From assembly GCF_045679555.1 (NCBI RefSeq), contig NC_092122.1, positions 16,469,565 through 16,533,564 on the forward strand: a DNA stretch of 64,000 nucleotides, read 5' to 3'. Every line of letters begins with the position of its first letter. Position 1 is the stretch's first letter. A program made the position numbers and the translations under genes. This DNA comes from Salvelinus alpinus (lineage: Eukaryota; Chordata; Actinopteri; Salmoniformes; Salmonidae). Below are positions 1 through 64,000 of the stretch, piece after piece. Below the pieces are notes generated by a model that saw only the letters and a program-made list of their open reading frames with translations, made no database searches and was not told the origin of the DNA.

Positions 1-438
1 GTGAGACAGAGGCCATTTGATCAAGTTAATTTGGTTTTGGCGAGGTACACTGTCATTACCATTGATCTTCTATGGAAATATATACATCACGGTAGGCTTC
101 CAGTTCAGTTATATCTATGTGGCTCCCTAACTATTTAATAAAAACAGCGATTATAAATGTAACAAACAAGCAATCTATTGCAGTTATACAATATGCACTA
201 CAATCGCTTAGTCCAACTGTCTTCAAGACCATAATTCAAAGTAGCCTATATTATGAGATTGTACCTGGAATATACTGCTGTGAAAGACAGTTGAACTACT
301 GATTTACTCTGATGGATATCAAGTCTTTCATCCAAGGAAATCCTCTTCCGATCTCCTTTCCCAGGAAAAGGAAACAGGCTTCATTAAAACATTAGCACAT
401 AGGATTGATTTTTTGTGGGGGAAATAATGTTACTTACC
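1..438. other. left flank, nothing recognised
   Basis: AT-rich sequence with only short chance reading frames. No exon, RNA gene or known repeat was recognised before the terminal inverted repeat that begins at 439. Confidence 0.4.
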
Positions 439-1312
439 AGGTTTCCATCCCCCAAAAAACGTGACGACGCATTTGTCCGTACACTTTCCAAATGTCGACA
501 AAACAAAATACGGTAGACAAGGTGCAATCTTTGCAGAAATGAATTACGCTATAAATGGTGGTGGAAACTCCTTTATGGGCATGTATTGCTATAATAAACA
601 TATCGAAGTAAACTTGGGAGTTACGCGATATTGTGTGGTCGGGAAAACATGCTGTTTATTACACTGCAGATTAAATAAATTAGGATGAATTTCACCCGTA
701 GTGAAAGTGAACAGTGATGAGCTTGATGCTCCTTTCCAATAAACAACGATTGTCTTATTCTGGTGACATGATGATCAATGCTTGGCTGCCTTTTCACAAA
801 AAGGTTGCTGGATCGAATCCCTGAGTTGACAAGGTAAAAATCCTTCTTTCTGCCCCTCAACAAGGCAGTTATCCCCCTGTTCCCCGGTAGACCGCCATTG
901 TAAATAAGAATTTGTTCTTAACTGACTTGCCTAGTTAAATAAAAACAAATAAACATTTACCCATAATAATCTCATCATGTAGGTAGACTTCCCGCACCGT
1001 ATATACGAGCTGTTGGCTACAGCGCACGTGCTAATACCAGAGTGGGCACATTGACTATATAACGCAATCTTTTTGTGTAACAAAACCATCAGTAGAGTTA
1101 AATGCGATAGAAACCCATCTAGCTTGTCTTTTTTATTCGGTACATTGGAATTTAACCGCAAAAGTTTTTGTATGTGCACTGCGTCATCACGCACAGACTT
1201 TCATCCACAACAAGTCAATTTGATGGAAACCTTTCTGGTAGGAAAATGCACATTGTTTTTATACAGATTTTAGAATATTCGCATAAATCTGTCACCAATT
1301 GGATGGAAACCT
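439..1312. mobile_element. DNA element with AGGTTTCCATCC ends, split by a SINE
   Basis: The left edge carries AGGTTTCCATCC at 439-450 and the right edge its exact reverse complement at 1301-1312. Further GATGGAAACC-like motifs lie inside near 1221-1232. No transposase frame survives, so this looks like a non-autonomous DNA element. A tRNA-derived SINE occupies about 765-955 inside it, so the element is older than that SINE. The family is not assigned; pairing of the two ends is what I see, mobility is inferred. Confidence 0.5.
765..955 (+). mobile_element. HpaI-type tRNA-derived SINE (5' degenerate)
   Basis: A B-box-like GGATCGAATCCC occurs near 811, followed by the AAGGTAAAAAT segment, the CCCCTCAACAAGGCAGTTA segment and the 3' tail AAGAATTTGTTCTTAACTG through GCCTAGTTAAATAAA. 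This order matches the salmonid HpaI SINE family, whose head derives from a lysine-type tRNA. The usual GTTAAC site after AAGGCA is changed here. The tRNA A-box half is poorly preserved. Confidence 0.75.
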
Positions 1313-1376
1313 ATCAGCATTTTGTGCAAATCCCCTACCACACATACACAACCACTCCCAGTGCCAACCAGTTATA

Positions 1377-1512
1377 TTAAAGGGATAGTTCACCCAAATG
1401 ACAATTATGTGCCACAAATGCTAAAACATTAACATTTGGTAACAAAGCATAGACTGCTTAAAGGATATAAAACAATGTGTAATTTTGTCATTTAGGTGAA
1501 CTATCCCTTTAA
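1377..1512. mobile_element. palindromic MITE flanked by TTAA
   Basis: The ends are TTAAAGGGATAGTTCACC and GGTGAACTATCCCTTTAA, near-perfect inverted repeats, with TTAA at both borders and about 100 bp of AT-rich filler. TTAA target duplication is typical of piggyBac-type elements, so a non-autonomous piggyBac-like MITE is likely. No coding capacity. Confidence 0.65.
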
Positions 1513-1664
1513 TATATTTTGTAACATGTTCTGGTGAAAGTCAAATGGAGTTCAGAATGAACAAATGCATCAAATAATGAATTTGAGTTAAGTTAACTTT
1601 AATGAAAAGTAGTTTCTCTTCTCTACGTAAACAATGTTTTTATTTCCCTTGAATAATTTACAAA

Positions 1665-1830
1665 TTAAAGGGATACTTTGGCAATGAGGCCCTTTATCTA
1701 CTTCCCCAGAGTCAGATAAAGTCCTGGTTACCCTTTAGGTCTGTGTCCAGTATGAAGGAACTTAAGAGGTAGTTTTGCAAGTTAATGCTAACTAGCGTTA
1801 CCCATAGACTTCCAGTTATTGCGCTATCTT
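1665..1830. repeat. dispersed salmonid repeat fragment
   Basis: The segment starts TTAAAGGGATACTTTGGCAA and continues through CTTCCCCAGAGTCAGAT to a block ending in TTCCAGTTATTGCG. I recognise it as a widespread fish dispersed repeat. The class is not certain and no coding frame is present. Confidence 0.4.
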
Positions 1831-3487
1831 TCTGCATTGTTATATTTTAGGTATTTTGTTTTAGTCATCAACACATGATGCACCCTAATTTGTGGTGTTT
1901 ACGATTGCAAACATTTGGGGATTTATCAATTTGTTCATTGTCAAAATAAATAATTTAAAACATTGAATTTACACCTGCTCCAGATCACATAGCATTTGAA
2001 CTTTGACCTGTGCCAGATAGCCAGGGCAACATTACATGAATTTAGTTTACTGGATATGCAAGTTGTGCTAACCACCTCTGCACAACTAAATCAGAATCGC
2101 TGAAATGTTTGACTCCTAAATTTGAATATCTATATTTATGACATCACACACAGCGGGTGTTCACTAAAGGGTGACTATAAAAAGGTACATTTAATTAAAT
2201 GTTGTTCCTAACTTAAATGGATGCATTTTGGGGAGCGATGTGAAGTGGAGATCAAACATGATTTCCGATGTTCTTAAAAAAAAAAAAAAAAGGCGCCATC
2301 TTTGTCAATAAATTTGAACAGAAATGTAACTCCTGTAAAATTAGACTCAGCGAAATGACATTGCCACGAGCAGCATCGCAGATATTGATATGATCGAGAT
2401 GCAAGACATTGCTCTCCCGCAGTCACACACAGCATCTGCGCTTCATACCGTATACAGCGTGGTAGCCACAGTACCAAAAAATGCATAGAAGTTGAGTATC
2501 ACGCTTCAACACTCTTAGTTGTTGCGGAAATTGACCCAATATGCCTTCTACTTTCTGCATCATATTGCTACCTTTAAGGATTAGTAGAATTGAATTTTCA
2601 TTGACATCCATGACTCGTCCTCTAACTTGCAAAAACTAATCTGATTCTACATTACCGTTTACCTCAACCACTAGAAGACAACACTTTTCTATGCATCTTT
2701 GACACCATTAAATCATTTAGAGCTATTAATTCCAGATTATCAAGGCATTAAATAGACACCACAATGTATCTATGGCTCTGTGATTAATCCATGTATGGAT
2801 AGCTCACCATACTCCATGTTAGCAGCGAACGTTCCATGACGGAAGGATTACTATTTGCATTGTAACTAGAATTAAACTTTTTGGCTAAAATGGCACCCAT
2901 AAAAGACTTGAACTGTTAGAACTTTTTATACCTACAAGTTTAGAAAACAACGTTTACTTTACATGAACTATATGCATTTTTCTTCAGTCATGAGGTCACT
3001 AGGATAACCCCCAACGAATACCCTGTGTGTGGGGCAGTCCTTCTACAGTGTTTTAGACCCTGCAAATCAGTGTGTAAACATGCAGATATGATGGTCGGGT
3101 TCCCCTGCTCAGACGTTGCATCAACCAATGGTTGCGTACCTCGTCATCGACTCCGCCGTCGGGCACCAGATTGCTATAACATGTGGTTAGCCAATAGGTA
3201 AAATACCTATCCAGGTGTTGTAAGATCTGGCATACTTCAGCAACGCCTGGGCAGAGGAACGCGCCCGTTGATTTAGTCACCTATTAGTAGTCATTTCAAA
3301 AGGGGAAGTTCCGTTTTTTCAGGTTGAGGAACCATCGAACATTAAGTTGTAAAACAAACTTCCCCATTAACAGCCCAAGCAAGGCCTAAGACAAAAGACG
3401 ATACATGTATTATTTATATCCCTGTTCCTCTTGCCATTGGTGCCCCAATGGATCTGACCAAGCAGGAAAACCCCAGTGAGGCATGAA
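1831..3487. other. unassigned stretch downstream of stk38l
   Basis: No conserved exon was found. An A-tract lies at about 2276-2291, and the sequence around 2210-2640 looks like an old dispersed repeat but could not be named. The right part may hold the end of the stk38l 3' UTR, since that gene reads leftward from 3688. No canonical AATAAA was found on the minus strand close by. Confidence 0.3.
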
Positions 3488-3625
3488 ACCAAGAACCTCC
3501 TCATCATTCTTGATCCTGTGCTTTCAGCACAGCACCAAGAACCTCCTCATCATTCTTGATCCTGTGCTTTCAGCACAGCACCAAGAACCTCCTCATCATT
3601 CTTGATCCTGTGCTTTCAGCACAGC
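3488..3625. repeat. 46-bp tandem repeat, 3 copies
   Basis: ACCAAGAACCTCC recurs at 3488, 3534 and 3580, giving an exact 46-bp period. Each unit contains TGTGCTTTCAGCACA, a 6-bp stem with a 3-nt loop. The array lies 63 bp past the stk38l stop codon, in its predicted 3' UTR, so the transcript would carry three successive small hairpins. Confidence 0.9.
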
Positions 3626-3687
3626 AGGGGTTTACCGCCCAACCCTGTGTCCACATTGTCTCTCCCATTTTCCCTCATGCCCTCATC

Positions 3688-10553
<6,866 letters not shown>

Positions 10554-10559
10554 ACTATC

Positions 10560-12090
10560 CTGTAGTGCAAAGGGAAACAAAGACAACACTGACTGACTGA
10601 GGCCCAATACACATGTACTGATATTCATCATAAGCCTACTGTACATTCAATAGCTTTTAGTTCCAGTTGAGTAATATCTGAGAGACATTGTATTGCTACT
10701 GTCTCTTACGAGCAGTGAGGAGCCTGTTTAAACTGGTCTTTGTGTAATACAGACCAGTGATGCCCACTAACACATCTAATGTTACTGCTGTACTATTCTT
10801 AGTATATCTTATGTAAATTCATCCAGTGTAGATGAGTATAGATTGCATTTGGATGACTGTTACAGTGCTATTTGGGTTGTTCGGTTAATCGGATATTTCT
10901 TGATTAAATCTTGTATTATTTATGTTCTTGCTTGACATTTTACTGCATTTTTAGGAGCTAGTAACATAAGCATTTTGCTGCACCCGCTATAACATCTGCT
11001 AAACAGTGTACATGACCAAAGAAAACATTGATTTGATGCAAGTTCACTCTTTCTTGAAAGACAGGTGCAGAGAGGGGCTATTGTGTGCATGCAATCAAGA
11101 AACCAAGTGGTCTCCACCCTGCGAGTCAGCACCGGACAGGAAGCAACTCCCCTTCAGCATGAAAAGACCCAGTCATGATGCCAGAGGGAAGGGGGCTGTC
11201 TGGGACACATACACACAGCCAAGAACAACACCAAGCTACATGCCCTCAGCTACATCTCAATAGGCAGTGAGGAAGAGTGTCTTGGGGAACTGGTCACTAG
11301 GGTTGAGCTCATGTACCAGGCCAATGAATCACAACACAATTTCCTTATGCCTGTTTTCATGAGTTGTGCACCAGGCTCCTGCTGCCTAAAACTTCAACCT
11401 TGAAGTTTCTTCTGCTTCACCTATGCAAAGGCCATCTTTAATTATACTATTAGGTATGTCAATTTAGCAACAACAACATATTGTATTTTCCTGAGATTTA
11501 AGCTAGTAGTAATGTCCTTTGTTGTGTGGATTTCAGACATTCTGTATCTCATCACTACTCAGGCATAATTGAAATAAGGCCATCAGAAATAGCCCTACCA
11601 AAGCTTGTGAATTGTGATGTTTGATTTGAAACCAGTGTTTCGAAGGTTCCATTGTTATTTTAGAATTTTTAACTATTGAATTTGATACCTAGCTAGATCC
11701 AAAATTATTGGACTTAGACGCAAAATTAGAATGGAATTGAATGAAATAACATGTCCGTACAATGACTCAATGTCTATAAGAAGATGCCCATGATGAGGAC
11801 GCTGCTTATGTGGCGCCAGTGTTTATAATAAGGACAGTACGAGCAGGTGATAATGAATACGTCATTGTCATGATTTGTGCATTGGGGTGCGTAACAAACA
11901 TGACAAAACCACAGGTATGCATGCAACGAGACAAGTCTGCCAAAAAGAAGATAACTGCAAAAAGAAGATAACTGTATTGAATGCTGTCATTCTTCATAGT
12001 TGCTGATCAGCGTTGACCATAATGTCAAAACTATACCGAAAAGCCCTCCCACCAGACAGACAGACAGACGTGGGTTTAATAATAGCTTTT
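10560..12090 (-). other. stk38l intron 1
   Basis: The acceptor CTACAG ends at 10560, six bases before the start codon. The non-coding first exon lies near 12.1 kb. No conserved exon or clear named repeat was recognised within this intron. Confidence 0.5.
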
Positions 12091-12096
12091 ACCTAC

Positions 12097-12250
12097 CTCT
12101 GTATCCTGCTCCAGATTCAATTGATGGCTAGGCTAGCTGCCTAGCCGTGCTCCAATATGACAGAATTTAGGTCCGTAAATTTGGCTACGGGATGAGGGGA
12201 AAGACTCGACGTTCGGTACTAGCTATCTAGCGTGAACTAGCGTCACACAT
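12097..12250 (-). other. stk38l: candidate non-coding first exon of stk38l
   Basis: On the minus strand the sequence GATACAGAG is followed by GTAGGTAAAA, a good donor at 12096 (an alternative donor is four bases further on). No start codon in frame is needed because translation begins in exon 2. The upstream limit is a guess. Confidence 0.5.
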
Positions 12251-12489
12251 TACAAACACAGACGGTGTATGGAGAAAATAAGACTCGAGTCAATGACAAC
12301 TATTTCTGATATTTAACAAGACTATCAGTACAAGGGTTTGGTATGCGTTGCTCGTCTCCTTTCATCCATCTTCGACTTCGAACCCTCCCTATAAATAGTA
12401 AAATACCAATTAACGTTACTCCCGGAATGGATGCATTAAAAACATAATGCTCTCACTCCACGCAAGTACTGCTACATGAATGACACCTA

Positions 12490-12590
12490 GATTAGCCAAT
12501 AGAAGAAGAGAAAATGAAAGGGATGTTTATTTTAACCAATCGCTCGTGGAAATATTGGGGGACGTAACCTAGCTTTCTACCAATCAGAGG
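12490..12590 (-). promoter_or_regulatory. CCAAT-box cluster upstream of stk38l
   Basis: CCAAT occurs at 12496-12500, 12536-12540 and 12580-12584 on the plus strand, with the inverse ATTGG at 12554-12558. Four NF-Y-type boxes within 90 bp, about 40-bp spaced, sit 250-350 bp upstream of the candidate first exon. NF-Y works in either orientation. No TATA box was seen. Promoter activity is inferred. Confidence 0.45.
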
Positions 12591-12800
12591 AAAGTAATAT
12601 GCCTTTTTCAGTTCGGTCCACGGGTTTACCTTGAGCATGCTTGCGTTCCAAGCCGCCTACGTTGTAGTAATTGAAATACAGTATAATACGGGTACTGATT
12701 TAACGATCTGACAGGACTGCAATGTAGGCACCCTCGGGAACACTTCTCAAGTCTATTAAACGTTGAAGGCCGGTTTCCCAGCTAGTGAAGGAGTTTAATT

Positions 12801-12905
12801 ATGTGCCGGGGAATTGGGTTAGCGTTGTTTGCATTCGTTTTGAAACTGGGCTGCCTCCCTGTGGTGAGCCAGGTACCAAGTTTGCTCAAAACAAAAGTGA
12901 TGTAG
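12801..12905 (+). other. signal-peptide-like short ORF with a donor site
   Basis: A plus-strand ATG at 12801 opens 24 codons with a hydrophobic core (LALFAFVLKLGCLPVVSQ) and then meets CAG followed by GTACCAAG, a plausible splice donor. Without splicing it stops after 34 codons. It is divergent from stk38l. No downstream exon was found before med21, so it may be an orphan exon or chance. Confidence 0.25.
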
Positions 12906-13780
12906 GTTAAGCATGTGTAGTAATGTGTAGGATTGTCTTTTCACATGCAAAGGTATTACTTTTGATTGTAAGGGTTTATCTGCCGTCCCAATGAAAACTA
13001 GTTAAATTCAAACATTTATTTTATGGAAAATAGCATGTTTCTGAATGATGCACAATGGTGACAATATCACCGAGCTGCGCAGATTACCGTTCTGTTTGAG
13101 CAGGGTGCACCTCCCTCACTGAGTTCGCCCAGTCACGTGACGGGCCATAGCCCGGTTCAACCCGGGCTGCTTAATCGAATCCACTCAGTATATAAGACTT
13201 AAAAAAACAGGAGCATTCTGAAAGCCATCTTTCTGTGGGGCCAAGGTTTGTCTGTGTTGCATATCAAAATGTGCAGCACTAACATTCCACATAAAATGCA
13301 AACACTTGACTTAATTTTTAAATGCCATTTATGCCTTGAAATAAACAGTTGATAAAAACATTGGTATAAAATACAAAACATTACTTTCTAAAACACAAAA
13401 GGGCTTGCATGTAAAGCGTTATTATTTACTGGCATGCAGCATGTAAAATGGGCTTCTATCAATTTAGGATTGTTGTTATTTTTACCAGTTTCTTTCAGTA
13501 TGTACAAAAATGTCTACCAACAGCAGACCCTTAACTAGCATCCTCAAAATAACCAGTGTTAAGAAAATGACAGCAGATGTTGACGCCGGAGCAGTGCTGT
13601 TTAATCCAAAATAGAGTGTGCTAAGAAAAGGACAGAGTAAACAGTTCCTTGCTGGCAGAACTCAAGGTCCTTGTGTAAAGGAACATGTGAGTTCATGGCC
13701 TCACTGAATTCCCCAAGCACCAACTTCCCAATGTCCCACTCACATATTGCGAGAAGTATTTTCCATAGATTCACCTTGAG
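12906..13780. other. intergenic region between stk38l and med21
   Basis: It holds a perfect palindromic E-box, GTCACGTGAC at 13132-13141, of the type bound by USF/TFE-class bHLH-ZIP factors. Otherwise no exon or named repeat was recognised. Confidence 0.4.
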
Positions 13781-13803
13781 AGGTCAGCTGTTCAGATGGG
13801 CTC

Positions 13804-13809
13804 TTTATT
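13804..13809 (-). terminator. polyadenylation signal of med21
   Basis: AATAAA on the minus strand, 90 nt past the med21 stop codon, giving a short 3' UTR. It is the only canonical signal close to the gene end. Confidence 0.7.
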
Positions 13810-13898
13810 TGATTTCCTGCACACATTTGCACCCTCTGGTGAGTTTATGTGAGAAAGTGATGTGATGTGAGAATGTCTTTGCCCCATGTTGTGTGGGG

Positions 13899-15717
13899 TC
13901 ATGATTCAGGCGGTGTGGTCTGGCTGGGCCCTCCACTGCGAGTACGAAGTTGTGACTGAGCAATATCAGCCAGGGCGCTTTGGATCTTCTCCAGTAGCAA
14001 GTCCCCTCGGTATACCACCTCTTCGAGACGTGCCGCTGCATCATGATTCTCCTCCTCCAACTGCCGCAGACTGGCCGCCTAGGGAGAGGGGCAGGGAGTA
14101 AGATAAGAAAGGTGAGAGAGGGGGTGAGGGGAAAAAGAGGAAGCAAAGAAAGTTGATCAAATCTCCATACAAAATGCATAGAAATTTTAGTTATTTGAGT
14201 GTGAACTCATTGAAGTAATGTGTGCCAAAGTGAGAGTGGAGAGTCAATATTCCCACCTACACTTCTTATAACGTGATTTACCAAAGCTATTTGTTTGTAT
14301 GTCCGGGGCAGGGCTATGGTAACCAATGCTAATGATAGCCACTTGCAAGTCTGACTTGGATTGCAACCAAAGTAGTTACAGATTCCAGCCAATCCTCCCC
14401 AGGCCCCACATGCTATTTCCAAAGTAAGAGTATAGCAATACAGAATTAGAAGTGAACTATCGCTTTCACTTGAAAGAACGTACTATAATAATTTTCAACA
14501 TGGGAATGGCACTCTAGTTGGTGGTTTTCCACTCCCGTTGAATCACAGGAGTAAATTCAGCCTCCATACCTGTAGAGCTGCCGTGGACTCCTCACTAGGC
14601 AGTGAGTCAATCAGCACATCCACATCCTTAGCTGTCCGGGCAATCAGTGCAGCAAATAGTTGGGCATACTCTAGGGAAAGAAAAAACAACCACATTTCAA
14701 ATTAAAAGGTGTAATCCGTAAACTTTTCATATGCAAATAGTGCTGTCCGGTCAATGTCATGATTTCTGACAAATTGTAATATATTTGTGCAAAATTAGAT
14801 TAAATTTGTATCAGCAAAGTGTCAAATGATTCACATTGCTAGTGGCTAACATAATGTAAGCGAATGGCAAGAGTGTGTCTATCGAAATTGGGTCACCCTG
14901 TCCTAAGGCAAACACACTGACCACTGCTCCAACTTGGGGAAGGTTGTAACAGACTTACATTGGCTAGGTTCGTTATACAAACCCCAAAGAACTGGAAGCA
15001 CTCCAACTTTCTTTCAAGTGCTTTCCTATGTCCGTCCTTACCTCCAACAGCATCACAGGAGAGTACATCATAGAAATAGAATCAAGGATTCTATTTCTGT
15101 GTAGTACAACCCACTTCTGACACCAGTGCATTGTTGGTTAAGGGCTTGTAAGTAAGCATTTCACTGTAAGGTTTACACCTGTTGTATTCAGCGCATGTGA
15201 CAAATAACATTTGAATTGTAGCAAACGGTGGTATCCAACTTGGATCTGATATCTGACAGGTCCTTACCCTCAGTGGGGTTCGATGGCTGGTCCTTGTTGA
15301 TTGCTGTCTGTATGTTGCTGAACGAAGCTGGCGGCGCACACTGCTGCAGCACCCCGATTGCGTTGCAAAACTGATCAGCAAGCTGAATGACATCAAAAAC
15401 ACATATCATGGACATATTGTCACGAGAGAATATTGATTTAACACAATCATAAGACATTAACGTGATTATTTGTTAGGTAACTAAAGTTAACTCAGCAAAC
15501 TTTGCAACCGAGATACCAATAAAAGAGAACTTAGCCAACTAGCTAGCTGTCATTATTCAGCCTAGTCCACTTCCAAATACTATGAGGTCAGTCAATCTAA
15601 ACGTAACATGACAATTTGCTGAGCATTAAATAATTTGTGGGGTGTACTAATAGCTAAATGAAAAATGAATCATACAGAATTGACTGCATCTTGAAGTTGC
15701 GTTAGCCTGTCCGCCAT
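13899..15717 (-). CDS. med21: Mediator complex subunit 21
   Basis: A core subunit of the Mediator middle module, which bridges transcription factors and RNA polymerase II in the nucleus. Four coding exons on the minus strand: 15676-15717, 15268-15382, 14570-14670 and 13899-14078. All are GT-AG, and the frame closes at 145 aa against 144 in human. The start [14 protein letters not shown] is followed by [15 protein letters not shown] and the invariant [11 protein letters not shown] segment. The C-terminal half is an acidic heptad-like coiled coil ([18 protein letters not shown]) that pairs with MED7 in the known complex. The tail after QLRTRSGG is divergent. It is head to head with fgfr1op2. 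Confidence 0.97.
15120..15220 (+). repeat. retroelement 3'-tail fragment
   Basis: GTAAGTAAGCATTTCACTG through GCATGTGACAAATAACATTTGA matches the 3' end of an abundant salmonid non-LTR repeat. A second copy lies at 54990-55052. It sits in the med21 intron between exons 2 and 3. Confidence 0.55.
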
Positions 15718-16080
15718 CTTTGTTGTTTCTCCTTCGCCTTGAATTTCCGGACAGACAAGACGTTTCTTAGCGTGTTGTTGCCATCCGCAGGTTGGAGTAC
15801 ACAACGAACAGTGAAAGAAAATCAAAGAAAACAAAACAAAACTGGGAAAGGAGTATCAGATATGTTATATATATATATTATATATGTATGTATTATCATT
15901 ATACCTTTTTTTAATGTAACCTTTATTTAACTATATAATGTGTATAATGAAATCAGTATCCGAAAGGGGAAAAGTGTCTGATAGACCTAGTTATTCTAAC
16001 TGGAATTATAGGAGGCGATAAATAAATAAATAAATAAATAAAAAGCTTCTGATCTGAAGAACGTGCCCATACTTTTCCCA
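15718..16080. promoter_or_regulatory. bidirectional promoter region of med21 and fgfr1op2
   Basis: The med21 start codon (15717, minus) and the candidate first exon of fgfr1op2 (ending 16136, plus) are under 400 bp apart and divergent. The space includes an (AAAT)n microsatellite at about 16020-16041 and no TATA box that could be assigned. Shared promoter use is inferred from the arrangement. Confidence 0.5.
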
Positions 16081-16136
16081 GACTGCAGCAGTAACAACAG
16101 GAAGTGTGCCGCTTGGCTAAGGAGTTTATCGCTAAG
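16075..16136 (+). other. fgfr1op2: candidate non-coding first exon of fgfr1op2
   Basis: The segment ends in GCTAAG followed by GTAAATC, a good donor. A second possible donor, GGAAAG then GTAGGT, lies near 16408. The coding exon acceptor is at 17100. The 5' limit is not known. Confidence 0.4.
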
Positions 16137-16504
16137 GTAAATCTACGAGTATTGGTTTGTTTTATGTGTAATTTCACTTTTATTCTGACAGCTAAGTATA
16201 TCAAATTTCAATTAAATACAATGCCAACATTAGACTCTTTCAGCTTTTGTTTGCTTGTATTTTCAGTGACTGATTCACCTGATTTCCGTAGCATTTAAAT
16301 AGCTAACGTTAACCTTGTTGATCCGCTAGCTGTAACGATAGCTAGCTAGTATCTGACTGACAACTGCCTAACGACATCATTCCGATTAAGCGTGCTTGGA
16401 AGGAAAGGTAGGTTGTCAGCTAGTTAAAGTACTCCGTTCGAATATTTTGCAAACATCCTTCTGATGTCCACTGGTCAGAGACAAACTCTGAAGGTTAGCT
16501 GTAC

Positions 16505-16667
16505 CAGGGGCGTATTCATTACGCTGATTATATTGTAAAACGTTTCCTAAACGGAAGCAAACGGGTCAGGACCTACCTTAACTTGTCCAGTAGAAACTCT
16601 CGTTATTCTCTGTTTGCTTCCGTTTGGTTCTTAAAGGGTAACGGTTTACGTAATGAATACGCCCCTG
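16505..16667. mobile_element. palindromic MITE with CAGGGGCGTATTCATTACG ends
   Basis: The two ends, CAGGGGCGTATTCATTACG and its inverse, pair almost perfectly over about 19 bp. Inner arms (ACGGAAGCAAACG and its inverse GTTTGCTTCCGT) pair further, so the whole 163 bp can fold into a hairpin. It is non-coding and lies in the fgfr1op2 5' intron. A hAT-type origin is likely but the 8-bp target duplication was not visible. Confidence 0.7.
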
Positions 16668-17120
16668 CTGACCGGGAGATACGAGTTAGCTAGCTACTTA
16701 GGCAGTAAAGGTACATGAATGAGGGTCCAGATCATGATGTTTAGTATTGTTTGGATATGGTGACTCTGTCAGAATGTTAGTCCATGCATTTTGAAAAGCT
16801 CAGGACCTATGTGCCAAGATCTGAGTCAGGTATTTATGTAATGGATGCCAAGATGTAGCCTTGCATGATGAGTAACTTTGCCTTAGATCTTAAGTCTTCC
16901 TCTAAGTTACTTTAGGACTGATTTGATAAATATGGTTGGATCTCCCTCTAGTCTAGCACATTCTTATACCAATCCAATGCTTTCAAATCCTTGAGGGGCA
17001 GTGAGCAAGTGCACATTCTAGGGAGAAGGGGGAGAAATGTAATGATGTATTCATGTTTGAGGCTTTAGTGACATCTTAACCTTTTTTTATTTTCCTTCCA
17101 GTGTAATTTTTCAAACGGGG

Positions 17121-18282
17121 ATGACGTGTTCATTAGAAAATGTATTGTCAGACGCCAAGTCGCTGGTGGAAAGACTTCGCAACCATGACAATGCAGCGGA
17201 GGTACTTATCGAACAGACAACGTCCCTTAACAAGAGGGTGGAGGCCATGAAACAGGTAATGCCAATGTCACTGGTGGTGCAGCTCTTTTGATTGGTGTTG
17301 GAAAGGGTACACACTTGCCTTTAACTGACCTTTGTTGAGCTAAGTTGACTGGAGTTCTGTGTATCTGTTTGCAGTATCAGGAGGAGATTGAATCGCTGAA
17401 CCAGGTGGCCCGGCATCGGCCCCGTTCCAGCCTCGTCATGGGCATCCAGCAGGAAAACCGGCAGATCCGTGACCTACAGCAGGAAAACAAAGGTAGCGCA
17501 GTGTGTGAGAGAGAGTGTGATAAGCTGAAAAACAAATTAAGCTACTCTGTTTATTGGTTTCATAATACAGGCATATTACCAGTTGAAAAAGTAACCTGTC
17601 TGGATAAATCCACAGAAGTGTGAGTATAATGTGTGTATCCATGTCTTCTCTCCCTGCAGAGTTGAGAACATCCCTGGAGGAACACCAGTCGGCCATAGAG
17701 CTCATCATGACTAAATACAGGGAGCAGGTCTTCAGACTCCTCATGGCCAGTAAGAAGGATGACCCAGCCATTGTCACCCAATTAAAGGAGCAGCACACCA
17801 CTGTGAGTGACCCACCCTCTTCTAGTGTCACATCATACTCAGGAGCTACCCTTTCCTCTTGTATCGAGGAAGTTCAAAGCAAATATTTATATAGTTTCTA
17901 TTTTGACTCTGCAGGAAATGCAAGCGCACATAGACAAGATCAACGAGATGGCTACGGTGATGAGGAAGGCTATCGAAGTGGATGAGGGGAGGTTGTGTGA
18001 AGACGAGGAGAGGATCAAGCAACTAGAGGTGAGTCACACAGGTTGTCTGTATTCTCACTGTTTACTAAAAGCATTGACTGAGTACTAACAGTACTACTAT
18101 TTCAAACATACTATTAAAAATGTATACATGTTTTTTTGGGGCAGCTGGAGAACAGTGGTCTTCGCGAGCTGCTAGGGATCAGTCGAGAGGCCTTCCTAGT
18201 TCTGACGAGAGAGGAGGTCTCGGATAGCACATCCCTGTCTGCCCTGTTGACCAGCGCCGACATCAGCCTCCGGAAGAGTTAG
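17121..18282 (+). CDS. fgfr1op2: FGFR1 oncogene partner 2 homologue
   Basis: A SIKE/FGFR1OP2-family coiled-coil protein found with STRIPAK phosphatase complexes in the cytoplasm. Five coding exons on the plus strand: 17121-17255, 17375-17492, 17660-17802, 17915-18028 and 18145-18282. All are GT-AG and the frame closes at 215 aa. Key blocks are LIEQTTSLNKRVEAMKQ, ARHRPRSSLVMGIQQENR, LRTSLEEHQSAIELIM, FRLLMASKKDDP and the C-terminus ADISLRKS. The length equals the short human isoform. The segment corresponding to the alternative human exon is absent. The protein is mostly predicted coiled coil with no membrane segment. Confidence 0.96.
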
Positions 18283-18640
18283 GCCCACACCAACACTAGC
18301 TTGAAGAGACTGTGTGTGTGTGTGTGTGTGTATGTATATATATATATATGCCACCTTGTACAGCCCATGCCCCCCAATCACCTACAGCCACACAGACTCC
18401 CAGAGGGGACTCAACAATGAACGATGCCCCAGGTCATACTGCCGCCCACCTGTCACACTACAATGGAGGTATACATTAGGAAGCCTCTGAGACAAATGGG
18501 AAAATCCTCCAGCGGTGTAGTCTGTCATGCATTTTTTGTTTTGGCACGCATTGTGCTATCTGATGAGCCTGTGGGGTTTTAAAGTGTGAATGAGTTAAAG
18601 TGCTGCTGTTGAATGACAATAAAACACGTTAAAATTTGGC
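18283..18640 (+). other. fgfr1op2: fgfr1op2 3' UTR
   Basis: It follows the TAG at 18280-18282 and includes a (TG)n(TA)n microsatellite at about 18311-18349. AATAAA at 18618-18623 is a canonical polyadenylation signal, placing the transcript end near 18640. Confidence 0.8.
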
Positions 18641-20890
18641 TAGTGCCTTCCAGCTGAAACCCAGAGGTGGAAATACCGTATGCGTGAACAGGACTCGTTT
18701 GAATGCACAACTTACTGTATGTAGACTAAATTGGACCTAATGGTTGCACCATGATACATCACAACTTAACTGATGACACATTTTGGGAACAGAGGAGCAG
18801 AGAAATGAACAAGTGATTTTTAGGAAAAACAATTTATCAAATCATTTCTCACACAACAAAACAAACACAAACAGCCCATTTTAAAACATGACAAGTACCT
18901 AACAGCTGCAGTGAAAAATACTGAAAGGCAACCTTAACCTTTAAGAAAGCTTCATCAGTAATCTTAGTGCATAGAAGCATTTCCTAGTGAGGCATTTCAA
19001 CAGTATGGCTATAACTTTACAATGTCGGCCTCACACCCCTGTGTGTTTTGGTTTGGAAACTGAGAAAAGTAGAAATGGCCATTTCTACTTGCATTTCAAT
19101 CTTTCATCCTTGACACTAATCTGAATCCTGTCAGGTGATAATCATAAAAGATCAATTCATTTCCTATCAAATTTTAATTCAACATCCTGTCGTGTGCAAA
19201 TGGCGAGGATTTACAAAATCACTGGTGGGATATTACACTGCATCTGAGGATACCTTGTTTTGCACAAGAGGAAAAATAATCTCTTAAATTATCCACTTAA
19301 TCAAGCTTCAATATTACATCTGGAGGAAAAACTGACATTGGTCATGGAATGCATTAATAAACCATGTCATGTGACTCTGCAGGCAAACTCAAACTCATTA
19401 ATGCCTCAAGCCAGCTTTTCATACTGAGTGGGTAATGAGAGACAAAGAACCTAAAGAAAAGTCTCAGAAAACACATATTGGACTCCCTTAAAATCAGTGT
19501 TTCCCCTAGGTTCATTTAGCGGTGGCCCACCGCTGCAATAAATTGCCGAGGGGTGCTTTTAAAGGAATAGTCATTGGCTCAAATGATTGGAGGTCTATGG
19601 GAACAGCTGGCAGGACATTGTGCTTACAATACTAGCAATGCACCCACCCAGCTACCCTTGCACCACTGCTAAAAAAAAGTCATAGGGGAAACACAAATGC
19701 TTTACCAAACAAAAGCTGGCAATAGAGAACATAAGCAGCAAGCCCACTTTAATGAAGCGTTAGGCCACCTGACAGAGCAATAGAGGCTGTGGCACTTGTC
19801 ATTTGCTCTTCCTGCTACTGCTTAACACTTCAGGAAATACTGAAGGGCTTGGCTATATCACCATTTCCTATAAACATCAGTGCTCAGGATCCACCTACAC
19901 CTACCACTTGTGGTTTATGATTTTAGAGTGCGATCAAACATGTCCATGAAATCAAGAGGATACATTTTAGGCTGCAAGTTCCCACCCATACCACTAATAG
20001 TGTTTGATTCAACAACTACGTTTCACAAAAAGGGTCCCCTAAACACATGCATATTTCAATATAACAGCTCTCATATTTCTTAAAGATTTAATTGTTTATA
20101 TTTGTAAAAAGCAAAGAAAAAAAGAGTGGCCTCTAAATAGTTTTACAAAACATGGTGTAAAAGTGACAGTTTGCATATGAAAATGTTGACAAAACATTAA
20201 AAACAATTTACAGCCATTGGAGCCTAAATGGGCATACCCAGAACTCCCTGACAGTGGTGTCATACCCATTAAAACTGGGGGGACATATGCCCTCCAATTT
20301 CATTGAGTGGTATTAAGATAAACAAAGTATACTTACTTTTACACTAAAATGAATACCTACCTACCAAAAGTTGCTGTCAAAGCCACCTCAAAATGACTGG
20401 CTGCATGATGCGTCTCCATCTTACTGTTCCAATTTTTTTCTTGTGCTATTAAAACACATATGTTGCCCATACCGGTATGCTGTAACCCTAGTTGTTTAAA
20501 GGAACTGTGATGTACTAGGAGAGATGGTGCCCAACTATTTTGGTACAATATTAAGTGGCAGCGGTAACAGCTTCCTCAGTACCCTCTAAGAAAATGCAGC
20601 CAAATACCACAAGACTGAGGAAGTGAAACAAATCATGCTCAAAAATAATGCTTTGAAAATTCTCTGTGTGCACTTTGTGGCAAAGTTCCTCCCAGAGCAT
20701 ATATAAATAATACCTTAATGAACTGTTACCATCATCAATGGAATCAAAACATCCATAACCTGGAATAGAAAGACTCCAAACTCAATGGTGCTTCCCTGTA
20801 GATAGAGAGCCCATGCCCCATAGCACCCTCCTAGTGGGGTGAATCTGTCTACCTGGCTGGGTAAAATGGGTCTAAGTTGAGTGGGTGGGT
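18641..20890 (-). other. tm7sf3 3' UTR and intergenic sequence
   Basis: fgfr1op2 and tm7sf3 converge here. No coding exon was seen. No clear AATAAA was found on the minus strand, though ATTAAA variants exist, so the tm7sf3 transcript end is not placed. A small hAT-like MITE lies at 19495-19694. Confidence 0.5.
19495..19694. mobile_element. hAT-like MITE (CAGTGTTTCCCCTA ends)
   Basis: The left end CAGTGTTTCCCCTA and right end TAGGGGAAACAC are inverted repeats, about 200 bp apart, with no coding frame. The CAGTGTTTCCC type of end is known from hAT transposons. The right end has decayed. Confidence 0.6.
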
Positions 20891-23800
20891 TTAAAGGAGG
20901 AGGGGTGTGCGCTCGCCAGCGGACTCTCTCCTGCCAGTCAGCTGTCGGGCACGGGCGAGGAGACGGGAAGGGAGTGAGGACGTGTGGTGGCTTGGGTCGA
21001 GAACATTGGTCTTGCGGCGCTCCCGCTCTTGCAGCCACATGAGGTAAGGGCCGGGGGGGAAGAAGGGCCGTGTGCGTTCCCGGTAGAGCTGTAGCACGAT
21101 ACCAGACACACCCAGAACCACCCACACTGTGATCATGATGAAATCTGGAATACCAAGAGGACAAAAATATGTTAGGTTGAAAGGTCAAAATCAGGTGCCC
21201 AACATAAGTCCTGCCTGCAGGTTAAATAAAAAAATAACTCTGAAGTGATTTTACTCACCAATGTCCTGGAAAGGCACATCAGTAAAGGCCTTGCTAAAGT
21301 TGTCGTTGAGGAAGCGTTTGAGAATGTTAAGAGTGATGTAGGATAGGCTGGTATAGATGTAAGCATTCACAGTCAGCACCACAGCATAGGCTCCAGCTAC
21401 ACCACACGTAGTGATGTTACCCTGCAGACAGATAACACCCACACAGCAATATTACCCAGAGGCTCCATTTCCACATTTGTCCTCCCAAATCTTTGAAAGT
21501 TCTAAGCCCTTCTTGAGTTTAAAGTGGGAGGGGACTATGGCGTTGAATTGGACAGCCACTGTAAGGAAAGTGCAGAAGGGCAGGGATCAGGGCCTACCTC
21601 TCTTGGCCAGCGGACAAAGAAGAGCGGTACCACCACCACGATGCAGCTGAACGTCACCCAGAACACCACATTCGAACGGAACACCTGTATGTCACCTGAG
21701 GAAGTGATGAGAATTTTTTTACAACGTTGTTACAATACTTCCTGTGTCATACAACATTCATCTGATTGAGCATTATCCTGCTTGAACTAGTAAATCAAAT
21801 AAATTATAATCTGATGTAGGTATTTTTTGGTTCTTTTACCGACAGGCGTGAAAAAGACAATGGAGGAGATGAGGAACCCCAGCATGAGACCGACGACGAC
21901 GACACAGGACATAACTGAGCCGAAGCGCCACCAGCTCATCACCAGGATAACTCCCCCAACTACGCCAATCACTGCTGTCAGGGTCAGGCGGACTGCAGGG
22001 AGGAAACACAGACACTGCTGTCAGGGTCAGGCGGACTGCAGGGAGGAAACACAGACACTGCTGTCAGGGTCAGGCGGACTGCAGGGAGGAAACACAGACA
22101 CTTCTGTCAGGGTCAGACGGACTGCAGGGAGGAAACACAGACACTTCTGTCAGGGTCAGACGGAGAGGGAGTTGGACAAATATCTTTATTTTTCATAGAG
22201 CCATAGAAGAATGATAACCTGAGCTTCTGGCAGGGGGTCCAACTCAGACTGACCCCAAATAAATGAAAGCAAGTCCAGGAATTTCTCCATCAATTCTAAA
22301 CTCAACTGCTCTACAGATAGATTAACATTCTTTAAATTGTCTTTACACTAAACCATGTGCTCTTCAGCATGATGGAACCCGTGCGCCAACTTAATTACTG
22401 GAACGTGCTTTTACAGTGAGATGTTTGTTCTATGCAGAAATGTGTTGTTTCAAACTGAACTGTGTGTTGTGCACTGGGGAAGTTTCCCATTGCATCCTGG
22501 ATGAGTTCTGACATCCATCCATCAGCTCCACCATTGACCAAATCACATTAGGGTTCGAGTGTGTAATTCTGAATTCATACGCTCACCGCCATCCTCTATG
22601 ACTAACACATACAGTGAGGGAAAAAAGTATTTGATCCCCTGCTGATTTTGTACGTTTGCCCACTGACAAAGAAATTATTAGTCTATAATTTTAATGGTAG
22701 GTTTATTTGAACAGTGAGAGACAGAATAACAACAAAAAAATCTTTAAAATGTTATAAATTGATTTGCATTTTAATGAGGGAAATAAGTATTTGATCCCCT
22801 CTCAATCAGAAATATTTCTGGCTCCCAGGTGTCTTTTATACAGGTAACGAGCTGAGATTAGGAGCACACTCTTAAAGGGAGTGCTCCTAATCTCAGTTTG
22901 TTACCTGTATAAAAAGACACCTGTCCACAGAAGCAATCAATCAGATTCCAAACTCTCCACCATGGCCAAGACCAAAGAGATCTCCAAGGATGTCAGGGAC
23001 AAGATTGTAGACCTACACCAGGCTGGAATGGGCTACAAGACCATCGCCAAGCAGCTTGGTGAGAAGGTGACAACAGTTGGTGCGATTATTCGCAAATGGA
23101 AGAAACACAAAAGAACTGTCAATCTCCCTCGGCCTGGGGCTCCATGCAAGATCTCACCTCGTGGAGTTGCAATGATCATGAGAACGGTGAGGAATCAGCC
23201 CAGAACTATAGGGGAGGATCTTGTCAATGATCTCAAGGCAGCTAGGACCATAGTCACCAAGAAAACAATTGGTAACACACTACACCGTAAAGGACTGAAA
23301 TCCTGCAGCGCCCGCAAGGTCCCCCTGCTCAAGAAAGCACATATACATGCCCGTCTGAAGTTTGAATCATTCAGATGTTCATTGGCAGAGGACAACTGGG
23401 TGAAAGTGTTGTGGTCAGATGAGACCAAAATGGAGCTCTTTGGCATCAACTCAACTCACCGTGTTTGGAGGAGGAGGAATGCTGCCTATGACCAAGAACA
23501 CCATCCCCACCGTCAAACATGGAGTTGGAAACATTATGCTTTGGGGGTGTTTTTCTGCTAAGGGGACAGGACAACTTCACCGCATCAAAGGGACAATGTA
23601 CGGGGCCATGTACCGTCAAATCTTGGGTGAGAACCTCCTTCCCTCAGCCAGGGCATTGAAAATGGGTCGTGGATGGGTATTTCAGCATGACAATGACCCA
23701 AAACACACAGCCAAGGCAACAAATGAGTGGCTCAAGAAGAAGCACATTAAGGTCCTGGAGTGGCCTAGCCAGTCTCCAGACCTTAATCCCATAGAAAATC

Positions 23801-26800
23801 TGTGGAGGGAGCTGAAGGTTCGAGTTGCCAAACGTCAGCCTCGAAACCTTAATGACTTGGAGAAGATCTGCAGAGGAGTGGGACAAAATCCCTCCTGAGA
23901 TGTGTGCAAACCTGGTGGCCAACTACAAGAAACGTCTGACCTCTGATTGCCAACAAGGGTTTTGCCACCAAGTACTAAGTCATGTTTTGCAGAGGGGTCA
24001 AATACTTATTTCCCTCATTAAAATGCAAATCAATTTATAACATTTTTGACATGCGTTTTTCTGTTGTTATTCTGTCTCTCACTGTTCAAATAAACCTACC
24101 ATTAAAATTATAGACTGATCATTTCTTTGTCAGTGGGCAAATGTACAAAATCAGCAGGGGATCAAATACTTTCCCCCCCCTCATTGTACAAGCCAACACT
24201 GACATCACCTTGCATATGGGGAGCACGAACACCAATGCAAGCCATTCTAGGTTTCTCCAAATCAACATACACAAACTGTAAGATAAGCATAAAATGCATA
24301 CGTGACATATTTTGTTAGGCCTTTTAGATGGCATGTGGGGCACATGTCCCATATCATCACTTATCTCCATACTGTAACAACTGTACTGATTTAGCACTGG
24401 CTAATCTGATTGCATTTCCCAGTTAATGAGACCAACAGGAGTTTCTTTCACCTGAGCTGACCTGATTGAATCACAGAAAAACTCTATGCTTTCAGGTGGC
24501 ACTGACTGGAGCTTCCAAATGAAAATAGGATAATTGGGGGGGGGGGGGATCATATTCATATGGCATGACTATCTAATTTGCATTTATGAGTGACCTGTGA
24601 CAATTAATGCAATTTGTCTGGCCACGAAGACAGTTTGTATGGCTAATTTCATTCCAAAATACTGTATGCTTTGGAGACTAATTAAAAACTACAGCGGTAG
24701 TACAGAGAGAACTGAGCAAGCATATGACCAAATAAACTGAAGCCAATGTTTACTATAGAAAAAACTACATAATTAATATCCTTATCAACCTGGCTGACAA
24801 GGTCAACAATCTTCTTATGTTCATTAGAAATCACTTAAACTTACTGTCATAGTCCAGTTTTGTAGTTCTTGTGATCAGGACAAAAAAAAGAAACGCTGCA
24901 AAGCCAAAGCCCATACAGAATAGCTCTAAGAGAGAGGAAGATAGAGAGGGGAACAAGGGAGGAAAGTTTCATACGGGAGAGCAACACAGTAAACACACAT
25001 TTTCTAGCATGACATCTAGGACTGGTTTCCCAGACCCAGATTAAACCTGCTACTGGACTAAAAACATGACCAGCGAAGAGTATTTATTATTTTTCTTTCA
25101 CATTGTTTTTGCATATTATGTGGGAGCAACAGTTTACAACAAGACCTTTAACCTCCAGCCCATATTTTCATTAGCTGGCTGGCATGAACTTTAAATGAGA
25201 GTTGGACTTTCACAAACCATAAATACAGCTAGTTGGGAGCGGCTATTTATTACTGGTGTTCTATAGGGAGGAAAAGCCCTCGACTTCCCAGACTTATCTT
25301 CCAGTGATGTAGTGGAAAACTTGGTAAGTCAACACTTGTTTCCCCCTACTCACCACATTTGAAGAAGCAGTGCCCAAAGAAGCACACGAAGAGGCCAGCT
25401 AAACCAGCGATGGTGAAGAAGATCCTTGTGGATATCTTCCCTAGAAGAAAAGAAAGTACATCAGCCTTTAGTCATTCTGTCTTTCCCCATAGTTGGTCTA
25501 ACTTGTTGTTGGTCTAACAAGAGCAGCAGACCCTGTGTCAACTGTTTGTCTTCTTTCTCCTGCTCTGAAATTGCTTATTGCTCCGTTACAGTTTGTTACT
25601 GTTGACGAGAGTTGACATCTGGGTTCATAAGTCAGTTGCTAATCAAAGTAGAAACTGAAATCAGCTGACAACATATTCCCAGGGGACTGGGGTTGATCTT
25701 CCCTGGTCTAAAATGCATGCTGTCCTTCAAGGTGCATTCCATAAGATTTCCACGGAAATAGCCCTCAAGGTCTCAGCCAGAACGATTGCAGTATAGTAAA
25801 TGTCTTCTGTGTAGAATGACATTATGCTCTCGTTCCACTCAACAACAAGTCTCATTGAAGGCCCCGGGAATTCAGACAGGAATACTCAGATATCTTTGGA
25901 AATGTCTCATTTATAGACATATATTGACTGACGTTTCCCTGCAAAAAGACCCTTTTGGCCCAGTGCTGGTTGTCCCACTTACCCAGAGTGTCACAGCCAT
26001 CCAGGGTGGAGGAGAAGCTGCAGGCGTAGGTGTGGACAGGGATATACGAGGAAGAGGTGTTAAGCACTGGGTCTCTGACTATGACAGAGTAGATAACACC
26101 CTGGCCCGGGATGGAGCTAAACACTACCTCTGTCTTATCATTGGATGATAGTGTCATGAGCTACAGGGAGGAGAAAAAAAGATAAAAGCTCACCATACCA
26201 TTACACCACAACCAGCAAGTTCACAGTCTACAATCACAATCTGTATTTTTATACATGTCCATTTTGCACTACATTCACACTTATCAACTCACCCTTTTCC
26301 CATGCTCTCTCATGGTCTGCACACTGGCCACACTCTGGATGCTGGTGATGAGGCTCTGCTCTGATAGGTCGCTCTCAGGCAGGAAGTACTGGTAGATGTC
26401 GTACCTCAGGCGGCAGCGAGTGTTTTCACCCACTTCAGTGTCACAGGCAGGCGGATTGGAGCCCCTGAAGAGGTGCCAACAGAGGTTAGTTCACAATGGA
26501 TTCTGAAAGTTTGCTTTAAAATATGAATGTGCATTTGGGGAAACAATGCCACTGTTCGCCCCAGTGCCTTTGTTATTGTTTTGTTGATGACAACAGAGAA
26601 GAGTCTGGCAGCGTGGTAAAATAAATTACACTGCATACTTGGCTGTTCTATCACTGCGTGTGCAGTGATGTCAGATGAGAAAAACAGTGGTTGTTTACAG
26701 TAACTTCGTTGTTGTTGTAATATCCGAAACGGACATGGCACTTTCACCTATTAAGGATTCTAGCTTTAAAACAGAAATTTTGATTTTTTTTTATAACAAT

Positions 26801-29800
26801 TTTTTCACATATATTTTTCACAATGAAATAAGATGGCTCAGAAGGGCTGTTACAAATAATAATAAACACAGCAATATGAAAATGCAACAGAAAGGGCCGT
26901 AGTCTCTTTCTTTAAAAAAAATATATAATTTAGAGACTACGCAAAAGAAGTGTTCCCATCACTTTTGTCTCATTCAACAACAACAAACCACCACAGACCA
27001 CCCCAGACCTCCCTGGTCTTTTGCTTTTCAAAATATCAGTTTATTTTTGTTCCAGGTAAATTTAGATACAGTTCAGTCTACAGACCACTGTAACATTTTA
27101 ACAGGAAGATTGTGGGTGTTTGTTTCCGCTCTGCAGTCTGCTTGGCCCTGACAGAAGTGCGTGTGTTTCCACTCTGCGGTCCGTGTAATACGAGCCAGCA
27201 CTTCCCATAGCCTGGTCAACAGATCTGTTTGGGCTGTCTTGCCAACTCTTATGATAATTTTCGCACCATAGCCAAATTAATAGTATTTACATAAGAAGAA
27301 AATATCAATGATTTCCCTATCCAAAAATTCTTTAGAGGTTGGGTTCCAATCACTGTACCTCACCACTTGTGGGTAAATCTATTTTCTCTACTAAAGCACA
27401 TTCCTAGCCAGAGCCCTGGCATTAAGAAATGTCTTACTCTGCTTCCACCACAACGAAAGCCACACAAATGTAGGACAGCACATAATGCACTCATAAGATT
27501 GCATTGTCTTTCAGTCACAGGACTATTTCTTTGGCTAATTGTTGGCTTTTCACCAGGGTTAACTTTAAAACATATAATCAAAAACATATGCAGAGTATGC
27601 CCTGCCTCACATTTGTTTGCAGTGAGACAGAAGTGGTTAAATCTAAGACGCTCATATATAAACCCTCTAATGTGTTGTTACCTTGAATATCCAATATTTG
27701 CAGGTGCAAAGTGGATAGTAGTCTCAAAAAGGTTGTAGTGGAGATAGACATTTGGGTCAATGTCCAGGTCAAACTCCAGATTACAAGCTCCAGGGACTGG
27801 GTCTGCAGAGAGAGAAAACACGTAATTAAAACCAGCCAATCAAAAGTCACTGTTTTTGTCTTGAGGTCCATTGACAGTGCAGTAGTAGACTGTTGAGAGT
27901 TTGTACCATTGGTCTATGCAGATGGCCTACTGGTGACTGTGGAGAAGTTGTAGAGTGCAGATTACTCTACACAGATACAATCAGTTTGGTGGATGGCAAA
28001 ACAGCTTTGAAATTTGTCCTCAGTCGACGATTAGTTTTGTTCAATAATCCAACTGACATTCTTTGTTTTGGGGTTTGTTTGAAACAGGTTCCACATCTAC
28101 TAGATACTCTTGCTATTGTTTTGACATGGTATATTGAGTGGTTAAAACAATGGTGGATTGAGGGTGAGTAGTGAGAGGTAAAATATCCTGGAATGCTAAC
28201 AGTGATGTAAAGTAACATACTGTAGCCCCTTGACAGATAGTGGGAGGCCACCTAAAACTGTAGAGGAATTGGTGGATTATTTTGGGAAGCGGAGATGGAA
28301 GGGCATACATACCAGAGCTGGTGTAGGGGAGGATGACCCCAGTGCCGGCCACAGAGTCCCCATCAGGGGCCAGCAGGAACCAGGAGAGCTTGGTCTGACC
28401 GGGGATCAGGGGTGAGAGAAGGCCTGAGTCCACCGCTGTTAGAGAGAGGCCCAGCCCTGGCATCTGCCCAAAGTAGTCAACCAGACAACCAGAAAATCAC
28501 TCAAATAGTCAGTCAACAACACAGCCCTAATCTATCCAAATCAGTCACCAAATTACTGCTTTATTCAGTCCTGTAATGTAAAGTACTACTGAAATGTGCA
28601 CAGATACCCAGCTGACCACCTCTTCTCACCTAGCTGTAGGCTATACCTGCCAGATGGTTTTGACAGTGGAGAAAGAATGACTTGTAGTGATATTCACTTC
28701 CAGATGACACTCATTAACTGTCTATGCTGTGTTTGGTACATTTTCCCCTTAACAGTTGGGGACTGTTTTCATTGTTGACTTCACTACAGTCAGAGCATGT
28801 TAACTGCTTTAGCCTATTCTCACCATTAGTTAGGACTACTTTGAGTTAGGACTACTTTGAGTTAGGACTACTTTGAGTTAGGACTACTTTGAGTTAGGAC
28901 TACTTTGAGTTAGGACTACTTTGAGTTAGGACTACTTTGAGTTAGGACTACTTTGAGTTAGGACTACTTTGAGTTAGGACTACTTTGAGTTAGTTCAAAG
29001 CGTTTTCAGTAGTAAGAGGGAAAGGCGTTCAAAGTTTTCCGTCAGCACCAAAGAGCTTGTGACCAGCCTAACACATGACCACAGCTCTACTCAGTCAGAG
29101 TGTCTGCAAATCTCACAAGACTCTGTCGCAAGTGGGTCACTAGAAACGGTGTGTGTGATAGGGTGATTGGCGACTGTTTCTTCACCCAACCCTAAGGATC
29201 TCTGGGACCAAGGCCAGGATTGGTCAACCCATCTTACCCTTGCCTCATGCCCCGTCTTCCTCCCATGATGAGCAACCAGTCTGGTTCCACATCATCTGAC
29301 TTCCCTCCACAAGTCAGTGGACCAATCAGTGCCAATCGTGTGTGTTTGTTCGTACATGTTTGATAGGGTAATAGGTCATATTGAATGAATGAACACTGAC
29401 CTGAATTAGACTATTACAAAAATCTATTTTACTGTGAGCATGTGTGTTTGTGCGTGAGCCAGTGTCTTACCCTGGTGTAGGACAGCGTAGCATTGCTGTG
29501 CTGTGTGTGGAACTGGAGGGTGATAAAGGACACTTCAGGGGGGATTCTGGAGACCACTGCCTGCACTGTCTCGTTCTCATTCACATTCACATTCTGAAAG
29601 GTGTTGAACAGGAAAACCACCCGATCTGAGAGAGGAAATATATGTTACAGCATTATCATCCCAGGCTATCCACAACCTGTTACTAGGGTCATTTATATAC
29701 AGTGGGTTTCCGAAATTATTGACACTGTTGATAAAGATGAGCCAAAATGACTGTATAAATTAAGAAATTCAAATACTGAGCTACAGTATATTCTATACTC

Positions 29801-31684
29801 AACAAATTTGGAAATTACATCATTTTATACGAATACAATTGCTCAGAGAAAGAGATGAACAAGTAATACTTTTTTCCCCAAAAATGTAGGGGTAAAATAT
29901 ATTGACACCGCTGTTTTCAATACCTCACCTTGCAAGGATAACAGCACTGAGCCTTTTTCTAAAATGTTTTATGAGTTGGTTCACCCGTAAGTGTGAATGT
30001 CTTTCCAGTTCTGCTGTTCTGATTTTCGTTGACGGCCCACTGATAAATCTCGCACAGGGTGCTGTGACTATGTGGTTACGCCTGTGGTTGTGACAACATC
30101 ATCCAGGATGTGAGCCTATCGTAGGTACATCTGAGAATGACACCTTCAATCCACAACATATACCAAAAACAAGGCAGGCCAGATCCTCACACAACATAAC
30201 TATTGTATTGTAACTGTTGTGACACTGCTTAGCTAATCTCCAAATAGGCAACTGGATGTTCTCACTGCTTGTGTATTACATATGGATTTTTCACTTTCTA
30301 CTCTCTTGCTCCCCTTCATTTGTGCAGCCTTCTGTCTACTTTTCTGGTCTCTCTGTCTGTCCATACCTTACATTACATTTACATTTAAGTCATTTAGCAG
30401 ACACTCTTATCCAGAGCGACTTACACATTGGAAAGTTCATACATATTCATCCTGAACCCACAACCCTGGCGTTGCAAGCGCCATGCTCTACCAACTGAGC
30501 CACACGGGACCAGGATGTATGTATGTATACCTCCTGAATTGTCACCTGTCTTTCTCACTGGTCTCTTGTCTCTCTCTGTTGAATCTTCCAACACATGAGA
30601 TGGTTTGTCAGGGTACAAGGGTAATTTGCACAAGGGTATACTGTATTCTCATCGTGACCGATACAAAGGTTAGACTGAAAAAGAAGCATGACTGCCACGT
30701 TGGGTTCTTTTCCTTTCGTTTAACATGTGATGTGGGGGGAAAAACGTAAGCAGCCAATTCCTAATGCCTGCTGCTTTCACAAGCATTAAATGTCAATGGC
30801 ATCCAATCTGTTCACTAGGGCCAATCCGAACATGCCTCACTAGCGACCATTTCACTTGCAGTGTAATTAGCCCTACATTTCAATTATATGTAGTAGTAAA
30901 GGAATTAGAGTCCATGAGAGAAATATCTATTTTTGAATGCTGTGCATACTGGCATGGCAAGAGTGGGTGTATACAATCAGCATGTTATCATGTTTGGTGT
31001 ATCATTTACATAGCCTTTACAACCTGGGTATGAAATTGAGGGCAAGATAACTGTTTTTACCATGTACAATAATAGCCTATTTTGAAATCCCAGACTAATT
31101 CCACGTAACTATTTTACTGTTGAAGACATATTGCTATGCTATGCTTCCCCTTTTCCAGCAACTAGTACAACTGTCTTCACCTCATCATATCCCAAACAAT
31201 AAGGATGTTTTACTCCATTGTTTGTTTTTGTTGATAATTGAGTCTTTGTAAACAAACAATGCCATTTCAAAATACAACTAGTTAACGTTAGTTCATGTCA
31301 TGGACTATCAGCCCGTGCATCCACAGTTCCATCTATGAATTTGAGAGTGGTTCAAATTTCTCCAGCCTCAATGTGAAGACTAACTGCAACAATAGGTAAC
31401 ATCTCCAAACATAGGAATGGTTAACAATTCATTAAGTTAGTGGAGTTGATATCTCTGATTCAAAGAAGGCGTATATATCTTCTTCATATAAAACAATAAG
31501 ACGCTAGCTAGAGTATGATTGGCTTTGAGCCAGCAACCTTGATGTAATCTAAAAGTTATACAAGTTCATCAAATGGCAATTTTATTTTAAAAGATTAAAA
31601 GCACGACTTACTTTCCAGTTGTGCTACAACTCCATCACAGACCAATACATATACAAATATGTACATTAGCCAGGAGGACATCAT
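20891..31684 (-). CDS. tm7sf3: transmembrane 7 superfamily member 3
   Basis: A seven-pass membrane protein reported in mammals to protect cells from stress-induced death. Twelve coding exons on the minus strand: 31612-31684, 29471-29625, 28313-28463, 27682-27802, 26293-26464, 25983-26160, 25354-25440, 24845-24925, 21840-21992, 21598-21695, 21259-21421 and 20891-21144. The frame closes at 561 aa (human 570). A signal peptide ([17 protein letters not shown]) is followed by a luminal domain with NxT/S sites and conserved [18 protein letters not shown]. Exons 7-12 hold the membrane helices ([40 protein letters not shown]). The cytoplasmic tail ends GERTPLLL. A Tc1 element and an intronic minisatellite lie in intron 8, the latter covering the exon 9 acceptor. 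Confidence 0.97.
21971..22165. repeat. 43-bp minisatellite covering tm7sf3 exon 9 acceptor
   Basis: Units start at 21971, 22014, 22057, 22100 and 22143, an exact 43-bp period with four complete copies and one partial. Each complete copy contains, on the minus strand, a pyrimidine run, CTGCAG, and the first bases of exon 9 (TCCGCCTGAC or a variant). The lowest copy holds the real exon start at 21992. Confidence 0.95.
22612..24186 (+). mobile_element. Tc1-like transposon, damaged, in tm7sf3 intron 8
   Basis: It is flanked by TA at 22610-22611 and 24187-24188. The ends pair as inverted repeats of over 60 bp (CAGTGAGGGAAAAAAGTATT and its counterpart). It lies opposite to the gene. A related but different family occurs at 49746-51349. 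Confidence 0.93.
22962..23978 (+). pseudogene. Tc1-like transposase, two frameshifts
   Basis: Reads [18 protein letters not shown] with the paired helix-turn-helix head, then [10 protein letters not shown] (first Asp). A frameshift falls near 23490, where frame 1 runs into the HPHRQTWSW stretch and frame 2 continues [24 protein letters not shown] (second Asp) and NPIENLW (Glu) remain, the DD34E set. A second frameshift falls near 23870 before the tail that ends in the TACTAA stop. The protein is therefore not functional as it stands. Confidence 0.9.
24537..24550. repeat. poly-G tract
   Basis: A homopolymer of about a dozen G in tm7sf3 intron 8. Its length is likely to be variable or mis-sequenced. 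Confidence 0.7.
28829..28988. repeat. 16-bp tandem repeat, 10 copies
   Basis: GTTAGGACTACTTTGA repeats head to tail with no visible variation over 160 bp in tm7sf3 intron 2. Perfect identity suggests recent expansion. Confidence 0.95.
29700..29990 (+). mobile_element. Tc1-like 5' end fragment
   Basis: It begins after TA with CAGTGGGTTTCCGAAATTAT, the style of a Tc1 inverted repeat, and continues with the AAAATGTAGGGGTAAAATAT segment. The far inverted repeat and transposase are missing. It lies in tm7sf3 intron 1, and the right border is approximate. Confidence 0.5.
30367..30511 (-). mobile_element. tRNA-derived SINE
   Basis: On the minus strand there is an A-box-like GCTCAGTTGGTAG (30488-30500) and a B-box-like GGGTTGTGGGTTC (30454-30466). 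These are followed by the body GTCGCTCTGGATAAGAGTG and an AAATGTAAATGTAATG tail. The same body occurs at 59565-59630. Family name is not assigned. It lies in tm7sf3 intron 1. Confidence 0.75.
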
Positions 31685-32755
31685 TTTCTTCAGGCCCACG
31701 ATCCTACTTCCTAGTCTGCTACATTCACTTGCAATACATTTGGTGAGATATTCAATAAAGGCTTTCCTGCGACAGGCCAGTGCAACATAGCGTGGCTACA
31801 AATTCGTTTTAATTGCTGTTGTTGCTTCCGCGGAACAACTCCAACCACGTCCTGTCGCTCAAACGTACTACGAATTTCAACTGCTGCAAGCAAGCCACTT
31901 CCTTTCTCCAGGAGACGTCAAATCAAACTGGGCAGGTCCCAGTCCCTAATCCTAGTGTACGTTCCAGAGCGCAGAGATTGTAACCTCGCACTGATTTTAA
32001 ATTTAATTAAATCACTGAACAAAACAGCAATTGGGTGATTATCATGAAACCAGTTTTAAACATATCTGTAGCAAATTCAGTTACAAAACCATGATGCATC
32101 TGCAAAAATCAACTATCATTCTAAGGACTAAGATGTATAGTTTTTGGCAAAGTGTATATTTTAATCCATGTTTAATTTTCGAAAGAATTTTGTACATTTT
32201 CATACCAAATTCTCATTACCCGAAATGCATCCAGACTAAATTCTCTGGTCCAAAATTGTATACAATTTTACTTTAGAAAAACCAATCTTATTTGAATAAA
32301 ACACAAAATATGTTGCTGTAGTTTGTCCATAAATCAAAAATGTAATACAAGTTGACATTTACATTAAACTATCATATTTAGTTTTATTAACCTATGATGC
32401 ATAATTCAGAGTAGTTAAGGTTAAATTAATTTATTCATTTAAATGCCTTCAGATAGAGGTTCTTATTCTCAATCACCCACTTTACCTCACTTGACCTTCT
32501 CACTACCAAACCGCTAAAACACTCAAATTGGAAAAAAGTCTGATATAATTTTATTATAATTTTATAATTTAATTTATTTTCAGTGTTATGTTTAACTCAG
32601 GTTTTTTCATTTGGCGAGAAATGTGAACAAAATATTAGAAATGTATTGGTTTATTACTTTTTTGGACTGTTACGATAATGAGAAATTTGTGAAAATGTTG
32701 GTAAAATGCACAATATCTGATTTAAAAAAACATAATAATAATTATGAAACAGATA
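31685..32755. other. tm7sf3 promoter side and AT-rich spacer
   Basis: The first 250 bp upstream of the tm7sf3 start codon are more GC-rich and should hold the promoter. No TATA box was assigned. The rest, from about 32000, is AT-rich with no recognised exon or repeat. Confidence 0.35.
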
Positions 32756-32918
32756 GAGTGCCCTCAGAAAGTATTCGCACCCCTTGACTTTTTCCACATT
32801 TGGTTGTATTGCAGCCTGAATTTAAAATTGATTAAAATGAGATTTATTTTGGTCTCTGGCCTACGCACAAAACCCCATAATTTCAAAGTGGAATGATATT
32901 TGAATGGTAGTGTATATA

Positions 32919-34350
32919 CAGTTGAAGTCGGAAGTTTACATATACTTGGGTTGGAGTCATTAAAACTTGTTTTCAACCACTCCACAAATTTCTTGTTAAC
33001 AAACATTTGTTTTGGCAAGTCGGTTAGGACATCTACTTTGTGCATGACACAAATCATTTTTCCAATAATTGTTTACAGACAGATTATTTCACTTATAATT
33101 CACTGTATAACAATTCCAGTGGTCAGAAGTTTGAATACACTAAGTTGACTGTGCAATTAAACAGCTTGGAAAATTCCAGAAAAAGATGTCATGGCTTTAG
33201 AAGCTTCTGATAGGCTAATTGACATCATTTGAGTCAATTGGAGATGTACCTGTGGATGTATTTCAAGGCCACCTTCAAACTCAGTGCCTTTTTGCTTGAC
33301 ATCATGGAAAAATCTGAAGAAATCAGCCAAGACCTCAGACAAAAACCTCCACAAGTCTGGTTCATCCCTGGGAGCAATTTCCAAACACCTGAAGGTACTA
33401 CGTTTATCTGTACAAACAATAGTATGCAAGTATAAACACCATGGGACCACTCAGCCGTCATACCGCTCCGGAAGGAGACGCGTTCTGTCTTCTAGCGATA
33501 AACGTACTTTGGTGCAAAAAGTGTGAATCATTCCCAGAACAACAGCAAAGGACCTTGTGAAGATCCTGGAGGAAACAGGTACAAAAGTATCTATATCCAC
33601 AGTAAAACGAGTCCTATATCGACATAACCTGAAAGGCCGCTCAGCAAAGAAGAAGCCACTGCTCCAAAACCGCCACAGAAAAGCCAGACTACAGTTTGCA
33701 ACTGCACATGGGGACAAAGATAGTACTTTTTGGAGAAGTGTCCTCTGGTCTGATGAAACAAAAATAGAACTGTTTAGCCATAATGACCATCGTTATGTTT
33801 GGAGGAAAAAGGGGGAGGCTTGCAAACCGAAGAACACCATCCCAACTGTGAAACACAGGGGTGGCAGCATCATGTTGTGGGGGTGCTTTGCTGCAGGAGG
33901 GACTGGTGCACTTCACAAAATAGATAGCATCATGAGGTAGGAAAATTATGTGGATATATTGAAGCAACATCTCAAGACATCAGTCAGGAAGTTAAAGCTT
34001 GGTCACAAATGGGTCTTCCAAATGGAGAATGTCCCCAAGCATACTTCCAAAGTTGTGGTAAAATGGCTTAAGGACAACAAAGTCAAGGTATTGGAGTGGC
34101 CATCACAAAGCCCTGACCTCAATCCTACAGAAAATTTGTGAGCAGAACTGAAAAAGCGTGTGGGAGCAAGGAGGCCTACAAACCTGACTCAGTTACACCA
34201 GCTCTTTCAGGAGGAATGGGCCAAAATTCACCCAACTTATTGTGGGAAGCTTGTGGAAGGCTACCTGAAACGTTTGACCCAAGTTAACCAATTTAAAGGC
34301 AATGCTACCAAATACTGGCTAAGGTGTATGTAAACTTCCGACTTCAACTG
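32919..34350 (+). mobile_element. Tc1-like transposon (CAGTTGAAGTCGGAAG family), nested
   Basis: Bounded by TA and by inverted ends CAGTTGAAGTCGGAAGTTTA and its counterpart ending CTTCCGACTTCAACTG. The same family occurs inverted at 60589-62191. The 5' inverted repeat region differs somewhat from the younger copy. Confidence 0.92.
33304..34332 (+). pseudogene. Tc1-like transposase, heavily damaged
   Basis: Begins MEKSEEISQD then breaks frame near 33340. [10 protein letters not shown] near 33750 keeps the first Asp. A stop interrupts after HKIDSIMR near 33940. At the second catalytic site the usual MDN reads MEN, so the Asp is Glu. The NPTENL block is followed by a stop where a Trp is expected. 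It cannot encode an active enzyme. Confidence 0.9.
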
Positions 34351-34356
34351 TATATA

Positions 34357-35945
34357 CACTACCTTTCAAAAGTTTGGGGTCACTTAGAAATGTCCTTGTT
34401 TTCCATGAAAACATGCATGAAATGAGTTGCAAAATGAATAGGAAATATAGTCAAGATGTTGAAAAGGTTATAAATAATGATTTTTAATTGACATAATAAT
34501 TGTCCTTCAAACTTTGCTTTCGTCAAAGAATCCTCCATTTGCAGCAATTACAGCCTTGCAGACCTTTGCCATTCTAGTTGTCAATTTGTTGAGGTAATCT
34601 GAAGAGATTTCACCCCATGCTTCCTGAAGCACATCCCACAAATTGGAATGACTTGATGGGCACTTCTTACGTACCATATGGTCAAGCTGCTCCCACAACA
34701 GCTCAATAGGGTTGAGATCTGGTGACTGTGCTGGCCATTCCATTATAGACAGAATACCAGCTGACTGCTTCTTCACTATATAGTTATTGCATAGTTTGGA
34801 GCTGTGCTTTGGGTCATTGTCCTGTTGTAGGAAGAAATTGGCTCCAATTAAGCGCCATCCACAGGGTATGGCATGGAGTTGAAAAATGGAGTGATAGCCT
34901 TCCTTCTTCAAGATCCATTTTACCCTGTACAAATCTCCCACTTGACCACCACCAAAGCACCCCCAGACCACCACATTGCCTCCACAATGCTTGACAGATG
35001 GCGTCAAGCACTCCTCCAGCTTCTTTCCATTTTTTCTGCATCTCAAGAATGTTCTTGTTTATGATCCTGACACCTCAAACTTAGATTAATCCGTCCATCA
35101 CACTTTTTTCCAATCTTCCTCTGTCCAGTGTCTGTGTTCTTTGGCCCATCTTAATCTTTTCTTTTTATTGGCCAGTCTGAGATATGGCTTTTTCTTTGCA
35201 ACTTTACCTAGAAGGCCAGCATCCCAGAGTCGCCTCTTCACTGTTGATGTTGAGACTGGTGTTTTGCGGGTACTATTTAATGAAGCTGCCAGTTGAGGAC
35301 TTGTGAGGCATCTGTTTCTCAAACTAGACACTCTAATGTAATTCTAATGTACTTGTCCTCTTGTGCACCGGGGCCTCCCACTCCTCTTTTTATTCTGGTT
35401 AGAGCTAGTTGTACACAGCGTTGTACGAGATCTTCAGTTTCTTGGCAATTTCTTACATGGAATAGCCTTCATTTCTCAGAACAAGAATAGACTGATGAGT
35501 TTCAGAAGAAAGTTGTTTGTTTCTGCCCATTTTGAGCCTGTAATCAAACCCACAAATGCTGATGCTCCAGATACTCAACTAGTCTAAAGAAGGCCAGTTT
35601 TATTGCTTCTTAAATCAGGACAAAAGTTTTCATATGTGCTAACATAATTGCAAAAAAGGGTTTTCTAATGATCAATTAGGCTTTTAAAATTATAAACTTG
35701 GATTAGCTAAAACAACGTGCCATTGGAACACAGGAGTGACGATTGCTGATAATAGACCTCTGTTCGCCTATGTAGATATTCCATAAAAAATCTGCCGTTT
35801 CCAGGTTACAATAGTCATTTAAAACATTAACAATGTCTACACTGTATTTCTGATCAATTTGATGTTATTTTAATGGACAAAAAAATTGCTTTTCTTTCAA
35901 AAACAAGGATAATTCTAAGTGACCCCAAACTTTTGAACGGTAGTG
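34357..35945 (-). mobile_element. Tc1-like transposon (CACTACCGTTCAAAAGTTTG family), nested
   Basis: Inverted ends CACTACCTTTCAAAAGTTTG and CAAACTTTTGAACGGTAGTG lie between TA dinucleotides. It starts six bases (TATATA) after the preceding Tc1 element. Confidence 0.92.
34507..35540 (-). pseudogene. Tc1-like transposase, degenerate
   Basis: The C-terminal part (34507-35046) is open and carries QQDNDPKHSS (second Asp) and NPIELLWEQ (Glu). The N-terminal DNA-binding part is open at 35098-35331 (SSLRNRCLTSPQLAASLN). Between them the first catalytic block has stops and a lost Asp, and the extreme N-terminus beyond 35331 is broken. Confidence 0.85.
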
Positions 35946-36659
35946 TATATATATTTTTTAACAAATTAATTACAAATGAAAAGCTGAAATGTCTTGAGTC
36001 AATAAGTATTCAACCCCTTTTTTATGGCAAGCCCAAATAAGTTCAGGAGTAAAAATGTGCTTAACAAGTCACATAATAATTTGCATGGACTCATTCTGTG
36101 TGCAATAATAGTGTTTAACATGATATTTGAAGGTAAGGTAACACTTTTTTAAATTCACGCTGTAAAACAATAACATGTGGAATAAGTCAAGGGGTATGAA
36201 TACTTTCTGAAGGCACTGTAAGTACATATCCTAACCTCAGTGATCCAAGAGGAAATTTAGCAGACAATTACCCTTGAGAATATTGGGGTCAAATGTGACC
36301 CAGCTACAGTTTATGGGGAAAAGAAGTAAAATTATTTGTGTAAAATATTATTTTGTGCAATATGTTTGAATTCTTGGAGTATGATAAATATGAGTTTGTA
36401 TTTCACATTTTTCTGTCACAATTTTAGTCCTGTTTCACCACCAATTCAAGCCACCAGGAGGCCTGAGTGTAACGCATATAGAACCTTACAATTGGGAGTT
36501 TCATTGACTGCCCTGTAAATTTGTTTCAGTTGTGTTGATTCAGACAGTCTGTTGTTACACTATGGAAGTTTGCAAGATTATTATATGGTTATCACGGTCA
36601 TATTCATTAGGACATGCATACCATAGCAAATGTGGATGGCTTGAATCTCATCACTTTTA

Positions 36660-36740
36660 AGAAATGGCACTGGGTATTACATTTACATAACATTTGATTT
36701 GTTTAGCAGACAATCTTATTTGCGATTTACAGTTAGTGCA
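36660..36740 (+). repeat. SINE-body fragment
   Basis: TTACATTTACATAACATTTG then TTTAGCAGACAATCTTATTT resembles the tail-body block of the SINE at 30367-30511 in inverted form. It is diverged and lacks the tRNA head. Confidence 0.45.
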
Positions 36741-36854
36741 CTCATCTTAAAGGGGTAATCTTCTACATCCATAGAAAATATTTAATTGCTACATCAATTT
36801 TTGGACTTTTAAATTAATGATATGTACCTATTGATTCTTGAAGAATATAATTTA

Positions 36855-38160
36855 TACACTGAGTGTTCAATCCTGAATTCAAATTTTAGCAAATTTGTTG
36901 AAAATGAAATTCAGAAATATCTCATTTACATAAGTATTCAAACCCCTGAGTCCCCCCCTTGCAGAAGCATGTTTGGCAGCGATTACACCTGTGTCTTTCT
37001 GGGTAAGTCTCTAAGAGCGTTCCACAACTGGATTGTGATTTATTTTCAAAAATCTTCAAGCTCTGTCAAATTGGTTGTTGATCATTGCTAGACAAACATT
37101 TTCAGGTCAAGCCATAGACTTTCAACTAGATTTAAGTCAAACTGTAACTCAGCCACTCAGGAACATTCACCGTCTTCTTGGAATGCAACTCCAGTGTAGA
37201 TTGGGCTTGTTCTAGGTTATTGTCCTGCTGAAAGGTGCATTCATCTCCCAGTCTCTCGTGGAAAGCAGACTGAACCAGGATGTCCTCTAGGATTTTGCCT
37301 GTGCTTAGCTCCGTTAGTTTTTTATCCTGAAAAACTCCCCTGTCCGTAAGGATTTCAAGCGTACCCATAACGTGATGCAGCCACCACTATGCTTGAAAAT
37401 ATGAATGGTGGTACTCAGTAATGTGTAACATTTTGTATTCAGGACAAAAATGTAATTGCCACATTTCTTGCAGAATTACTTTAGTGCATTTTTGCAAAGA
37501 GGATGCATGTTTTGGAATATTTTTATTCTGTACAGGCTTCCTTCTTTTCACTGTAATTTAGGTTAGTATTGTGGAGTAACTACAATGTTGTTGATCCATC
37601 CACAGTGTTCTATCACAGCCATTAAATTCTGTAACTGTTTTAAAGTCACCATTGGGCTCATGGTAAAATCCAACAACTGAGTTAGGAAGGCCTGTATCTT
37701 TGTAGTGACTGGGATTGTTGATACACCATCCAAAGTGTAATTTATAACTTCACCATGCTCAAAGGGATATATATATTTTTTTTCTGTACAGGTATCCTTC
37801 TTTTCACTCTGTTATTTAGTATTGTGGAGTAACTACAATATTGTTGATCTATCCTCAGTTTTCTCCTATCACACAGAGATGAGGTAGTCAATCAAATATC
37901 ATGTTAAACACTGTTATTGTACACAGAGTGAGTCCATGCAACTTATGTGACTTTTTAAGCACATTTCTACTCCTGAACTTATTTATGCTTACCATAACAA
38001 AGAGGTTGAATACTTATTGACTCAAGACATTTCAGCTTTTCAGTTAAAACATAATTCCACTTTGACATCATGGGGTATTGTTTGTAGGCTAGTTACCAAC
38101 AAAAATCTATATTTAATACATTTTAAATTCAGGCTGTAATGCAAGACAAATTATATTAAA
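36855..38160 (-). mobile_element. old Tc1-like relic
   Basis: The left part carries ACATAAGTATTCAAACCCCT. The right part, 37880-38050, is an inverted copy of the 35960-36120 segment of the nest host (TTGAATACTTATTGACTCAA), so both belong to one family in opposite orientations. On the minus strand 37132-37368 gives a decayed transposase piece with FQQDNNLEQAQ. Stops and indels are frequent. Borders are approximate. Confidence 0.65.
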
Positions 38161-38220
38161 AAAAAAGTTGTATTAGATATAATTACTGGGAAAACAATAG
38201 GTACATAACACATACACAGA

Positions 38221-38765
38221 GACATCTAGAGCAGGGATCTTTAACCTTTTCATGCCCAGCGACGCCCACCCCATCATATGTTAGCAACACATTTTTTCAC
38301 GTCTTATCAGGTGAATGTTAATGGAAAGGAGAAGTAATAAACATATTAAAATGAATGGATTTGGTAGACCTGCTCTTTCCATGACAGACTGACCAGGTGA
38401 AAGCTATGATGCCTTACTGACAGATTTTTAAGCCTTTAGACAATTGAGACATGGATTGTGTATGTTTGCCATTCAGATGGTGAATGGGCAAGACAAAATA
38501 TTTAAGTGCCTTTGAACAGGGTATGGTAGTAGGTGCCAGGCGCACCGGTTTGAGTGTTAAGAACTGCAACGCTGCTGGGTTTTTCATGCTCAAGAGTTTC
38601 CTGTGTGTATCAAGAATGGTTCACCATCCAAAGGACATCCAGCCAAGTTGACAACTGTGGGAAGCATTGGAGTCAACATCCCTGTGGAACACTTGACACC
38701 TTGTAGTGCATGAGGCTGAGGCTGTTCTGAGGGCAAAGGGGGGTGAAACTCAATATTAGGAAGGT
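38221..38765 (+). mobile_element. Tc1-like relic, N-terminal transposase part
   Basis: ATGGGCAAGACAAAATATTT at about 38494 begins a decayed transposase head reading like GKTKYLSAFEQGMVVGARRT in one frame. A C-terminal remnant follows near 38700 and the central catalytic part is deleted. It probably belongs to the same lineage as the fragment at 6368-6690. Confidence 0.55.
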
Positions 38766-39529
38766 GTTTGTTTTTAACACTGAGCTTAGTTCAACTGTCC
38801 TACCCCATCAGAATCCAAAATACAAGCTCGTTTTACTCCAATGTTTGTAAACCAAGTAAATGTAAACACCATTTAACCTCAAACCATGGTTAAAACTATA
38901 ATTTGTATATTACAGATGGTCACTCCTTGCAACCATTGCTCTATGGATTTCAGTGGGTACATTTCTCCAGCCCCAGTAGTCAGCTTTTTACCAAAACAGG
39001 GAGGACAATTTGTTATCGTTTCAACTGCTGATTGCTGCTTTAAGGTCCCCAGCTAAGACAACCAACCATCACAATGTTCCTCAATAAAGCAGCCATCACT
39101 GAGCTGATCAAGTAAATGAAGTGGTAACCAAGGACTATAGTGGAAATGATATGAATCCATACTGAACTAAGTATATGGCTCTAATCTGACTGCACAGATC
39201 TCAACTTTCAATGACCTTCTAGTACTTCAGCTGCACATCTACTCATACCTTTTTCACACTACTGAGCCAAACCCTAGGATTATTCTAGGCCAAGCCACGC
39301 TCTACTGTGCCAGCCTGGTTACGCATCCATTGTAGTTGCTAAAACTATGCTGGAAAGGACAATGTGAAAGCTAGCGCAGTATGGTTTGGGTTAGCACAAG
39401 AGTGTGAAAAGGGTATGAGTATGCTTAGTTCCTGGAAATTAAGTCAATATCATTTCCACTGACTTCAAATGTTACTGTCAATTATGAAGCGCAGACATGT
39501 TTTGCAGGAAGTCTGGCAACGTTTGGCCT
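38766..39529. other. intergenic, nothing recognised
   Basis: No exon, SINE or transposon end was recognised in this stretch between the Tc1 relics and the probable gas2l3 3' end. Confidence 0.35.
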
Positions 39530-39535
39530 TTTATT
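39530..39535 (-). terminator. candidate polyadenylation signal of gas2l3
   Basis: AATAAA on the minus strand about 1.37 kb past the stop codon. The interval 39536-40907 shows no other feature and is best read as 3' UTR. Confidence 0.45.
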
Positions 39536-40907
39536 GGACAATGTAACAAAGGTAGATCAGACAACACAAATCAACAGAATCAACATTCAAATTGACAAAC
39601 ACACCAAGAGGTTTTAATAAAGTGCTGACCAAGAAAACAGATAAAGTAACTTAGACATGAAGCCCACATAGAAAAGTAAAAATATGATCAATAAAAAGAG
39701 AATCAAATTAAAATCTACCTCACGATAACTTCCCCCTCCGTAAAATTATTAAGGGCTTCGCTTGTCCCTTAGTTGCAATCGCCTACTACGTGTTCAAAGG
39801 ATGTGTTACAGGCATATTATTATCAGTAGTAATTCATTTGAGATTTGACCATGTAATAATTTTTTAAAAATCAGTCAGAGTGCTTGTACTTTGTGCAATT
39901 CTCATTTGTAAAAACAAATATTAAAACCCTAGTTTCTAGTACATTCTAAAGCCACTCAGCAACAACAGTCATTTCTAAAGGCACACGAGAAACATTCCAA
40001 CAGTGCTTAATTTGACCTCTAAAATGGAAAACACCCCATTCATCATCCAGTCTGTGACAAAGAAAAACAAACGTCTATATTCAATCAAACCTCCATCAAT
40101 GAAATGCTTATCCACACAGAGGACAAACATTCAGTCCAGTTATACTTTCTGTCAAACATGTGAAACTTTGGTTACAGTAACCTGCTTGTAATGAATATTA
40201 AAAACTCAAAAAGCAAATGTTCAAAGTGTGCTGCCTTACTTAGCTCTGCACAGAAATGACCCTTTCTGAAAAGAAAATGTCAACGTTAAAAAGTCAAACA
40301 TTTATATGCAGAGAAATAATATGTATCAGATCAGATGGACAAAGATAGAGCCCTCTCTAGGGAACCTCAAGACATACGAATAGATGTTAGAAAGCTTTCA
40401 AAAACACTCAAATGATGGAAAAGGGATACGAAACAAAAGGCTGGTGATGGGATGTTGGTTTACAACACTTCCATTGAGTGTTTCTGTGTTAGGCTAAAGA
40501 CTGAATTGAGCTGACCTCAGATAAAATCAGTATCATTCACTTCTCAACCCATTCAAAGACTGTATAAAAATGTACTTCTTGTAAAATGCTATTGAAGCAT
40601 GAGCTTTTGACAACAGGACAATAAAAGGAGACAAAGTAACATAAAAAAAATCTAACCAACTGAGAAACATAAATGTAAAATTGGTAGCGGTGCAAATGGC
40701 GTTTTGAAAGTTACACACTAGCTTGTGTCTTGACAGTTGCTGCATCTGTAACCGGTTGGGTATATATTTGTGTGGACATTGGTGTTCTGCAGAATTCTGG
40801 TTGGGGACTTTTTCAGACAAATACCATGATGGAAGCATTAATGTTCAGTAAGACAGTACAGTCCCTCCCCGTCACGTTACTACGTCCCCCAACTACGTCT
40901 CACGTCT

Positions 40908-43900
40908 TTACGTCTTCTGATGCCTTCTACCGTTCATTTCAAAATAAGGGTCCTCATTTTTGTTCTTGAGTTGGGTCTTCTTTGTGAGAGCAGTGTTCTT
41001 TTGGGAGGGGAGGGCTTTGATGTTGGGGCTGGTTTTTTGGGGGGCCGTTTTGGTGGGCTCCGGTTTGAGAAAGGAGGTGTTGGTGGTAGGCGCTTGCCTC
41101 CGTCCTGCCCTCTGTGCAGTTGGTACCGTTCTCTGGTTGGTCTTGCCAACAGCGGAAGAGCCACTAGGGGCCCCTGGTACCCGCCCAGGGGTGCCACCAC
41201 GTGGAGGCACAACCACTTTGGGGATGGCCCTGGTTTGGGCCTGGCTTTTGGCTGTGGTGTCTTTGCTCTTGGGGAGCGAGATGGTGGATTTGGGCAGGAC
41301 TGTTGTGGCAGTCCTGGAGGTAGGGGTTAGTGCCCTGGTGGGTTGGGCCGTTGTAGGCCTGGGTGTTGGCACAGTCACCCGGGGGGTTGGACGGACCCGT
41401 CTTGCAACATCCAGATGAAGGCGTGAGGCCGGGGAGGCGGGCCGCCTCTGAGACAGGTGGCGTTGGGTGGCGCCGGTTGGGGGTCGGCCCTCTTTCTGGA
41501 AGGGGACCCTCGATGGGGCTGTGGCGGGGCGAAGCACTGTGATGGAGGTGTGGGTGGATGGAATGGAGGGTTTAGGACATTTACAGGAGGGCTCGGGGCA
41601 CACAGGGCTACGGGGCTGAGAGAGGGCGCCGCGAGGGGACGGCCTGAGCTTCAGCTTGGGGGCAGAAGAGTAATGGAGCAGTGGTGCCGTCTGCTGGCTT
41701 GGGCCCTGCTGCGAAGACAGGGTGGGTGACACAGTAGCCACCTTCTTGGGGATTGGCAAGGGCTTCTGAGTGGGCTTCTTGGGGGAGGGAAGGGGCATCT
41801 GCAGGATCTTTTTGGGTGCTGCGGCTGCTTTCCTGGGCAGAGTAGGGGTCGAGACGGGGGTGCAGGTGGCTTTGGAGGCCGAACCAGAGGAAGACGAGGA
41901 GGAAGACGAGGGGATAAGGTTGACTGCAGCAAGAGGGTCCATGTCAGGTGGAGGGGCCGCTGCTGCAGAGCCGTGGCCCGGTGGCCCCTTCTGGTATGCC
42001 AGGATCTTCTGCTCCAGAGTGGTGAACTGGAGCACCCGGCCAGGGTCGTACTTGAGCAGGAAACCCCTTAGGGTGTCCCAACCACCCCCCACACGCACCA
42101 TCACATGCTTCCCATGCAGCATCTACCACAGTGAGAGAGGGAGAGACAGGGATAAATGTGAGACATTTCAGTTGTCTCTTTAAAGTTAACAGTGAAGTGG
42201 TGACGCAGGGTACCATGCTAAAGGAAAAATGACCTCTAAGTCCCGCAGTGTAAGCTCACAGCTTTTAAAGGAGGAACCAGTATACCACCACTACTAACCG
42301 CTCACTACTCACTCCTACTACCACCAACTAATATCTACGGTGCTGCCAACTACTATCTACAGCTACCATCTATTTTTTCAGCTGCTGTTTGATGGAAGTG
42401 CTAACGCTGGCCAATATAATGTAATCCCTCCTGTAGGTCCAGTACTAATGAGATCCACTCTGCTTCCCTAATGAGTTTAGGGAGTGATCTGCTGCTGTGT
42501 GGAACCATGAGCAACTGAGACAGACGTTTCCTGCTTCCTTTACCCTACACCTCTGCTTTTTATACTTAGCACGGCCTTTTACTTTCCAGTTGTATCACCA
42601 TTTTATCAGCCTTAAATAGCCAACATCGGTACTAAGCTTACTTGACTTCCAAAATGCTTTGTCTCAAGTCTACAGACCTATCTAGTCTATATAGTAGGTT
42701 GGTCTCAAGTCTACAAGACTATCTGGTCTATATAGTAGGTTGGTCTCAAGTCTCCAAGACTATCTGGTCTATATAGTAGGTTGGTCTCAAGTCTCCAAGA
42801 CTATCTGGTCTATATAGGTTGGTCTCAAGTCTCCAAGACTATCTGGTCTATAGTATGTGAAGGTCTAAAAGGACCAGACGACAGGTACTGACCATAGAAT
42901 TACATCAAGTGTAGTAATTTAATTTCTACAGTGCTGACACAGCCAAACTTGTGCCAGGCACTGAGACTGAACCTTTGGATTAGTGGCCAGGTAATGAATG
43001 AGGTTACGGTGGAGAGATGTTTCCTGGTCTCTTGGCAGAGGACAGAAAGGGTGTGTCACTAGCTACAGGTCTAATGCTCACTTAGCAATGGAATTGACTC
43101 CAACACTGGTGTTCAATGCTTGGGAGTGTTCAGTGTGTCACTATACAGTGTGTGCTGCTCACCCGGATGAAGAGGGTCTTGTCTCCCAGTCTATAACGGC
43201 CCTCTGACAGGTATTCAATAGATACTCTCTGGGAGCAGTTACACGGCGGCTCGTCCATCAGATGTTGCTCCTGTAACACAGAGGGAGAATTAACATGGGC
43301 CTATAGAGTCCTGGCTAAGGAAGCAAGAACATGGGAAAGACACTTTCTAAAACATTGAGAAACCCTGTTTCATTAACCCATCGCCTAAGGATAAAGTAGA
43401 GTTGCTAACAGGAAAACGCAATGAACTGATGAACTCAAATGAACCAATTTTAAGTTGCAAAGACTTGAAAGGCTATAGAACAGCATTCAGTAGCAGCCTC
43501 TGAATACTGTAGTTGAAGAGGACCGCTTTGGCAAAGACACTAATCATCAAAGGCTAAGTGTCATGCAGCTTAGGCTGTGGACACAGGAAGTGTTCTGATG
43601 TTTGTTGATGTTGTGACTGAGCTGCATTGGTGCCACAGGCTAGAGTCACATGACCCCAGATGGATGGAGCATCACGAGGACCATAATGACTCATACAGCC
43701 CTGAGCAGTGAGGCAACTAGAGCCACCGCTGCCGCCATTTTGGATCTGATGAACTGGGTCACTAACTATTTTAATAGAACAACAAGAGAGATGAGAGGAG
43801 AGGAAAGTGGAGAGTCGAGTCCCTATTTAGTCAGTAGAAATTTGACATTAGCACAGTTTTAACTCCTGGAGTGACTTGCCCCAGGCTGGTAGAGGCCCCC

Positions 43901-46900
43901 ATGCTGGCAGCACACAGTGAAGGTTTTGACTGCAGGAGCAGGCCCTGTAGTCTTCAGCAGGGTCTCCTCCAGCTCAATCTCCTTCTCCAGTTTCACCAGC
44001 ACCGGAGGCTCCACCCCATACCTATGGAGAAAAACAGATAAGTCCAGTGCTTTAAAGGGACTGTTAGGAATGGAAAAAAAGATGCCACACATTCCACTTT
44101 TGCTGCCTTGTCCATCTTTCTATCCCAAAACAGCTGCAACATACCACATTGCATAACTACAGGATCAGTGAAAGGTAAAAACAAAACGTGGTGGTCATGT
44201 TCTAGAATGATCTTAGCTTACATTTGTCACAGTGCAACATCTACAGCACATACAGTGCAAGTCAAAAGTTTGGACACACCTACTCATTCAAGGGTTTTTC
44301 TTTATTTTTCAAAACTATTTTCTACATTGTAGAATAATAGTGAAGACATCAAAACTATGAAATAACACATGGAATCACTGTAGGCATGTCCAAACTTTTG
44401 ACTGGTACTGTACATCATCTATCAACCAAGGGAAACTTACTTGGAGACGATGCGGCCAATCTCTAGCAGACACAGACACACCTGCCTGGGATCCTTGTGC
44501 AGAACTGCGAGACAGAGAAAATACATACCGTAGAGACGACATGGTTGTATAGTATCGCAGCAGTGTCACAAACCCATTACTTATAATGAGGAGGTGTCCA
44601 CATAGAGAACTTATGTTAATTGCTCTCTATGGTGGATCCTATTATGTCATTAAGGAGGATGGCTTAAACAAAAGCCAGACAATGGCTGCAGTGGAGGCAT
44701 CTGCTCCGTTCAGTCATTAAAGGCTTACAACTCAGCCCATGTTCCTTTGAACCGATTAAGCTAAGGAGCCATTAATCAACTCCAAGGATAATGTAGTAAT
44801 GTTACAAGAGTGGTGGGATGGAATGGAGTTGGACCCTACCTCAACTGTACATCCATGGTTCTGCTCCACTGATTACACAAGACTGAATGGGTTTTGGTTT
44901 GATTGATACCTGTGGATATTCATGCTAGAATGCTAAGCTAACTAGAGGCTGCCGGAAAAAAATAACCCAAATATACACTTCAAAACTGTCTGGAGCGATG
45001 GCCGTTTGTGATTAGCTCCTACTTGCTGTGCCTACTGGTCAGTACAGCCTCCCCACCAAACTAAAACACGTACCTAGGCCCTCTGACTCAAACAGGTACG
45101 TCTCCTCCACGCCTATGCGGCGACACCAGCCCAGGAAGTTGGCAGTGTTGTCGCGGGCGAAAAAGGACCCTGGAGAGGCATTGCACTTACATGCTACCTT
45201 CTTCGTGGGAAACAACTGCAGGGAAAGGCATTAAAAATGTATAACAAATTAACCACACATGCATTGCATCACAGTTGACATATGACCATTCTTGGTTAGG
45301 TGATATTTTCAAATGGACAGAAAAACGAATAATTTCAGAACCAAACGCACCAACTCGTTTCAGATGGGAAACAGACCACCAACTCAAACTACCCTATCCA
45401 TACCACTCTCCCCACTCGCCTACTTTTCCTTAATATCCTGTTCCCCCTGCCATTCCTCTCATCACAGCTCACCTTGCCCATATCCGAGGCCCCGCTCTGA
45501 GAGATCCTGCTCTGCAGAGCTCCGATTAGCCGACAGAGCTTCACCCCGTTGTTCAGCTCCGCCATGAAGCTCTCCGCTCTCACCTCCTCTCCTGTGTATC
45601 AGAGACAGAGATGAAAATATTAGTATGAGTGTGTTAGTGTGTATTGTTGGGAGTGATGGGTGAGTGACAGGGCGAGACATTTAAGGCCAAATGATTAACA
45701 AAAGGAAGAATTCTAGGCTGCACATCCAAAAACTTCCATTGCCAGGTTCAGGGGACAAATAATGCCACAGGAACAAGACAACGACACACTTTTTGAATTA
45801 TTCCCCCCCATGACCCGCCTGGTCTTACCCAGCATCCCGGTGAGCCAGATGGCCAGGTCCTCTTGCATGGGTACCAGTGTGGCTTCGTGGCGCACGGCCA
45901 GCCACTGGTCATACTGGAGGACATCGGCCAAGCCCGGCCCATGGCGAAGCGTCAAAGGGCTGCGTGGACTCTGCAGGGGCGTGTCAAACTTCTCCCTGAA
46001 CCACACCTGCAGGGGGGGGGGGGGAAGAGAGAAAGAGCATATTGAGTGACAAACTACCACCAGCTGGTGCCATTACTATAGGGAGAGAGGGCAGAAAGGT
46101 TTTGGGGTCTGAAAATTAAATGTTCATAGCATATCGCTTACATTCATCCGTCATTCAACCCTTCCATTATATTACAAGTGGTGTCAGCCTGACAAAGGGT
46201 GTCATATTTTCAGAATAGATTCCAGCACGATAGTGATTGTATCCAAATGCTCGTAGACTATAGGAGCTGCACGGATCACTGGAAGTGGGTTTAGACTCTG
46301 TTGGCAGTGAGATAGGCCGGGGGGAGAAATCCTTCACTCACACAGGATACTAGACCTCAGCCCCTGGCACACAGACCGCGCCTTCGTCAGGGCAAGAATA
46401 ACATGATTCAAGCATATCAATTTTCAAACATGTTGATATTTATCAGTATACAATTTCGACATTTGGCCCCCCAAAAAAACTATCCAGCTACACTAAGATT
46501 GAAGTGCAAATAGACGGAGGAAAGGTTGCCTTGGAGATTGAGCAGCGTTTTGTATGACTCTAAAATGGAAGAAGAATAGAAATGGGATATTGTCGAGACA
46601 ACCAAGTCCTCTGAGACGGCGTACTAGATGTCTGTGGTGATATTCCAATCGCAGTGAGGGAAAGGAAATCAGCTGAGGGGAGGAGAATTCCTGGAGGCTG
46701 GAACAAGCCTTGTATCCTACAGTCACATCAGATTAACCTCCAATCATACACACAGCTGACAGTATATCCGCTATCGCTGCCTCTCTCCCACATCCTCACT
46801 GGTAAATCATGATTGAGACTTTCCCTGGGTTTAGCCTCACAGAAAGGTCTCGGTTGTTCTTTGGGAGTTTTTTTTCACGACCCCATTTGAGTGACTCCCA

Positions 46901-49642
46901 AACTTCAGTGGAGGTAGAGAACGAGGGTTGGAGATATCGGACGTCACAGAAAACATCCCAGACTGACAAGAGAGTATGAGAGAGAAAGTGACAGAGAAAG
47001 AGAGTGCGAGAAAGAGAAAGTGAGAGAAAGAAAGTGAGAGAAAGAAAGTGAGAGAAAGAAGGTGTGAGAGAGAAAGAGAGTGAGAGAGAAAGAGAGTGAG
47101 AGCGTAAATGGCCCTGCTCAGTAGAAAGCATTTAAAATTCTGTCTGGTTGTCAAAAAGAGGTGCATTTAATTAAAACACAGAAATTAGAAGAAATTCTCG
47201 CAACTCCCCAACCCCCTCTCCCTTGCATAACTATGTTCTAAGGATAAGGTGCCTGGCTTTTGCTCTGGGCAAGGCAACCCCACAACATATGTTGTTTTCC
47301 GTCTTACTCGCACTGAAAACAGCTAATTAGAGAAAAGGCGACGAGGAGGGGAGTGTTTTGAGTTACATAAACATGTGGAGATTACCACAATACCATTGGG
47401 GATTACCCGTGGTGACCTCTCCAGCATCACCTGACTGGATGCAGGTTTCACAGAAATGAAAGCTTTAGTAGCCCTCACCGTAGGCTTATTCTAGTTAGAC
47501 ATCAATTCAACTGATCCTTTATGGTAGTCCTTGTGCAGTAGAAAACCTAACACCTTTCCTGTGTCCAAATCAAATAGCTAAATGGTTTTGGGAACTGTGA
47601 AAACTTTAGACTCCTCCCAGGTATACGTTTAGTTTTCAGAATAAGGGTGTAGGGGTAGCCTGTGTACAGGCAAGTAGACTAATTGTGTAAACAAATACAG
47701 CATAATCCTGGTAAATCTGGCACATAGGGGAGGGAGATCGTAAGAGTTTTAAACATTGGACTTTAAAGCTCCCTCTTAATGGAACATAGTTAGGAAAGGG
47801 ATTTAAAAACAGCAAATCTACATTCCTAACTCGTTCTTAATGAAGCCACCAAATAGCCATTCAGGATGATGTGGATCGCATATATGTACACATACTAGGC
47901 CTCTCGATTGCATGTTGGTGTGATCACAAGACAGACACCAAGCCAATGAGTTTGAATACTTCTCAAATGCATCCTTTCACCCTTCCTTAACGGAATCACA
48001 TGATTTTAGTGCAAAAAACTGTTTCCACTACATTGCTTTCACTAATAATGTCACATCAGATTAGTGATGGGAGAAAAATACATATCACAATAATATTTTG
48101 GACGATATTATCATTTATATTTTCGCTGTGCCTGCGCCAAAACTCCAGTATTTTTCATCCTATATCTTGTTCTCCATCTTCTTTTTAAAATAGTGAGCCA
48201 ACATGGTTTCCGCACTTTTATTTCAATGACTGATCATTTTGGCATGGTTCTCTCATCCCTCTGCAGCAGACATATTGTGAGTAATATGTTTGGAACATCA
48301 AAGCATAATAAAATCACAGTATCGAATCGCAATTCATATTGTATCGGCACCGACATATCATGATAATATTGTATCGCGAGGTCCCTGGCAATTCCCAGCC
48401 CTATTTCAGATCAGTGATAACTTCAAGGACGAGAGAAAGGAAGGATTCAAACAGGGCCAGAGTTACACATGCTAGTCCTTTATGCTCCTCTTAGTTGTGA
48501 AATCTTCCCATGGTTCTTGTTGACCTTTGACCCAGGGAGGAGAAACCCCACAGGCAGGGCCGTAACCAAAGTCTGAGTTTTAGTGAGGTCTGGACAGGGG
48601 GGGAAAGTTGAAGCTCATTTACTGCATTTCTATACCATTTAAAAACTCCAAAGTGCTATTTGAAGAACAGCAAAAATAACCCTAGCCATTATCACATTGG
48701 TTGCTGTTGCTTCATTCACCTCAGTCCATCTACAAACACATAGCCTATTAGCTATGCAATTAGCCGCTACACATTAACCCAGCACCGTGATTAAAAACTA
48801 TAATTTAATACGTACAGAGGGATGTTTGCAGCAAAAGTATTTTATTGACAAAAAGTAAACAAATGAGTTTGCTTTACAGAACTTGAAAAAAAAAATCCAG
48901 ACGATTTTTTGCTGGAACACATTTTGCCACAGGGTGGGGATATTTTTTGGTGGGTTTAAAGCAAATTTTTTACAATTCTACACATTCTGCAATAACTTAT
49001 GCCATGTTAATATAATATCTGAGTGAGAGTGACTAACAAAATAAAATACATGAGGGTCTCCTGGAGGTCAGTGCCCCTGGGCACACACAGGGTGTTGGTA
49101 ATTCAGCCATGATTACTACAAATTTAGATAGTTGGCTAAACTAACTAATTTACCAACACATTTTTACTGGCGTTGGGTGACTATCAAGTGAGTAACATAA
49201 CTGTAAAACTGCTTATGCACAAAATGGCACCTAGTGTATTCTAATATCTTAACTCAACAGTAAGTTGAGACCCTGACTGTGGGATATGCTAAATTAGGGT
49301 TGGACTGAAAACCTCCAGGACAGTAGATCTCCAGGAAGAGGGTTGGGTAGCCCTGGACTAGCTAAACCAGGAAAGCGTGAAGGGTCCTAAACTGGCGAGA
49401 ACGTCACGATTTTGCTTTGCCATTGTAGCCGAGCCGTTTTGCTAACACCTGACTGCTACTCCTATCCTTTAGATATGTAAATACAGCAGGGATAGTGGCC
49501 ACGGTATGAGAAGAGGTCTTTGGACTGGGCCTTTGAGGGAAAAGGAGTTACCAATTCTGAACAACAAAAAACGTCCCAAAAATCCTTGTATGTTCATGAT
49601 AATAAGTCATTTTCTTACCTGTATGCCAGCCTGCACTGCCAT
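40908..49642 (-). CDS. gas2l3: growth arrest-specific 2-like 3
   Basis: A cytoskeletal linker that binds actin and microtubules and is known to act in late mitosis and cytokinesis. Eight coding exons on the minus strand: 49619-49642, 45829-46006, 45473-45591, 45074-45215, 44441-44504, 43880-44021, 43163-43270 and 40908-42122. The frame closes at 663 aa (human 694). The first exon encodes MAVQAGIQ. A calponin-homology domain follows ([15 protein letters not shown] to [12 protein letters not shown], with [14 protein letters not shown]). A GAR domain spans exons 7-8 ([36 protein letters not shown]). The last exon is a long basic Pro/Lys/Ser/Thr-rich tail ending [15 protein letters not shown]. 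Intron 6 uses a GC donor. The other introns are GT-AG. Confidence 0.96.
42660..42858. repeat. about 41-bp tandem repeat, 5 copies
   Basis: GGTCTCAAGTCT recurs at 42701, 42742, 42783 and 42821, with a diverged first copy from about 42660. The period is 41 bp, the last interval 38 bp. It lies in gas2l3 intron 7. Confidence 0.9.
44253..44410. mobile_element. Tc1-derived MITE
   Basis: 158 bp between TA dinucleotides, with ends CAGTGCAAGTCAAAAGTTTG and CAAACTTTTGACTGGTACTG. There is no coding sequence, so this is an internally deleted Tc1-type element. It lies in gas2l3 intron 5. Confidence 0.85.
46011..46024. repeat. poly-G tract at gas2l3 exon 2 acceptor
   Basis: On the gas2l3 strand this is a run of about 12 C that forms the whole polypyrimidine tract before TGCAG and exon 2 (46006). 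Confidence 0.85.
46965..47105. repeat. GA-rich purine tract
   Basis: Irregular GAGAGAAAG units over 140 bp, almost purely purine on the plus strand, in gas2l3 intron 1. The open frames on the minus strand here are low-complexity artefacts. Confidence 0.85.
48062..48405. mobile_element. hAT-like non-autonomous element
   Basis: The left side reads AGTGATGGGAGAAAAATACA and the right side ends CCTGGCAATTCCCAGCCCTA after GTATCGGCACCGACATATCA. I recognise the right-hand block as a common fish repeat. No transposase frame is present. The class is a best guess. Confidence 0.4.
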
Positions 49643-49745
49643 CGCTGCAATCAGAGGAGATTCACCTTTTCATCCTGAAACAGACACGAGGCTATTAAGT
49701 ATAAAATATATAGAAAACAAATATACAAATTAAACTAATATATAC

Positions 49746-51349
<1,604 letters not shown>

Positions 51350-51357
51350 TATATATA

Positions 51358-52943
51358 CACTGCTCAAAAAAAATAAAGGGAACACTTAAACAACACAATG
51401 TAACTCCAAGTCAATCACACTTCTGTGAAATCAAACTGTCCACTTAGGAAGCAACACTGATTGACAATAAATTTCACATGCTGTTGTGCAAATGGAATAG
51501 ACAACAGGTGGAAATTATAGGCAATTAGCAAGACACCCCCAATAAAGGAGTGGTTCTGCAGGTGGTGACCACAGACCACTTCTCAGTTCCTATGCTTCCT
51601 GGCTGATGTTTTGGTCACTTTTGAATGCTGGCGGTGCTTTCACTCTAGTGGTAGCATGAGACGGAGTCTACAACCCACACAAGTGGCTCAGGTAGTGCAG
51701 CTCATCCAGGATAGCACATCAATGCGAGCTGTGGCAAGAAGGTTTGCTGTGTCTGTCAGCGTAGTGTCTAGAGCATGGAGGCGCTACCAGGAGACAGGCC
51801 AGTACATCAGGAGACGTGGAGGAGGATGTAGGAGGGCAACAACCCAGCAACAGGACCGCTACCTCCGCCTTTGTGCAAGGAGGAGCAGGAGGAGCACTGC
51901 CAGAGCCCTGCAAAACGACCTCCAGCAGGCCACAAATGTGCATGTGTCTGCTCAAACGGTCAGAAACAGACTCCATGAGGGTGGTATGAAGGCCCGACGT
52001 CCACAGGTGGGGGTTGTGCTTACAGCCCAACACCGTGCAGGATGTTTGGCATTTGCCAGAGAACACCAAGATTGGCAAATTCGCCACTGGCGTCCTGTGC
52101 TCTTCACAGATGAAAGCAGGTTCACACTGAGCACATGTGACAGACGTGACAGAGTCTGGAGACGCCGTGGAGAACGTTCTGCTGCCTGCAACATCCTCCA
52201 GCATGACCGGTTTGGCGGTGGGTCAGTCGTGGGGTGGCATTTCTTTGGGGGACCGCACAGCCCTCCATGTGCTCGCCAGAGGTAGCCTGACTGCCATTAG
52301 GTACCGAGATGAGATCCTCAGACCCCTTGTGAGACCATATGCTGGTGCGGTTGGCCCTGGGTTCCTCCAATTGCAAGACAATGCTAGACCTCATGTGGCT
52401 GGAGTGTGTCAGCAGTTCCTGCAAGAGGAAGGCATTGATGCTATGGACTGGCCCGCCCGTTCCCCAGACCTGAATCCAATTGAGCACATCTGGGACATCA
52501 TGTCTCGCTCCATCCACCAACGCCACGTTGCACCAGACTGTCCAAACAGACTGTCCAGGAGTTGGCGGATGCTTTAGTCCAGGTCTGGGAGGAGATCCCT
52601 CAGGAGACCATCCGCCACCTCATCAGGAGCATGCCCAAGCGTTGTAGGGAGGTCATACAGGCATGTGGAGGCCACACACACTACTGAGCCTCATTTTGAC
52701 TTGTTTTAAGGACATTACATCAAAGTTGGATCAGCCTGTAGTGTGGTTTTCCACTTTAATTTTGAGTGTGACTCCAAATCCAGACCTCCATGGGTTGATA
52801 CATTTGATTTCCATTGATAATTTGTGTGATTTTGTTGTCAGCACATTCAACTATGTAAAGAAAAAAGTATTTAATAAGAATATTTCATTCATTCAGATCT
52901 AGGATGTGTTATTTTAGTGTTCCCTTTATTTTTTTGAGCAGTG
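51358..52943 (+). mobile_element. Tc1-like transposon (CACTGCTCAAAAAAAATAAAG family)
   Basis: Inverted ends CACTGCTCAAAAAAAATAAA and TTTATTTTTTTGAGCAGTG lie between TA dinucleotides. It starts eight bases (TATATATA) after the preceding Tc1 element. This family is distinct from the other Tc1 copies here, and its transposase is better preserved at the N-terminus. Confidence 0.94.
51656..52687 (+). pseudogene. Tc1-like transposase, near-intact with two frameshifts
   Basis: Starts [16 protein letters not shown] with a helix-turn-helix ([20 protein letters not shown]) and an arginine-rich linker. FTDESRFTL holds the first Asp. A frameshift lies between 52195 and 52240, after which [18 protein letters not shown] continues in another frame. 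QDNARPHVAG and [12 protein letters not shown] give the second Asp and the Glu. A further frameshift near 52550 precedes the C-terminus ending GGHTHY. Few lesions imply relatively recent loss of function. Confidence 0.9.
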
Positions 52944-53319
52944 TATATATATCAGAATGTTTACAAAATGTAACGCTCTCCCTCTTCCTCCCAGGATGTA
53001 TGGGATTACCCAGAACCAGACCCATCCCCTTGGCCCAAAGGTGTGTGTATGTGTGAGAACGAGAGAGGGAGAGCGAGAGACAATGAGCTGCACTTTACTA
53101 GCCACGGACACTGACAGTTTAGTTAACAAGAAACACAGCTCCCCCCCAACATATATACACACCCCAAAACAGCTTCCTTTCTCCCTCAGCAATCCACCCA
53201 ATTTAAACTTCTCTACTGGGCTGAGCTCCAGTACTCAAACACAAATGTCACCATAGACCCAAGGGGCAGGCAGCACAAACTAAGACCCCAGAGCTATGAC
53301 CACATTTCAATATCATAGA

Positions 53320-53489
53320 TAGGGTTGCAAAATACTGGTTACTTTCAATAAATTCCATGGTTTTCCCCGAAATCCCAGTTGGAGGATTCCCGGAATCAGG
53401 TGGGAAGAAGCAGAAAATCAAGAATCCTCCACCAGGATTTCTGAAAAACCAGGGAATTTATTGAAAGTTCCCGGAATTTTGCAACCCTA
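53320..53489. mobile_element. palindromic hAT-like MITE
   Basis: Ends TAGGGTTGCAAAATACTGGT and CCGGAATTTTGCAACCCTA are inverted repeats. Inner arms TTTCAATAAATTCC and GGAATTTATTGAAAG also pair. 170 bp, non-coding. The ends resemble those of the hAT relic at 57238-59393, so that family could have moved it. Confidence 0.75.
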
Positions 53490-53672
53490 ATGATAGATTC
53501 ACATTGCAGCTAGTTAATACCCTGTTGTCATCTGATAGACCGCTCCTTACGTGCACAAAAATGTGCATTCAGTTACTCTGACACAGCATGAAAGAAATCA
53601 ATCCATGTCTCATCTGTGATGCGTTGCTCTCGGCAGAGGACAAGATGACAGCAGCGCAGACAAGCAGAATTA

Positions 53673-53850
53673 CCTTAGGAATTCAGGAGGAAGACAGTAG
53701 TCATGTACGAAAAGAGCTGCGTAGAACCCCCAGATAGTCGGAAAAACCCGTCTCCACCCTGCTTCTGACCGGAAAGCAGAAAGCGCAACACAAACCACGC
53801 AGGCTTCTACTGGCTGGTTCCAGACTTCAGAGTGTGTTATGTCGACAGCG
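53673..53850 (-). other. gas2l3: candidate non-coding first exon of gas2l3
   Basis: On the minus strand CTGAATTCCTAAG is followed by GTAATTCTGC, a fair donor at 53672. The segment is GC-richer than its surroundings and lies upstream of the coding exon at 49642. No transcript evidence is available, so this is a weak proposal. Confidence 0.25.
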
Positions 53851-56800
53851 AGCGAGAGAATGACAGAGGGAGGAGAGAGGGAATGGAGGGAGGAGGGAGA
53901 GCCTTGACTAATGAAGTGGCTCTGCTCAGCGCTGCAGAGGCCCCCCACTCCTGCCACGGCCAGTCCTCCTCTCACAAAGCACCCATTGTTACACACCACC
54001 CCCCTTCCAGGCCCCCCACGCATCCATCATCCCCCAACTCTGCTCTACCCTGGGAGCTCCCTGCGATGAGCTAGTGGAAATGGAGCGCTAGGGGGCAGGG
54101 GAACCAGCCACTTCCTCATCTCACCCCCCCCACCCCCCAAAAAAAAAAACATGATAGCAAGGGGAAAGTTTGGTGTGGGGATGACAGAAGAGAAAAGGAC
54201 AAGGGCCAGGGTTCAAATTACACATTGTGACTGTCCCTGATCTGGGATGCCCTCAGAATAGTGGCTGGACCAAAGTGTTCATTGTCTAATGCTTATGTGG
54301 GTGCTCAGGCCAGTGCACATGTCCTGATTTGCTAAAAGGTGACACGCACTGCCATAGTTGGAACCCTGGCAAGACTTGCTCCTGGAGGAGATCAGTAGGC
54401 CTAAACTAGTGGACAGTAGACAAACAAAGTGGGGGAGAAAGAGAGAAGGGGTGACTTTTAATTTGAGTAGAGAGGAGTATGTGGCTGACAGCAGAGGACA
54501 AAGGGAGCACTCGTCTCTAGAATGTGCTGCATCTGGGGCCCCAATGCGCGAGCTGAGAGAATGCCTCCCTGTGGGGACCAAAAGGGCAGCATGCGCGTCC
54601 ACACCACCACCAAATGTCAATGCGAAGGAGGGAGCGAGAAATGAAAAGAGGCATTCAAAAACAGAATGTGTTTTATGCTGCTGGGTTGGCTGATAATAAT
54701 GTGCGAGTGTCTTTGAGGAAAGGGCAAGGCTCGAAAACTTGCACATTCTCCAGAGGTTGCTGAAACACTCGAACAACGCCCGTTCTCTCTTGGCAGCCTT
54801 GTTCAATCAAAACCGGTCTTCCAACAATGACCTTTGGGTCCAGCAAAAATGACTGTTTGAATGAATATGCATTGGAGCTTGTTATTGCTTCACAATGTAA
54901 ACCTTGTTTGGTACATTATACATTGGTACATTGTTGGGTAAATTCATTAGATTTTATATCTTATCTTTAACTCTGCATTGTTGGAAAAGGACCCGTAAGT
55001 AAGCATTTCACTGTTAGTCTACGACGCATGTGTAAAATAACATTTTACTTGATGTTGATTCATGCGTTTTGTTTCTGATAGAACCGGGATGTAAAATTAC
55101 AACCTGCTTCCTACCAAGACGGCCCTTTAAATGAATTGAAATGGTGGGTCTCCCTTTGTGAGGAAGTAAATGGGAAGGTTTAATGAAGTAGAGGGACATT
55201 AGCCAAGCCTATCTGTAGTCCTGAAGATAAACACACAGATGGATGAGGGAGCAGGGGTAGACTGGCCACATGTTCCCCACGCAGGTCATCATCTTGCCTC
55301 AGTAATCATTTAAGAGGATCAGGGGCTATTCCAGACATGGACGAGCTACCCTCACTGATCACAATACTACAGACAGCACGTGGCACATGAATGGAGCTGC
55401 AGTTGATGTACATCATGTGTTTGATTTGCATTCAAGCGCACAGCGAGAGACCACACAATGTTGGGGGGGTTGCATGTTCATTTGTTTTACAGTGCATTGT
55501 ACAATAAAGTGTGTGCGAATTATTGAGTTGGGGGGGGGGGTGATTCGCTTATTTACCAATAGCATGGAACAGCTGCGCTAGTCTAACGTAAGAGTGTAAA
55601 GGGGCTGTAAGCCAGCACATGGGGCCATAGGCTTTTTATTTTTAACCTGCTCTCCTGCCAAACGGAGTCTGCTCCACTCTCCCCAGAGACTACTAACTCC
55701 TCATTCATTCAACTTCTCCTGCTGAGCTCTTTGTGTCTCAACTTAATTGGCCTGTCAGTTGAAGGTTTCATTCGGTGCCTCTCCATTGGAAATGGACCTT
55801 GTATTCATTATGGGAGTAGGTGCATTCAGGCAGGATTAGGCCTAAATGTAGCATACAGCGTTTAGGCTCAACCCATGTCCTTCAAGAAGAGTTGTCCTGA
55901 AGATGACGGGTCGCCAGGAAAGCCCCTCTTCGACTTTTAGGTGTGAACTGAGGAGACACCTGCCAATCCCACTTCATCTTGGTTTGATTAGTCTATTTCT
56001 GCTCCACAGCATGCACTTTACGAGGCAGCTGGGAAGTTTGTCTTGTCCAAAAAAACAACAAAAACAAAAAAAGGTATTTTGGAGACAATCGACACTTCTG
56101 GTAGGGAGTAAAAAACGAGTGGATTTACTGAAGTCTGAAATTGAGGCAACCAAATGAAAGCTGTCAAAGGGAGCCGGCATCGAGGTAGGCCTCCTATAGG
56201 GTGATTGTGCCTGTTAAGCTGCGGCAGGCAGGACTGGCAGCTTGCCCATTCATCTGGAGAGTTTGCTCGCTGATTAACATAGGCTAGGCCACTGAATTGC
56301 AAGCCAACGCAGATGACATCATCCCTTCAGAAAACAATATCCCAAAAGTCCCAACTGAAGTACCTAAGAATGTCCCGAAGACCGCCAAGAGCACTGATCT
56401 AACCTGGCAGTGTCATAAATGTTGACGTTTGCTTTAAATACATTTTCCAGAATGAATAGGGTTCCATGGCCATACTGACAAAGTCATCAGGAAGAGATTC
56501 TTTGATTATCAAGGAGGGTTGTGATCTGATCATTGCAGTGATGGCAACAACTGCAGAAGCTGCTGTATTCAAAAATGGGTCAGTTGTAAGGACAAGGCCG
56601 TTAATGACCTCATCTGAAACTATGACTGGATGATGTCAACAGAATAGAAAAAGGGCTTTGGCTTAAAGAGGGTGTTGAGGAAATGTTATGTGTGTATTAG
56701 GGTATGCCGAAACGCTCTTATGACAGGAACATACTTTTTTTTTTATCTTATGGTATACAAGACTAGTTGTACCTTTCAAATTGTATGACTTATTGTCTTA

Positions 56801-57237
56801 AAATTCAAAAAAGAAAATCCTGGAAGGAAAGAGAACACAATGCGAACACCAAATATGGGCCTAAAAGGTGTCAGCTAATTTGTAACCGGCTTTATCAAAG
56901 TGGTCAGATAAGCTGCAAGACGTCCGAGGCCCTGAAGAAGACCCTCGCAGAAGGTCAGGTAAGAAGGGTTATTTGCCTGTATGATAATCCCAGGGATAGA
57001 GGGGAGGGGAGTGGGTAAACCTTTCACCTTAACATGAAAGGCTCAGCCCTCAGTAAAAACAAAAGCTACCATAGATCCTGTTGTCATTAACTAATGACCT
57101 GCTGTCATTAACAAAGACCTCCAAACACCCTTTCAGCATCCTCCTCTCATCCTGTTCTTTGTTTTGAAACTGGACTCATCTGTCGTAGAGGAGTCCAAAG
57201 ACCTCTAGAATTAAACTGGATATATTCACAGGACTAA
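53851..57237. other. region upstream of gas2l3, no gene recognised
   Basis: GC-rich and purine-biased at first (53851-54100), then ordinary intergenic DNA. A retroelement 3'-tail fragment is at 54990-55052 and a poly-G tract near 55530. Several open frames here resemble no known protein and have no splice support. Confidence 0.35.
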
Positions 57238-59393
57238 GGTAGCAAAGGGTCAAAAACTGTCCGGTAAATTTCCAGAATTTTCCCAGAACTTTTTTATGGG
57301 AAGTTAAGCAAAAGTCCCCAAATTCCCGGGCTTAAATTCATCAAAAAAAGTTAGCTTATAACAGTGAAACTTTTTTTGTGGGATACACATAGGGCAATAC
57401 TAGGTCTTGTGGCATATTTTGGTTAAACTATCCCAAATTCAATGGAATTGCATCCCTCTGCATGCATTCTTCCATCACATGTGCAGTGCACTCACCCATC
57501 ACATTGACAGCTGATTCTCAAGTTCTTGCACAGAATGAGATGCTATTTAGCCCACACTACCACACACATGCTTTCTGGTAAGTTTTGATTACAATACTGG
57601 GTGGGGTGAATATATTTTATATGACATACATGATTTTTTGTTAACTAGTAAATAGTAGTCTACAGCAAAGTGTGTTTAAATAATTTCTAACTTGTTAACA
57701 ATTTCTGCTAGTTAGTTTTTGATACCATGTGGGTTTTAACTTGCTTGAGCCTGCCAATGGAGGAGTCTTAATTCACCTGTTTCCATACATGTTTCATTTA
57801 AAAAAAAGAAATCTTACAAAGGAGTTGTTTAATCTAACTGTTTAACTATTTATCTGTACCTGGATTATTATTATTTTTTACTAATTTCTTCTAATCTTTA
57901 CAGGAAAATGCCACTGATGTGTGGAGACATTTCACCACAGCTAATGTAGAAGGACAATCTGTGTACATTTGCAAATACTGTGCCAAATCATATGTGAAGA
58001 ATGCAACAAAGATGCAGAAATCATCTGGCTAAGTGCATAAAGTTCCCTCAGCGCTCACAACAAGCAACCTCTGACAAAAGTCACTACTTCTATTTGAGGT
58101 GAAAAGGATGAATCAGACACCTTATCGATAGCAACAGCTCATGGTCCTCCTGGAATCAGAAGTTTTTTTTGACTCAATGGAGAAACGTCGTCAGAAATGC
58201 TGATGAATGTCTTGCTTGAGCTGTGTATGCAACTGGTTCACCTCTGACGCTCACAGGCAATGTGTATTGGAAGAGATTTCTGAATTTCTTCGCCTAGCAT
58301 ACACCCCTCCAACCAGACATGCTTTATCTACTCATTTGCTGGATGCCATCCTGTCTGATGATCAGACTCTGCTTGAAGATGTAAGAGAAGAAACCCATAC
58401 TGCCCTGCCCACTTCACTGTTGCTCCAAGTAGAGGAAACTGCAGTTCTGAAATACATCAAAAAAGCTTGAAGACTTCTGCCTGAAGCCCATACACGCCGC
58501 AGCGTACATGCTGGACCCCAAGTATGCTGGCAAGAGCATCCTGTCTGGTGCAGAGATCAACAAGGCCTATGGTGTCATCACTACCTTGGCCTGGATGAGG
58601 GCAAGGTTCTTGGCAGTCTGGCGAAGTACACTTCCAAGCTAGGGCTTTGGGATGAAGATGCAATATGGCAGTCGTGCCAACATATCTCATCAGCCACCTG
58701 GTGGATCTGAGGCTCTTTCCCCTGTTTGCTTCCATCATCCTCCAAATCCCACCAACATCAGCCGCCTCAGAGCGCAACTGGTCCTTGTTTGGGAACACAC
58801 ACACGCCAAAGCACGCAACAGGCTGACCAATACAAGGGTTGAAAAATTGGTGGCCATCCGGGCAAATTTTTGACTTTTTGAGCCTGACAACAAGCCATCC
58901 TCAACAAGGTTGGAAAGTGACAGTGAAGATGAGGCCTCAATCTGATGTTCAAAAGGTGGACATTGAGGAGGTCCAGGGAGAAGACATGGAAGCCTGAGAG
59001 GATGACAACCAAAGCCTTCGTTTCTAGACTATAATTTTGCAGATGTATGTTGAAACTGTTTTTGGGAGATGCGATGGATCATTGGGGATCATTCAATATT
59101 CCCTTTCTTTTGTTGTTCAGTGAAATCATCCCATGTGAAGAGTCAACTCATTTAATTAAAGTTCAATTCGTAAATAATAAAAATAAAAATAAAATTATAT
59201 TGGAAGGATTTAATCATTTGCAATTATGTCTACTTATGAAAAGGTAAAAGGTTTATGTCTCCATATGACATGGTAAATATATCCAGTGAAAAACATCTAC
59301 ATTTAAATGGTATTAATATTAATTTGCATATATTTCCGTTAATTCCCACAGAGTATTTCCTCCTCTGAATATTCCCCAAAATGTGTAACCCTA
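57238..59393 (+). mobile_element. hAT transposon relic
   Basis: The left end starts AGCAAAGGGTCAAAAACTGT, a decayed form of the TAGGGTTGCAAAA-type end. The right end, ATATTCCCCAAAATGTGTAACCCTA, is its inverted partner. The interior holds a broken ZBED/hAT transposase gene. Confidence 0.7.
57900..59000 (+). pseudogene. hAT-type transposase (BED finger) pseudogene
   Basis: The head ATDVWRHFTTANVEGQSVYICKYCAKSY has the BED-finger Cys pair but the His pair is lost after a stop. A middle piece is open at 58207-58470 (LEEISEFLRLAYTPPTRH). Near 58760 the frame reads SAASERNWSLFGNTHTKARN then RLTNTRVEKLVAIRANF, across a frame change. This matches the hAT C-terminal dimerisation domain. Multiple stops make it dead. 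Confidence 0.75.
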
Positions 59394-59559
59394 CACAGGA
59401 TGCCTAAAAGATAGACCCCTCTCACTCTGTCAATGAAATGATTTTCATTGAGTCAGGTCAGCGAGGTAATTTCTGTAAGGCCCTACCTATAGAAGTATGT
59501 CAACTCTTGTAATAGAAGACTCCATGAAAATACAACCCTCTAATCGTGTTCGTTTTTAT

Positions 59560-60010
59560 TACATTTACATTACATTACATTACATTTAAGTCATTTAGCA
59601 GACGCTCTTATCCAGAGCGACTTACAAATTGGTGCATTCACCTTATGATATCCAGTGGAACAACCACTTTACAATAGTGCATCTAACTCTTTTAAGGGGG
59701 GGGGGGGGGGGGGTTAGAAGGATTACTTTATCCTATCCTAGGTATTCCTTAAAGAGGTGGGGTTTCAGGTGTCTCCGGAAGGTGGTGATTGACTCTGCTG
59801 ACCTGGCGTCGTGAGGGAGTTTGTTCCACCATTGGGGTGCCAGAGCAGCGAACAGTTTTGACTGGGCTGAGTGGGAACTGTACTTCCTCAGAGGTAGGGA
59901 GGCGAGCAGGCCAGAGGTGGATGAACGCAGTGCCCTTTTATATCAGAAGAACTGAAATATTGAATGAGGTCATTAGCCATGAGGGTTCGGCAGGTAGAGA
60001 GTGAGAGCAT
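59560..60010 (+). repeat. dispersed salmonid repeat
   Basis: It starts with ATTACATTTAAGTCATTTAG and the GCTCTTATCCAGAGCGACTT block, then a poly-G tract at 59696-59713. A GC-richer segment follows (AGGTGTCTCCGGAAGGTGG to GAGGCGAGCAGGCCAGAGG). I recognise it as a high-copy salmonid repeat of uncertain class. Confidence 0.55.
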
Positions 60011-60588
60011 GGAGACGCTGTTAGCCAGACAGGCCACAGCCCAGCTGAAATCTGGCCAAAGGAGAAGACATTTAAGCCAACAGAGAAATGTTTGTGCTGG
60101 GGACACTATGAAATATTCAAACCCTTAGTGAATGCATCCTTTGAATGTGTACTTTGAGAACCAGTAGCCTAGCATGCCATATGTTTGGCAGAAAGAGAAG
60201 AACTGCTGCGGAACAAAGTGAGCTTAAATGACTGCCCTGGGGCAACACACCAGAGTTATCACACCAACCAACCTATCCTGGCTAGGAAAACATTTAATAA
60301 TCATGAATGTATGTATCACTGGGGGCACACTGCCTGCCCTCCAGAACATCTACAGCAACCTGTCACATGAAGGCCAAGAAAATCATCAAGGACCGGAGCC
60401 ACGGCCTGTTCAACCCGCTACCATCTACAAGGCGGAGACAGTACAGGGGCATCAAAGCTGGGACTGAGAGAATGAAAAACAGCTTCTAACTGCAGGCCAT
60501 CAGACTGTTAAATAGACATCACTAGCCGGCCTCCGCCCAGTACCCTGCCCTGAACCTTAGTCACTTTACTAGCCGGCTGCCCTATGTA

Positions 60589-62191
60589 CAGTTGAAGTCG
60601 GAAGTTTACATACACCTTAACCAACTACATTTAAACTCAGTTTTCACAATTACTGACATTTAATCCAAGTAAAACATTCCCTGTCTTAGGTCAGTTAGGA
60701 TCACCACTTTTTTTTAAGAATGTGAAATGTCAGAATAATAGTAGAGAGAATTATTTCTTTCATCACATTCCCAGTGGGTCAGAAGTTTACATACACTCAA
60801 TTAGTATTTGGTAGCATTGCCTACAAATGGTTTAACTTGGGTCAAAAGTTTTGGGTAGCCTTCCACAAGCTTCCCATAATAAGTTGGGTGAATTTTGGTC
60901 CATTCCTCCTGACAGAGCTGGTGTAACAGTCAGGTTTGTAGGCATCCTTGCTCCCACACGCTTTTTCAGTTCTGCCCACAAATTTTCTATAGGATTGAGG
61001 TCAGGGCTTTGTGATGGCCACTCCAATAGCCTGACTTTGTTGTCCTTAAGCCATTTTGCCACAACTTTGGAAGTATGCTTGGGGCCATTGTCCATTTGGA
61101 AGACCCATTTGTGATCAAGCTTTAACTTCCTGACTGATGTCTTGAGATGTTGCTTCAATATATCCACATCATTTTCCTACCTCAGGATGTCATCTATTTT
61201 GTGAAGTGCACCAATCCCTCCTGCAGCAAAGCACCCCCACAACATGATGCTACCACCCCCGTGCTTCACAGTTGGGATGGTGTTCTTCGGCTTGCAAGCC
61301 TCCCCCTTTTTCCTCCAAACATAACGATGGTCATTATGGGCAAACAGTTCTATTTTTGTTTCATCAGACCAGAGGACACTTCTTCAAAAAGTACAATCTT
61401 TGTCCCCATGTGCAGTTCCAAACCGTAGTCTGGCTTTTTTATGGCGGTTTTGGAGCAGTGGCTTCTTCCTTGCTGAGCGGCCTTTCAGGGTATGTCGATA
61501 TAGGACTCGTTTTACTGTGGATATAGATACTTTTGTGACTGTTTCCTCCAGCATCTTCACAAGGTCCTTTGCTGTTGTTCTGGGATTGATTTGCACTTTT
61601 CGCACCCAAGTACGTTTATCTCTAGGAGATAAACTCCTTCCTTAGCGGTATGACGGCTGTGTAGTCCCATGGTGTTTAAACTTGCTTACTATTGTTTGTA
61701 CAGATGAACGTGGTACCGTCAGGCGTTTGGAAATTGCGCCCAAGGACGAACCAGACTTGTGGAGGTCTACAATTTTTTTCTTGGCTGATTTCTTTTGATT
61801 TTCCCATGATGTCAAGCAAAGAGGCACTGAGTTTGAAGGTAGGCATTGAAATACATCCACAGGTACACCTCCAATTGACTCAAATTATGTCAATTAGCCT
61901 ATCAGAAGCTTCTAAAGCCATGCCACCATTTTCTGGAATTGTCCAAGCTGTTTAAAGGCACAGTCAACTTAGTGTATGTAAACTTCTGACCCACTGGAAT
62001 TGTGATAGTGAATTTTAAGCGAAATAATGTCTGTAAACAATTGCTGGAAAAATTACTTGTGTCATGCACAAAGTAGATGTCCTAACCAACTTGCCAAAAC
62101 TATAGTTTGTTAACAAGAAATTTGTGGAGTGGTTGAAAAATGAGTTTTAATGACTCCAACCTAAGTGTATGTAAACTTCTGACTTCAACTG
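60589..62191 (-). mobile_element. Tc1-like transposon (CAGTTGAAGTCGGAAG family) inside LINE
   Basis: Flanked by TA at 60587-60588 and 62192-62193, with ends CAGTTGAAGTCGGAAGTTTA and CTTCTGACTTCAACTG. It is the same family as 32919-34350, in opposite orientation. Confidence 0.94.
60832..61807 (-). pseudogene. Tc1-like transposase, damaged
   Basis: Starts MGKSKEISQ at 61807 with a short internal deletion soon after. It keeps the WSDE block near 61370, [10 protein letters not shown] and [10 protein letters not shown], so all three catalytic residues of DD34E are present. Frame changes near 61640 and 61390, and a stop near 61168, break the gene. Better preserved than the sister copy at 33304-34332. 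Confidence 0.88.
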
Positions 62192-62372
62192 TACATAGTT
62201 ATTGAACACTGGTCACTTTAATAATGTTTACATAACCACTTTATCCACTTCAAATGTATATACTCTATTCTAGACAAGGCTCATCCTATATAACTACTGC
62301 TGTACACACCTTTTATATTCATATACTGTCCACACACACACACACACACAGAGTAGACCAAACATTAGTAGT

Positions 62373-64000
62373 AGAGGTCGACCGATTAATTAGGGCCGAT
62401 TTCAAGTTTTCATAACAATCGGTAATCAGCGTTTTTGGACACGGATTGTGGCCATTTTTTTATATTTTTAAATGACCTTTATTTAACTAGGCAAGTCAGT
62501 TAAGAACACATTCTTATTTTCAATGACGGCCTAGGAACGGTGGGTTAAGTGCCTTGTTCAGTGACAGAAAGACAGGTTTTTACCTTGTCAGCTCGGAGAT
62601 TCGATCTTGCAACCTTCCGGTTACTAGTTCAACGCTCTAACAACCTGCCTTACATTGCACTCCACGAGGAGCCTGCATGGCAGGCTGACTACCTGTTACG
62701 CGAGTGCAGCAAGAAGCCAAGGTAAGTTGCTAGCTAGCATTAAACTTATCTTATAAAAAACAATCAACCTTAACATAATCACTAATTAACTACACATGGT
62801 TGATGATATTACTAGTTTATCTAGCGTGTCCTGCGTTGCATATAATCGATGCGGTGCCTGTTAATTTCTCATCGAATCACAGCCTACTTCTCCAAACGGG
62901 TGATGATTTAACAAGCGCATTCGCGAAAAAAGCACTGTCGTTGCACCAATGTGTACCTAACCATAAACATCAATGCCTTTCTTTAAAATCAATACACAAG
63001 TATATATTTTTAAACCTGCATATTTAGTTAATATTGCCTGCTAACATGACTTTCTTTTAACTATGGAAATTGTGTCACTTTTCTTGCGTTCCGTGCAAGC
63101 AGTCAGGGTATATGCAGCAGTTTGGGCCACCTGGCTCGTTGCGAACTGTGTGAAGACCATTTATTCCTAACAAAGACCGTAATTAATTTGCCAGAATTGT
63201 ACATGATTATGACATAACATTGAAGGTTGTACAATGTAACTGCAATATTTAGACTTAGGGATGCCACCCGTTAGATAAAATACAGAACAGTTCCGTATTT
63301 CACTGAAAGAATAAACGTTTTGTTTTCGAAATGATAGTTTCCAGATTTTACCATATTAATGACCTAAGGCTCGTATTTCTGTGTGTTATAATGTTATAAT
63401 TAAGTCGATGATTTGATATTTGATAGAGCAGTCTGACTGAGCGGTGGTAGGCAGCAGCAGGCTCGTAAGCATTCATTCAAACAGCACTTTTGTGCGTTTG
63501 CCAGTAGCTCTTCGTTGTGCTTCAAGCATTGAGCTGTTCATGACTTCAAGCCTATCAACTCCAGAGATTAGGCTGGTGTAACCGATGTGAAATGGCTAGC
63601 TAGTTAGCGGGGTGCACACTAATAGCGATTAAATCGGTGACGGCACTCGCTCTGAGACCTTGAAGTAGTTGTTCCCCTTGCTCTGCAAGGGCCGCGGCAT
63701 TTGTGGAGCAATGGATAATGATGCTTCGAGGGTGGCTGTTTTCAATGTGTTCCTGGTTCGAGCCCAGGTAGGAGCGAGGAGAGGGACGGAAGCTATACTG
63801 TTACACTGGCAATACTAAAGTGCCTATAAAAACATCCAATAGTCAAAGGTATATGAAATACAAATGGTATGGAGAGAAATAGTCCTATAATTCCTATAAT
63901 AACAACAACCTAAAACTTCTTACCTGGGAATATTGAAGACTCATGTTAAAAGGAACCACCAGCTTTCATATGTTCTCATTCTGAAAAGTGTTAATTCAGT
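62373..64000. mobile_element. long salmonid repeat, runs off the window
   Basis: It starts AGAGGTCGACCGATTAATTA and, after a SINE insertion, continues with blocks I recognise from a high-copy salmonid repeat (CAGTTTGGGCCACCTGGCTC, GGTAGGCAGCAGCAGGCTCG). No transposase frame is visible in this part. The class is uncertain, DNA transposon being likely from the end sequence. Confidence 0.5.
62464..62655 (-). mobile_element. HpaI-type tRNA-derived SINE
   Basis: On the minus strand the tRNA-like head TTAGAGCGTTGAACTAGTAA and B-box GGTTGCAAGATCGAATC are clear. The body and the tail AACTGACTTGCCTAGTTAAA follow. It interrupts the long repeat that begins at 62373. Confidence 0.8.

Follow-up and report, generated by a model that had tools for sequence, protein, structure and literature searches.

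A 43-bp minisatellite repeats the exon 9 acceptor in two tm7sf3-like genes of Salvelinus alpinus

Which of four near-identical 3' splice sites standing in a row opens exon 9 of a tm7sf3-like gene, and where did the additional ones come from? The question arises in a 64,000-nt stretch of Salvelinus alpinus DNA (contig NC_092122.1; the window hereafter), for which an earlier note had proposed that a minisatellite multiplied the exon 9 acceptor of tm7sf3. TRF detected a tandem array with a period of 43 bp at 21970-22164 on the minus strand, across the boundary of intron 8 and exon 9 (4.5 copies, 98% matches, score 362, against 62 at most in 30 simulated order-1 Markov windows). CTGCAG occurs four times in the array on the minus strand, in agreement with the proposal; the interval given in the note (21971..22165) was one base off and its acceptor position, 21992, was right. 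Four full acceptors in a row offer a direct test of 3' splice-site choice when local sequence is undecided, and a wrong choice alters frame or length and is easily counted in junction reads.

Read on the minus strand, exons 2-12 of the gene join into an open frame that runs for 536 codons up to the stop (the exon numbering presumes one exon upstream of 29623). The predicted protein matches PF13886, TM7S3_TM198 (136.6 bits, E 1.1e-39, cut-off 29.2), a family that also takes in TMEM198, and the name tm7sf3 further leans on the neighbours and the length. Adjacent frames match SIKE (E 1.5e-12) and Med21 (20.1 bits, under the cut-off of 37.3), which agrees with the neighbours of human TM7SF3, FGFR1OP2 and MED21. 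Judged by the family match, neighbours and length together, the gene appears to be tm7sf3-like. Solved structures, searched as 177635 distinct sequences, gave no match with E as high as 1. Exon 8 lies at 24845..24925 (minus strand) and ends in the donor GTAAGT. Intron 2 carries a perfect 16-bp repeat of its own (28828-28993, 10.4 copies).

The array holds four complete units (22164-21993, minus strand), and their first 23 nt recur as the start of exon 9 (21992-21970). Each unit combines 20 nt of intron end with 23 nt of exon edge and closes with a pyrimidine tract and CTGCAG, and unit alignment confirmed the earlier description of four complete 43-bp units carrying the tract, CTGCAG and the first bases of exon 9. 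The bases that follow the four CTGCAG motifs are 22121 (unit 1, 22122..22164), 22078 (unit 2, 22079..22121), 22035 (unit 3, 22036..22078) and 21992 (unit 4, 21993..22035), all on the minus strand. Units 1 and 2 are identical, as are units 3 and 4, and two sites separate the pairs: the first type begins TCCGTCTGACCCTGACAGAAGTG and the second TCCGCCTGACCCTGACAGCAGTG. The start of exon 9 in this gene is of the second type. None of the nine other tm7sf3 acceptors (0/9; 500 nt upstream searched for each) has a close upstream copy of its exon start, the best match being 10/15. We also considered whether a fifth, eroded acceptor precedes unit 1 and rejected the idea: locally, the 61-nt flank matches the unit over 6 nt at best, a length that 1458 of 2000 shuffles reach.

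The lowest copy had been taken as the real junction, and it is indeed the only one of the four acceptors that gives an open frame. It opens exon 9 (21840..21992, minus strand, 153 nt), which has an open frame, GT/AG boundaries and the same boundary in a second copy of the gene. Use of the next acceptor upstream (+43 nt, exon base 22035) shifts the frame, with a stop at the start of exon 10, 260 nt ahead of the last junction, and use of the one at +86 nt (22078) leads to a TGA 408 nt ahead of that junction. For the acceptor at +129 nt (22121), it had been claimed that it alone among the upstream ones keeps the frame; the arithmetic stands, but the insert contains an in-frame TGA, 451 nt ahead of the last junction, and all three upstream acceptors thus give premature stops that truncate the protein in this gene. 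By the usual rule, all three products are candidates for nonsense-mediated decay. Skipping of exon 9 would leave the frame intact. On the frames, 21992 appears to be the productive acceptor.

The Pfam profile bears on the same junction. Removing the eight residues at the start of exon 9 lowered the PF13886 score from 121.9 to 98.3 (a cost of 23.6 bits), scrambling them gave 119.6 (2.3 bits) and replacing them 115.8 (6.1 bits), and eight-residue deletions at six other places gave 96.2, 96.9, 107.3, 119.3, 102.2 and 111.7 bits (costs of 2.6 to 25.7). The profile as proof that the first residues of exon 9 are conserved was ruled out, since scrambling or replacing them costs little and deletions elsewhere can cost as much. 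What the test appears to support is the spacing set by the 21992 junction, not residue conservation.

Local sequence seems unable to say which of the four acceptors wins. All four have CTGAC motifs at -35 and -29, 14 pyrimidines among 17 positions, and AGs at -27 and -24 with no other before -2. In the available portion of one study, AGs less than 12-15 nt from the branch point are described as open to bypass (PMC1431707), and by this rule those at -27 and -24 may be bypassed because they lie near the CTGAC motifs. The upstream sequence common to all four acceptors extends over at least 24 nt, and the real site and the nearest decoy share 67. Since the decoys look locally as strong as the real site, sequence does not predict low decoy use. 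Each unit would act as a full 3' splice-site module: exon codons provide its CTGACCCTGAC branch-point motifs, and the pyrimidine tract together with CTGCAG completes it. If AG scanning applies, a branch point in one unit would lead to the AG of that same unit, which would place the choice of acceptor at branch-point picking.

The genome assembly that we searched for the array unit comprises 2.37 Gb, and the unit core was found in four copies in the window and four on another contig of the same genome (C11). The latter belong to the second tm7sf3 copy, whose exons 2-12 span C11:29245383-29252868 (region taken: 29243000-29258500) and likewise contain 536 open codons. The two genes differ at 35 of 1612 bases of the coding stretch and at 12 of 537 translated positions (stop included). 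In global alignments, eight of the ten introns are 92.0-97.0% identical, intron 4 is 88.4% identical and intron 8, with an insertion in the window copy, 81.8%; the flanks downstream of both genes are colinear (88% over 5.1 kb). The insertion in intron 8 spans 1575 bp (22612-24186) between exon 8 and the array. From its reading frames we take it to be Tc1-like, and its absence from the second gene indicates that it postdates the gene duplication.

The C11 array consists of four units of 43, 43, 43 and 44 nt, with the left edge and exon boundary found in the window and four intact acceptors. The exon half of all four units is of the first type there, and exon 9 starts with the second type, as in the window. 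Owing to the 44-nt unit, the decoy at +87 nt is in frame and open and adds 29 extra residues; those at +44 nt and +130 nt run into a stop. In the window gene, three of three decoys would end translation well ahead of the last junction (260-451 nt), and in the second gene two of three would. On this comparison, the two genes have the same number of units and differ in their frame effects, and unit content seems to have turned over in at least one of them, with exchange among units presumably keeping them alike. The same array with different frame outcomes in two genes amounts to a built-in comparison. Because both genes share the array, its left edge and an inverted copy in intron 4, the array should predate the gene duplication, barring conversion between copies.

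One haplotype was examined, with four units in each of the two gene copies. The acceptor halves of the six decoys (three per gene, 120 sites) contain one change against 3.0 expected at 5% divergence; the probability of at most one change is 0.20 at that divergence and 0.05 at 8%. The change outside these halves sits in the real acceptor unit of the paralog. Measured against the neutral expectation, the six decoy acceptor halves of the two genes give no sign of constraint.

The inverted copy in intron 4 comprises about 1.6 diverged units (27116..27184, plus strand; 55/68 positions without gaps, 81%), and the match runs in register across the join of two units. A fixed 68-nt query gave a match of 52 to it, whereas 100 simulated windows reached 38 at best; no other inverted match links introns 4 and 8 at E 0.01. 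The C11 gene carries it as well (94.2% over 69 nt). It is separated from the array by about 0.22 substitutions per site, while the 5% intron difference corresponds to about 0.05. The copy would therefore have been made well before the gene duplication, and the array it came from would have had two or more units. This old age presumes that neither side evolved exceptionally fast and that there was no conversion between the genes.

Zhuo is said to have described in 2007 human introns derived from tandem arrays bearing splice sites, with the repeats supplying both ends of the new intron. The tm7sf3 unit, judged by eye, lacks a good donor, unlike such intron-forming arrays. A closer likeness is offered by the amphioxus "mirage" minisatellites of the globins BflGb6 and BflGb9, of Adh3 and of TnC, with similar repeats in PGBD5, whose units are homogenised within a cluster and which, in the accessible text of the two reports, do not disturb regular splicing (PMC3087553, PMC3902484). 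For the Adh and TnC mirages, the text states that no aberrant mRNAs are generated (PMC3902484). The tm7sf3 array likewise spans the boundary with an intron end and an exon edge, keeps its splice signals (CTGCAG in 4/4 units in the window and 4/4 in the second copy) and has homogenised units (1 = 2 and 3 = 4 here, 4/4 of the first type in the exon half there), and it appears to have mirage anatomy. The unit has 43 bp in this teleost array; the sizes given for amphioxus are 150-160, 157 and 10-72 bp. BflGb6 had six and three units in two haplotypes, with length instability reported, whereas our data cover one haplotype; as far as the accessible text describes them, the amphioxus mirages also differ in that the tm7sf3 array is common to two gene copies.

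Other fish genes provide partial parallels. In rainbow trout irak3, four repeats of the initial 15-17 nt of exon 5 stand directly upstream of it, in intron 4 (PMC6763605); this is another gene, and a full acceptor per repeat, as seen in tm7sf3, is not stated in the available part of that report. The 2R repeat allele in intron 1 of sea bream MSTN-2 adds a predicted acceptor absent from 1R (PMC3045353). From what the source gives, that acceptor sits close to the 5' end of the intron and, unlike the tm7sf3 decoys, does not duplicate the genuine boundary. NAGNAG tandem acceptors, as summarised in PMC3250501, similarly have AGs competing for one exon, with a spacing of 3 nt against 43 nt in tm7sf3, where each AG has its own branch-point motif. 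A description of the tm7sf3 exon 9 array was not found in the titles and abstracts among the literature matches listed. The kind is already known from the amphioxus mirages and the trout irak3 case, and persistence in both tm7sf3 copies adds some interest. Minisatellites are as a rule not conserved beyond close relatives, according to the accessible text of PMC3039753, and our comparison suggests that arrays of this kind can survive the duplication of their gene.

We consider it likely that the array is a mirage-type minisatellite in which the exon 9 acceptor (20 nt of intron end and 23 nt of exon start) was copied in tandem before the gene itself duplicated, and which has been tolerated as nearly neutral. 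Productive mRNA would be made through 21992, and use of an upstream acceptor would give a truncated protein, with probable nonsense-mediated decay. That the array is a tolerated, near-neutral burden is the most likely view because of the amphioxus precedent. Selection is another possible reason why both gene copies still have four units. We regard as unlikely a rheostat of poison acceptors, in which regulated use of the upstream sites would divert some of the mRNA into decay and the number of units would set the output of tm7sf3. Decoys that truncate the protein (3/3 here, 2/3 in the C11 copy) and are intact in both genes would suit it, but their intactness is no greater than the neutral expectation, the C11 decoy at +87 nt is in frame and open, and the amphioxus mirages are reported without splicing disturbance (accessible text of PMC3087553 and PMC3902484). 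An error of assembly that made the unit number wrong is hardly credible: tandem arrays are prone to mis-assembly, but this one is short (195 bp), its units bear distinguishing differences and the second locus has the same number.

Origin from a dispersed repeat that landed at the exon boundary, its sequence becoming the start of exon 9, would accommodate the related inverted sequence in intron 4. It is nevertheless improbable, given that an 86-nt query of two units matched only the two tm7sf3 genes genome-wide at E 0.001 (4 matches, 2 candidates; the counts may be lower bounds) and that the Pfam profile runs through the start of exon 9 without a large gap. The search missed the 81% copy in intron 4 and therefore excludes only close dispersed copies, not diverged ones; exact matches in collections of genomes and viral contigs were 0 and 0, which is uninformative because neither collection includes fish genomes. 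The simplest reading, though no proof, would be that the array grew from the gene's own splice site. For the intron 4 copy, one could imagine that it pairs with the array as RNA and thereby hides the decoys or favours circularisation of exons 5-8 (518 nt). The copy is retained in both genes, its predicted pairing with the array (-95.4 kcal/mol here, -89.8 in the C11 copy) exceeds the best of 225 overlapping intronic windows (-77.0; mean -41.9), and a human circTM7SF3 exists (PMC7852086; exons unstated in the accessible text). Yet the strength of the predicted pairing follows from the sequence relation and indicates no function, its sharing is explained by common descent and the arms lie about 5 kb apart, which makes a role of this kind highly improbable. 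Also very doubtful is a combined scheme, in which an old mirage array serves as a copy-number rheostat of unproductive splicing, the intron 4 copy pairs with it and changes the set of accessible acceptors, and the one-base change on C11 yields a longer protein.

Repeats in the window point to a salmonid, and other tandem repeats occur in it. Three perfect 46-bp repeats (3488-3626) follow directly past the stop of a minus-strand frame that resembles the end of an STK38L-type kinase; this triple repeat was considered as another mirage and rejected, since it sits past the stop. A 41-bp tandem repeat is located at 42661-42852 (4.8 copies, 94% matches).
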